In this document: in pieces, positions 1-64,000 of the stretch
Position numbering within the stretch: the stretch's first letter is position 1
How the letters are laid out: each line of letters begins with the position of its first letter
DNA from: Periplaneta americana
Lineage: Eukaryota; Arthropoda; Insecta; Blattodea; Blattidae
Direction: 5' to 3'
Assembly (NCBI RefSeq): GCF_040183065.1
Contig: NC_091120.1
Coordinates: 78,320,208 to 78,384,207, forward strand
DNA: 64,000 bases
The notes under the pieces: model-generated
The model's database searches: none
What the model was told of the DNA's origin: nothing
Seen by the model: only the letters and a program-made list of their open reading frames with translations
Translations under genes and position numbers: made by a program

Positions 1-598
1 GACGTCGAGATTGATAACTGTCGAAGTGTCGAACGTCAAGGATCCTTGAATCAACACAGTTGTTTATACCCGACTGAACTTTTATCTACTTTGGCAACTG
101 TTATATAGGTATAAAGAATATTTGAAATATCGTCTCTACCTTTCAGTGTATAATAATCCGTTCCCCAATCTTTATTTAATTACTAGGCTCTTATTAAAAT
201 GCTAGGAATTTTTTTTCATATGTTTGAGATCAAGTGTGCAATTTCAAGTAAAGGATTTTAATATTATGTTTTATGTTTCTTAGCAATGCAAATTTATTTG
301 AGAATTGTTTTTTTTTTTATTTATATAACCATAGATAATATCATATATTAGAACCAGAACATTTTGATAATTAAGATACTGTTCAGTTTTGCCTTTTTGT
401 CGCATTTAAAGATTTATAATTTTATTTATTTCAATGATGTATGTTATTCAAAGTTACGAAATATTTCCATGCCGACTAAATGCTATTTCGAGAATGATGA
501 GTGAGACTCGAAGCGCACGAGAAAGACGAGATGAGACTCGAAAGACAAAGACAACGAACACAGCGAGCGAGAGCGGCAGTTAGTTTTGTTCATCTCTA
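1..598. other. AT-rich sequence, no gene seen
   Basis: No open frame or recognisable element. Positions about 485-580 form a GA/GC-rich island in otherwise AT-rich DNA, with repeated 'gagactcgaa' motifs; its nature is unknown. Confidence 0.4.
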
Positions 599-660
599 AT
601 ACATACATACATACATACATACGTACAAATGACAGGTCTTTCATTGCAAACTCAGCACAG
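599..660 (-). repeat. (ATAC)n microsatellite with LINE-B 3' end remnant
   Basis: Six or so 'atac' units (599-622) abut about 35 bp resembling the terminal segment (gcag-gtctttcattgcaaac) of the LINE family called LINE-B here (see 4085, 13893 and 49480). The microsatellite sits where the 3' tail of a minus-strand LINE would be. Confidence 0.45.
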
Positions 661-731
661 TATGTTACGATAAATTTTAATTTTACTCGATGTTCTGTAT
701 CCTTCTACTAAACTTTAATGTAATTTGGTGG

Positions 732-1097
732 TTACCCGTAGAAAGAAGAAAAACGTAATTCGTTGCAGTGATCATCGAAGCAGAAGGCGTTTAGCAAATA
801 TGTTGGGAGGTGTAGCAAGCTTTGTGATAAGATCTTTCCAGTCGAGCTAGCAGAACAAGAAGGTCTGTCTGACATTTGGCAAACAGAGAAACGGCATGAC
901 GAATTGCTTCGCAGAGATCCCGGCCAACGAGAGGTAAAACACAGTTGCAACCTGAGCTTCACAGCCGAGTGTTCCGATCGTTTCGTTGAAGGGAATTGCT
1001 GACGCGACGCGGCGTCACATGCTGCAACGGAAGGATGTGTAACAGGCACGCTAATGTGATTTCGCTCCTTGTGTGGCTTCTCGCACTCTCGCTCCAC
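732..1097 (-). other. GC-richer segment with unassigned 121-codon frame
   Basis: The stretch is richer in GC than its surroundings and is open for 121 codons on the minus strand. The predicted protein has no motif I recognise, is Ser/Arg/Cys-rich and looks unlike a folded domain. It may be a chance frame, part of a repeat, or an exon of a gene outside the window. Confidence 0.15.
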
Positions 1098-1348
1098 AAT
1101 GATGATTCCCTACATCTAGGCTACAAGATAAGCAATTGATTTCGTGTTATGTGTCAATTGGCGAACTGCTTCCCACAACGAAGACCCGGCAATAGTTCCT
1201 CACAAAAGCAAATTCAATTATACAATAAATGGGAGGTTAAAGGCTGCTTTCGGTAACTTAAGACACTAAATTCTTAGAGGTTATGACATATATCTTAGAA
1301 TTCTGTATGCTCTATTTGTGTTGGATTTTGAACAAACGTATATGTATA

Positions 1349-1507
1349 CAGGGTGTTTAAAAATACGGGGCATAATTTCAGGTATGTATTTCCCACATGT
1401 AGAAAATCAAAATAGTTCATTACAGCATGTGTCCGGAAATGCTCCATTTCCGAGTTATAGCCTTCACAACATCGAAATTCACCGGAACGTTTTTCTTTCC
1501 GCAGGTC
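1349..1507 (+). repeat. Left terminal inverted repeat of mariner-like element
   Basis: This is the reverse complement of 2676-2835 with scattered mismatches. The transposase stop codon lies only about 8 bp inside its inner edge. Confidence 0.88.
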
Positions 1508-1514
1508 ATTGTCA

Positions 1515-2581
1515 TTACAGAAGATGTTCAAAATGTCCACCTCCTGTTTGACTACACACCTCACATCGATGTCTCATTGACCTGCGAACACGATCCCAAA
1601 CTCCAGGAGTATTGCGTATATCCTCAGAACATGCCACAATTCGATTCCGAAGGGATTCCAAATCAGGCACCGGAGACGAATAAACCAATGATTTTAAATA
1701 GCCCCACAAGTAGAAATCGAGAGGGTTCAGATCAGGTGAGCGTGGAGGCCAAGCAATTGGGCCACCTCTACCTATCCATCGATCAGGAAACCTTCGATCC
1801 AAGTACCGGCGAGCCGTACGACTGAAGTGTGCAGGAGCGCCATCATGCAAGAAGTGAATGTGTTGACGATTGATCAGTGGAGTGTCTTCTAAAACATGAG
1901 GTATGGTGTTTTCCAGGAAGTTTGTGTACGCCTGCCCCGTAAGTCTGTTTACAAGTACATGGGGTCCAACTAATCGATCACCAATGATACCGGCCCACAT
2001 GTTGAGGGAGAACCGCACCTGGTGATGAGATGGAACAGTTGCACGTGGGTTTTCATACGTCCATACATGCTGATTGTGGAAATTTGTTACGCCGTCTCGT
2101 GTGAACTGTGCTTCATCTGTAAATAATACTAAGGCAGGAAAGTTCGGATTTACACCACACTGCTGCAAGAACCACTGATAGAACCTAACTCGTGCAGGGT
2201 AATCTGCTGGTGACAGGGCCTGTACATGTTGCAAATGATAAGGATACAATTGATACTCTTTCAAAAGTCTCCAGACAGTCGTATGAGAAACATTGACTTG
2301 CAACGCTACCCTTCGTGTGCTGATAGAAGGAGTCATGTTCACAGCCTCCAGAATCTCCTCCTGTACTTCTGGAGTTGTAGATGTTGGTCGTCCCCTTACC
2401 AAACCAGGAGAGTTAAATTTTCCATACTCGGACAGACGGTAATGGAGACGTACAAATGTCTTCCGGTCTGGACATTGTCGCTTTGGTACCTCTCCTGGTA
2501 CAAACGACGAGCCAGCACAGCATTGCCGTCCGCCTTACCGTACATGAAGTGTATCTCTGCCAGCTCTTGATTTGAATACAT
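1515..2581 (-). pseudogene. Mariner-like DDD transposase, one frameshift
   Basis: The transposase binds the inverted repeats and cuts and joins element DNA in the nucleus. Reading on the minus strand, translation would start at 2581 (MYSNQELAEIH...) with a helix-turn-helix region, then change frame near 2484-2488, where one base appears to be missing after an ...ERY codon series. The remaining 295 codons from about 2402 to 1515 are open. Visible motifs are the second helix-turn-helix (VSHTTVWRLLKEYQ), the first catalytic Asp in FTDEAQF, the second in HDGAPAHF, and the third in PPRSPDLNPLDFYLWGY. I count 36 residues between the second and third Asp, longer than the 34 of classical mariner. All three acidic residues are present. 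The single frameshift means this copy probably makes no full transposase. Confidence 0.88.
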
Positions 2582-2675
2582 GTCGCACAGTCTAACGCCT
2601 ACACAACACTGAATGTAACCTTCGCCTCGGAATGAACTGTCAGAGTGTCCTCTTAATGTCTCCTTTGACGGCAAC

Positions 2676-2835
2676 GACCTGCGGAAAGAAAAACGTTCCG
2701 GTGAATTTCAATGTTGTGAAAGCCATAACTCGGAAATAAAGCATTTCCGGACACATGTTGTAATGAACTATTTTGATTGTCTACATGTGGGAAATACATA
2801 CCTGAAATTATGCCAAGTATTTTTGAGACACTCTG
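2676..2835 (-). repeat. Right terminal inverted repeat of mariner-like element
   Basis: This is the partner of 1349-1507. The outer end reads CAGAGTGTCTCAAAAATAC on the minus strand, against CAGGGTGTTTAAAAATAC at the other end. Confidence 0.88.
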
Positions 2836-2837
2836 TA

Positions 2838-3338
2838 TACATTGCAACAAAAATAACTGGGATAAACTTTGGCCGCGAGTTCTCCATACAAACTCAAGAA
2901 AAAATGTCATATCCTCATACCACAGTCTATAGTCGCGACGATGTTATTCCCGGCGTGACTCTTACTCTTTGCTTACGTCTTAAGAAGTGAAGGCTCTATG
3001 AAGTCTAGGTAGGTAGTATCGTTCGCCATTTTTGTTCTTTCGTTGCACAGATACCATAAGAAGGAATCAATTTGCCACACCTTTAAACATTATCATATCT
3101 TAGCTCCTATGATAATAAATCAAACGCACTGTAATTCAGGAAATAATTGAGCGGAAAATAACGTCTTCGTGTGCTTTCTGCGAACGCCAACAAAAGAGCC
3201 AAAATGGCGGGCGATTATATTAAGTATTTATCGAACCTTAGGAACTTCATAACGTCTTCATCAACGAATCGCAAGACGCGCACGTTTAAATGTAGCCGAC
3301 CTGCAACGTAATTGGCTGCCGGAAATTAGAGCGACGGG
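2838..3338. repeat. Unassigned sequence including a dispersed repeat
   Basis: No gene. Positions about 3084-3135 (taaacattatcat..tagctcctatgat..) recur with changes at 34238-34305, so part of this stretch is a dispersed repeat. The full element was not delimited. Confidence 0.45.
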
Positions 3339-3451
3339 ACTATAGTATATACAGTCACGAAGCTCAATACGTAGGGAATATGCATCCATAGATAGTTGCT
3401 AACCACTAGGATCGCTACTATCGCCTAATCACAGACAATTCGAAATAATAG

Positions 3452-3983
3452 TATCGCCACGGAATCACGCTTAATGTTCGGCATGTTTTTGAGCGGCCTC
3501 GTGCAAACATTCGGAAGGTCTTTGAAATTTAATTGTATTATAGTTTTCAATTTCTTATGTCGCCGCTCTAATCACTCAATCAATGTTGCAACCAATAAGC
3601 TGCTTCCATTACAAAATGACATCTACTTGTCTAATCCACGTGAACTAAAACCAAGGTTGCAATGTCTTGTGCTGAGGAAAAACATTAAGATATGTGATTA
3701 AAAATTATCATTAAAGAGTTATTATTAAGAGTTACGAATGCCAACGTACTCATATATGAAACAATAATAATAACAATAATAGTAATAATAATAATAATAA
3801 TAATAATAGCCACTTAACAATATAACAAACTATTGCTTATTCTTATCGAAGGAGTAGAGGTGACAACGTGACGCTTAGAGTGAAACCTACAGAACAACAA
3901 TCAGTCTTCAAAATTAAGTTTTAAAAGCACACCGAACATTATTGTATAATACCGGCATGTTAAGTATGAGGCCGCGGCGATAA
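3452..3983. mobile_element. Insert inside MITE copy 1
   Basis: The segment is absent from the other two MITE copies. Its edges look like short inverted repeats, TATCGCCACGG at 3452 and CCGCGGCGATA at 3973-3983, next to 'aataata' on the left and 'ataata' on the right. It contains a stretch of AAT/AAC repeats (about 3763-3811) and no convincing protein. Probably a small non-autonomous DNA element of unknown family. Confidence 0.55.
3763..3811. repeat. (AAT)n microsatellite
   Basis: Trinucleotide run with one AAC and one AGT interruption. Confidence 0.85.
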
Positions 3984-4084
3984 TACCGGCACAGTCTTTT
4001 GTTCCTAGTACCCTCAAAAACTCAAGCTTCGTGACTGTATATACTAGACTGTGGACATACTATGTCAGGTACCAAATATTAATC

Positions 4085-4178
4085 ATTCATCCATTCATTC
4101 ATAATGTTCTGCCCAAGGGTACATCTTTCACTGCAAACCCAGCATTCTCCAATCTTTCCTATTTTCCGCCTTCCTCTG
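4085..4178 (-). mobile_element. LINE-B 3' end, first part
   Basis: On the minus strand this is the terminal part of a non-LTR retrotransposon whose better copies lie at 13893 and 44095. The (CATT)n run at the left is its 3' tail. The element resumes at 5466 after an insertion. Confidence 0.65.
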
Positions 4179-4179
4179 A

Positions 4180-5465
4180 CAAGCAAATATTCTCATAGGG
4201 GCAGATAAAAAAATAATTTCTTCTTTTCACCATGTTAATAACGTCAAAACAAGTGCTTATACCAGTTTTGGCCACTCGAGCGCAATTACGAGGACCCTCC
4301 AGAAAGTAAGTTTCCCGGGGACCGTTTAGAGAAAGAAAACACAATTTCTTGGAGCGTTTTATTGGAACAGATACTGAAATTATTTAGCTAGTTTTCAACG
4401 TATTTCCCACCAGAATTGAGACATTGCCATACTATGGAATCAACAGAGTGATGCAGACGGCTGCCACACAATAGTTCCGATCCCAGTCGGCAGACTTCTA
4501 CGACACAGGGATAAAAAAGTAGATCCCACGGTATGATAAATATTTCATTTCCGGTGAAGAATATGACGAAAAAAAGTTCAACAGTATTTGTATCTGTTAC
4601 AATAAATCTTTCCATGAAATTAAGTTTTCTCTCTGTAAACGGCCCCAGAAAACTTACTTCCTGCGGGTCCTCGTAATTGAGCTCGAGTGGCCAAAATTTG
4701 TATAAGCACTTGTTTTAACATTATTAACATAGTGAAAGAAAAAAATAATTTTTGTGCGAGATCGTTGCTTATTTGCTTGGTCTCCGCACAAAACCGGTCC
4801 GCGGAAAGTCCAAAATTCCACATTCAGTATTCCCAACCTAACACACATAACGATTTCCCTCTTCTTACCGCTTAAGTGACATATTGATTTCACTGCTTTA
4901 GGCTTTTAACATATTATTTTTAGAGACGTTCAATATAGTAATAATTATAAATTGGAAACTTACCACTGCAATTTCACCTAAATTGCACTGTTAATTATTG
5001 TTTTTAAATATTTGCAGAAATTAAGTAAACTCCACAACTCCACTAAAGTTACTGCATTCGTGAAAAAATCAACAAGATTCCAGACTCATCATAGACTGGG
5101 GGGAAAAAGACAGACGTATATCACGGCCTGCTGGAGTATAGTAAACACAGAAAACATTTTAAAGCAACAATGTTGAAGATAGATATTTTTGTTTTGAAAA
5201 TTTGCCGTCATTGAACAGAAACCAAGATGGAGGTTTCATTGTAACTAATTAGAAATTCCTCTTTCAGGTATGTAATAAACGATCTTCGCACAAAATTATG
5301 TACGATACACGAGAGGTATGTTTTCTTTCAATTCTCGGAAATTAAAAATGCTAAACTACGTTTCGCGTTTTCAAACTTTTCCTTGAACATGAAAACTTCA
5401 ACATACCGCTCTTGTAACGCATATTACTATTTTATCTGCCCCCATGAGAATGTTTGCTTGTTATC
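4180..5465. mobile_element. TIR element inserted in LINE-B, with a nested inverted repeat
   Basis: The outer ends are inverted copies: 4180-4215 (acaagcaaatattctcatag, then gggcagataaa) against 5422-5465. The LINE-B sequence on either side is otherwise colinear with the 13893 copy. Inside, 4206-4315 and 4645-4760 are a second inverted pair (~110 bp, around 'gtcctcgtaattg.gctcgag'). Minus-strand 4388-4450 ends in WQCLNSGGKYVEN-stop, which resembles the C terminus of mariner transposases. No intact transposase is present, and the exact target duplication was not resolved. Confidence 0.6.
4388..4450 (-). pseudogene. Possible C-terminal scrap of a mariner transposase
   Basis: About 20 codons ending WQCLNSGGKYVEN before a stop resemble the end of mariner-family transposases, which typically finish with a W-x-K-C-I/L-x-x-x-G-x-Y-V-E pattern. 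No catalytic residues remain. The match is short, so this is tentative. Confidence 0.4.
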
Positions 5466-5765
5466 TATCATATGATAGGCCTATTTTCTTCTGCCCCGAA
5501 CTTTTCTTTCGTTCACCATTGCTTCCAATGTACTACGCAGTTTCTTCTTAGCTAGTGACCCAGACAATTTATTTTTCTCTTCCCGAGCAGTTTCAGCATT
5601 ATTCTTTCTTCACCCACTCTTTCTAGCACAGCTTCATTTCTTATGCTGTCTCTCTATTTCACACTCTCCATTCTTCTCCATAGCCATATTTCAAATGGTT
5701 CTAGTGATTTCTCTTCACTTCGTCGCAGTGTCCATGTATGTTCTATTGTAAATATTTCATAACCC
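5466..5765 (-). mobile_element. LINE-B fragment, second part
   Basis: This matches 14020-14200 and 44215-44460 and continues the copy begun at 4085. On the minus strand it encodes degenerate C-terminal reverse-transcriptase-element sequence (R-x-x-E-E-K-R..EAFEMW-like), broken by stops. Confidence 0.65.
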
Positions 5766-6320
5766 TTTGGTCTGATTACCTGGTTGGGTTTTTACTGAGG
5801 TTTTCCCCAACCATAAGGCAAATGCCGGGTAATCTTTTGGCGAATTCTCGGGCCTCACATCATCTCACTATGTCTCGCCAAATTATTGTAAAAAAATTGT
5901 AGAAAATTGTAGAAAATTACAAAATTGTAAAACTGTAAAGTTGTAAAATATTGTAAAAATTATAAAAATTTGTAAATGTTATGTTTTATTTAACGACGCT
6001 CGCAACTGCAGAGGTTATATCAGCGTCGCCGGATGTGCCGGAATTTTGTCCCGCAGGAGTTCTTTTACATGCCAGTAAATCTACCGACATGAGCCTGTCA
6101 CATTTAAGCACACTTAAATGCCATCGACCTGGCCCGGGATCGAACCCACAACCTTGGGCATAGAAGGCCAGCGCTATACCAACTTGCCAACTAGGTCGAC
6201 TAAAAATTTGTAAAAATTGTAATTGTAATATTGTAAAATTTTGACTTATTCCACATCTTAAAGCTTCATTGCTCATGTAAGACGTATGGAATATAATAAA
6301 TGAAATGAAATGAAAAATAT
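5766..6320 (+). mobile_element. SINE-C copy interrupted by SINE-A
   Basis: It starts with 'gattacctggttgggttttt', contains a long (TTGTAAAA)n stretch at 5883-5980, and ends after the interruption with 'tatggaatataataaatgaa'. The copy at 12680-12915 has the same order without the interruption. The tRNA-like head is not visible. Confidence 0.7.
5977..6201 (-). mobile_element. SINE-A (tRNA-derived), with 13-bp target duplication
   Basis: The minus strand begins with a tRNA-like head (gtcgacctagttggcaagttggtatagcgctggcc...B box ggttcgatccc) and ends in 'gcgagcgtcgttaaataaaa'. Perfect 13-bp direct repeats AAAAATTTGTAAA flank it at 5964-5976 and 6202-6214. The anticodon-loop region would read TCT (Arg), but the stem is imperfect. 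This is a pol III-type retroposon, not a working tRNA. Confidence 0.88.
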
Positions 6321-6534
6321 CACTTCCAAATTGCTTGTTTCGGCTGTCTAGTCTAGTTGCTGATATAAAAAAATAATATGTAAAAGTCGTGATATGTTTC
6401 TATTTTATTACTTGAAGTTCAGTGATTTTGTTGCTATTATGTTTGTATTATTTTATTGACTCCTACACATATAAACACATTAAACTTATGTAGATAAAAC
6501 TACTGTATATCTGTCTCTAGGACTGGTTTGGTAG

Positions 6535-6650
6535 GATATGATGGTAGGGACTGGATTAATCTTGCTCAGGATAGGGACCGATGGCGGGTTTATGTCAGGA
6601 CGGCAATGAATCTCCGGGTTCCTTAAAAGCCATTTGTAAGTAAGTAAGGA
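6535..6650 (+). mobile_element. LINE-A 3' fragment with 16-bp target duplication
   Basis: This is the last 116 bp of the LINE-A family. Plus-strand translation reads DWINLAQDRDRWRVYV..AMNLRVP-stop, followed by the (TAAG)n tail. AGGACTGGTTTGGTAG occurs at both 6519-6534 and 6651-6666, a perfect 16-bp target duplication typical of 5'-truncated LINE insertion. Confidence 0.92.
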
Positions 6651-6666
6651 AGGACTGGTTTGGTAG

Positions 6667-7480
6667 AAGAAAGTATTGTGTTTCAAAAATGTGTCATTTT
6701 ATAAAATAATATGCAAATATTTATATAACAGCAAAAGTAAAATATAACATTAAAAACTAAGTAAAACAAATATATAAGTAAAATATATTGTAGGCCCTAC
6801 AACCCCATTTATACTCTCACGTGACTTTAGTGATTGGGCTAGTCCTCTAGGAGTACAAAATTGCTACCAACTGCAGTCAAAAAACATAACGCAAGCGCTT
6901 TTCACACATCTCTCAGACCTCTAAGCTGCCGTACTAGTATTCAAATTGCATTACTTGAAAAGGTTCCATTAAATTGTCGCATTACCTAGATTCGCGATCT
7001 TCCCCTACAAGTCCTTTCGATGGTACGGACTACCCTGTATTGAAACACATTCTAATTTAATAAGTAGCAGTTTTATATTTATTTCAAAATCAAAGCGATT
7101 AATTTATATTAAAAGCTTATATTTCAATTAAATCTTGTCTGCCAAGAATTATCATTCCATTTTTAATGTAGCTTACGGTACGTAATTGGTATAAGTTGAA
7201 TGGAAACGGTATTCTGATTTCTTATGAAGTAAATCTTTCATTTTTTATTTAAAATATTACGAGTATATTATAAATACTTTTCTACAAATTATTATATTTT
7301 ATGTGCATCATTCTGGAATAAATTGACTGGTAGAAACATAATAATGATCAAATCTCTCCAATAGTTCAGAAAACATTTCTGTAGACCTACATAAGCAGGA
7401 GACAGAAAGACAAGCAACACTTCCAAAACCATTTTTTTTTTTTTTTTGTTTGGTAACAGGGAGTCGAAAACCGTATTTAT
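6667..7480. other. AT-rich sequence, nothing recognised
   Basis: No open frame or repeat boundary seen. A T-run lies at 7433-7447. Confidence 0.4.
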
Positions 7481-7530
7481 TCATTCGTAGCTTTCTGCCC
7501 GAAGGTAAGTTTTTAGCTGCAAGTTCAGTA
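7481..7530 (-). repeat. LINE-B 3' end remnant
   Basis: 'ttcattcgtagctttctgcc' and 'gcaagttcagta' match the tail region of LINE-B at 4085 and 13893. Only about 45 bp remain, directly beside the satellite. Confidence 0.5.
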
Positions 7531-7840
7531 TGATATATATGATATGATATGGTATGATATGATATGATATGATATAATATGATATGATATGATATGATAT
7601 GATATGATATGATATGATATATGATATGATATGATATGATATGATATGATATGATATGATATGATATGATATGATATGATATGATATGATATGATATGAT
7701 ATGATATATGATGATATGATATATGATGATATGATATATGTGATGTGATGATATGATATGATATGATATGATATGATATGATATGATATGATATGATATG
7801 ATATGATATGATATGATATGATATGATATGATATGATATA
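7531..7840. repeat. (ATATG)n satellite, about 310 bp
   Basis: About sixty copies of a 5-bp unit, with a few 'atatatgatg' disruptions near 7615, 7706 and 7726-7750. Because 15 bp make five codons, the array is open in several frames and yields spurious HIISY-repeat proteins on the minus strand. It should not be annotated as coding. Confidence 0.97.
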
Positions 7841-7850
7841 TGAATCCCAT

Positions 7851-8879
7851 ACAAGTAACCAGTTGATAGCCGGGGCTAGTTTAGCACGTTCCTAGCGCGA
7901 GCTAGCGAAATTTCTATGAGTAGCAAGGGTAGAATTGAACTTTGTACTGTATGTCTGTCTGACTCATTATTGATCTGCATCAATCGCTTTCACTTAAAAT
8001 AATGGAGGGATTTTATTTGTATTCAGTGGCTAAAGGTCAATGCATCTGGGAATAAAGCAGATGAAATATGTACAGATTTTTACTAAATAACTAATGGATT
8101 TGAAATAAAAATTGTTTTTGCGAGTTAATGGTTTTTATTTGAAAATAAACATAAACGTGAGATTTATTAATTTCCAATATGTTCACTCCAGGCTACAAGC
8201 ATTTGTGAAGTGACTTTCGTGAATGGGAAATGTGACGATTTATTGAAATCTTTACCGAGTTATAGGGCATAAATAGATTAAGCCTACATTACATCAGATT
8301 ATAATATGAGACATTTCAATTATGCCATGCTTTCGTTACGCATCCTGACTGAATTTAGTAGCAATAATTTGTCCTCCTGCCTAAGAACGAGGCTAGTGAC
8401 TGAAGACACATACTGGTAGTAGTATTTATTAGGTGCTAGGTTCTCCCACACGTCTTCCGTTCATTCGTTTGCTTCAGTTTGTTTTTAACAGTTCAGTAAT
8501 TGTATTATAATTATTTTAATAGTTTTTTTTATTAATTAACACATATTTTAAACATACGTCTCCCTTTGCCATGTCTAAGCATACAGAATGTCTAAAAAAT
8601 AGACCGAAAAATTATGTGGTAATAAACCCAGAGTAAATAAATATGCCAGTGAAAACCTCACAGTCCAATTTTAAATATTTTTCAAGTTATTATTGCATGA
8701 ATTTGTAACAGTCCAGTCCTAATAATGAAAGTTAGACAATGTCTGCAAGACCTAGAGAAGGGATAGTATATGTGTTATTTATAGGAAATACATTCCCGGT
8801 ATTTTATATTTCTTTTCACTCAAATGATTTCCACTTTCTTCTCGTAGGTAAAATTATGCTGCCTCAACCTAACTCCGAG
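7851..8879. other. AT-rich sequence, nothing recognised
   Basis: No gene, RNA or repeat boundary could be supported. Confidence 0.4.
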
Positions 8880-8885
8880 TGACTA

Positions 8886-9172
8886 GGCAGTGTATGGAAA
8901 GCCGATCTATGATTCAGCTGAGCGTTAGAAGTTATAGAGTTCGATGCTATATTAGTAATCAAATGTCCAATACGTATGATGTACGATGTACAAGACAGTG
9001 CCTAATCATATATTATAATCATTTTATATGTATGGAGATCTGTTCTATGATACAGCTGAGAGTTAGAAGTTATACAGTTTGATGCTAGATGCTAATCAAA
9101 TGTCCAAACGTATGATGTACAATGTAAAACAACACAGTGCCTAATAATATATATTATATTCATTTTATATCT
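8886..9172. repeat. Two-copy tandem duplication, 138-bp period
   Basis: The block with 'ctatgattcagctgagcgtt' and 'aatcaaatgtcca' recurs 138 bp later with changes (cagctg at 8915 and 9053). Both copies end in 'cagtgcctaatnatata'. Function unknown. Confidence 0.85.
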
Positions 9173-9175
9173 CAG

Positions 9176-9609
9176 AACATATTTCAGTTAGAGCATTAAA
9201 ACATTATTATTTCGTATTTTTTTTTTAATTAAAGGACATTTCATAAAATTTTGTCGGTTTAGTTTTAGACACTCTGTATATGAGTTAATAAAATGTCAAG
9301 AACATAATGGCAACAAGAATGATGGATATTAGTAATTATTTAAAGTAGTAAAACAGAATGAAACAGTGCATCTTAGGCACTCATGATACAGAAAAATCTG
9401 GGAGTGATTAGTGTCCTGCGTTTATTTACTTTGAGTACAAGTTAGATGCACATGGACCATACTAGCTCCGCTTGCAAAGGAGGGCTTTGACTCATCTCTC
9501 CGTTCCGTTTCGTGTTTTACATCTGCTTATTCGTATGAGGCAGTATAGGCACTGAACAATGAGAATGCTACACACGTAGAAAATATACTATCATGTGTAT
9601 TTAATAACA

Positions 9610-9612
<3 letters not shown>
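9176..9612. other. No gene seen
   Basis: AT-rich; 'agacactctgtatatgag' near 9269 resembles a mariner-type end (cf. 2821-2840), but no partner was found. Confidence 0.3.

Positions 9613-9664
<52 letters not shown>
9613..9664. repeat. (TA)n microsatellite
   Basis: About 25 TA units without interruption. It lies at the apparent 5' edge of the Helitron-like element. Confidence 0.95.
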
Positions 9665-9668
<4 letters not shown>

Positions 9669-10591
9669 GAACTGGTAATGGAAATTACGAAAAAACGGCT
9701 GAACGGATTTCAATAAATGACCCCTCATTTTGAACTCAAAGTTTTTCGGAAAAATAATAGTTTTCAGTGAAATGCCAATTTTTCAACATAATTTTTCTAT
9801 TTTCCAAAATCCATCTGTCGTCAGTTTTGAGAACTAGGTAATTGTATTCACGGCCGACTTCATGTTACCTTCGCGAGCATCAAGTCGGCCGTGTTGCATT
9901 TAAGAATAAAACAAAACACACATTACGGTAAATAATATTACACGAAGGCCATGATCTGCAAGAATGCTGACATATTTAGAGCTAAAATTAAATTGATTAT
10001 AAAAAACTTAACTTATTAAAATAATTTACAGGTTCGATTCTGTGGTGTGTAATTTTCTGGGTACAGCTGTGTATTGGATATTAAAAACTACAAAACTTGA
10101 GGTGGTTTGATGACATTATTACCATTAGAAATGAAATATTATTGTAGTTAATGCCATGATGATATTTTTCATTAATTATACATATTAATGCTACATTGAT
10201 GGTAAGAAAGTGAAACGTTTTGGGGTTATATAAGTAGATGTAGAGAATAACTTAAATTAGATTTTAATTTCTATATTTTACTGAGTGGCGGCTATATAGT
10301 ATATATAGTATATATTACTGAAAGCTATAAAACTTACGTAAGATAATAATATTATTAAAAATCAAATATTTTTATAGTTATTGATTAAGTGGGGTTGGCT
10401 CTTTTTTTTCTTATATTTAATGGCGGTGTGGTGTAGATATTTATATGCGTGGTTCTCTTCAGTATTGGCTCGAGAGAGAGCATCTTTCATTATTACGGAA
10501 GCAAATAACTTTCATTGAAAATACATCTGAAAAATGTTTATTTGAACGTCTAATAAACTTAGTTTGCAGCATTTGCTGCACAAGCAACTAG
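9665..10591 (+). mobile_element. Possible non-autonomous Helitron/Helentron
   Basis: The 5' part contains 'aaaaacggctgaacggattt', a motif I associate with insect Helitron-like elements. The 3' end has a short hairpin (GCAGC-ATTT-GCTGC, 10566-10579), then eight bases and CTAG followed by T, matching the Helitron 3' pattern of a hairpin before CTRR. There is no inverted repeat or target duplication, as expected, and no Rep/helicase frame. The 5' boundary is uncertain. Confidence 0.45.
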
Positions 10592-12406
10592 TATTTATTT
10601 AAAGTCATATTATATACAACAGGAGATTATTCTCACAATACATAAAATGCATCTACTTTAGACTCTAGATAGATCTACTTTTTGGTTTCACAATATATTT
10701 GTCATCCAGAAAATATCACTGTTTTTCGTCTATTTACAGACTTTTGAAGATTTAAATTACACTTAAAAAATAAATATATATTATATTAAAGCGAAATGAG
10801 TTTGAAAGTAAATAATATGATAATTTATTGAAAGAATTGAAATTTGATTAATCAAAATTAAAAATGAGTGAATATTGAAATATATATAATAGGCCCTATA
10901 TTTCGGCTCTGATCTTTAAACTTCTGTTTATTTAGAAAGTTTATAGATTGTTTTTGTCTCCATGTATTACCATCTCTCATGCCAGATTACAGAAATTAAT
11001 TTTGAATACGCATACTTGTTTTACACGTGAACATGGTAAATGGACACAGCCTACATGTGTACACATCTATAAATAAATAAATACATAAATAAATAAATGG
11101 TAGAAATTAAAATAATATGATAAATCAACAAAAACTAAATTATTTACACTGATTACTTGTACGAGTCTCTACACATTACAACGAGTGACTGTAAACATTT
11201 TAAATGTTTCAAAAGAAAAAATTCTGATTTCTGGTAAAAATACGCTTTCTTCAGTCCTAATGAAGTGATCGTTACCAAATTCTACTATTGGAACACTTAT
11301 TTCCAACCGTCTAGCTTCGTTTGTTTGGCATATTTCGCTGAACATCAGGCCTGAAGTGTGTACACTCTTCTATACTCCGTACATACCTACACTGTTGTGC
11401 GTTGTTCGGAGCTTTAGGTAACCAAACGCAGGACTCTAGTGAGTAGTAGTGGAATAAGTCTTTAGAACGAAACACTGGGGCTAACTTCCTTCACCTATAA
11501 TATACGCCTATTGAAGCAAATATAAATTAAAATATCACGTTTCCTATTCAACCGCCTCTCCTTGGTAGATAAGTTAGAAAAGAGAAACCCAAAAGAGGAC
11601 GTAGGCTTATAGTACACAATACAGGTGGAAAGTCTATCGCTATGAGATTGGACTGTTCAAAGCATTGGTGTGCAAGATTTTGTAGTTTTAATGTGTGTAT
11701 GTGTTTTCAAATATTGTAAGGACGTATTTCTATCGAAAATAACATTTTAAAGTTCATAAACATGGATCTGGAAACAATTCCTTCCGCACACACCCCGATA
11801 CTTTCAATGTAAGCTTGATTCTAGTAAGAGTTCAATGTTGGCGTTTTAACAGAGAATAATAACCAAATTCAATAATATGAGGAAATTCGTGTATGAAAAA
11901 TCAAGGAACATATGGTCGTAGGGTACATCGAAGTAGGAAAGGGCCATGTTAAACACTTGTAATAGTATGGCCAGTCTTGTGCTGATTTTGTTTATTTCTA
12001 CTGAACTTTGTTTTATTTAATTGTATTAATCGTTCCTTAGCTTTCTTTTTGTACCCGTATGTTTGATATTTCTAAACATTTGTAATAATGTCAGAAGAAT
12101 GAATTGAGACAAACACATAAACAAAATAGAGATAACACATTAGCGAAAAAGAGTACGCGACTGAATACCTCAACAAAAACATCTTTAGAAAAATCACAGC
12201 TATGATGGAAGAATGTCAGAAGGGGTAACTAGATTTTAGACTTAAAAAAAAATTGTAGCCATTTGAAACTTAACTCTTACCATTGACTATTTGGAGGTTT
12301 ATTTTTGCAGCGAGTTTGTGATGGTTTGACGACTGTTTGAAGACTATTCCAACCTCAGCTATTAGTCATGATCAGCGATGTATTAGCCTATGTGTTTTGG
12401 TATAGT
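10592..12406. other. No gene seen over 1.8 kb
   Basis: AT-rich, with only a short (AAAT)n run at 11074-11098. Many stops in all frames. Confidence 0.4.
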
Positions 12407-12588
12407 CACAGTCTAGTATATACAGTCCCGAAGCTCAATACGTAGGTAATATGCAACCATAAATAGTTGCTAACCACTAGGATCGCTACTATCGCCTCAT
12501 CACAGACAATGCGAAATAGTACCGGCATAGTCTATTGTTCCTAGTACCCTCACAACTCAAGCTTCATGACTGTATATACTAGACCGTG
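12407..12588 (+). mobile_element. 182-bp MITE family, copy 2 (intact)
   Basis: Terminal inverted repeats CACAGTCTAGTATATACAG and, on the other strand, CACGGTCTAGTATATACAG continue into 'tcNcgaagct'. GTATAGT flanks both ends (12400-12406 and 12589-12595); an 8-bp duplication is possible because the edge base is shared. The copy at 25796 has the same length. No coding capacity. Confidence 0.88.
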
Positions 12589-12679
12589 GTATAGTTCAAC
12601 TGCTTGCTTTATTATTGTTTCGTACAGTTCAACCAGTTATTACGTATTGTATGTTCTTGTAGAATGTAGTTCAGGCGCC

Positions 12680-12915
12680 AGACTCACTTGCGTGCTGATC
12701 CAGAGCCGCGCTTGGGCTTGGATTAGATTCCCGCTTGGTTGATTACTTGGTTGGGTTTTTACCGAGGTTTTCCTAACCGTAAAACAAATTACTGTAGTTA
12801 TAATCTAAGGAGAACCCTTGCCTCACTTCATGTCGCCAAGAAATTTTGTAACTCTCGACGTGTTCCAGATCTTAAATAAGATCTATGGAATACAATAAAT
12901 GAAATTAAATGAAAG
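12680..12915 (+). mobile_element. SINE-C copy
   Basis: A degenerate tRNA-like head (ggattagattcccgc resembles a B box) precedes 'gattacttggttgggttttt' and ends 'tatggaatacaataaatgaa' with ATGAAA repeats. It is colinear with 5766-6320 minus its insertion. Confidence 0.75.
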
Positions 12916-13892
12916 TGATAGGTTTGAAATAATTTCATAGAATCCCTGCATGAACGCTCATGTATTGTAAAATAATTTATGAATCTCGGAGATGAAGATG
13001 TAGGCTAATTAAATTGCACAAAATGTAGATGGAAACAAAATCTTAATGTATAAAGTGCGTGTGTGCCATTTCAGTGGATAAAAGTAAAGCACAACTCTCT
13101 TAATGCGTATGCGTCGCTGTTGTATTTTGAGATTGGTTCGCGCTTGATCTGCAAATTTTTATGAAAGTCAGGAAATGGTTTGTTGACGGTTTTGTATGTT
13201 GCAAGAACTCCTGACTTTAATCAGCAAGTAGTCAGAGTTTGAAGTTATCGCTGCACGAACAGTAAAGCCGATGTGCGCATGCTCATAACGGTTGGAAACG
13301 TTGGGAACTGCCGCAGAAACAAACCTATTTTAACCGCAGTGTCATATAATTTTCTGTGGAAACTTGTGTAGTTTTAAGTTTAATCAGAAGTTGATACAGT
13401 GTCTGAACAATAAATGACGAATTGTCAGTTACCATCATAATAATGCATAGGCAGGCATCGTAACATGTCTGGAATATCATTTTCGTAGTTCGCTCTCTTG
13501 TGGTGTATCAGAGCTATATTCCAAACTTTCTTCTCAAAATAAACCAAAAGCAGAACACAGACTTATTCTACACAAGTTCTTGTAAGAACGTAGTTTCCAC
13601 GGTTATATCGAAAGTAGTCGCATCGGATCTTAACTTAGCCAACTTTATCATTCTCTTCCGCGAACGGGTGTTAGTGCCTATGTTCAACCATATCGTCCAT
13701 CAATAAAGTAAATATTGGTCTTTGCGTGACCAGTTCTTTTATTGTCTTTTGAATAGAGAAGAAATGAAAATAAATTTCAAGAACAAAGTCACATTTTTCG
13801 TTATGGAAATCTTCAAGGGGTCAATTCAATTCCTTTTGCCTGAATACAAGATAAAGTTTTCAATGTGTACTCTTTCTTACACAATAATATTC
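12916..13892. other. No gene seen
   Basis: Open frames at 13500-13706 and 13722-13904 are 60-68 codons long with no recognisable motif and are regarded as chance. Confidence 0.4.
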
Positions 13893-14215
13893 ATTCATTC
13901 ATAGTGTTTTGCCGAAGGGCAGATCTTTCATTGCATACCCAGCATTCTCCAGTCTTTCCTATTTTCTGCCTTCTTCTTTGTCTCCTCATATGATCCATAT
14001 ATTTAATGTCGTCTAACATCTGATATTTTCTTCTGCCACGAACTCTTCTCCCGTTCACCATTCCTTCCAGTGCATCCTTCAGTAGGCAGTTTCATCTCAA
14101 GCAGTGACCCAGCCAATGCCTTTTCCTGTTTCTGATCAGTTTCAGCATCATTCGTCCTTCATCCACTCTTTTCAACACAGCTTCGTTTCTTACTCTGTCC
14201 ATTTTGTTCAAAAGT
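13893..14215 (-). mobile_element. LINE-B 3' fragment
   Basis: (ATTC)n tail at the left, then the terminal untranslated part and the last codons of the reverse-transcriptase-element protein on the minus strand. It is about 85% like 44110-44400 by eye. It breaks off near 14215 as a 5' truncation. Confidence 0.75.
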
Positions 14216-15130
14216 GCATTTGCGGTTGCTTAAAACGACTCCCATTGGATGTATTTAAGAGAGAAGTTATTAGTTGCAGTAACATCATTAATAATTTTAT
14301 ATGATAAATATTTCGATATCATTATGTAACCTACACGTTGTTCAGTATCTCTGCAACAGAAAAATGCTAGTAATGGGTTAATAATGAAGTGAGTCGGAGA
14401 GTTTATGGACGTAAAATACTTTTACCAGCGAGGGCCCTTTTAAGCGAAATTGACGAAGGAAAAGTTTTAAATTTCTTTTTTTTTTTTTTTGCATGGATGG
14501 ATGGATGGATGGATGGATGGATGGATGGATGGACTTACAGACTAACAGTTTCCTGATTCACTGTTTGAGCTTATGTTAACAGGTAGGGTGACACGTCTTG
14601 CCTTTCTACAGCCACAGAGTCCATAGAGTTCCCGTGCTCCGCCGCTCTATTGTGCCCATCTGTCGATTCTTATATTTCGCAACGATGGTTTTGGACTCAT
14701 TTGATTAGTATGAGTATGTATTTTCCTTCTGTTGTGCTCCTTTCTCAATGTTTGAACTTCGAGGCATTTTCAAAGTTCACAAGATTTTACTTCTTTTCCA
14801 AAGTTGAGGGACCAATTTACCCCACGTCGTTTCTTTTTCTAATTTATCTAGTCGAGCTCGTCGCGCTCAATTCATCGACACCTTGAACGTCCGAATCTGT
14901 GCAGACCTTGCGGACTTTGACTTCAGCGTGAGAAGCAGTATGGTGTTGTGAGGTCAGAATTTAATTATGCACTTTAAAGTAATACTGTTATTTCGTATAT
15001 ATTACATTTAACCTAGCCTCTATACATGTCTGATATAATAAAATGACATCAATTATACTGGGGTAAGTATAATGCACATTGCGGTTGAGGTACCGTGGTT
15101 TACAGCGTTAAGAAGTTTAAATATTCCGAT
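14216..15130. other. No gene; (ATGG)n microsatellite at 14492-14534
   Basis: A poly-T run is followed by about ten 'atgg' units. The rest is unassigned. Confidence 0.5.
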
Positions 15131-15135
15131 AATAT

Positions 15136-15871
15136 TGTGGCACCCGTCTGAATTGTTCTGGTCGCGTCAGGGAGTTGCGCACGCATCTAGCGAGAAGGAA
15201 GGCGCGGGGAAACGGAAACACAAACCCCTGACGCTAGCCGCGGTACGGAGCAAGGGAGAGGAGAACTACGGTGACGGTGCGGAGCAGAGAAATTAAGGAA
15301 GCATCTCGAAGCAGATTTCTCTCGAAGATTCTGAAAGGCACGCGAATCGAAGACTCCAGAACATGAGGTTTAATAAATAACATCGTGAGTGCCGACAAAA
15401 GAGTCAGTCAGTCTTCGGAAGTCAGTCTACAAGTTAGTCTTCGAGTGAGCAAGGAAGCCAGCCTTCGAGAGCATCTGGAAGACTGGAGTTCGACGTGCAG
15501 TGAACTTGAGTGAGTCCGTAACTGTAGCAGTGTCCAGGCGAGCGCGACGCTTCCGGAAGACCTGAGTTCGATGTGCAGTGAACTTGAACAGTGAGCTAGA
15601 AGAGCTAGCCAAGGGGAATGAACTGTGAACTGAGAACTGATAGTTTTGTTCTGCATATAGTGCATTGTGAACATTAATTGAAATTAGGAGTACATTGTTG
15701 TTCCTCTTAATAATACACGTCGTGCATTGTCATTGTCGTCGGGTGGAGTGCTATAGTGGCTATTGTGTTGCTGTGTTGAGTGGAATACCCATTGTTGTAG
15801 GGTGAATTATTGGAAATAAAAGTCACATTGTTAGCGGGTGTGCAGTGGTTAAAGTGGAAATAAAAGTCACA
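15136..15871 (+). mobile_element. Solo LTR of a retrotransposon
   Basis: A 736-bp, GC-richer block begins TGTGGCACCC and ends AAAAGTCACA, flanked by ATAT on both sides (15132-15135 and 15872-15875; AATAT if one terminal A is shared). Two AATAAA signals (about 15817 and 15859) lie in a short duplicated 'ggaaataaaagtcaca' motif, and a second internal duplication is 'gagttcgaNgtgcagtgaac'. No primer-binding site or gag/pol follows, so this looks like the product of LTR-LTR recombination. The orientation is inferred from the AATAAA positions. Confidence 0.72.
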
Positions 15872-15875
15872 ATAT

Positions 15876-17274
15876 CAAATACTACCTAAAGGAGGCAAGT
15901 ACTCACCTATTGAACTGCGCGCCTTCACACGTGCAATTTACCATTGCAGCAGTTTTCAAGAAGTGCTGTGCTTAAATTTGTTTTGTCTTCTTTAAAGGCT
16001 TCTTTGATTGGACATATGCATTGCTTCCCATATCACAGCTAAGTATCTAGCAATATCTGATAGCATACCCGTATGGAAGCGTAGTTAAATAAACTGGATA
16101 CGAATTAGCAATACTACTTTACAGTGCGTATACTTCCGACCCCAAGTAATGTTACATCCATACTCTTTATAACAGATTGGAGATTTTCTAAAATATTGTT
16201 CTTGTACTGTAGGCCTACATTATTCGTCTTTGTATTATGGATTCCAAAGAAGAGTTTGAAGATAAATTGATATATTGTGTGCGTTGTTTTCCTGTTATTT
16301 ATGACGTTAGCAAGAGTCGTACAAGGACAGGATTTCTAAAAAAAAATTCTTGGAAAAGTAGCCTATCCTTCTATTGAAAGTATTTGTGGCACCCTCAGTT
16401 GCAGAGTAAACCTGTAGGTCTAATCTTAAATCATTAACATCATCATCCTCCTCTTGAAGCAACAGCCAACAAGGCAACCACAAGTGGGTCCATGTCAACA
16501 CGAAACGCGCGAATTTCATGATACTCCTAGCGAGATGCACAGAATGACGGTCTATTAAAAACCACGACAGTGCGCGCCATGCACACGTCAAACTTTTGGC
16601 TTAACGTTGTGCCGCACTATATTCACGCAGGCTTCATTGCGCGGTTGTTAAATTTCAAGGCTTTAGTCTATATTTTAACTCTTTGAGACTAGACCCATTT
16701 GTTTAGATGAAAACAAAGCCAGATTTAGTGATGTAGGTTAGCATTCTTCTCAGCGCTTAACCACAGTAGATCCTTGACTCTTTGCTAGACTACTTGTTTA
16801 AAACTCCCATCACCTGCTCGTCATCTGTAGTAGATCAGTGCATTTTTAAAACTTAGCTGCAGGAACACATTTAAGTCCGTTCAGTTGGAAAGACGCTGTA
16901 GAACTTCCAGTTGCATTCTTTGCAGGAAACCTTGAACGTCACATGCGATATGCTTCGCTTGGTATGTAACCAAGTACGCCTGTCAGCCTTCTACATCTAT
17001 TGTTTGTAATCGCTGTATGAAGATGAAGGATGCTCACTCCTGTAAATTTCCGAGGATTTATAAGCACAGATTACGAGAAAGTGTATTACTGCTCTTTGGT
17101 TCGTTTTGAACTCTTGCTTTTTTTTTTTTTAGCAAATATTACCTTTGAATAGGCCTAACATTTTGCAAAGAATCATCGCCACCAGATAGTCGGATTGGTT
17201 ATTGTGCAAAGTGAAACGCTTAAATAATCATCGTGAACAGTTTTAAAATAGCTAATATTGATTCCTGAAACGAA
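15876..17274. other. No gene seen
   Basis: Frames here are short. The minus frame at 16307-16591 (94 codons) has no motif I recognise. Confidence 0.4.
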
Positions 17275-18010
17275 ATATTATAGTATGTTATGAAACGAGC
17301 CTATAATGGTTGTAATTAAGACGCGAGTATGTTTATGAAACGAGCATTTTAGGAAAGATGCATACGACCGTTTTTGTTCGACCATAATTAAATATCTTAT
17401 TTTTTATTCGTTTTTTACAAATATCTTGCCTTGTTACTTTAGTGATAATGAAATGGTGAACATATATATATATTTTTTTTTCAGCTTTTTCTCCACTATT
17501 GCAACAGATGGTACGGATGTAGTGTCTTTTCAGTGTGTTTCCGAGTAGTGCAACAGATGGCAGGTGTGTATGTCATATTTATTGATTTTTTGCAGGGCTT
17601 GGTATAGAAAATTTAACCTCAAATCAACAGACATTAAAACACAGAAATGAATTCAATTTACTATATTATTAAAATTAACATGAACAAATTTTATTTTACT
17701 TTAAATACATGTTGATTGTGCAGTTTGTAATATTTATCTGGGGAATGGTTCCCACTGGATTGTGTGAAGTTGAGTTAATGTTTATTTGAGTGATCGGATC
17801 AATGTCACTTCCACAACTCGCGCTTTCCAATTTTGGATTGGTGCTTTCAAGGCTTGCTGGATGTTGCACGTACGATATTAATCAATATCATATGTGCTTA
17901 GTTGGAAAGCGATAGTTGAAATAACGTAATGAATAGCAGTGCTTTAATGCATGTCATTAAGATACAGTTACGTCACATGTAATGAGCGTATTATAGTATG
18001 GTTGAGCAAA
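17275..18010 (+). repeat. Dispersed repeat, copy A
   Basis: The start 'gaaacgagcctataatgg.tgtaattaagacgc' and the end region 'catgtcattaag..tgagcaaaa' both resemble the two ends of 26590-27248. The middle differs. Nature unknown; the similar ends suggest a mobile element. Confidence 0.45.
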
Positions 18011-18762
18011 AAAAAAACTATTTTCATTTGATAACCTATTCTTGAGCTACTAATCATTATATTAATACATTGTAGTTCTGAAACAAACCTATGAGACACG
18101 TCTTGAAATGCAATTTATAATTTTCATTTTAATATTAAAATATAAAAATACAGTAGGCCTAAATTAATGAACCTCACTTTTATTAAGGAAATCAACCTAA
18201 TTATAATAGAAAATTTGTTTTGAAAGTCGCTCAGGAATTACAATAAGGAAGAAGGGAAATGTTATTCAAACAGCGAAGTACGAAAATTGAAGCGTGTTCG
18301 TTAATTAAGACTCGGGAACACGAGCGCTCCAAGCGGACGGGTCGATCATGAATATGAATGGCGGCGCTGACCTCTGTCTTATGACCTGGCCGTAACGGCG
18401 CCTCACATTACGCATTTCTGAAAACTTTTTCTTTTCAAATATCTTATTACACAGCACTGGAAGCATGAATACAAAATCGTCTTTCAGAAACGAGATATGC
18501 ATCTTTGATTTTACTCTTACATTTGTAACTGCGTGGTTACATGATAAATATTCATGCAATGAAGTACACCCTCTGAATAATTATATGACTGAATATTATA
18601 CCTAGAAATACTTTTTTTAAATTTTAAGTTAATTATAAAATCCAGCAGTCTTGTTACTAATTTTAGTTTGTTTTAAAATTTATCCATTAACTCTCCTTCA
18701 AAATTTACTTTAACATTACTTTCTCCAGAGTCATTACAGCCGTCACGAAATAAGCTTCTCAA
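18011..18762. other. No gene seen
   Basis: The minus frame at 18305-18559 (84 codons) lacks recognisable motifs. Confidence 0.35.
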
Positions 18763-18775
18763 CAGTGTCATTCTT
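18763..18775 (+). repeat. Left 13-bp direct repeat of tRNA-repeat array
   Basis: CAGTGTCATTCTT is identical to 20294-20306 on the far side of the array, as a target duplication would be. Confidence 0.88.
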
Positions 18776-18841
18776 GCAAATCAAGATTTTCAGGTATAAC
18801 TCCCTGTAAAGTTGATTTGAATAATTTCGAGGGAAAAATTG

Positions 18842-18913
18842 TTCCGGAGCCGGGTATCGAACCCGGGACCTTTGGTTTAACGTACCAACGCTCTACCACT
18901 GAGCTACTCGGGA
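18842..18913 (-). repeat. tRNA-like sequence, unit 1
   Basis: Cloverleaf-compatible 72 nt: 7-bp acceptor stem with one C-C mismatch, A box tagctcagtgg, anticodon stem TTGGT/ACCAA with loop ACGTTAA (GTT at positions 34-36, but C instead of T at 33), B box ggttcgatacc. The missing U33 and the repeat context argue against a working tRNA-Asn. Confidence 0.8.
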
Positions 18914-19127
18914 ACTCTAACCGACACCGATCCAATTTTTCCCTCTATATCCACAGACCTCAAAGTGGGCTGACAACCGTCAAGCAACCAACTTCGAGTG
19001 CACACTAACTCCGTGTGACTTAAATTGTGGTTTTCTGTTAACGAACAGTAACGTGTATTATGCAAATCAAGATTTTCAGGTATAACTCCCTGTAAAGTTG
19101 ATTTGAATAATTTCGAGGGAAAAATTG

Positions 19128-19199
19128 TTCCGGAGCCGGGTATCGAACCCGGGACCTTTGGTTTAACGTACCAACGCTCTACCACTGAACTACTCGGGA
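19128..19199 (-). repeat. tRNA-like sequence, unit 2
   Basis: Same as unit 1 except A box 'tagttcagtgg' (one change). Confidence 0.8.
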
Positions 19200-19413
19200 A
19201 CTCTAACCGACACCGATCCAATTTTTCCCTCTATATCCACAGACCTCAAAGTGGGCTGACAACCGTCAAGCAACCAACTTCGAGTGCACACTAACTCCGT
19301 GTGACTTAAATTGTGGTTTTCTGTTAACGAACAGTAACGTGTATTATGCAAATCAGGATTTTCAGGTATAACTCCCTGTAAAGTTGATTTGAATAATTTC
19401 GAGGGAAAAATTG

Positions 19414-19485
19414 TTCCGGAGCCGGGTATCGAACCCGGGACCTTTGGTTTAACGTACCAACGCTCTACCACTGAGCTACTCGGGA
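19414..19485 (-). repeat. tRNA-like sequence, unit 3
   Basis: Identical to unit 1 within the 72 nt. The bases just upstream read 'ggttaaag' rather than 'ggttagag'. Confidence 0.8.
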
Positions 19486-19699
19486 ACTTTAACCGACACC
19501 GATCCAATTTTTCCCTCTATATCCACAGACCTCAAAGTGGGCTGACAACCGTCAAGCAACCAACTTCGAGTGCACACTAACTCCATGTGACTTAAATTGT
19601 GGTTTTCTGTTAACGAACAGTAACGTGTATTATGCAAATCAGGATTTTCAGGTATAACTCCCTGTAAAGTTGATTTGAATAATTTCGAGGGAAAAATTG

Positions 19700-19771
19700 T
19701 TCCGGAGCCGGGTATCGAACCCGGGACCTTTGGTTTAACGTACCAACGCTCTACCACTGAGCTACTCGGGA
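19700..19771 (-). repeat. tRNA-like sequence, unit 4
   Basis: Identical to unit 1 within the 72 nt; last unit before the inversion. Confidence 0.8.
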
Positions 19772-19938
19772 ACTCTAACCGACACCGATCCAATTTTTCC
19801 CTCTATATCCACAGACCTCAAAGTGGGCTGACAACCGTCAAGCAACCAACTTCGAGTGCACACTAACTCCGTGTGACTTAAATTGTGGTTTTCTGTTAAC
19901 GAACAGTAACGTGTATTATGCAAATGAAGATTTTCAGG

Positions 19939-19985
19939 TTGGTACGTTAAACCAAAGGTCCCGGGTTCGATACCCGGCTCCGGAA
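19939..19985 (+). repeat. Partial inverted tRNA-like sequence
   Basis: Starts inside the anticodon stem (TTGGTACG) and runs to the 3' end. It marks the inversion breakpoint and lacks the A box. Confidence 0.85.
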
Positions 19986-20199
19986 CAATTTTTCCCTCGA
20001 AATTATTCAAATCAACTCTACAGGGAGTTATACCTGAAAATCTTGATTTGCATAATACACGTTACTGTTCGTTAACAGAAAACCACAATTTAAGTCACAC
20101 GGAGTTAGTGTGCACTCGAAGTTGGTTGCTTGACGGTTGTCAGCCCACTTTGAGGTCTGTGGATATAGAGGGAAAAATTGGATCGGTGTCGGTTAGAGT

Positions 20200-20271
20200 T
20201 CCCGAGTAGCTCAGTGATAGAGCGTTGGTACGTTAAACCAAAGGTCCCGGGTTCGATACCCGGCTCCGGAA
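20200..20271 (+). repeat. Inverted full tRNA-like sequence
   Basis: Complete plus-strand copy with A box 'tagctcagtga' and the same anticodon loop. It is followed only by the first part of the body before the terminal direct repeat. Confidence 0.85.
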
Positions 20272-20574
20272 CAATTTTTCCCTCGAAATTATTCAGTGTC
20301 ATTCTTATCTCCTCAAATGTTCTTTCTTTGGCTTCTCTAAGTTGATGTATCGTCGTTGGAAAAAAATTATATCGACTCTGTTCCATTAGTTTAATGAGTA
20401 GATATAATCTATTAATTATTTATTTAAATTTATGTAAAGTTCCGTGAAAATAATTTGATTAGTGTATTAGATATTCATCCCATGGTGTATTATTAATATG
20501 TACTGCATAAAATGATTTCAAAATGAAACCAAACATCACACTAACAGACAGTACATCAACATAGATATTACAAT

Positions 20575-20900
20575 AATTTCAAGAAAAAATTGTTCCGGGG
20601 CCGATATCAATTCCGAAACCCTTCGCTTAGCGTACGAATGCTCTATCGACTGAGCTACCACAGGAACTATACACGACACCGTCACAATTTTTCCTTTATA
20701 TCCACACAACTCAAATGGGCTGACAAGACGCCAGAACCCAACTTCGAGTGCACACAAATTCTGTGTGACTGAAATTGTGGCTTCCTGTTAACGTACCTCC
20801 AGTAACGAATATATTAAGCAAATGTTGCTTTCATGTAGTAGCTCGCTGCTTTACAGGGAACTACTACCTGAAAGCCAGATTTGCATAATAGATATTACAC
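20575..20900 (-). repeat. Diverged relative of the tRNA-derived unit
   Basis: Homologous along its length to the array unit (caatttttcc..cttcgagtgcacac..gtgactgaaattgtgg) but strongly diverged. The tRNA-like part on the minus strand (about 20595-20667) has a 5-bp anticodon stem TTCGT/GCGAA with loop ACGCTAA, again lacking T at position 33. Hairpin 'gtagtag..ctactac' at about 20835-20873. Confidence 0.75.
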
Positions 20901-21616
20901 TTATAATAATAAAATAGACCAACAAAAATAATTCTTCAGGTCTGGCCAATTCAGAGGACGATCTACAGAAAGAAATATAGGCCTACTCATTTAGAAACTT
21001 AACAAAAATATTTCAGTCTGGATTTAACACAGAAAAAGTCAAATTAATGATATTTTTGGAAAAGAATCCAACTTGTCACTACGAAATAAAATTACAGTAA
21101 ACAGAAAATGTTAGAAACCAATATAAAATTAAAAAAATAATAATTTCATTGATTATAATAGCTCAAAATATAAGAACCTATTTCTGATCAAGCACAAATA
21201 ATAAAACAAAGTGTTCCAATATCTTCTTTACGATTAGTTCAAAATATACATTGTTCCTAAGTAGTACAATGACGGAGGTTAATAGGTGACAGATCGAACA
21301 TTTTTAAGGAGATATATCCAGAAACGTCACAAAATTAACGTAGACACTACATCTGACGAATATGTTAAAATACTTCGTAACACTTGCTGCCTAATATTGA
21401 TTTACAGTCATCACATATTTGGTACGAAATGTATTACATGGTCAAAACATTGAAAATATTTGAATTGGTAAGGAACATTGAATATAAAACTATTGAATAA
21501 TTAATGAGGGTCATATTATTAGGTGAAATGAAATTGGTAATTTCAGTGTTAAACCTGCCACTATTTCGGTGAGTATTTCATGAAATAAGTTGTCAATTCT
21601 ATTATGTCACAGTTAA
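20901..21616. other. No gene seen
   Basis: AT-rich; nothing recognised. Confidence 0.4.
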
Positions 21617-21618
21617 TA

Positions 21619-22416
21619 TAGGATGTTTAAAAAAAATGTTGAAAATTTTTACAGAATATAGCATTGGTCGAAACTAGAAAAAAAAAAGTTCCTTAAACAT
21701 GTGTCCGTTAACAAATATGAGATATGATCCATGCTGTATTGTGGCCTAAGATACCCACTTGCTGATAAGTAGACACTACAGAAATTGTTCTATGTGGTTA
21801 CCACGCCTTGTTACACATGCTTTAGCCCTTCTCAGTGAATCACGAACTCTTGCGACCAGGATTTGCTCATATGCATTGGATACACTTTTCTGTAACGTTT
21901 GTACGTTGCCGATGGGTGTGGCATACACCAATGTGTTTAAATATCCCCATAGCCAGAAATTCAACATATTTAGGTCAGGTGATCGAGGAGGCCATGTTAC
22001 TGGGCCTCCTCGACCAATTCATCGCACATTAAACCTCCGGGTTAGGTATTGTTGTACGAGGCGTAGAAAGGTGGTACTCTTTCCTGCATAAACAGAAAGA
22101 CTGCCTACAATACTGAATTCTGTACTACTGTACGTACTTACTAATGCAAGTAAAATGATAGACGCCATAGTATCTTGAACCTTTGTTTATTACTACATTT
22201 TCCGTTTACTTCTATTGAGGGATGCTATCCGCTCTTAAAACATTCACCATTGTTTTGTGCTTTTAAACAAATGACGATCATAGGGCACAATACAGCATGA
22301 CCCATCTCTCAACAGATATTTATTTCCGAACACATGTTTATAGTAACTTGTTTCTAGTTTTGACCTAACTTATGCTACCTCCTTTTTTAATATTCGATAC
22401 TTTTTTAAAGACCCTG
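21619..22416 (-). mobile_element. Decayed mariner-like element
   Basis: Imperfect inverted repeats at 21619-21740 and 22290-22416 (both with 'aaacatgtgtccg' and 'catgctgtattg') are flanked by TA at 21617-21618 and 22417-22418. At 798 bp it is internally deleted relative to the 1.35-kb element. Ends are only loosely alike, so it is old. Confidence 0.72.
21776..22045 (-). pseudogene. Mariner-like transposase C-terminal remnant
   Basis: Minus-strand translation gives RGGPVTWPPRSPDLNMLNFW, followed by LWGYLNTLVYATPI, closely parallel to the third-Asp region of the transposase at 1515-2402. The catalytic Asp of SPDLN is kept. Upstream (about 22020-22045) a stop and a frame change interrupt it, and the N-terminal two-thirds are missing. 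Confidence 0.85.
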
Positions 22417-22418
22417 TA

Positions 22419-23125
22419 TAACTTACTATTGCTTTCCTGATTTTTCTTGCATATATCGCATATCAACATCACATGGTTTCTATCATTGTCTATACGAAGA
22501 TTTGTGAGGCAGTCAGTGAGTATTTTCGTGTACACAGAAAAATCCCTTCACTCCCAATTTTAGATGTAGAGAAGCACTCTTTCTGGAGACAATTCACACC
22601 AAATGCAATGTGTTCACCCAAAACCTCTTCGAATCAAAATATAGCCTCCGTTGCATAACATACTGCAGCATATAATATACAATATTCTTCAATCTTTGCT
22701 GCGGTCAACTACAGAAATCGATCTTTTTTCGATAGTCATAGAGAAAGTAAAATGAGTGCACACAATATCCATCGATAAAATACAGAGATATTGGCATTAC
22801 CAAGTGATTGACAAATTAACTGAAAGAAAAGTCACATACAGGCTGTTTTAACAACACTGAATAATATTCTGTTGTATATTTCGTAGTTTCTGCGATAGCT
22901 GGGGTATATTTTGTGGCTATTGACACATTTTGCACAGCGGTCGAAATTTCGCGTTAGGTACGTCGAGAGTTTGTTTTGCTTAAATACGGTGTTTTAGGAT
23001 CTAGAATGGTAAGTGTAACAAAGAAAGTATTGTACAAAATGTCGCGCGTCTCGCTATTACCAAACAATACGTTCCCCAAAAGTGAGCAATTAAGATCTTA
23101 ACTAGTCTACAAGTAACTGCATATA
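22419..23125. other. No gene seen
   Basis: AT-rich, unassigned. Confidence 0.35.
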
Positions 23126-23133
23126 GTCATACG

Positions 23134-25085
23134 TAGAGCCCGGATGTCAGGCAAAATGCCTTTTTTAAACTGAGTGTATGTATGAAAGACCTATTAGAGA
23201 TAAACACGTTTTCACGCATTTGGGGACGATAGGCCCAATTTTTATTTTGCCTGTTTTGCTTATTTTAAGGTTAAATGTCTTTTTTTAACCTTTTTACGTC
23301 GTTATTGTACATTTTCTATATTTTTAATGCATTTAAAATAAACCACACATAAATTATATAAAAAAAACGGTTGTACATTTTAAAACTAGATATTCACATC
23401 ACACAAATATTGCTGAGAATCTTATTCTCCAGCAATACATATGTTTCCAAAAAATAGTAAACTTTTCTCCCCTACCGATTCCATCTTTTATGTCACTTAA
23501 CAAAGATGTTTGAACAATATAACCCTAAATGCTCAGGTCACTTCGGGATTTACCAGCGAAAGAAAGAGGATGAGGTAAGTATTAAAAGCAAGTCTCCAGG
23601 TCCCGTTACTGTTGTCGCTTGCACGAACAAGTCACGCGTACTTTGAAGTCTCCAATGCCTTCTCACACCCCTCTTTTTGAGACAATACACAGTCGGTTTT
23701 TCCCGATCTCTGAAAGAAAGTAGAGGCAGAAATATATAGTCGCTTTTAAGTTTGCTCCAATCACTTCAATAGAAGGACAGTTGACAACTTAAAAAAAAAC
23801 ATATTGTTGTGACGTGTAACCAAGGAAAGTGAGTACCGTATGGAATTGTTTATGAAGTGCAGGGACATCATTTTATTTTTACTAACATTTTTAATATTAA
23901 CTTGCCTATACTTCTGGATCAACGCTGTTTGCTACACCCTTCCACGACTGGAATTCGACGATACTGGCGTAATACACAAACAAATCACTTTACTAGGTAT
24001 AGGAGGGAAGAAAAGTAGTTCATCCATTTAGGTAAACTATGAAATATTGCGCTTTTGAGTTTGGTCATTTCCATTATTATTTTGTTTAATCAAAATACAG
24101 TACAGTATTAACAATGAGTGTTTTTACTCACGAATTGAGCTGTCCATGTGGACGTATTCATTATGCAGTGTATATTATACTGTCTACAGCACATTAGCGT
24201 ACATTATAGAGAATGAAGTTAAATTTAAAAATAATGATAATATGGATATTTAAACACATTTTTTAAATGGTGGCCGTTCATTTCGATGCAGGCTTCAGTT
24301 CTAATGTGCATATTATCGCACTATAGACTATTGTACCTAATCCAAATTAACATTTTCGTCCTTCGTACTAGTAACTTATGTTTGATATAATTATGTACTT
24401 ATTCTATAAAAGAGTACCTTAATTACTGTAAATTCAATCTTCGCTTCTGCCCGATCCGAAAAGATAAAATTACTCAGACATGCTATCTACTGTCCGTCCA
24501 AGTGGTTATGTCGTAGGGTCGTAGAAAGGGAGGAAATCACGTAACAGTTAATTACTTAACGAGGCCCTTTTATTTAAGTTATTTTAAACAGTTATATAAT
24601 ATTACGTAGACGTCCAGTTCCTAACAGAAATTAATGTTCTCAGAAAAGAGCTAAAACAGCCCAGCCACTAGCTGGCGAATAAAAGTTGGTGAGGGAAACC
24701 GGGATACGACGTAGGCAAATGGACGACAGTACCTGTGCGAAAATGATTCAATATTGAAAGCTCTTTCGTCACTGGAAAACGCGAACATATTTTTGGAACA
24801 TACTGTTTTCTATAACCGTAAGACTACTATGACACTATATACGGTCTTGGATCTGTGTGAAGGACGGTTAAACTTCATTAGTAGACGGGGTGGGAGTAAA
24901 GTGTATTCAAAAACTCAGGTACAATAAAAATTGAAGTAAAAATAAAATGATGTCCCTGTATTTGTCTATTTTTTGCTTGTTTTCATGAATAATAAATGCC
25001 TATTTCACTGCCTATTTTCACTACTTTTAGTGCCTATATTCCTGCCTATTTTAACCAAAATAAATGCCTAAACATCCGGGCTCTA
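23134..25085. mobile_element. hAT-like non-autonomous element, 1952 bp
   Basis: Terminal inverted repeats TAGAGCCCGGATGT at 23134-23147 and 25072-25085 are flanked by GTCATACG (23126-23133) and GTCATATG (25086-25093), an 8-bp duplication with one change. The motif AATAGGCA recurs about four to five times near the right end, like the subterminal repeats of hAT elements. No hAT transposase domain is visible. The 63-codon frame at 23840-24031 has one hydrophobic segment but no match I know. Confidence 0.75.
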
Positions 25086-25093
25086 GTCATATG

Positions 25094-25786
25094 AAATTAT
25101 TATACTACCCATAAAATTAAATGCTGAGAACCGATTTTACGAAGTGTCTTTTAATCTTGATTTCACTGAAGACAATGTCTAATTGAAATTCAGCAACGTT
25201 AGACTTTTCAAGTAGTAATTTAAGGAACAAACTAATGTTAGAGAATAACCCTGAACAATGCCTACATCCTATTTCCTCTCCATTGTGTAGGCTGTTATAA
25301 CAGCCGGGCAGTAAGTTTTGTTACAAAGCTCGGAAGGACGCTAAGTAGTTGGAACTCAACTAACAGCAAATGGCTTCATTGTCCGCAGGATTCAACGTAA
25401 ACCACATATCCACGTAGATAAGTGGATGCTTGTACGTTATTCAGCCACTTCTATTGTTAATGTCTCTTGGGCAGAAAAGTGATATAATTGCATTCTGGAC
25501 ACGACAGAAGTGGGTCAATATCCAGGGACGCTATTTCTCTGCAACCAGCTTAATAAGCATGAAGAATAACAATAGTACACTTTACACAGAAACAATCCAG
25601 ACTAAATTTACTGGTTGGTTTCTGGGATAATTATATTATTTGTCTCCATATCTGTTATCAGGTCAAGCACGTATGACAAGTAAATTTCAAGCCAGAAGTC
25701 ATATAATTATACATACAATTATTTATTAAGCAATATTAACAGAGTACGTACCTCAATGTGGCAAAATTATTTATAGAAAAAAAGTA
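25094..25786. other. No gene seen
   Basis: The plus frame at 25430-25630 is short and featureless. Confidence 0.35.
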
Positions 25787-25795
25787 CAGTAAAAC

Positions 25796-25977
25796 CACAG
25801 TCTACAGTATACAGTCACGAAGCTCAATACGTAGTAAATATTCATCCATTGATCGTTGCTAACCACTAGGATCGCTAATATCGCCTCATTAGAGACACTG
25901 CGAAATAGTACCGGCACAGTCTATTGTTCCTAGCACCCTCACAACTGAAGCTTCGTGACTGTATATACTAGACGGTG
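25796..25977 (+). mobile_element. 182-bp MITE family, copy 3
   Basis: Same length and termini as copy 2. GTAAAAC (25789-25795) and GTATAAC (25978-25984) are the target duplication with one mismatch. Removing it restores the Tigger terminus 'cagtaaaacc-ttcg'. Confidence 0.88.
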
Positions 25978-26202
25978 GTATAACCTTCGTTAATCGTACA
26001 TCTATTAAACGAAAACCGGTTTAACCGAAACGCATAGACCTAAGTCGTGTAACTAAATAGCCTATTTGTAAATAAATTTGCTGTATTTATGAAATACACT
26101 GCTCCGCCGTTTCAGTCTAAACAAAGCAGCAAAACAGTACAACGTGCTCTGTTGTGACGAGAATCCAAGCCTCCGCGTGTCGTTAAGGCGTCAAGTTCAG
26201 AT

Positions 26203-26289
26203 ATGAATATTTCTGTCAAAGTAAATATTATTGAACGCCTTGAAAACGGCGCACATACTAACGATATTGCTGGTGTCGTTAAGTTAATA
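26203..26289 (+). pseudogene. Tigger/CENP-B-type helix-turn-helix remnant
   Basis: About 29 codons resemble the N-terminal DNA-binding helix of Tigger/jerky proteins (pattern K-x-x-I-I-E-R-L-E-x-G, then x-x-x-D-I-A). The frame ends shortly afterwards and no DDE domain follows. Confidence 0.55.
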
Positions 26290-26290
26290 T

Positions 26291-26587
26291 TTACTAATTT
26301 TTAATTAATTTCTTTATTTATAGGTTTATATTTCATTTATACAATTCTTCATTTGTACATTACTTAATTGATACATTTATTCATATCTTGTATCTTCGTT
26401 TTTTCATTTTTTCATACCTCCATTTATTTTATCATTCATTTATTTCTTCATATTTTCCTACCTTCATTAATTAATTAATTCATTAATTCATTCATTCATT
26501 CATTCATTCATTCATTCTTTTTCTTGCTTTCTTACTTTCTTCCTATCTTGTTATTTTATTTATTATATTTTATATTCTATGAAATAA
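26291..26587. repeat. Low-complexity sequence with (ATTC)n
   Basis: T-rich stretch with 'attcattcattc' at 26474-26517. No gene. Confidence 0.7.
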
Positions 26588-26589
26588 TA

Positions 26590-27248
26590 GTACATTATGC
26601 AACGAGCCTATAATGATAGTAATTAAGACGCAAGTATGATTCTTTATGAAACGAGCGCAAGCGAGTTTCATAATTTTCATACGAGTGTCTTAATTACCAT
26701 TATAGGCAAGTTTCATACAACTTTTTATGCTTGACCATATTTCTAACTTGAAAGTATTCAAAATTATGGTTATGTGCGAACTGACCTGAATTGTGAGATG
26801 TGAGCAGACGCGAAAGTATTGATTTTTTCCGAGGCCGAATTTCATTGACCTTGGCACAGAATAAGATGAACATTACTCTGGTATAACCTGAATATTGATT
26901 TAGAATTGAAAAACGACATGACAAATTGAATTTATTTGGATATTATTTACAATTAACTCTAATTATTACAGTAACAGAACATAACCTTCTGCGACAAGTA
27001 TTGGATTTCCAGCCTCCGTGACTTTTCGCTAATTTTCTTTCGATTGCATATCCGAGAATAATCAATACTTGCGGTTTTATAACGGTACAAAGCTGACTTG
27101 TCATTGGCTGAGGTTTTATAACGGTACAAAGCTGACTTGTCATTGGCTGAACATCTGTACTTTAATGCGTAAGTGTACTTTAATGACATGCATTGAAGGA
27201 CTGCTACCAGGTGTATAATTACTAAATTTCGGCATGGTGGAGCATAAA
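26590..27248 (+). repeat. Dispersed repeat, copy B
   Basis: Related at both ends to 17275-18010. Its first 140 bp are an imperfect foldback (gcctataatgatagtaattaagac at 26602 against gtcttaattaccattatagg at 26685). Confidence 0.5.
27073..27149. repeat. Perfect tandem duplication, about 39-bp unit
   Basis: The block starting 'ggttttataacggtacaaag' and ending 'cattggctga' occurs twice in a row without change, implying recent duplication. Confidence 0.93.
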
Positions 27249-27249
27249 A

Positions 27250-27575
27250 TTAATTTATATTAACGTCATATCAGAATCACTTTTTTAACCAATTAACTCT
27301 TAAATACTTATTTCCGTATGATCGATCTTTTTACTGTCCATATTATTCTTCGACTTTCATGCTCTACCTAAACATGATGCTTGCCGATTGCAAAGGACTT
27401 GTTTCGCATGTCACATCTAAGTAGGTAAATTGGCTTTTTTCTATATCGACGGAGCAGTGTGCAAAATTAACCTAGGATGTTACTGCATACTCAAATATTT
27501 ATTTTATCAACACACTATGGGCAAAATATAAGAGCAAAATAAGAAACTGTTCCCAAGATAAGTGGTTGTTTTCAC
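27250..27575. other. No gene seen
   Basis: Nothing recognised. Confidence 0.35.
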
Positions 27576-27579
27576 TAAG

Positions 27580-28600
27580 CAGGTCAGAAGAATGTAACGG
27601 GAAATGAATAAGAAAAAGGAAAACATTAAGAAATTAATGGAAAGTATGGAAGTAGAAATGAATGAGGAAAAGAATTGGAATAGAAATAAATGGGAAAAAT
27701 TAAAGAAAAGAGTTTTGAATAAGAGAAACATGAAATTGGGAAGGAATTGAAATAAGAAATGATAGGTAAATAAATGAAAGGATGAATCGAAAGGGGAATT
27801 AATTAGAAAAGTGAAATCAAAGGAGAAATTAATGAGAAAAAATATGTCAAGGGGAAAATGAATGAGAAAATAGAAATGAAGTTACAAATGACAGAAAAAA
27901 GATGTCAAATGAGACATGAAGGAAAAAATGGAAATGGAAGGAGAGATGAATGAGAAAAAATAAATCGAAAGAGAAAAGAATGAGAAAAGAGAAATCAAAA
28001 TAGATAAGAATTCAAATATCGAAATAATAATGAAAGGAGGAATTAGTGAGAAAATCGAATGGAAGGAAAAATTAAAGAGGGAAGAGAAATAAGACAAGAA
28101 AAGCATAAAAATATAAAGGAAAGAAGAGATTAATCATAATAATGAATAAAAGAAGAAGTGGAAGAAAATGTAATGGCAGGAAATACAACAATTAAAGCGA
28201 AATAACGAGGTAAATAAAGGAACGAATTGAACTGTTTGGTGAAATGAAAGAGAAAATAGGAACCAAAAGAAAATCCAAGAAGTAAATAGAAATGAACGAA
28301 AAAAGGAGTAGAAAATGAAAATTAGCCTAAAGGATAAATGATTAAGAAAACAAGGATGAAAAGAGAAAGGAAGGAGAAATGGGAAGTGAAGTGTAAATTA
28401 AAAAAATGAATATGAAGTATTTTAAAAAAGAAATTAAGAAGCGAAATTAAAGAAGGAAAGGAAGATGTGAAAAATAAGGAAAAAGACGAGACGCAGGAAA
28501 CAAAGAAATTATGGAAGAGGAAAGAAAGGAAGGACGAAAGGAATGAAGCATGTATGAAGGATGAAAGGATGGAATAAGGAAGAAAAAACAAAAAATAAAT
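27580..28600. repeat. 1-kb polypurine (A+G) strand-asymmetric tract
   Basis: The plus strand is overwhelmingly A and G for about 1 kb, built of loosely repeated 'gaaatgaatgagaaaa' phrases. The minus strand therefore shows Phe/Ser/Leu-rich frames (27882-28106, 28322-28624) that are composition artefacts. It looks like a decayed minisatellite. Confidence 0.9.
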
Positions 28601-29885
28601 ACATTGTAAATAATACAATAACAATGGTATAAGAAATTGTGAATAAGATACCTATACAAGTACGAATATAAATTCAGGAACTGAATTTTATTGAACAGTT
28701 CTTTCTAACTGTGTTCTTGTATAGAGAACCTATCATAACATGTAATTGGAATGTATTGCACTCCTGTTCTATAAAAGTTAGTAAATTAATAGTATTTAGA
28801 TGTAATGTGTAGTCTATCATAATGTTTGTTTATAAGTAACAGTGATGATATTCTCTATGTCTAAGTATCACGTAGTACTTTTGAAATATGTCTCCGCTTC
28901 CCTGCAAATTTCCTGTTTTCAGAGTTACGACTTTATAAAGAGTATCTGGCAACCAGCATTTAATGTAATTCAACCTCTTTGGAAAGGTTTTACGGGGAGA
29001 AAAAACTTGAATTTCTCCTTTTGCAGTCTCTAGCGGGGATAAATTTATAGAGATTTATACTCGGAGATTTTGAGGGCAGAGAACTGGATCACCTCATAGT
29101 CACTGGGATCTTATTCAGTATAAAAGAGATTGTATGTTGAATCGACCAGTGTGAAAAATCACTTTACAAGTCAAGGAAGCTCCGTAACATGAATTCAATG
29201 TATGGATTTAATTTCCAGACGTTATACCTGATTTAATGAACTTTGTTAGTTACATTTATTTTCATTATTATATAAATTATGTCCGACATTTCCTGAAACA
29301 TGGTTTTATGAAATTTTTGTAGATTATTTTAAAGGGTATTGAGGGTGAGATACACTATTGGCCTGCAAAAATTTATTGAAATTCATTTTTTTTTATATCT
29401 CAGCTACTATAAATGCTAAATGAACAAAACTTTTCATACTTAATATACATACATTACACTTTAAGAGACACTATTTAGAATATTAGAATAGCTAATAATT
29501 GCCTGTAAAAATAATATTAAATTTCCATTTTTTTACAACTGTAAAGCATTTACATATTAAAATATACAATTAAATGATTTTTTTATCTTTTATTTCTGTC
29601 GACTATATTCATGTTTTTATTGAATAACACTGGCTTCTGTCAGATTGTCAATTTATATTAAGTATGTTGTTTCTCTCTTTTTCTCTTCTTTTTTTTTTAG
29701 CTCTTGTGTGTTATTTATTGGTTTGAATTAAGTTACTTACTGTATTTAGTAAAACTGTCCTTGTAAATCTGATGTTACATTATTGGCTAAGATCTGGCTC
29801 TTACGGTAGTGGCTAGAAACATTTTTGTTTTATAATTTTAATTTGTACTCGCTAGCTAGCTAGTTAAATAAATTAAAATTAAATA
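28601..29885. other. No gene seen
   Basis: AT-rich; nothing recognised. Confidence 0.4.
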
Positions 29886-29889
29886 AATG

Positions 29890-30147
29890 AATTAAATTAA
29901 ATATCTGCATGATTCTTTTACTGCAATGTTTTAAGGACCTACATTAACAACATGGTCTAGTATCTTTGATCTATTTCTTCAAGAAATATTTTTTTCCTTA
30001 ATCATTGCCTACAATATTGAATTTTCTAACAATTTTTATCAAGGAAAAAATATTTCCTAAAGGAATAGGTAAAAGATCCTAGACTATGTTTTTATGTAGT
30101 TCTTTAAAACATTCCAGTAACAGAAACATGCATATATTTAATTAGTT
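29890..30147. mobile_element. Foldback MITE, about 258 bp
   Basis: Two arms of about 120 bp (29890-30005 and 30030-30147) are inverted copies: 'gcatgattcttttactgca', 'aaggacctacat' and 'caagaaatatttttt' on the left have complements on the right. No coding capacity or clear target duplication. Confidence 0.8.
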
Positions 30148-30209
30148 ATATATTTTATTATATAAATAATTTACGGTTAAAAAAATATACTTGCAGGTAA
30201 TTTTATAGG

Positions 30210-30415
30210 TACGAGCCCGGGATCAAGTCCTGGTTGGGTCAAGTTACATGGTTAAGGTTTTTCCCGGGGTTTTTCTTCAACCCACTAAGAGCAAATGCTG
30301 TGTAACTTTCGGCGGTTGACCCTGGACTCATTTCGCAGGCGTTATCACCTTCATATCATTCAGACGCTAGATAACTGCAGCATTTGATAAAGCGTCGTAA
30401 AATAACTCACTAAAA
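30210..30415 (+). mobile_element. SINE-D copy
   Basis: 'gagcccgggatcaagtcctgg' may be the end of a degenerate tRNA-like head, followed by 'ggtttttcccggggtttttc' and the 3' end 'taaagcgtcgtaaaataact', shared with the minus-strand copy at 54412-54534. Confidence 0.72.
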
Positions 30416-31080
30416 TAAACTCAAAATTAACCGAAAAACGTAATTTCCTCAGCATCAAGTACACTCAATAAATTTCCATTTACGAAATGTCACTTCTATA
30501 ACAAAATTGTACATTTAGTTAAATTTACATCTTTCTAAATTTTGTTCTGTTTAAATAAAAATGAATACTTCCATTATTCTGTTATTTATACCATTCATGT
30601 GTAATTAGAGAAGTTGAACATTTGACGGATTTAGTCGTACTTAAGCTTATACTTTTTTCTCGTATGGTCCGACATACAGTACGTAAGTCAAATATCGAAT
30701 GATAGACTGTGTTTATTATCTTTATATAGTATATATCTTATTCTGTTCACGAAATGTGCTCATTAAATGTCAAGCAGGGCTTTCGTTTCATTTAAATAAA
30801 TTTATCGACAAAATGAAAAATCTTGTGATGTTACATAGCTTACAATAAATTTAACTCGATATTATAAATGAACGGTCGCCTCTTAATGGGCTTACAAATG
30901 ACAGTACACAAAACAGATAGGCAGACATACTGCCTTTTCAGTGTAGCAGATGTAAACAATGTAAAGAACTATTAGCGTACAAATCGCAACATGAATTTTC
31001 TCAACAAGACAATACTTTCTTTTAAAGTTTCCTGTATTGAAAATGCAAAGAATAAATTATTTTATATTAATACTCAATCG
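30416..31080. other. No gene seen
   Basis: Nothing recognised. Confidence 0.35.
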
Positions 31081-31088
31081 TTTTTGAC

Positions 31089-32611
31089 TAGGGTTGCCAA
31101 CTTTTTTTTAAGAAAATACGGAAGATTAAGAAATCGACAAAATTTCACATAGAAAATTGACAGATTATTCAATTCAGTTACTAGAAAGGAACTTTATTCT
31201 ACACTTTCAGACTTAAATTAAGAGTATTTTGAGATAGGTCTTGTCTCACATAATAGTTGAAGTCAATTGCAGTTTTCAGCTCTGATTTGGCTGGATGTAT
31301 CGTACTCCTGTTTCGAACATCTGTCCAATTGAATAGCCCCATGCAGAAAAGGCTTCACTACATTAGACCTTGTTTTGAGAAAACTAGAAAACATTCTGTA
31401 CACTAATTTCATTTCTGCATAAATCTCTGAGCCTGACGCTTCAGTTTCTATCTTTCCAAGCATCGGATTGCATACCTTTCTGCACAGGCCGATGGAGCCA
31501 CGCAAAAAGATATAATTTTTATCGATATCTCGTTTTTTTTTTTTCAAAATTTGTGGCTGAAGCCCTTTCTGCATGGGGCGATTCAATTATTTTTCATGAG
31601 ATAAAATATCCTTTTTATATGAGCATTATTACTTGGTATGCATAGAACGAAACTAGTCAGTTTTTCCAAAATTATAATATTAACATTCTTTGATTTTAAA
31701 CAGATGGGCAGTAAAACCCATTTCCTGCAAGCATTACCTTCCTAAAAGACGACACATTTCAATGCATGTCTTGAACAACAAAAATTCATCATATAAATAG
31801 TCATTATTCACGGCAAAATCAAATGTTTAGAATAATGCCTTTTACATTACGCAAATATAAGGGAGAAAAATGCTCAAAGAGAAGAAAAATACGGGAGTCG
31901 GGAGACTGTTTTTTATTTATTTATTTGTTATTGAACATAACAGGCAAAGCCCAATTACAGTGTGCGAGACTGACAAACTAATTTATAAAACATAAACAAG
32001 AAAAAGGAAACATACATTTATTTAAAAAAGACTGAAGCAAAATAGAAAAAAGGGAAAGAAAAAAAAAGAGAAATTGAAATAAGGAGTGAAAGTAACTTCA
32101 AATTAACTAACAACAATATTCTGTAAAATATGATAACAAATAATTCTGTATCTAGAGAAATTCATATTGAAAATATCAACATTCGGATGAGGATGCAATT
32201 TATTGTATAACTGTAACATTTGGAAAACTGGGGAATTTTTGTGAGATTCAGTATTTGCCCTTGGTATGTAAAATAAATTTCGAAATTTTGTATTAAGCGT
32301 AGGTGTATATAATGTTATATAATAAAATAAATCAACACAGTCCAATTTATTGTTAATAATTTTATAAAGAAACTTTAAAGATTGACAATTTCGTCTAATC
32401 TGCAAACTAGTAAAATGGAAATGTTGAAGCATTGTAGCATAACTAATAAGTACTAGGATAATTATTATGAAGTCTGTAATATAACCATTTTAGGAATTTA
32501 TTTTGAATTTTTTTCTAGTAACAGAATATATTTGTTAGTAACTGGGTTCCAAATTAGGGTCAAATACAGGAGATCTCTGGAAATATGGGGGGGGGGGGGT
32601 TGGCAACCCTA
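31089..32611. mobile_element. hAT-like element with a LINE inserted
   Basis: TAGGGTTGCCAAC at 31089 and its complement at 32599-32611 are flanked by TTTTTGAC (31081-31088) and TTTCTGAC (32612-32619), an 8-bp duplication with one change. Inside, phrases like 'ctttctgcatggggc' recur in both orientations (31340, 31480, 31570). No transposase is seen. A minus-strand LINE fragment occupies 31915-32440. Confidence 0.7.
31915..32440 (-). mobile_element. LINE-C 3' fragment (jockey/CR1-like C terminus)
   Basis: On the minus strand 32432-32103 stays open for 109 codons. It contains RRNCQSLKFLYKIINNKLDC and FRNLFYIPRANTESHKNSPV, a pattern typical of the C-terminal region after the reverse transcriptase of jockey/CR1-type LINEs. 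A 3' UTR with 'ggctttgcctgttatgttca' and an (AAATA)n tail follow. The element is truncated at its 5' side, and the catalytic core is absent. Confidence 0.78.
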
Positions 32612-32619
32612 TTTCTGAC

Positions 32620-33535
32620 ATCTACTGTTATAAAGTTCAACATAAGGTTCTAAGAACAATTCAATTTAAATCAACTTTCCTTTTAGAAGTTCAAAACATA
32701 GTATTACTTCAGTGACATCCTCTTGCTTCTAGCAACAGTTTTACGATGAAATAACTAAGACGAAGAGCAAACGATAAATATGTCAATCCCTACTCTCACT
32801 ACAACTACCTTGTAAAGTACTTGTTGAAGTATTGGATTTTATGGGGCGCTGTTATTCTGAAAAGTAACTGAATGCTCTCTTTTATTACGAATTTCCGTTT
32901 TTATGACTGTAAAGTTTATAAAGAGTGAGAAGGGGATTTTCCGCCTTAGAAAGTTGTATCAAGACAGCTCCTGTCGTCGGTGAACGATGCAAGTATTTTC
33001 AGACATCTGCTTTAATGGTGCGCTGCGGTTTTAAAGCTATGTCACTCCAGAAATAGAGCGAAAATGATTATTCCTTCCGGTCACGTTGCATCCCATAAAA
33101 CGTATGATAATGAAAATACACACGAAGTTCATATACCGCTCGCATAGGAATGTTTAATACTGTAGTTCAAGATAACTTCCCTGGCGGTGAGCTGTGGGTC
33201 ATAGCGTTTTATGCTCGGCGACTTGAGTAATTGTTGCTGAAATTCATCAGACTGAGAATTAAGTTCCTGCCGAGGGAGGTGGTGAGTGGCATTATTAGTT
33301 TCATAAACGCTTTAAATTCTTAAATTTTTGCAGCTCTTCTACAACAAGACTTCTCATTGTTCTAGTATTTATAGTGAAATATAATGCAGTTCTGTTTAAA
33401 ATATGATAATTATTATTTTCTGTTATTCCACCCATTCCGAAAAAAATATTATTAAAAAAACTTACAATATCCCTTTCTTATAAGTTAAAGTACTTAATTT
33501 TTAAAACTTATTTAGGAATAACTGAAAAAAATATT
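32620..33535. other. No gene seen
   Basis: Nothing recognised. Confidence 0.35.
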
Positions 33536-33539
33536 TATA

Positions 33540-33880
33540 AAGAGTGAGCCGTAATTAATATCATTAATTTCAGGAGGTTATTTCTTGAGATATTTCAAAC
33601 AAAGAAGTGTAATACAATTTTATTTTGCTCGTTTTTGCTTTCTCTCTGAGATAAAAATTATTTTATATGTTACATTTCATATCGTGTTTTGGGGAAGTCA
33701 TAAATTAAATCTCAATATGCTTAGTCAGTTTAAGAGAACAGTGTATTACGATAATACATTATTGAAAGAATTTCAGTTTTGTCCTTTAAATGTCCAGAAA
33801 TTTGATTCCAACAAATGTAACATTTTAAAATTTCTTTTCAGGGCGAAAAGTTACATTTCTTCGGATCAAGACTCACTTTT
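33540..33880 (+). repeat. Dispersed repeat F, single copy
   Basis: Colinear with 38335-38890 once the SINE is removed there ('gagatatttca..acaatttt..tgctcgtttttgc', 'attgaaagaatttcagttttg', 'gaaaagttac'). The 104-codon frame at 33585 is not conserved in the other copy, so it is not coding. Confidence 0.75.
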
Positions 33881-34840
33881 CTTCTTAATAATCATTTGAA
33901 AGTACTATAGCATAAATTATTTAAAATTCTGTAACTTTTGCATTAAATCTTTATATTATCATATGGCGTCGCATCTAAATTGTAGATACTGTCTCATAAA
34001 TAATGTCGGTTTTGGAACAATATTTTTTGGAGTGCGTCCTGACAAGAAATTAATTTAATTTCTAAGTAAAGTCCGTAATACTCTCAATATTTCATGCCTT
34101 AGGTCAGTGGTCGCCAGCAGTCGCTGAAATGGGTACCGTGTAAGGATATTATCGGAATATTCTCCGTGGTGCAGAAGGGAGAGGGAGAAGCATTCGTAGT
34201 TGTGCAGGCGATCAGTAGCTGTAGAAGGGGACATTATTTGCAGCACCGTTAAACATTATCATGTCGTAGCTCCTATGATAGTCAATCAATCGCGCTGTAA
34301 TTTTTAGGATTTATACATAAATGTCTAAGGGAAGCATATAAAAAATACGAAATCAAAACCTTTCTTGGAAAAAAATACTAACTTCGAAGTGGCCTATTCA
34401 AAATAGACATTGACACCCTCAAAAGTTGGTAAGCGGCAAACTTTTGTATTTTTCACTCTAGATGGAGTCAAAGTGAGAGAAATGTTTAGAAAAAATGAAA
34501 ATTAGTTTTAAAAGTTATTGCTATTCAGAATCTTTACTAGTTTCCGTGTTACGGCTAGTTAAACAAATCATATTTTCGTCTGGCTGTCTTCCATATGCAG
34601 AATGACTAAACTTTTGTCTGTTAGAACTGTGGATTCTCATAGAGATCATCGCGGTGATTTCAGTTTTGTTTTCGAAATCTTTCCGTTGCTTAAAATTTGG
34701 AGTTAACCGTGAGTTTTGAAATTTAATACAAATATTTATATTACGTAAATAATAGTATGACATATTTTGAAATTCAGAAGAATGAAAATAATATTATAAT
34801 AGTTTTTATATTTATTGTTATTAATTATGATTATGATTAT
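33881..34840. other. No gene; short dispersed repeat at 34238-34305
   Basis: 34238-34305 resembles 3084-3150. Otherwise unassigned. Confidence 0.4.
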
Positions 34841-34845
34841 TATTA

Positions 34846-34888
<43 letters not shown>

Positions 34889-34890
34889 CA
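34829..34890. repeat. (ATT)n microsatellite
   Basis: Some sixteen ATT units with a few interruptions. Confidence 0.93.
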
Positions 34891-36357
34891 TCTTTAATTT
34901 TCCTGGCCTAGCACAAGAGCCACTTCACTTCAAGCCAATAGATTTCATATTGCTATCTCCAATTTTTTATTCTTTATTTTCGGTCACTTTTAACTCTAAA
35001 ATAAATTTGATCAGTGTATATTTTTCTAGAACTCTAATTTCGGCAGATATTAAGTTACGAAATTTTCGAAAAATCGTTTGTACTAGTTCCTCAGATCTAC
35101 CTACTCGTATCTCCGGTTCTAATCGTTCACATTATTTAGCCTTGGGCTTAGATGAAAGGTAAAAATCCCAGTGAAATAATAAGATATTCTACATATCAGG
35201 ATTTGTGACTTAGCCACTTCTTTCACTGAACCCCTATATTTTTAGGTTATTGACATTATAAATGAACATGCTGAGTATTTATTAATTACATAAAATATGC
35301 TTATTGTAATGCATATGCGAACAGTGTGTGCATCATTAAACTATTATGGCTGACATAATTTCTGGCACGAACGGAACGCTATCACTGGAATACTGCATAC
35401 CCGCCAGCAGCCACGGTTGCCCTAGCGTGCTTCTCTTACGCACAGGTAAGAGACTCTAGCCCGAGAGTACACTCTGCTGATGACTGCTGCTTTAGATCTT
35501 CCAGGGCATTATAGTTCTTTAATGTTTTCTCCTTCGTTATGCTACGCCCTCACTAACGCCACCTTTACTTTCGACTTCACACATTCTTCTATCTAATATT
35601 AAAATGTATATGTTCATTACATTTTATTTATTACAATACTCTTCTATAGCAGGGCCGGACAACTGAACGCTTCGTGTAGGAGCGGGGTGCGAGTCTTGCT
35701 CACGAAATACTACCGCCAACTCTGCAGTGCAAAACAGCTGTGCAGGGGCGGATTATAAATTAAAGATATTTATCACGCATGTGTATAATGGGATATATTC
35801 ACTCTCTCAACAAATAAATAGGCTTTAAATGAGTTTCAAATAAACCTATTTCAAGTAATTAGAACATTCGAGTTTCAGAAAATAAACTTACACAATTTGT
35901 ATATAGCGCGTATTTTGTATGAATATTATAGTTCAACTATGTGTATGTATAGGCCTACATAGTTTACTTTTTAATTAACTACTATCATACTTTCTCCTGG
36001 TGACATACAATAATTCATCACTGTGTAACAAAATGAAAAACAGTAACAATATTCAATGTATTGTAAATACCCGTGGTATTTGGTATTGTCTTAATTTAAC
36101 GACACTTTTCAATAACTAGATTGTGTACCATCAAAATTCAACTTTGGGTAACAATCTATAAATTGAAATAGTTGCCAGATCTGTTTACCTTTTACTTAAA
36201 CTGAAATATCTCGAGATCAAATATGACTTTGCTAACTTGTTACTACGAATTAGTAATGGCGAATACCCCCATGTTGGATACGAAAAACCAGACTTGGTCG
36301 ATTTACCACCCTCCATAATTTCAGAAAGTGATATCATTGAAATATATTGAAATGAAG
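34891..36357. other. No gene seen
   Basis: A GC-richer patch at 35640-35750 begins 'cagggccggacaac', which is hAT-end-like, but no partner terminus was found. Confidence 0.35.
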
Positions 36358-36528
36358 TAAAGGCTGGTACACAATAAACCGTGAACGGAAATATTGTTAA
36401 AATTAATGTACGAGTATTTAAATTGTTATTAGTTAATTGTGAATGCTAATATTTAAATACATTTATTTTAACAATATTTCCGTTCTCGTTGTCGTTTCCG
36501 TTTCCGGTTTATTGTGAACCGGCCTTTA
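36358..36528. mobile_element. 171-bp foldback MITE
   Basis: Ends TAAAGGCTGGTACACAATAA and, on the other strand, TAAAGGCCGGTTCACAATAA. The inverted similarity continues through 'ggaaatattgttaaaat' to an AT-rich centre. The target duplication cannot be told from the palindromic TAAA edge. Confidence 0.85.
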
Positions 36529-37700
36529 GATGTATCATGTTTTAAGAGCTAATTAAACACTAAACGTCAAGAAGTAAACTGGCACATTAGTAGGCCTATA
36601 ATATAATACCAAAAAGCTAAGTAGCTGATATATTGCAGTCAGCTAGTAGACTACAGAGTAAGATAGACAACTTGACAGCGCGACAATCAATTTCATACTA
36701 GTCCATAAACTTTAATACTACCCCGGAAAGTAGGAGTTTCCTAAGGAAGAGTTTGTGAGTGGATGCTATCATTTCAGATGTGGGTTGTAATCACCGGTAA
36801 CGTCGCGGTTAAGGTGCAGTTGTGCAAGCAGTAAGGTCACGGGTTCATTTTCGATGGTGTCATAAATTTTCTCCACTGATTTAATCATCTCTGTCGCACT
36901 ATCGTCCTGACGGAGTTTCCCGATTGCGTCCCGTGGTCATGTCCGAGCCCTTTTTTATAGCCAAGTTGCGTCCCTAATATTTTGATTTTTGAAAAGTACA
37001 TAGCCTGGTTACGTCTCTGATATTTTGAAATTAAAAAAGTACGTAGACCGGTTGAGTGCCTAGTTGGGATATTTTTATCTGTTCAGTTGCCTCCAGAAAT
37101 GTGGACGTAAATGACAAGTAGTAGTGTACGAACGACTAATGCCTGTGAAAGCTTCCATTCAAGATTAAATAATTTTTTCTTCTTTACTCATCCAGATATA
37201 CGTATTTATATTTTTGAAAAATACTAAAAACATTTCAAAGTGATACCCAAATTCTATAACCATCTCTGCCCGCATATCACTTAGACTGCGGCATGCGAGG
37301 ATAACAGTTTTTAAATTCACGGAGATGAATATTGAACAGTTCACAAAAAATAAAATTGGAAAGTTCGATTTCGTAAAAATTATCTAATATAAACATCATC
37401 CTAAAATTATATGATAATTTAATATTACCAATGCAGTAGCGAGTTTTAAAATTGTAAAGTGATATGATAATTTAGTGTCGGCAATGCAATGACGAGCTAA
37501 CGTGCAAACGAATAACTACTAACATTTTTGGGGTGCAATCCAATTCGTCTCCCCGTGGTGCACCCTGCTTAACGCTAAATGAACTGGGACGCAACCGGAC
37601 ATGTCTTATTTTGCGATTAAGAATTGCTGGGCGCAATCAGGCTACGGGTTTTGTCAGGAGAAAGATCACACTTGACCACAGGACGCAGTCGAGCGACGCC
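36529..37700. repeat. Unassigned, with SINE-E fragment at 36770-36900
   Basis: 36820-36850 ('aaggtcacgggttcattttc') is like the B-box part of SINE-E below. The rest has no gene. Confidence 0.45.
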
Positions 37701-38070
37701 CGTCCTCGGGTTTACTCAGTCTCCAACAGAAATGAGCACCAGAGGTATTTTCTTGGGGGTAAAAGCGGAGGACACATAGGATTGACTTCCCTTCTGCCAT
37801 TAATGCCGATTGTCTGTACAGATGTGAGTCTGAGGCTATAAGGCGTAACGCTGTAAGCCTGAAGGTCACGGGTTCGTTTTCTAATGGGGTCATGGATTTT
37901 TCCATTGGTCTAAACCTTCCAGCTCACTTTGGCCCCGGCGGCGGGCACGTAGGACTGATATCCCTACTGCTATTAAATGCCGATTGTAAAGGTGGGAGCC
38001 TTAACCTCTCGCCACGCTCTGGGCCGATTTGGCCTGTAATGAGATTGACTTTATTTTTACATGTGGTTCT
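37700..38070 (+). mobile_element. SINE-E dimer
   Basis: Two related blocks, about 37700-37835 and 37836-38070, share 'ggattgacttcccttctgcc' / 'ggactgatatccctactgct' followed by 'attaaatgccgattgt'. 'gtaagcctgaaggtcacggg' plus 'ttcgtt' looks like the B-box end of a tRNA head. Frames over this block are not coding. Confidence 0.6.
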
Positions 38071-38334
38071 CCATCACCTGTAAATGAAACGTCTATTTAA
38101 AGATCGTTTCCTTCTTGATCTGTAGACATAAATTAAACATATTTGGGCTCCCAGATTTGCTGTATTATTTTGAAATAGTTTGGTGGTTCTCCATTTCTAC
38201 GTATATCTACGCGTACTTAGGACGGTAGTTATTGTCATTAATATTTCTGTAAATGAAAAGTTTCACTTAACTTTTTTTTTTCTGAAAACGAAGTTTCTAT
38301 TGTGTAATAATTTGCCATACATATCTTATACAGA

Positions 38335-39090
38335 ATGAACTATAAGTAATGTCACTAATTTTAAGTGGTTATTCCTCGAGAGTCGCCGTCGGTAGCGCAG
38401 TCGGTATAGCGCTGGCTTTCTATGCTCGAGGTTGCGGGTTCCATCCCGGCCGAGGCCGATGGCATTTAAGTGTGTTTAAATGCGACAGTCTCATATCAGT
38501 AGATTTACTGATATGTAAAATAACTCCTGCGGGACAAAAATTCCGGCACACCGACGACACGATATAACCTCTGCAGTTGCGAGCGTCGTTAAATGAACCG
38601 TAATTTTTTTTTAATTCTTTGAGATATTTCACAGAAAAAAGTTTAATAACATTTTTCTCGTTTTTCCTTCCTTTTCGAGAAAAAATGGTTTTATGTGAAA
38701 CATTTCATAGCGTGTTTTGGGAAATTCATTGATTTAATTCCCAATATCCTCAATCAATTTAAAAGAGCAGAGTATTATGACAAAAAATTATTGAAGGAAG
38801 TTTTGTCCTTCAAATGTACACAAATATGATCCGAATAAATATAACATTGTAAAATTCCTCTGCAGAACGAAAAGTTACTTTTGTGCTGATCAAATATCTG
38901 CACATTTGAAGGACAAAACTGAAATTCTTTCAATCATTTATTATCATAGTACACTGCTCTCTTAAATTGGCTGAGCTTATTGGAAATTCAATCAATGGCT
39001 TTCAAAAACATGCTATGAAATGTTTCGTATAAAACATTTTTATCTCGAAAAGGAAGGAAAAGATAGCAAAATTGTATTAAAAAACACACA
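38335..39090. mobile_element. Repeat F foldback (two inverted copies) with SINE-A inside
   Basis: A left copy (38335-38890 minus the SINE) and an inverted right copy (about 38894-39082) of repeat F meet head to head. Arms share 'tccttccttttcgag', 'gaaacatttcatagc' and 'gttttgtccttcaaatgt'. The right edge runs into CA/TA repeats. Confidence 0.75.
38381..38613 (+). mobile_element. SINE-A (tRNA-derived) within repeat F
   Basis: tRNA-like head 'gtcggtagcgcagtcggtat' with B box 'ggttccatccc', body 'ctgcgggacaaaaattccgg', end 'gagcgtcgttaaatgaa' and a T-run. Flanked by ATTCCTCGAG (38371) and ATTCTTTGAG (38614), a 10-bp duplication with two changes. Repeat F continues cleanly on both sides. Confidence 0.88.
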
Positions 39091-39093
39091 CAC

Positions 39094-39124
39094 ATATACA
39101 TATATATATGTATATATATATATG
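39094..39124. repeat. CA/TA microsatellite
   Basis: Short (CA)n followed by (TA)n runs with ATG interruptions. Confidence 0.85.
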
Positions 39125-39617
39125 CCTGTTTAATTCGTAGTTACTCAGATTGCACCACACATTTATTTGAACTTTCTATTAAATAAAAAAAAAAACTAGA
39201 ACAATGTCCAATATGTGCAACCTTTAAATAGTAAATAAATAATGATGATATTACTTTTCTAGGGCTTTAGCTGTTCTTGTTCTTATCATCTCACGTAATA
39301 ATCAGAATGTTGGATACTACAGGATGGCGTAAAGGATATAACTAGTTAAATAGATGTCTTTATGATCTGACGCTGAATGTACGTATGTATATGTACGTAC
39401 GCAGAATATACTAGCTTCCAAAGCATTGAAATATTCGTGAAGAATTTAATAGTTTTAATACTTAATTAAAATCTATAGATTAGAGAAAAAGTGGCAAGAA
39501 CATATCCATATAAGGAAAGAAGAAAACAACACCATTACAAGCAATTACATCCACTACGAATATACCTATAATTAAATTGCATTTGGAAACTGAAGATATT
39601 TTAGAACAATCTTTTGA

Positions 39618-39684
39618 GATGATGATGATGATGATGATGACAATGACGATGACGATGACGATGACGACGAGGACGACGAAGAAT
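39618..39684. repeat. (GATGAC)n-type microsatellite
   Basis: GAT units pass into GAC/GAA units. The Met/Thr-rich frame here is a repeat artefact. Confidence 0.9.
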
Positions 39685-39885
39685 CAGAATTATGATATAT
39701 TTCTGCGACGTAAACAAATGAAAATCAACTCATGTTTTAGAAAACGCATAATGTTTACACAGAAATAGAAAGAAATTATCCTGTTAGAACAAAATTTTGC
39801 ATTCCTTCCTGTAGTTTCCTAGTTAGGAATCTACTTTCAATTCGATGTTAATAACGACAAATCTAATGTTAATGGTGTTGATGAT

Positions 39886-39886
39886 G

Positions 39887-39945
<59 letters not shown>
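39886..39945. repeat. (AAT)n microsatellite
   Basis: About nineteen uninterrupted units, 270 bp upstream of the GMC gene. Confidence 0.95.
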
Positions 39946-39946
<1 letters not shown>

Positions 39947-40189
39947 TTCAAACTATGGAATAATAAGGGGGTCAAGTGGTTTGGTCGGTGGGCACGCAAG
40001 TAATCCCATATAGTGGGGTGTACAATAGACCTCAGGTCCCTCTCTCCCTCCTAACAAGGAAAACAACTTCATTCAGTAACTCTAAATTATACACTCAATT
40101 CTATGGTTGAACATTCCATTTAGAAATGATAGAACATACGTTTCAAAATGGAACATCACGGGTCCCAGCTACTTAATATTGTTTTCTAT

Positions 40190-40206
40190 TTCATATCATA
40201 TTCAGA
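40190..40206 (+). promoter_or_regulatory. Likely splice acceptor in the 5' UTR of the GMC gene
   Basis: A pyrimidine-tinged 'ttcatatcatattcag' precedes the ATG at 40212 by a few bases. The preferred start lies just after it, so the 35 in-frame codons from 40107 would be intron. The upstream exon was not located. Confidence 0.45.
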
Positions 40207-40211
40207 TAATT

Positions 40212-42095
40212 ATGGAAGCATACTGCTTCATGAATTCATCTGCAACTCCCGGAGGAAGCAGTGTCAGCGGTCTTCTGTTTGTCGGTCTCATCTCAACACT
40301 TATCAACACTCAACAGCAACTGGGAAATCCTGAAGACTATCCAAAAGACGCCAGAAGCCAACTGCTACCTGAATACGACTTCGTTGTCGTAGGTGGAGGT
40401 TCAGCCGGTTCCGTGGTGGCCAGCCGACTCAGCGAGATGAACAAATGGAAAATCCTGCTTTTAGAGGCTGGAGGAGACCCTACACCCTCCTCAGATGTTC
40501 CAGGTCTTTGGTTTTACTTACAGAACACAGAAATCGACTGGCAGTATCGTACTGAACCTCAACAAGGCATGTGTCAGGGATTTCGAGATAAGCGTTGTAA
40601 TTGGCCACGAGGTAAAGTTTTGGGAGGAAGTAGTGTTATCAACTACATGGTGTATGTTAGGGGAATGAAGGGCGATTATGATAAGTGGGCACAAGATGGA
40701 AATTATGGTTGGGGCTTCGACGAAATTTTGCCTTTCTTTAAGAAATCAGAAGACATGACTTATGAACCACTACTTCAAAGTCGTGGTAACATTTCATATC
40801 ACGCGAAAGGAGGACCCTTAACAGTAGAGAGACCACATTTCAGTCATTATAAAGAATCGTTTCAAAGGGCAGTTATCGAAATGGGATACGAATGGTTGGA
40901 TGACATTAATGAGGACCGTCAGTTAGGTTTCGCAGAAGTTTTCGGCACTCTGAGGGATGGCGCAAGATGCAACACAGCCAAGGCCTTTCTCAGTCCTGTG
41001 AAAGATAATGATAATCTTCATGTTGTTAAACATGTTCATGTTACTAGGTTACTTATTAACGAAACAACGAAAACCGCTTACGGGGTCGAATTTCAACACA
41101 ACAATGGCCATATTTATACTGTTAAATCAAGGAGAGAAATAATTTTATCTGCCGGGGCAATAAATTCCCCTCAGATATTAATGCTGTCAGGAATAGGACC
41201 AAAGGATCACTTAGAAGAAAAGGGGATCAATCCTATTGTTCAAAACTTGTGTGTAGGTAAAAATTTACAAGACCATCTTATATTTCTTGGATTGGTTTTC
41301 AACATTAAAGATTCACGAATCAGTCAATCACCTAATAAACTGGATACATATTACGATTTTTTGACAAAAAGATCCGGTATTTTGACGAACATCGCAGATA
41401 TAACTGGATTTATAAAAACTAACATTTCTACATCTGATGACAGACCAGACTTACAATTTTACTTTTTGGTACTAAATGCTAATGATACAGAATCGACAAG
41501 TTTTTTATCACATGCATTTGGATTTGATAACAACACAACTACTTCTATGCACGCGTTGATTCAACAAGCCGATCTTCTTATTGCTGCTCCTGCAATTATG
41601 CGACCGGAGAGTAGAGGTAGAATCCTTCTCAAGTCATCAGATCCTTTTCAGCACCCCAGAATATATCCGGGATATTTATCGGATCATAATAATAAAGATA
41701 TTGACTCACTTCTACAAGGCATAGATTTTTACCTGAAATTCATAGAAACTAATGAGATGAAGTCGAAACAAGGAACTCAAAGAAAATTATATATAAAGAA
41801 CTGTGACGCCCTGGAGATAAACACGAGAGCCTATTGGGAATGTGCCCTTAGGCATTTGGCAACTACTCTTTATCACCCTTCTGGAACATGTAAGATGGGT
41901 CCAGAATCTGATCCCACAGCCGTTGTGAGCCCAGAACTGAAGGTGTATGGCGTGAAAGGACTGAGGGTTGCTGATGCTTCTATAATGCCAACTATAGTTA
42001 GCGGTAACCTTAACGCTCCAACAATAATGATAGGCGAAAAAGCTGCCGATATGGTAAGAAAAGAGTGGGAATCGAAAAAAGACACATTTGACTGA
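40212..42095 (+). CDS. GMC-family FAD oxidoreductase (glucose dehydrogenase-like)
   Basis: Predicted 627-residue flavoenzyme of the glucose-methanol-choline family, which oxidises an alcohol or sugar with FAD; substrate unknown. The frame is open from 40107, but I prefer the ATG at 40212: it gives the usual insect length, puts a hydrophobic stretch ([13 protein letters not shown], residues 19-31) near the N terminus as a signal peptide or anchor, and lies just after a splice-acceptor-like 'ttcag'. Visible features: FAD-binding [13 protein letters not shown] (55-67) and LLLEAGG; GMC signature 1 [18 protein letters not shown] (134-151); signature 2 [15 protein letters not shown] (313-327); catalytic His555 in [28 protein letters not shown] (596-614), with Asn where some GMC enzymes have a second His. 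Several N-x-S/T sites suggest secretion. There are no introns, frameshifts or stops. Insect GMC genes often sit in clusters, but no second one is seen here. The gene appears functional. Confidence 0.95.
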
Positions 42096-42116
42096 TGCTC
42101 AAGGTATAATGTATTT

Positions 42117-42122
42117 AATAAA
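42117..42122 (+). promoter_or_regulatory. Polyadenylation signal AATAAA of GMC gene
   Basis: The canonical hexamer lies 22 bp after the stop codon, implying a very short 3' UTR. Confidence 0.7.
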
Positions 42123-42129
42123 GTATAAA

Positions 42130-43770
42130 GAATAGACTTAAAATGAGACGATTGTTTTTGTTTTGAATTACAATGCGCTTTTCAAAATCTTTCCTTTGGA
42201 TTAGAGTTGCAAGTAATCGTTTTGTTACATTTTAATTATTGCATTATTAAATTAAATGCCGTCTGACAGAATGTATTCTTTTTCATTTTATATAATGCTC
42301 TCTTACTATTTACATATAAATATTTCATTTCACATTCTAACGCAGATATTCCTTTGAGACTAGATATATTTGGGATTTAGCTGAAGAAAATTGTTGTAAA
42401 ATGGTATGTTCTCAGAGAAAGGAAACAATTATTTCATAGATATTTCAACTAATTTTAGTCACTTAAAAATGTATTATTACATTAATTATTATTCTGATAA
42501 GATATATTGTCAAAATTACTAAAAAATATCAACGATTTTTCTGCTATGTTCACGATGAGAATGAAAAAAAAAAACGATTCGAATCCACGTTAACAAAGAA
42601 TACTGTTTCGAAAACCCGAGTTTGTGAAATTTAATTTTTGCATTAATGAATGTTTGGCCGTATTTCTAGTTCTATACACATAGGCTATGAATTACTTATG
42701 CAATGTCAACGTATTATTTTCTTCCCACAAGCTTTGTTTTATAATACTCTTCCTAAATTGCATTAGTAACAATCTCGTAAAAATTGTTGCATAATAAGCA
42801 GATTATAATATTCAAAATTATGCTGTCACAGGGAAATAAATTGAATTATAAAGTGCAAACATTATGTTAAATGAGTTGTAGCCTATTTTATTTTTGAAAA
42901 TCATCAATTGGGCTAAGCTGAGTTATGAATATTTTAATGTAAAACCTACGTTATAATACTTTTAATTTCCATTGTTTAAATAGAGGATAAAATATATTCA
43001 TTCACGAAAATAGAAACGTTTCTTTGTTTCTAAGAACTTCTCTACTGTCCGTTATTTTCAAGTTCTGAAACATTATTTCTAACAACTTTTTTCAATTATT
43101 GGAATTGTTTCAGTACACCTGAACCTTACTGTAAATTAAAATAACTTTCTTTTTAATTTTATACTGAGGTTTGTGCTAAAATAAGAAAAAGATTTTTTCT
43201 GTGTAAAATGATTGAATTCCTCCTTTTAATTGCTAGTAAACAGCGGCGGAAAACAACTTTATCTTAAAATAAGTCGCAGACTTCAACATCATATGTTCCT
43301 ATTGCATCCCTATCAACAGTATGCTCCTTCATCACACATGATACGCCACATGTAACAAAATTTTAATTCAAATCTGACATTAAATGGATGGAGATCCGCA
43401 GCAATAGATCAAGGGACAGTTTGAAACAAATTGAGATATTGGTATAAATCTGTTCTAGGCTGGATTATTTAACTCAGACAAAATCATGAATGCGATATCT
43501 GCACTCTGCTGCCATTCATAAGCGAAATTTGTTTATTGCACAAAATGTATTGGTTTATTTTGCTCGCAATATTAAATCAACTGCTGGTCAGTTATTAAAA
43601 ATTGGTCAGTCTCTTTTATTATTATTTGTGCTTTTTTTTACAGTATGAATGTTACAATACTCCTTGCATAAACTATTTAATAAATAACTCGATTTACTTC
43701 AGTGGTGAATATCTTGAAAACATGTTTTTGTCGGTTGGTCTCTTATTGCGTAACTCCGTCCAAATATGAC
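42130..43770. other. No gene seen over 1.6 kb
   Basis: AT-rich; no further GMC exon or repeat boundary recognised. Confidence 0.4.
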
Positions 43771-43773
43771 TTA

Positions 43774-43972
43774 AGCCTTGGTTTTTTCTGAACCGACTCA
43801 CAAATCCGGACTACACGAGAGATAGTGAGTAATTTCTATAGCTGCGAGATGCGAGGCCTGCGCACCTCGCAACTATAGAAACCACTCACTATCTCTCGTG
43901 TAGTCCGGATTTGTGCGTTGCGGGCCTCACACCTCGCAACTCGCATGCGTAGGTTCAGAAAAACCAAGGCTT
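43774..43972. mobile_element. 199-bp foldback MITE
   Basis: Outer ends AAGCCTTGG and CCAAGGCTT are complementary, and a long inner stem pairs 'cacaaatccggactacacga' with its exact complement at about 43894-43913, continuing through 'gagatagtgag'. The right arm carries an extra GC-rich block (43916-43950) with 'cctcgcaact', also present near the centre. Confidence 0.88.
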
Positions 43973-44094
43973 TATACTCTTGATAATATACTTTGTGTTC
44001 GACTGTGAACTATGTAATAAAAATGTAATGTGAAAAATACAGCAATTGCAATACTAAGCTACTCTTTTGTAACATGCAACGGACATTTAACCTT

Positions 44095-44720
44095 TCTTAT
44101 TGCTTTAATGCAATGCAAACCCACTATTCTCCAATCTTTCCTATTTTCTGCCTTGCTCTTTGTCTCCTCTATGATCCATATTTCTTAACGTATTCTATCA
44201 TCTGATATCTTCTTCTGCTCCGAACTCTTCTTCCGTTCACCATTCCTTCCAGTGCATCCTACAGAAGGCAATTTCTCATCAGTCAGTGACCCAACCAATT
44301 CCTTTCTTTCTTCCTGATCAGTTTCAGCATCATTCTGTCTTCACCCACTCTTTCTAACACACCTTCGTTTCTTATTCTGTCTGTCCATTTCACACACTCC
44401 ATCCTTCTCCATACCCACATTTCAAATGCTTCTACTCGCTTCTCTTCACTTCGTCATAATGTCCATGTTTCTGTCCCATACAATGCTACACTCAATGCAG
44501 AGCACTTCACTAGTCCCCTCCTTAGTTATTTTTCCAGAGGTCTGCAGAAGATGCTTCTTTTTCTGTTGAAAGCTTTCTTTGCCATTGCTATTCTCCTTTT
44601 GACGTCTTGGCAGCAGCTCATATTAATACTTGTAGTATGCCTAAAGTAGGCTATTTGAAGCTCTCCATTTGTTTCACTGCTAATTTCGAATTCGCAAGTT
44701 TACTTAGAATTATTACATTG
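44095..44720 (-). mobile_element. LINE-B 3' fragment, longest copy
   Basis: The minus-strand translation runs through SVALYGTETWTL, EAFEMWVWRRMECVKWTDRI and RNEGVLERVGEDR, the region after the reverse-transcriptase domain in a large insect LINE group. The reading is broken by a stop after WTL and by other changes. Start and clade cannot be set. Related pieces lie at 599, 4085, 5466, 7481, 13893 and 49480. Confidence 0.82.
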
Positions 44721-45120
44721 TGGCTCCTCAATTATTACTCACACTGGAATAAAAAAAGACTGAAGTGAGGCGAGACCTGAAAACGGCGAGAGACACGTGT
44801 CCGTCATTTATATGTAAGCCACGGCGCGAGGTGCTTCATTTTGGAGTTATATAATTAATCTGACAAGCACAGAACGCTTCTACACTCTACCATGGTCTGC
44901 GCCTCTTAGACCTGTGACCTACAGTATGAGATGTTAGCGTTTAACTAATTGTAATTTCAATACCCTCTGCACCACATGCAACATTTCAATTAATTTCCAG
45001 ACTGCCAGATGGAGCTCCTAGTTTGAACAGTTCTATATAGTTTGTGGAAGCTTGAATATTATATGCCATGTAAACATCATTAGATAGAATTATTGTTATT
45101 TGTTTAAAATCATCACTTTT
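44721..45120. other. No gene seen
   Basis: Nothing recognised. Confidence 0.35.
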
Positions 45121-45127
45121 AAATCTT

Positions 45128-45365
45128 TGCAGATCCTATGTCCACGGATATTTCGTCCACTGTTTCGTACGTCCCTTTGATATTCTGCCCACTATACCCT
45201 CTGGTGTTTTATGTCCACTATTATTTCATCCACAGTTTATATGTCCGTTGTGATATTTTGTCCTCTGAAAGTTTTGTCCACATTTTATTATGTCCTACAT
45301 TTATCTTTATTCTCTTTATTAAGTTGTACATTTTATTGTCTCGTCCAGTACACCGTGTCCAATAT
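45128..45365. repeat. Degenerate GTCCAC repeat
   Basis: The words 'tatgtccac', 'tttcgtccac', 'ttatgtccac', 'tttgtcctc', 'tttgtccac' and 'tatgtcctac' recur about every 15-30 bp with AT-rich spacers. The 77-codon plus frame over it is a by-product. Confidence 0.65.
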
Positions 45366-45436
45366 TCATGATTATTTATTTGCATAAATGGTTGAAAACT
45401 AATACACTGTTACTACTATACCACTACCACTATTAC

Positions 45437-45437
<1 letters not shown>

Positions 45438-45505
<68 letters not shown>
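45438..45505. repeat. (AAT)n microsatellite
   Basis: About twenty-two uninterrupted units. Confidence 0.95.
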
Positions 45506-46159
45506 TCCATAGAAATGAACATTATTATGCTACAAAATAATTAAACACATTTCCGTGGTAACCCTTCTTTTTTAAATTGCGTATTGGAAGTACTTGTCAT
45601 CTTGTCCTTCCCTAAATGTTTTTTATTTTCCTGCGGCCCATCTCCATAAATTCATCTCAGTGACTAATATTTTTCTTCTGGTCATTTATTTGCCAAACCT
45701 CGCTACCATATGTTATTATCATTATCGCATTTTTGCATATACATGTATTTTATAATCGTTTGTTTTTATGTATTTCAATCCCATAGACCTACATTTATCA
45801 TTGATAATTTCTTCCTTCTACATTTCCCTCTTTAATTGCTTATTCATTGTTTCCTTTTGCCTTATTTTCAACTCCAAATATTTGCATTTCTCAGTGCATT
45901 GAATAAGTTTTCGAGTCTTCCGTCCTGTTGGGTTCCTCCAATATACATATATTTAGTAACTTCTTCGTTGATCTCTAAGCTACATTTTTTTTTTGTATTC
46001 CAGTATTAATTTGTGTGTTTTATGTTGTATTTATCTTAATAACTTATCCAAATGAATATCTCGTGAATGAAAGCTTTATTTTTTCTTACTATTTATGACT
46101 GCACTCAGGTGAAATGATTAATAATAATCGTGTTTTGTTAACATAAAGTTATTACGATA
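45506..46159. other. No gene; possible old LINE scrap
   Basis: The minus strand of about 45840-45990 reads a few LINE-like words but with stops; not firm enough to call. Confidence 0.25.
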
Positions 46160-46583
46160 TACGGGATGGAAGGGAGCCTATTACATTAATTCTGCAATGC
46201 TTGGGAAAAGTGACATAAGTCAATTTCCACAAAAAAATTTTTATTAATTTATTGACAACTTACGGGACACCTGCTCTCTTGGGAAAAGATACATAAGTAT
46301 TTCTCTCATTAGAATAATTCATACAGAAGAAAATCAAATCGACATAAACCAGTGTCAAGACAGTTTTTTCCTACTCCTGTAAAATTAACATTTTTTACTT
46401 CTGCCACTTTTCCCGTCCACTACAGAATTCACAGTGGTAATAAGTGGTAATGAATAAGATGAAGTCAGTGTCAACAAGTTTTGTCAGACAAGTTTTTTGG
46501 TACATCCAATAGTTTTGAGAATAAGATTAGTAACGTGTTCCAACACTCCTTGAGGTCATTGCTCTGCAGTGGAGATGAGTGTA

Positions 46584-47305
46584 CAGTAAAACCTCTATTA
46601 TCCGTGGTAATGAAGGGGGTGGAGTGAACGGTTAATCGAAAAATCGAATAATCCCTACCATAAAATGTTTTCATAAGCTAAGTACATAATATTTTCGTTA
46701 TTTCCTCCATGGTCTTTTCTTTTAATACGCTAGGTAGTGGATCAGAAGTTCACTAATTTAAGTCGGTTTGTTTTTACAATAACGTGTTTGATTTTCCGAT
46801 AAGTCAGTTATTAAAACATTATTTATTATACTTATGTCTGGTTTTCAACGACGGGTTTTTAAGGCTAAGAAAACTTATAACGACTGTCTCTGGAAAGATA
46901 GGAATAGTACAGGTCTCATATTGTAGATTTACAAATTTTATACAGTTTATATTTTAATTTTCATTAGCCTAAATAGCTTACAGTTCTAATTCATATCTCG
47001 AATTGTGATGTGAGATGAATCACATTTTCTCTTTTCCCAAACCACTCAATTACTTGCACTTTTTTCTGCAGTACAACATGTTTTCTTTTGACACTTGTAG
47101 AAGACATTTTGCCTAGAAGATAAAGAGTACAGCCACTCGAAGAGTAGGCCATAATGCGTAAGGGTAAATGTTTATAAAACACTCTGTAGAAAAAATTCGT
47201 ACTAATATAATTTACAGTATTTCATTTTTTTTTCTGCGAACGAGAAAGACAGACGGATAATCCACCATTCGGTTAATAGGGTGACGGATAATCGGGGTTT
47301 TACTG
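46584..47305 (-). mobile_element. Tigger/pogo-like element
   Basis: CAGTAAAACCTCTATTATCCG at the left and its near complement 'ggataatcggggttttactg' at the right are flanked by TA on both sides (46582-46583 and 47306-47307). 722 bp, internally deleted. Confidence 0.87.
46990..47110 (-). pseudogene. Tigger transposase N-terminal fragment
   Basis: The minus strand reads MSSTSVKRKHVVLQKKVQVI, then EWFGKRENVIHLTSQFEI and a stop. This matches the start of Tigger-type transposases: a basic N terminus, then a helix-turn-helix with K-V-x-V-I-E-W-F. The DDE catalytic domain is missing. The upstream in-frame codons to 47182 are not part of the protein. Confidence 0.78.
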
Positions 47306-48217
47306 TAACTGCAGTCATCCACTCCGCAAGACTTGCGAGAGGAAAATGTAAACAAAAAAGTCTCATCAAATACGTTTCGATCAAATAACTGTAGATTAAA
47401 ACATAAATTATTGAATTATTTAATTACGCAAATTGTTTGGTTTTAACATTTTTATTACGATATAACCACTTTAAGTCTAAATTTAATACCATGAAACTTA
47501 ACTAACATTCACAGTATCTGTTGATTTCTTTGCTTTCTACGTAATTACGAAATAGTAAAGAATATACTTGCTTATACAACAAAACTATTTCTTCGGAATA
47601 TATATTATATGTCTTTCTCATGTTAAATTCTATCATATAATACATATTCCGAAGTAATATAGTGTTCAAAGTTGTGTACCTAATCAAGATGTATAAAAAC
47701 TATTTCCATTAAAAATTCCCTTACATTTAATGTAAACTCAACATAACACTATTATGAATGCATATTATGTAACTCATTCTCCATTTCAGTTATTGTCCTT
47801 GAAGAATAATAAAAATAAATTAATTTAGAAACGAAATTAAGTTCACAGTATTGTTAACTAATGTGTTAAGTGTTACGACTCTACAGTAATTTGATCGAAA
47901 CGTATCTTATGGTGCGTTTTTGTTTACATTCTCCTCTCGCAAGTCTTGCGGAGTGGATATTTGCAGTTAACTCACTCCCACTGCGGAGCAATCACCTCAA
48001 GGGGCGTTGCAGCGTTGCAACACGTTACATTTCGTATTCTCAAAACTGTTGGGCGTATCAAAAAACTTATTGAATAAAACTTGTTCGCATTGACTTGATC
48101 TATTACCTGTGTGGTTTAATGTAATAGGTTCCCATGCACCCTGTATATACTACCTTTGTGTCTTTCAATGAAGTCATATTTAAAAGATCAAGTTATCTTC
48201 ATTAACCTGAATATATA

Positions 48218-49040
48218 CGAGTGTCATTTCATAAGTCATGACAACTATGTTATATTTCCTGAACAACCGAAAATGTGGTTAGTTCAGTATATAGAACTAG
48301 GTTTGAAAACCTTTCGTACACTGTTCGGGATACCACTGCCAGATTGTGTCTGTGTGCATTGGTGGCTAGTTGACAGCACACGCGAAAGTTAGTATGGTAG
48401 AGGGTGTGCTCCAATGTCGATTTAAGTAAAGTTGAACAGCGGTCATGCATGAAAATTCCAGTTCTTCGTGGCAGAAATGCTCATCAATGTCATTCTGAGC
48501 TACAAGTCACACTGTCAATGCCATAATCCTCCATGATAACGCAGCACTGCAGCTCCTGTCAGGAACTTTTTGCAGCGGTGAGGGTGGGAGAACTTGGAAC
48601 ACTCTTCCTACTCGCCTGACCTCAGTCCATTGGCTTTGTTCTCATTCCGCAATTGAAGAAGCCGCTGCGTGGGAAGCGGTTTGCAAACAGGGAGGACATC
48701 TTAACAGCGTTTCGACGAGAGGTGGTACACATAGACGAATCGCACACAGCCAATGGTATTCAACGCCAACATCATCCTTGGCAAAGTTGTGGGGGATTAT
48801 TTTAAAGGGTGTTAGCTGTGAGTAATGTATTTTGTTTCCTTTTGTGAATAATAAAACAAAGATTTCTATTTACACACCTTTCAATTTCCCTTACCCATTA
48901 CCTTCTTTACCCGGAGCCTATTTGATATCAGCATTAAGGAACACATTCCAATGATCTTTAATCGCAATAAGTGAATTTTTATTCCTGCAGCTTTATTCGC
49001 TGATATAATATAGTTACCATGACTTATGAAATAAACCTCG
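48218..49040 (+). mobile_element. Deleted mariner element
   Basis: Ends CGAGTGTCATTTCATAAGTC and, on the other strand, CGAGGTTTATTTCATAAGTC are flanked by TA (48216-48217, 49041-49042). At 823 bp it is shorter than a full mariner of about 1.3 kb. Confidence 0.88.
48480..48815 (+). pseudogene. Mariner transposase C-terminal half, frameshifted
   Basis: Words of a mariner transposase appear in changing frames: HDNAA-type second-Asp region near 48530, YSPDLSPL third-Asp motif near 48625, then LKKPLRGKRFANREDILTAF and RREVVHIDESHTANGIQR up to 48770. Frame changes and at least one stop between these words rule out function. The N-terminal domain and first catalytic Asp are not recognisable. Confidence 0.87.
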
Positions 49041-49215
49041 TAGTTTCCCGAAATTACTGCAATGTTCTAAATTTGAAGTTACGGGGGGACTGAAGTGAAA
49101 ATTTTTATTTTTTTTTTCAAACTATATATGCTAGAAACCTAGTTTCTTGCGCAGTCAGTCTATTTGACACTAAAATTAACCGTGGCAAGTTTCAACTCAA
49201 AGTCTCAAATAGTTT

Positions 49216-49383
49216 ATTTATTGATTCGAATGACAGGTACATAGATAACTTATCTTTGACCTAAACACAACCTCAAGATTAAAACAATTAACTTGATACA
49301 ACTTAAAATTAAATTTAATAAAGGAACTAAACAAAAGCTTGAAAGAACTAAAAACTAAGAACTAAATAGAGGCATGAGGAAAA
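49216..49383 (-). mobile_element. Short LINE 3' piece with 13-bp target duplication
   Basis: TCTCAAATAGTTT occurs at 49203-49215 and 49384-49396. The 168-bp insert between ends, on the minus strand, in 'cattcgaatcaataaataaa', like a LINE tail. Family unknown. Confidence 0.72.
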
Positions 49384-49477
49384 TCTCAAATAGTTTGTGA
49401 GATATAATTTTTTTTTCTTAAAATTTACAAAACATAATTAACAATCATTAAATTGATCTTCTCATACAAAAATTAAT

Positions 49478-49550
49478 ATTATGCTGGGTTTGCAGTGAAA
49501 GACCTGTCGTTGGGCAGAAATCTTTGAATTAATGAATAAATAATTAATAA
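49478..49550 (+). repeat. LINE-B 3' end remnant
   Basis: 'gctgggtttgcagtgaaaga' followed by 'gggcagaaat..gaatgaataa' is the LINE-B terminus on the plus strand with an AAT-rich tail. Confidence 0.6.
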
Positions 49551-50435
49551 TATTCATTTCTAGTGTTATTATAATTTTGAAACGTGGTGTATTACATTTC
49601 TGTCTTTCTTTAAACCATTTCATTTAATAAGGTTGCTTCTTTAGAAAGTGTGGCAACAGTTTAGATATAACCTGTAACATGTCCTGTACATCTAATAAGT
49701 TAAATGTACTCCTACTGAATGGTGATAATAATGACAGATGTTAGTAATAGAGCGCGAGGAAGCTAGTAAGTCGAGGAACATTACTGAGGTTTGGCATGGA
49801 CTACATCTTATGCCGAGTTCAGTTAATTGGGATCGTCCAATGTAAATTTCGACGTACGTAAGGAACAAAAGCGCCTAGTGGCAAAACAATTAGCGGGTAG
49901 TTTACATAGTTTAAGGAAACGGGGGAATGTTGAGCAGAAATCAACAGGGAGACATTGACATTCAGAGAGAATGTGGATTGCATCAGTTAGTTAAGTGTAC
50001 TGAATCCCCCCCCCCCCACCCAAGAAAAAAAAAATATCTTTCCTCGTAGTTTGGAACTTGAATGCTCTTGGTCTTCTTGTTGATCTAAGTCTCAGTCATT
50101 TTCCATTTCCTTAAACTGAGTAAACTGCGGAGTAATTGTTCTGTCAATATGCGCTTCTGTTCCAGAGGAACGTACATCGAAATTTACGTCACACTGTCAC
50201 AATTAATTTACAGTCTGACTGTCAAAGCATTTCTGAACGGACGCCATGACCTGGCTGAGGTTAAGCACGTACCATGAACATCAGAACGGTACTCATTCTG
50301 CGCATTAATAGTCTACTTCATGAAATTAGACACTGGTGCTGTGAGGGAAAAATGAGAAAAAAAAAAAGGCGAGTTTTCATGATATTTCCATAAATAACTT
50401 ACATATTTTTGTATGCCTACAATATATCAAAGAAC
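49551..50435. other. No gene seen
   Basis: Contains a C-run at 50006-50017 and A-runs; otherwise unassigned. Confidence 0.4.
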
Positions 50436-50439
50436 AATT

Positions 50440-50476
50440 CTTCTTCTTCTTCTTCTTCTTCTTCTTCTTCTTCTTC
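50440..50476. repeat. (TTC)n microsatellite
   Basis: About twelve uninterrupted units. Confidence 0.95.
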
Positions 50477-50909
50477 AGACGTTACAGCTTTAAATAATTA
50501 AGTGTTTCGACCTTTTCAACAATATTGTTTTACATCTATCCCTGTCTTGGACACGTGTATGCTTGCTTTACGACTTGTAAAAGGAAGTGACCTGTGATCA
50601 AAATATCGTATTATATCTGATATTTCATATTTATTATATTATAGTTCACAGACAAAGTGCATACAAGTAATCATTTAAACCCTTACATTACACACTTCAT
50701 AATTTTATACGTAGATATACTATTATTTAAATACAATTTCTACAATTTAAATATTTAATATAAAAAAGTTTTGTTTTATCTTGCACTTGCGTTTAGTTTT
50801 GTGCAAGACTCAACTCATTCTAGTATGTTGTTACAATCAGTATTTGTTCACCTTACATCATTAACACAACGAACAAGCGTTAAGCATATTTGTTTAATAA
50901 TCATTTTTT

Positions 50910-51322
50910 TTCTTATTTATTTATTTATTTATTTATTTATTCATTTATTTATTTTCTCATTCCATTCTAACTATTTCATTTATTCTTTACATTCTAATTT
51001 TTTTTAGTCAAAAAAAGATATAAACCCTAATTGCTTTTGTAACTTTGCGTTCATAAGTTTTCTTATAGCTATTTCTTTATTTATTTGTAGAAACTTTTCT
51101 TTTATAAATTTCGTCCGTATATCTTTTGTATTTTGACATTCAAGGACAATGTAAATGTCATCTTCTCTCCGTCCACATAATGGGCACGTGCCTTGAGGTA
51201 TATTACCTCTATTACTTCTTAATTTCAAAATTCCTAGTCTGAACCAGGCCAGTCCAAATCTTTCTTTCAATATCATATTATAACTCTTGGTACTTTTCTC
51301 GAATTTTGTGAATTCCTCTCAG
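50910..51322 (-). mobile_element. LINE-D 3' end with zinc-knuckle C terminus
   Basis: The minus strand is open for 90 codons (51276-51004) with FGLAWFRLGILKLRSNRGN, then CPLCGRREDDIYIVLECQNT, a C-x2-C...C cysteine motif like the one at the C terminus of some insect LINE ORF2 proteins. It ends in an (AATA)n tail (50912-50955). The reverse transcriptase is absent; the 5' side meets another LINE fragment. Confidence 0.75.
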
Positions 51323-51334
51323 AATCATCACTTT

Positions 51335-51840
51335 GTTTTCTGTGAACGTGTCTTTAAAATATACCACCTCCCTCAAATCCATTTTAATATTATCCTCCCA
51401 TCTACGTCTCGGCCTCCCCAAAGATATTTTTCTCTCTTGCCTCTCAACTAACACACTATATTCATTTATGGATTCGCCCATACGTGCTATATGCTCTGCC
51501 CATCTCAAACGTCTGGATTTAATGTTCCTAATTATGTCAGGTGAAGAATACAATGCGTGCAGTTCTGCGTTGTGTAACTTTCTCCATTCTCCTGTAACTT
51601 CATCCCTCTTAGCCCCAAATATTTTCCTAAGAACCTTATTCTCAGACAATCTTAATCTCTGTTCCTCTGTCAAAGTGAGAGTCTAAAGCGTCTCAACCGA
51701 ATAATAACAGGCATTTTCCATATTTATTCTCCTCCCTAATGTCATTTACATTTGTTACTGTTGCTCGAAGGTATTTTAATTTTTCCACCACATCGAAGGA
51801 TTAATTTCCAATTTTTATCCCGTTTCTGTGGTCGTGCCAG
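51335..51840 (-). pseudogene. LINE-A C-terminal fragment with internal deletion
   Basis: Minus-strand sequence encodes VVEKLKYLRATVTNVNDIRE, then, after a deletion near 51690, ENKVLRKIFGAKRDEVTGEW and RRLRWAEHIARMGES, then PRRRWEDNIKMDLREV. The same order occurs at 62640-63170. The usual end (DWINLAQDRD...) is missing, and the open frame instead continues into unrelated codons after LREV at about 51355. Several frame changes mean it is dead. Confidence 0.82.
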
Positions 51841-51862
51841 AGAATCAGTCCCATTCCGAGGC

Positions 51863-51867
<5 letters not shown>

Positions 51868-51903
<36 letters not shown>
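51868..51903. repeat. (ATT)n microsatellite
   Basis: About twelve uninterrupted units. Confidence 0.95.
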
Positions 51904-51909
<6 letters not shown>

Positions 51910-52560
51910 TCAGATGAAACCGTACACAATCTATATGCCAAGCTGTGTCGCAGATTTCAGTAAAAAGAAATGTGAAATAAAAATTGGGTAAAATTGTATG
52001 GTCTTTCAGAAGGAATTGTTGAATCTACCTCAAACTATATTGCCGTAGTTTCACTTTTTTCGGCTTGGCACATGGGAACATGAAATATGCGTGAGTATTA
52101 TTCTCTTGGGACAATTCTGTTAATGCTTTTTGCTGGCAACATCTGCAATCGTTAGTTTACATCAGACAGCTTCCGGCCTCCTAAATATTCATTTATAAAG
52201 CTTCCTGTTGTATATCTAATTTTCTTACAATTTTTATAGAACCTTCTGAAAGTACACATTGTTCATCGAAACAAAATTCCGTTACCATGCTTTAAATGAA
52301 CCTACTGGATAATTTTTACGAACAAGAAATTCAAGTTACTCGATTGTGTGCATCTTTATACCGCTAAAACGTAAGGTACGATTCATAGTCGGACAACAAT
52401 CCAGATCGGTTGTGAGTGAGAACTGTCCATCTTATAAGTCAACGTTTTGTACTTTTCATTTAACACTAATACTATTGTGAGAACTTTTTGCGATCTAGAA
52501 AGCGAATAATTTTATGAAATGAATGTGTTTTTCAGTTCTTAATGTAATAAACCGTTTAAA
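51910..52560. other. No gene seen
   Basis: Nothing recognised. Confidence 0.4.
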
Positions 52561-52561
52561 A

Positions 52562-52738
52562 AGTTCGAATCCCACTTGGGCTGAATACCTGGCTAGGTTT
52601 TCTTCCGAAATTTTCTCTAGCTGTTAGGCGAATGTGAGATCATCCCTTGGCAAATCCTCTAACTTGTCTCTAAATATTATCCTTATACAACCAATTCCAT
52701 CCTGAGTCGATACAGTCTTGTTAAATAATTTAAAAGGC
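52562..52738 (+). mobile_element. Diverged SINE (SINE-B/C type)
   Basis: B-box-like 'gttcgaatcccacttgggct', then 'gaatacctggctaggttttc' and the 3' word 'gatacagtcttgttaaataa', shared with SINE-B. Heavily diverged; no clear target duplication. Confidence 0.65.
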
Positions 52739-52855
52739 ATGTTGGTCCTACAAGTTAACATGTAAATGAAAATAAGTATCATAAATCCTTCAATAACTGT
52801 CTATTTTTAACCTAATGAGTAGTACAAGGATTACATTAGGTTATACACATAAAAA

Positions 52856-52909
52856 TATACGACTAGCGCTTTCGCCAATTGGATGGCATCTTCAGGTCTA
52901 ATTAGCATA
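52856..52909 (-). ncRNA. Hammerhead-ribozyme-like motif, left arm
   Basis: Minus strand order: stem I TATGC..GAC, core CTGAAGA, one extra T, stem II GCCA-TCCAAT-TGGC, GAAA, minimal stem III formed by AGC/GCT, then the NUH-type site CTA before GTC-GTATA, which closes stem I (GTC with GAC, GTATA with TATGC). Stem II is perfect. The extra T after CTGAAGA departs from the standard core, and activity is untested. The three-pair, loopless stem III is like the minimal hammerheads reported in Penelope-like elements, which can act as dimers. Confidence 0.6.
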
Positions 52910-53200
52910 CTATGATGCTTTCAACATAAAGACATAGATGAAATGCAACAAAATAAAAAGTGATAAAATACATGATGTAAAAAATTACAATATTATAAAT
53001 AACTGCAGAAACAGAAGGCAAAGCGATAATAATGACTTGAAAACAGGCGTGGTGGTTGTTGTAATTCAACCTCTATGAAGTCTAGATATTAAAATACAGA
53101 GTCTATGCCTTAATTTTTCTCAATTTTTCTCACATCATGTATTTTATCACTTTTTATTGTGTTGCATTTCATCTATGTCTTTATGTTAAAAGCATCATAG

Positions 53201-53254
53201 TATGCTAATTAGACCTGAAGACGCCATCCAATTGGTGAAAGCGCTAGTCATATA
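53201..53254 (+). ncRNA. Hammerhead-ribozyme-like motif, right arm
   Basis: Same layout as the left copy on the plus strand: CTGAAGA, extra C, GCCA-TCCAAT-TGGT, GAAA, GCGCTA, GTC. Stem II has one G-T pair, and the base after GTC is A instead of G, weakening the outer part of stem I. Confidence 0.55.
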
Positions 53255-53349
53255 TTTTTATGTGTATAAGCTAATGTAATTCTTGTACTACTCATTAGGT
53301 TAAAAATAGACAGTTATTGAAGGATTTATGATACTTATTTTCATTTGTT

Positions 53350-54295
53350 AAATAATGTTTAAAAGCAATCGAAAGCTACCTATCGTTTAATTTGTGCAGT
53401 TTCCAATTTCTGCACCTTGTACGTGTGCACAGTTGTGGGTCAGTGAGAATTTGAATAAATGTCTCTACCCTTCGCTGTTAAGATTAGAGACCCCACAATC
53501 CAGTTGATCGATGACCGAACGCTGGGCTCTACTTATTACAGTCCAATTTAGGGATTTTGGCCCCTGCAAAAAGTAAGTAGATAGACTAAGAGCGAGTTAC
53601 TCATCACTACTGGCGGGCTGGGTCGCACAAGTCAGGCCGCAAAGTCATATCACCTAACACTTCCTTATTATCATGTCTCGGTACACTTCATCTTAAAATA
53701 CAATATTCTTACACACGTCCCGTTACTAACCACTACGTCTGCTGACTAAACGATATAATAATAATGAGAATCAAGCAAAATATGCATGGAGCTAGAATCA
53801 CTCGCTGCAAAATCGTGTCAAAGAGACTGATCTTTGTGTGCACCACATAGCATGATATCTGTCACAACTCTTCACAAATGCAGTCTTCTGCCGGCAGGTG
53901 GAAGGTCTTTGTCCTACATAGTTTGTGATAGAATCCGTGGACCGCGAAGCGAGTCATCGTGTGTCTCAGCTCGTAGCCCGCGGCCATCCATTCTCTTGTA
54001 GTCATCGCGTCAACAGACAGAATGTCAACACAAGCCGCGAAATACCTGCATGACGACATTGTAGACGCCCTCAGACATCCAAAAGGCAAGCTCATCATCA
54101 TGATGACTTGTATTTTCTTGACATGTGTGTCCCTCAGCTACGAGCATAGATATTATTTTCATTCTTCCTCTTCCCTCTTCCCCTCCTATGCACATTTGTG
54201 ATTAAATTTCTTTTCTATGACGCAACACACAGCTCGCTCACTAGACAAACAACCAAGGACAAAGACCAATAACGCTGAATCGAGCTGTATAGACC
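53350..54295. other. No gene seen; unassigned GC-richer frame at 53862-54101
   Basis: The minus strand is open for 79 codons at 53862-54101 in GC-richer sequence (AGYELRHTMTRFAVHGFYHK). I do not recognise it. It could be an exon or part of a repeat, but nothing supports either. Confidence 0.3.
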
Positions 54296-54700
54296 GATTA
54301 TTTAGTCCTGACAGCTCAGCGACACGAAAGAGGGGAATTATTAGGAGTAGTGGGGAGAGTTCCGGAGTAGAGATAAGGGCGAGCGGTCGGTAAAGGAATG
54401 TAGTACAACTTTTTTTAGTAGGTTATTTTACGACGCTTTATCAACATCTAAGGTTATTTATCGTCTGAATGAGATGAAGGTGATAATGCCGGTGAAATGA
54501 GTCCGGGGTCCAACACCGAAAATTACCCAGCATCGTAGTACAACTTAACTGTACTGGAAACACAACACTATATCGCATGCGTGACATCCGATCGCTCTGA
54601 CTGCAGGCGGGAGACTAACCTGAACATCCCTTTGCGTAACTTAATGGACTAGCCTGACCCAGGCGCACATTGCCGTCGACTGTCAGGACTAAATAATTGT
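54296..54700. mobile_element. MITE with TTATTTAGTCCTGACAG ends, holding SINE-D
   Basis: ATTATTTAGTCCTGACAG at 54297-54314 and its complement at about 54682-54699 define the ends. Without the SINE it is roughly 270 bp. Target duplication unclear because the edge is palindromic. Confidence 0.72.
54412..54534 (-). mobile_element. SINE-D, 5'-truncated, 12-bp target duplication
   Basis: GTAGTACAACTT lies at 54400-54411 and 54535-54546. The insert is the 3' 123 bp of SINE-D (compare 30300-30410) on the minus strand, with the shared end 'aaagcgtcgtaaaataacc'. The tRNA-like head is missing. Confidence 0.9.
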
Positions 54701-55837
54701 ACTGTACAAATAATTGTACGTACAACTGAATGTTGAAATGCTCATCTCATCTTCTGGATTTACTTTCTCCGAAGTAATAGATATAGCACTGGTGGAAAAT
54801 TTTTACAAACATTTTACGGAATTTCAGGTTAAATATCTGGCTCCTCTCGATAAGCACAGTATCTATTAGCTATTCTAAGAGTTTGTAGACCAAAACGAGT
54901 TTCTAATTGTCTGTCTGAAAGTCGCTCACATTAAATATCGGTGATTGAACGTATTGTGTGGCTTAGGACCGATTGGCAGCCCAAACAGGAATTCATGCTG
55001 TTATAACTGTAATTGCACTTCCCCTCGCACACTTTATTGACTAACTGGAAAGGGAAACAGGAGGTTCAAAATGCCGTAGATAAAATAAATCGCTTTCAAA
55101 CCCTAAAAGCCGCCACATCATTTCCGTACAACACCGCCATTGTTTTCGTTTTAATTGTATACAGTTACCATTAAAGTGCAACGATACACATTTCAATTAA
55201 GTCAGCTTGTACTCTTATATTTCAATTTCTCGTATCTTTCTCCCACATCCTAACCCGATCCCCCCGTGGGTTTTATATTGATTTTACAGTCAAAACAGGA
55301 AACAATACACGACATTTTGCAACATTATACGTAATATCTGCAATGAAATGGAAATACCACTGAAAAACACAGGTGCACACAGCGGTCTGTGGATTTCTTC
55401 CACACAGTAATCGCTTCGCTAGATATTTTGTGTTGAAGCAGACTAATATATATATGCAACTTTGCAGCAATTGTGTTTTATTTAGCTTCCCATGTTGTGA
55501 ATTTTATTGTTTTGTGCTGAAGTAGTGTACATATACAGTATTTTGTGGGCTATACTAACCGTAGAATTATTTCTGATAATATTGATGATTATTTTGTTGT
55601 CAGAACCCTTACAATTTACATATTTATTAAATTATACCCCTAAATATATGACAAATACTTGATTGGATGTGGGAAATAGTGTACTGTAATATAAAAGTTA
55701 TCTCTGATTGAGATTATGACTGATATGTACTACACGACCAAGGCGGGACCCTTCGTGGCAGAATGAGGAACTCGGTGCTCGCTGCGTATGTTTACTGCTG
55801 GAGTGTCGTCACATCCAATGCCTAGCGTTTCAATCTG
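54701..55837. other. No gene seen
   Basis: Nothing recognised. Confidence 0.4.
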
Positions 55838-56840
55838 GTCGCATTGCCGCATGTAGGGAGACGTGTGTTTCGTAGCCAAGCGCGAAGCATTATTTATAAT
55901 GCCATAAAGTTTTGTGATGAAGAAAAGACAACTGGTTTATTCCTCCCTCTATCGAAGACAACAGAACGTGCTGCAGCTATTGTGAAGTTAAATAAGAAAA
56001 CAATTAGTAGGATTAGAAAGGAAAGTATAGAATGTGAGGACAAGGGTGTAGAAATATCGACACCAAACAAAGTTAGACGACCTCCTGCAAAAAGGTTGAA
56101 TTAGACGACATGGACAAATGTATCATAAGAAGAGAGGTTCATAAATATTATAGTCTGTACAAAGACCTTTCAACATTAGGAAAGTTGCATACATTTTGTA
56201 AGAGAGAGATACGTTTTCAAGGGTGCAAGGCAACTCTACGAAATCTCAAACTATACATAGGGTTTGCAATCAAAGCATGTAAAGATAAAAGGAAATAGGG
56301 TAAACTAGGTAGTTATTGACCAGTATACGGTGATTGACCGGTTCCTTTTTTTCAAGTATATTGTGAATAAACCACGATCGTGATTTCACTTTTTGCTGCA
56401 TATACCTCTAGTAGCAACCCTTATTTGTGGTTAGTTGTCGCTGTTCATCCCACTGAGTTAGTGTCTGTTGTCTGAGAGGACTGAAATCGATTGGAAATGC
56501 AACTGAACTTAAACAAGTGTAAGTAACTAGAGAAATTGCTAAGAATAATGCACGCAATAATTTATTTATTCTGCAAAGGATACATAAATTCTGGTGCTCG
56601 TTTTTACACTCACAGTGTGAGAAAAGGTATAAGGTTTCCGTCCACAGAATATTATTTTGTAAAAGTTTTTATATGACATAAAAATGCCCCGTGGTCAATC
56701 ACTATAAAGTGTATGTCCGCATACTACAGTGATTGGTCGTTCATAAATTATTTGTTAGAATAATAACCAATGTGCTTCAATTCTATATATGTTATCGGTT
56801 AAATGATGGGGATTTTTACAGGACTGATACTATATTATAA

Positions 56841-57060
56841 TGCCTAAGCCAGGTAAAGTGCATTATACAGGGGAAGCTTTACGAAACGCTACAGAACCAG
56901 AACCACAGTGGATTTGATTTAAATGAAGCTGCCAAGAAATTTGGTGTCCTAAAAGCAACCTTAGCGTCCAGAAACAAATATCCCGTTGAAGGAAAAGTGT
57001 TCTTTGGTCCTCGTCCAGTGCTGGGTGAAGCCATTTGTAATAACATCAGAGAAATGACAC
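56841..57060 (+). pseudogene. Pogo-type psq helix-turn-helix remnant
   Basis: Plus-strand words in two frames: MPKPGKVHYTGEALRNA from 56841, then, after a one-base frame change near 56900, SGFDLNEAAKKFGVLKATLA and KYPVEGKVFFGPRPVLGEAI. This is the N-terminal psq domain of pogo-like transposases. The DDE domain is missing, so the element is non-autonomous. Confidence 0.8.
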
Positions 57061-57137
57061 ACACTTGCTTCTGATAAGGCACAAAAGAGAAAGGAAGCGA
57101 ATAAGAAATGAAAGAAAAGGCAGCGAGAAGAGTTCTT

Positions 57138-57404
57138 TTCTTATTTTTTTTAACTTGGTTATTTAACGACACTGTATCAACTACGAGATTATTTAGCGTC
57201 GATGGGATTGATGATAGCGAGATGGTATTTGGCGAGATGAGTCCGAGGATTCGTCATAGATTACCTGAAATTTGCCTTACGGTTGGGCAAAACCTCGGAA
57301 AAACCCAACCAGGTAATCAGCCTAAGCGGGAATTGAACCCGCGCCCGAACGAAACTTCGGATCGGCAGGCAAACACCTTTGCCGACAGAGCTACGCTGGT
57401 GGCG
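57138..57404 (-). mobile_element. SINE-B, full length, inside pogo-like element
   Basis: The minus strand begins 'tcgccaccagcgtagctctg' (A-box-like) with B box 'ggttcaattcc', then 'gattacctggttgggttttt', and ends 'gtgtcgttaaataaccaagt' plus A-run. AAGAGTTCTT (57128-57137) and AATAGTTCTT (57405-57414) form a 10-bp target duplication with one change. Confidence 0.9.
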
Positions 57405-58016
57405 AATAGTTCTTAATGAAAAACATCAGAAGAAGAGAAACGAAACAGACAAGAAAAAAGTGAATATTGTGAAAATGTGTTGTTCAATCACTAATAAATG
57501 AGTATTCAATAACTGTGCAGTAGACGGTCAATCACTAATAAGCGTGTGGTCAATAACTGTGCAGTAGACGGTCAATAACTGTAAAAGTGGACTTGTTGTG
57601 TTTATTTAATTTATCTTTGCATTAAAATTTTATTTTTTCTTTTGTTTATTGATTTTGATTTGTTTCTGAATCTTCACTTGACCCAATGCCTTTAAAATTC
57701 TCTCAATAAGTTACCACTGTTTTCCGCTATTTCATTGTTTTATTATTCATTAGCTTAAGTGGTCAATCACTATACAGTTTACCCTATCTAATAGAACGCT
57801 CTGATATAGTAGCCCGTTATTTACCTGGACGAAACATCGTTCCATACCAATTAAACTGTCCACAAATGTTGGCAAGACGTAAACGTGTCAGGAGTTTATA
57901 CAAATAGCAGTCCACGTCAACGACTTACAGTAGCCCATGCTGGTGGTAATGATGGTTTTATACCGGATGCTTTCCTCATATATGATGTCCGAAGTCCGGC
58001 CACTCTAAACTGCTAA

Positions 58017-58410
58017 GGTAAGAAATGCATATCAAATGCAATATTGTATAACATAATGGTATCTCTTTTTAGTTTCCTTACTTTCGATTCATGTTCCCTC
58101 CTTTACGATATTGTGATGTGTTTTCTGAATAGATTCCTATGTGTGTAAGCATATGATAAAATAAAACTAAACAATAAATTTAACTATATATATACGAACA
58201 TATAACATATAAAGCGTGTTAATAATAATAAACAAGAGCGCAGTTCAGCATGTGCTTCATTTTGCATCTGATGCGGACTTTACAGTACGGCCTGTGTTGT
58301 GAAGAAAAAGGCAGCGCCACCAAACAAAACGGTTCCCGCCTTGGTCGCGTAGTATATCTATTATCAGACAATACAACTCACATGACGATATGTGTCAGAG
58401 GAAGAACATT
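58017..58410. other. No gene seen
   Basis: The 89-codon plus frame at 58250 runs into the MITE and has no motif. Confidence 0.35.
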
Positions 58411-58418
58411 CACAAATA

Positions 58419-58666
58419 AAGGGTACACGGGAATAACGATCAAGGTCCATTTTAGAAAGTTTCGAGAAAAGCGAATTTTAAAGTTTAAGCACTTAATACT
58501 TTGTTATGTGTGTATTTAATAGAAATTGACGTAGTGGAATGTCGAGAACGATTGTTTCTTATTACTAGCTAGGCCACATGATAGTACTTCCTTTCCACTA
58601 TAAGATAGCATTATTAACTCAATTTCGATTTTTGGTGGACCTTGATCGTTTTTCCCGTGTACCCTT
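58419..58666. mobile_element. 248-bp MITE with 6-bp target duplication
   Basis: AAGGGTACACGGGAATAACG at the left and AAGGGTACACGGGAAAAACG on the other strand, both followed by 'atcaaggtcca'. CAAATA flanks both ends (58413-58418 and 58667-58672). No coding capacity. Confidence 0.88.
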
Positions 58667-58799
58667 CAAATAGGAACGATTTCACAGACATTTGCTAAAC
58701 TTCTGAGATATTACTGTTTGGTTCAATATGGGCACGCTAGATAGAACACATTTATGCCCAAGTCACTCCGAGCGTGATAATGCGATTTAATAGCATGCG

Positions 58800-59030
58800 C
58801 TATTTAGTAAATTTTTACCCTAATACATAGACACATACGAACGGTAGGTAGTTTTTAAACTCAGTAATATAATTAGGGGGAGCTGTGATTTAGTAAATTT
58901 TATCAAAATACATAAACACATAGCTACGCAGTGTAGGTTTTAAACGCGATAGAGCGGTTTAGGAGCAACTGTAATTTTTTTAAAGTTAATTTTATACACA
59001 GACACAAATCCCTATAATTTTTAAACGCAG
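58800..59030. repeat. Imperfect tandem repeat, about 85-90-bp period
   Basis: Two full and one partial copy of 'agtaaatttt..acatagacacat..tttttaaac.cagta'. Each is diverged by insertions and substitutions. Confidence 0.75.
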
Positions 59031-59037
59031 TAGCGAG

Positions 59038-59205
59038 ACGTAGATGGGAAGATACTATTAAAATGGAGTTTAGGGAGGTGGGATATGATTATAGAGACTG
59101 GATTAATCTTGTTCAGGATAGGGACCAATGGCGGGCTTATGTGAGGGCGGCAATGAACCTCCGGGTTCCTTAAAAGCCAGTAAGTAAATAAATAAGTAAG
59201 TAGCG
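59038..59205 (+). mobile_element. LINE-A 3' fragment
   Basis: Translation RRWEDTIKMEFREVGYDYRD, then WINLVQDRDQWRAYVRAAMN and LRVP-stop, then a (TAAG/TAAA)n tail. 5'-truncated inside the last codons of the element. Confidence 0.88.
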
Positions 59206-60725
59206 TTATATAGGAATCGGAGTGATTAAATCATCTTTATTCATAAACATTTAATTGGTGTGTTAATCCTGATTTTTTTTAATTTTACCTTTTGATTGAA
59301 ATTAAATTTAATCAATTTAATTTAATATATAATATCTTGAATTTGTTATAACATTGGTGCTTATAAGCTCTGTAATTAAAAAAGACCACATTTTTAACTT
59401 GTCAGATGATCAAATGAAAGTTTTCGTCAATACTGGATGTTTTTATTGCACATCACACATTGTGAGTGTTGGGTAGCAGGTGTTGGTAACGCATGCAGCG
59501 ACATGGGGCGCGTGATGCAGTTTGTCGGACACATTGTGCTCAACTTCTCTATGCAGATCGATGGTTTTATGAATCGGCATTTGTAGAAAAACACACTGTC
59601 AACTGTAAAATAAACTCTAAAAATTGGCGCTTGCATACTATGAAGAAGCATAGGACGCAGTGTATATTTTTGTATTTTGCACCAAATTTTGTTTCTTGCA
59701 CGAACTCAATAGTTAGGCTTATAATTTTAATTTCTATTGAAAGTTATACATATTTCCTTAGCAGTCCAGATTAAAACTCTAACTATGAAGCAATTTAAAT
59801 ATTTGACTTGCAAACTTTCCAACTTGCGATGTCGAAGAGCGCTTCCACTCTTGTAGTGCACATTTAGAGCATCCATTGTAGCAGTTGTTGGCATTTCTTG
59901 ACTCGCGAATCAACCCCTTAATACACAAGCAGGGTGAAGGGAAAAAGCATGATTTCTCTTCCCTTAACCATCACTTATTCATTCAGAGTTAACCCTTTCT
60001 AACCCAAATTAAATTTACAAGCAATCCATGTTGAAACAAATAGCTGTATTAGGACCAATTCAGTGACCAAGTTACGGGAGTGGCAACATTTGAAACAAAA
60101 CTATATTGATGAAAATGTATTGAAATAGAAGTTATCCAGCAAAATCTACCTTCATATGTAACACACAAGTATATAAATGCATAGAGTTAATTATTGCCAT
60201 ATGGTATCTATAGGTAAGAAAGAGTTAAGCAGTTTGTGTATCCTTTCCTCCTACCTTTCCATTTTCTGTGTATTGCGGGCTGCATTTTATATGACGTAAT
60301 CTTTGCCGATCACAGGATTAGAGTATTAAGATCATGTAGGTATCCGTAAAATTCACACCAGACAATTGTATTATAATAAAAATATGAAAAATTACATTAA
60401 CCTTACATTTTTATTAAAGTTTCTGACATTCTTGATTACTTTTGTAGAGAAATGTTTAATTACATATACTTCATAATTGAAAAAAAAATATTAGTGTACT
60501 TTAAACCGAAGTTTTGATCCATTAAATACATCACTATAAAGAACATGAAATTATTTCAGTGTAGCGTATACCCGATAATCATTTAACGGGGGAACAATAC
60601 TTTTTTGACTCGCGTGCTCGGCCTATCAGTCCGCGGCAAGCCAAGCCAATTGCGCCATCATACTGCTTGAAGTTCACGTCTGATTGTCGGTGTTATAATT
60701 TCGCAGGATAAACGCGTGTAGGCAA
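59206..60725. other. No gene seen over 1.5 kb
   Basis: Overlapping short frames at 59427-59774 are unsupported. Confidence 0.4.
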
Positions 60726-60728
60726 GTG

Positions 60729-60747
60729 TGTGTGTGTGTGTGTGTGT
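60729..60747. repeat. (GT)n microsatellite
   Basis: About nine uninterrupted units. Confidence 0.9.
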
Positions 60748-60749
60748 TA

Positions 60750-61384
60750 ATTAAATCAATATGGCTGAATTCAGATATTCTATGCCAGCCATGTCAAAGC
60801 GCCTGCGTTCTCTTAAGAACCCGCACATTATTTCCTTAAGAGCGATGATTGAATTATTACTATTGCGTCGTTTATATTTTGAGTTTCTTTTTCAATTTAT
60901 TTTTTCATTTCAATTTATTATATAGGGTGTATCGGGCTAGTCTTACAAACTTTCAGGGATGATGGGGAAAGGCACATGTATAAATTTGAGATAAGGAACC
61001 CTGCTGTGGAAATGACTGAGTCGAAAGTTACAAGCAAAAATAGTTGTGTGGAAATGGAATTGTTCCAGGTAGAAATACAATTCATAGATTGGTAATACAT
61101 TTCGGGAAGTGATCAAGATTAGAAGGGAACGTGCAGTAATCACGAAAGAAATTCTAGATAATATTGGACTTCCTCTGGAAAATTTCCCCAACAATCACTT
61201 AGGTGTCCTTCGCATTTCTTCGCGAAAGTTATTTTTCATTTCTTCTAAAGTTTGTGGATTTATCTTCACACTTTCTATTTTTTAACGTCATTTAGTTTGC
61301 TGGCGAAACTTGGCTCTATCTACGTGGGTGTGTTAATATATATTTCCCTGAGGGAATTTCATAGGAATAAAGGATTTCTAATAG
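60750..61384. other. No gene seen
   Basis: Frames at 60918-61194 on the minus strand have no motif. Confidence 0.35.
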
Positions 61385-61385
61385 A

Positions 61386-61409
61386 TTTGATTGATTGATT
61401 GATTGAATA

Positions 61410-61462
<53 letters not shown>
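61386..61462. repeat. (GATT)n microsatellite
   Basis: About eighteen 'gatt' units with one AATA interruption, just 5' of the LINE remnant. Confidence 0.95.
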
Positions 61463-61463
<1 letters not shown>

Positions 61464-61469
61464 GGACAA

Positions 61470-63285
61470 CTGAATGAGATAGAAATAAATTTTGAGAATT
61501 AAAACATTAATGATTTATATAAGTGAATTAAGAAATTTAAGAATGGATATCAGGCAAGGGTAAATGTAGTCAAGGATGAGAATGGTAACTTGCTTGCAGA
61601 TTCTCATTCAATCCTGAACAGATGGAAAAACTATTTTGGGCAACTACTAAAGGTACATAGGCCAAATAGAAATGATCGAGATGAAATTCAGATACAAACT
61701 GCTGAGCTATTTATACCCGAACCCACACGTTCTGAAGTCAAAATTACGATAGAAAATCTGAAAAATTATGTCTCCAGGTATCGATTATATTCCAGCAGAA
61801 TTATTACAAGAGTCTGGTAGCGCATTATCTAGCAAAATTTATAAGCTTGTACTTGCTATTTGGGAAAAGGAAATTGTACCAAAACAATGGAAGGAGTCCA
61901 TAATTATATTTACCTTTAAAAAGGGGGACAAGACTAACTGTAGTAACTTTCTAGGAATATCACTTTTGTTGACGTTGTACAAAATTTTGTCCAATATACT
62001 TTTGAGAACATTAACTCCATATTTAGATGAAATTATTGCGGAATCAGTGTGGTTTTATGCATAATAGATCGATTATTGATGAGATATTTTCTATTCGACA
62101 GATATTGGAGAAAAAACTGGGAGTATAAGGGTACAGTACATCAGTTATTCATATATTTCAAAATGGTATATGATTCGGTTAAGAGAGAAGTCTCATATAA
62201 TATTCTTATTGCATTTGGTATTCCCAAGAAACTAGTTCGATTAATTAAAATGTATCTCAGTGAAACATACAGCAGAGTCTGTACAGGATAGTTCCTGTCA
62301 GATGCTTTTCCAATTCACTGCAGACTAAAGCAAGAAATCACTGTCACCTTTACTTTTGAACTTCGCTCTAGAATATGTCATTCGGAAAGTCCAGGATATC
62401 AGAGAGGGTTTAGAATTGAACAGGTTACATCAGCTCCTTGTTTATGTGGATGATATGATTATGTTAGGAGAAAATCCACAAACTAGTAGGAAAAACACGA
62501 AAATTTCACTTGAAAGAAGTAAAGAGATATGTTTGGAAAGCAAATCCTGAAAAGATAAATTATATAATTACTGTATGTCTCGTGATCAGAATATCATAGG
62601 AAATGGAAATATAAAAATTGGAAGTTTATCCTTTGAAGAGGTAGAAAAATTCAAATATCTTGGAGCAACAGTAACAAATATAAGTGATACTCGGAAGGAA
62701 ATTAAACGCAGAATAAATGCGGGAAATGCGTGTTATTATTCGGTTGAGAAACTTTCATCATCCAGTCTGCTCTCAAAAAATCTGAAAGTTATAATTTATA
62801 TAACTTATATTACCGGTTTTTCTGTATGATTGTGAAACTTGGACTCTCATTTTGAGAGAGGTACAGAGGTTAAGTGTGATTAAGAATAAGGTGCTTAGGA
62901 AAATATTTGGGGCTAAGCGGGATAAAGTTACAAGAGAATGGAAAAAGTTACACAACGCAGAACTGCATACACTTTATTCTTCACCAGACATAGTTAGGTA
63001 GCCTACATTAAATCCAGACGTTTGAGGTGGGTAGAGCATGTAGCACGTATGGGCCAATCGAGAAATGCATATAGAGTGTTAGTTGGGAGCTCGGAGGGAA
63101 TAAGACCTTTGGGGATGCGGAGACATAGAAAGGAGGATAATATTAAAATGGATTTAAGAGATGTGGGTATGATGGTAGAGATTAGATTAATCTTCCTCAG
63201 GATAGGGACCGATGCCGGGTTTATATGACGGCTGCAATGAACCTCTGGGTTCCTTAAACGCTGTAAGTAAGTAAGTAAGTATTTC
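61470..63285 (+). mobile_element. LINE-A, 5'-truncated non-LTR retrotransposon
   Basis: The longest retroelement in the window: reverse transcriptase, C-terminal domain, short 3' UTR and (TAAG)n tail at about 63265-63280. The endonuclease domain is missing. The tail type is identical to those at 6640 and 59190, so these are one family. Confidence 0.87.
61545..63235 (+). pseudogene. LINE-A reverse transcriptase, many frameshifts
   Basis: A non-LTR reverse transcriptase would copy its own RNA at the chromosomal target. In order: LLADSHSILNRWKNYFGQLL (61590); SPGIDYIPAELLQESGSAL (61770), the usual start of the fingers region; VPKQWKESIIIFTFKKGDKT and LGISLLLTLYKILSNILLR (61880-62010); FKMVYDSVKRE, where the family normally has F-x-x-A-F-D/Y-S-V (62155); the catalytic loop LLVYVDDMIMLGE (62430-62470); KFKYLGATVTN (62650); then KNKVLRKIFGAKRDKVTREW (62885), RRLRWVEHVARMGQS (63015) and the terminal MNLWVP-like end. 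Both Asp of the YVDD box remain, but at least six stops or frame changes separate these blocks. Confidence 0.88.
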
Positions 63286-64000
63286 AGCTTCATGTGACAT
63301 ATAAATAACGGCGAAAGAAGGACGGCAGAATCCAAAAATACTTTCAGAATTAATTTGTAAATTAGTTCCAGAGTTTTGGCATTTTGAGCCTTCCTTTGAG
63401 AAAATTGCACCATAATAGGCTTTCATACCGCAGATCTCATGGAATTTTAGAATGAAAAGGTTCATATATTTTTTCTTAGCTTTAGTAGCTTTTAGCTACT
63501 AGTGAGTCTCTAGATCAGCGATGTCAGACAGGGACTAAACGGAGCGGAGCGCTCCACTAGACTGGTTGCGTGCTCCGGTGTTTCCACAGACATAAGCAAG
63601 TTCAAGCTCCGATCTAGCTCCACACTGCTCTAGATGGTGGGTTGAAATAAGAGATATTGTTGTTGGGCAAGTGAAGTTACGTTTTATGTAGATATAAAGC
63701 AGAAATATGTTTTTACGTTGAAACAGGAAGAAATATTATTCCTGAGCTTTTACTTATTGGTGTCTTTCCTTTTTTTTCAGGGTAATTTCTACAAAGTGAA
63801 AACCAGGAAAGAAGATTATGGAACTTCATAAAACCACCGGTAGGATTATTATTGTTATTGACATATTATGTATACTAATTATTATATATGTTAAATGATT
63901 GTATTTAATAGTTTACACAACGAACAAAGAAATTATTATTGCTATACACGTATCAAAGAGTACAATAAGCTTACAACTGCGTAAGGAGTATGCGAATTAT
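63286..64000. other. No gene seen
   Basis: A GC-richer patch at 63513-63640 starts 'cagcgatgtcagacaggg', which is hAT-end-like, but no partner end lies inside the window. Confidence 0.35.

Follow-up and report, generated by a model that had tools for sequence, protein, structure and literature searches.

A 615-bp foldback in the genome of the cockroach Periplaneta americana, whose two inverted arms each carry a sequence reminiscent of a hammerhead ribozyme, raises the question of how such a paired structure is generated and whether its motifs act as ribozymes. Judged from sequence features, with a probability of about 0.8, it would be a 5'-truncated, head-to-head double copy of a Penelope-like element (PLE) of the GIY-YIG type, produced by two reverse transcription starts and ending on both sides in hammerhead-bearing 3' pLTR arms. 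The window, i.e. the whole stretch of DNA analysed, is 64 kb long, and coordinates given without a locus name refer to it.

The inserted element, as delimited by its target-site duplication (TSD) and its arm ends, occupies positions 52730..53344 and is flanked by an exact 12-bp direct repeat, TTGTTAAATAAT (52718..52729 and 53345..53356). It is wider than the feature of the original prediction (52764..53346), which took in neither this repeat nor a 34-nt tail present at the left end only (52730..52763, minus strand), so that the left end is 34 nt longer than the right end. The arms, given there as 215 bp, measure 221 nt each (52764-52984 and 53126-53346), with 96% complementarity and a separation of 141 nt. 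The left arm (52764..52984, minus strand) would correspond to the 3' pLTR part of a left, tailed cDNA, and the spacer (52985..53121, minus strand), whose exact break point we infer, to the upstream continuation of the same cDNA. The right arm (53126..53344, plus strand; the repeat arm itself runs to 53346) would be a short untailed cDNA. A 10-nt tandem duplication, AATTTTTCTC, at the junction between spacer and right arm (53112-53131) may be read as an end-joining scar. The element has no long open reading frame (ORF), none of at least 130 aa being present in the ORF list. What is directly visible is a single insertion within one 12-bp TSD, with outward arms truncated to unequal lengths.

A hammerhead-like motif in each arm

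The left motif (52861..52898, minus strand) has the intact family form and reads, from 52898 to 52861, GAC, CTGAAGA, T, GCCA, TCCAAT, TGGC, GAA, AGCGCT, A and GTC. As a type I hammerhead it would comprise stem I GAC/GTC, stem II GCCA/TGGC and a loopless stem III formed by the palindrome AGC/GCT, with A as residue 17 and a predicted cleavage between 52864 and 52863 (minus strand). In the right motif (53212..53249, plus strand; predicted cleavage between 53246 and 53247) the unpaired T is replaced by C and TGGC by TGGT, giving a G-U closing pair in stem II. The two motifs point outward, one per arm, and both arms thus contain the hammerhead-like core (CTGAAGA, stem II, GAAA and loopless stem III) that had originally been described. 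The single unpaired T between CTGAAGA and stem II (C in the right arm), noted at that time as an extra base, is also found in the families of L072 and L091, which were fetched by protein and not by motif. The core corresponds to CUGANGA plus GAAA with a non-G cleavage residue, and three helices surround it, stem I being open. Position 7 is the tolerant one of the hammerhead core; most of the motifs collected here have A at this position, and one family has G.

A covariance model built from nine motifs, none of them from the family of the window, matched the left motif with 51.6 bits (E 1.4e-11) and the right motif with 44.6 bits (E 1.1e-9), the next-best match in the 64 kb scoring 13.8 bits. 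The covariance search that had been suggested as a check recovered both arms when this held-out model was used instead of Rfam. With Rfam itself the check was negative: no hammerhead was reported at the gathering thresholds in the window or in seven sister loci, and nothing named hammerhead appeared at E values up to 10 (stretches of 701 nt and 68 nt), in scans run without a known Penelope hammerhead as positive control. The Rfam models would seem ill-suited to a hammerhead that has an extra base and a stem III without a loop. Single-sequence folding found the motif no more stable than shuffled sequences (z -0.89 and -1.36 for the two arms), and energy folding of the bare 38-mer gave another structure. 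Since folding energy does not single out the motif, the case for it rests on covariation and not on energy.

In a set of 15 distinct motifs taken across families, 98.0% of 150 cells were paired compared with 85.0% after shuffling, 19 cells were changed on both sides compared with 5.0, and the covariation score was 0.450 compared with 0.199 (0/500 shuffles in each case). Compensatory changes occur in all three helices, with GAC/GTC, GAT/ATC, CAT/ATG and TGT/ATA as stem I variants, GCCA/TGGC, GGCA/TGCC, GCTA/TAGC and GGTAC/GTACC in stem II, and AGC/GCT and AAC/GTT in stem III. Sliding the partner strand by 1-3 columns abolished the signal. Two measures were weaker (pairs with a both-side change, 28/500; further pair types, 146/500), and an earlier set of 15 motifs scored 0.276 compared with 0.152. 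A predicted hammerhead-like fold is supported in both arms.

The motif is widespread in the 3.23-Gb genome. The pattern CTGAAGANGCCAN{3,12}TGGYGAAA gave 762 + 788 exact matches (reversed control 0 + 0), the window-family form (GACCTGAAGANGCC...GGYGAAAGCGCTAGTC) 66 + 67 (control 0), and a pattern leaving stem II free beside ACGTTTGT 661 forward and 678 reverse matches (control 0 and 0), the extra base being fixed in the first two of these patterns. Among the 100 places listed from the scan with free stem II there were 43 distinct stem II strings, in which the first four pairs were standard in 89.5% of cases, compared with 75.2% after shuffling (0/2000). A similar motif pattern had 23 matches in prokaryotic genomes and none in the viral contigs searched.

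Relationship to Penelope-like elements

Affiliation of the window element with the GIY-YIG clade of PLEs is supported by the predicted coding sequences of its relatives. As the original prediction of a Penelope-like origin would imply, the motif of sister copies is preceded, on its own strand, by GIY-YIG coding sequence, and related frames combine reverse transcriptase (RT) with GIY-YIG. At five of six window-family loci, chosen by eye for nearness from match lists, the motif lies 708-2218 nt downstream of the GIY-YIG piece. A GIY-YIG domain was found in L014 and L018, and homologous coding pieces occur in the window-family copies L044, L037 and L001, with stops in L044 and L037; the stop-free part of the L044 piece matches PF01541 (1e-5). 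A protein database search with the L014 piece retrieved 25 proteins, with precomputed RVT_1 in 14 and GIY-YIG in three.

As to fuller copies, relatives 82-85% identical to the L044-type piece contain open frames as long as 839 aa. In the autonomous relative L092, an 815-aa frame with a GIY-YIG match starts at an ATG and is still open where the fetched sequence stops; this ATG lies in sequence matching the tail, 140 nt after the start of CTGAAGA. Pfam reported no RVT_1 in L092 itself. Its frame shares 49% identity over 501 aa with P0003, a protein annotated in Periplaneta americana (genome match 100% over 513 aa) in which Pfam finds RVT_1 plus a GIY-YIG domain just at the cut-off. An ORF with RT and GIY-YIG is therefore present in the family and absent from the window copy, and the partly inverted pLTRs, the optional 3' tail and the short TSD are those of a Penelope element. 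The near-full-length foldback L072 (C6:87136800-87144900), has 2,894-bp arms that are 99.8% identical as well as long open frames of 866 and 679 aa, and on both these grounds it is probably a young insertion.

The window contains several other features. A 134-aa frame (51278-51682, minus strand), without any Pfam match, closely resembles by eye a frame inside the Penelope foldback L010; it may be a fragment of another retroelement. Positions 18775-20271 include a 286-bp unit in about four tandem copies (18775-19939) with four tRNA-like matches, and a fifth such match in the other orientation at 20200-20271. The unit looks like a dispersed tRNA-derived SINE, and a stretch much like it can be seen by eye inside the Penelope arm of L027. 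A 339-aa open frame (1515-2534, minus strand), whose weak matches to DDE and HTH transposase domains fall short of the curated cut-offs, is perhaps a Tc1/mariner-like remnant, and a GMC oxidoreductase gene (PF00732, PF05199) occupies 40086-42095 on the plus strand as a single open frame.

Possible ribozyme activity of the motif

All available PLEs are described as holding hammerhead motifs, usually minimal ones (PMC6155905), and the role of Penelope hammerheads has been called a mystery in a review (PMC7761336). In these two reviews, minimal PLE hammerheads are, like the cockroach motif, of type I, with little or no helix III and a location in pLTRs; the cockroach core CUGAAGA (or CUGAGGA), followed by one unpaired U before stem II, differs from the descriptions they give. 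In the cockroach, the hammerhead would cut tandem Penelope transcripts. Because the 3-bp palindromic stem III is loopless, it would probably do so as a dimer or with the help of the element's protein.

A rival reading, to which we would give appreciably less weight although it deserves to be taken seriously, is that the stem pattern has been kept as a protein-bound or templating structure which no longer cleaves itself in the cockroach, or never did. Both window cDNAs run through the cut site, which implies that their templates were uncut there. Most long copies behave likewise: 8 of 10 in the P0003 family and 7 of 8 in the 839-aa family reach upstream of the cut predicted for the upstream motif. 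Of the others, L072 and L074 end 23 nt and 90 nt before this cut is reached, and L086 has only an opposite-strand arm at the upstream motif position. As the starts of the long copies scatter and 15/18 reach upstream of the cut, the idea that hammerhead cleavage sets their 5' ends is ruled out. The extra unpaired T and the loopless stem III would also suit a purely structural role. Moreover, the hammerhead of the anole element PAc is reported to cut only in the presence of protein and to be dispensable for insertion in vitro, where cleavage mutants still insert (Frangieh et al. 2024, PMC11167929). In L028, an apparently older outward pair (256-293, minus strand, and 1252-1289, plus strand), around which the L028 element seems to be nested, retains its stems (CAT/ATG and GGCAC/GTGCC) with a changed core, TTGAAAA.

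Conservation of the core argues against this structural reading. Although the scans fixed CTGANGA and GAA, leaving only position 7 free within the core, so that core conservation is partly built in, an intact core was also found without motif selection in protein-fetched loci (L072, L082-L087, L089-L092), and the full motif is present in 6/9 upstream stretches of the protein-fetched L072 (P0003) family and in 8/8 of the 839-aa family. In addition, among the motifs listed, the predicted cut is preceded by A, U or C, and in no case by G. The window copy itself would be a poor place for cleavage, as its foldback RNA is predicted to fold at -361.5 kcal/mol, compared with -115.5 kcal/mol for 20 shuffles, with the motif paired within the long hairpin. 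The original suggestion that RNA from either strand would contain a sense copy does not therefore imply an ability to act, the core being predicted to be buried.

Element ends and the origin of the inverted arms

When the 3' flanks of the arms were aligned, the arms proved to end at either of two sites about 34-36 nt apart, the longer form having the tail. A first set of 43 loci (the window and 42 chosen by motif) included 35 double-ended elements, and eight single-armed ones (L001, L030, L031, L033, L034, L037, L039 and L040) that stand outside the end count. Exactly one end is tailed in 35/35 of the double-ended elements, or 36/36 with L072, which has one tailed end, one untailed end and an 11-bp TSD. 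In 34/35 the opposite end is close to the untailed site, 23-48 nt short of the tail end by alignment, the extremes (L029, L036 and L022) being read as chance extension or insertion in the arm; in L019 the second end falls at neither canonical site, 82 nt short of the tail end. The tail of L026 is about 960 bp away from its arm, an interval read as a later insert, and L025 has a second, duplicated tailed piece. A second set comprised 10 further motif pairs, fetched without knowledge of their ends. Here, 9/9 evaluable elements have one tailed and one untailed end (L095-L099 read by alignment; L094, L100, L101 and L102 with L103 by eye), and in L093, the remaining pair, one arm has lost its 3' part. 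In total, exactly one end is tailed in all 45 evaluable elements among the 46 double-ended ones examined, and the other stops at the untailed site in 44/45. If the start were chosen at random with equal odds at each end, 45 unlike pairs would have a probability of 2^-45. Single-armed copies also occur: L031 continues past the tail into sequence resembling the L092 ORF start, so that the tail site there is not an end, and L001 is a single-arm insertion, from which it follows that two starts are not obligatory.

It is proposed that both arms of the window element derive from the 3' end (pLTR) of the Penelope transcript, each with its minimal type I hammerhead motif. The element's endonuclease would make a staggered double cut, the reverse transcriptase would prime on both 3' ends, once per RNA start site, and the two cDNAs would be joined mid-element by end joining. 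We lean, by a modest degree, towards a stronger proposal for the foldbacks as a whole, namely coupled two-site integration, in which each foldback would draw on both start sites, each of them a single time and on a different DNA strand, probably via the halves of an RT dimer or via two RNAs paired by the palindromic stem III. On this view, dual-strand target-primed reverse transcription, and not self-priming, would normally give rise to inverted pLTRs.

Arkhipova et al. (2013, PMC3846280) put forward snap-back or self-priming, in which one cDNA or antisense RNA folds back and is copied into the second arm, for the Penelope elements of rotifers. Those of Adineta vaga are described there with inverted pLTRs, a tail on one of them and a self-priming model on an antisense template. 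Such a process accounts for head-to-head inverted repeats, and the nearest arm is the element's own partner for 34/50 arms compared among the copies examined, a figure compatible with mutual copying or with a single source RNA. We nonetheless consider it unlikely for the cockroach elements. A copied arm should end as its template does, yet the 45 evaluable elements all have unlike ends. A spacer test at the innermost inverted block resolved 28 of the 34 elements tested: the spacer extends the untailed arm in 13 (L026, L027 and L035, which are interrupted copies, being the least secure) and the tailed arm in 15, the window among them. For L014 and L018, the spacer assignment is consistent with the strand on which the coding piece lies. 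Because the spacer may extend either arm, simple snap-back copying fails; in the 13 elements whose longer arm is untailed and shorter arm tailed, the tail could not have been copied from the longer arm. An untailed arm cannot have served as the DNA template of a shorter arm that has the tail, which favours two RNA-templated starts. Spacers range from 23 to 1,660 nt (2,857 nt in L035, possibly with an insert), and seemingly perfect palindromes still have spacers of 23-89 nt. In L014, about 4.5 kb (1567-6077) interrupt one Penelope arm at a point where the partner arm is continuous, apparently a nested insertion of later date.

An inverted pair could in principle also arise from two separate insertions close to each other or from subsequent rearrangement, and nested or interrupted copies do exist at the sister loci L014, L026, L028 and L040. 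Such an origin is very improbable given that, in the window as in most sister copies, the pair as a whole lies within a single TSD: when sought within 30 nt of the ends, a direct repeat of at least 8 bp was found in 31/35 elements, compared with 4.9% of 1,190 mismatched end pairs. The TSD is off the expected place in L004, L011 and L041, and the direct repeat is only 6 bp in L046 and L020; in the second set it is 12 bp in L095-L098 and L100, 10 bp and off-position in L099, and 7 bp in L094. The uniform orientation of the pairs also speaks against separate insertions, since adjacent motif pairs within 10 kb are outward in 24/24 cases among the 100 places listed; among the 150 GIY-YIG matches listed, 15 pairs are outward, one is ++, one is -- and none is inward. 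A DNA foldback transposon or MITE with terminal inverted repeats that resemble hammerheads by accident, a reading prompted by the outward inverted repeats and the short copies without a long ORF, is still more improbable and already refuted for the family by unlike ends, spacers of such variable length, stem covariation, Penelope coding sequence in sister copies and a single-arm insertion.

Among known systems, one of the closest is PAc (Poseidon) of Anolis carolinensis, for which two RT start sites, and cleavage and extension of both strands in vitro, have been reported (PMC11167929). As in the cockroach, PAc has a hammerhead near the pLTR-ORF junction and two adjacent start sites that define the tail. 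The ORF of L092 begins within the tail sequence, about 140 nt downstream of where the motif begins, whereas that of PAc is said to begin at stem II, and the cockroach copies made in vivo use one start site at each end. As reported by Frangieh et al. (PMC11167929), the start sites show no strand difference in vitro, so that their assay does not predict a one-of-each rule. Compared with the GIY-YIG PLEs of Adineta vaga as described, the cockroach foldbacks differ in that the tail is on exactly one end in 45/45 evaluable elements and that a large share of the copies consists of short foldbacks lacking any long ORF. Metazoan retrozymes are likewise small retroelements with type I hammerheads; they are described as direct tandem repeats of about 150-300 bp with canonical hammerheads, whereas the cockroach element is an inverted pair with minimal motifs (PMC7229834, PMC7761336). 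A retrozyme identity was rejected in view of the outward orientation of all 24 adjacent pairs listed and the loopless stem III.

Hammerheads, tails and inverted pLTRs are already known in Penelope elements; as far as we have seen, the end count and the spacer test are new. No statement of a strict one-tail rule was found in the parts of the literature searched, and published work may contain one. In the 2013 rotifer study, working out the replication cycle was left for the future (PMC3846280). The rule of one tailed and one untailed end, together with spacers that extend either arm, provides a testable model for inverted pLTRs and the optional tail. Moreover, the cockroach genome supplies many natural hammerhead variants with freely varying stems, with which it can be tested whether the ribozyme is kept for cleavage.
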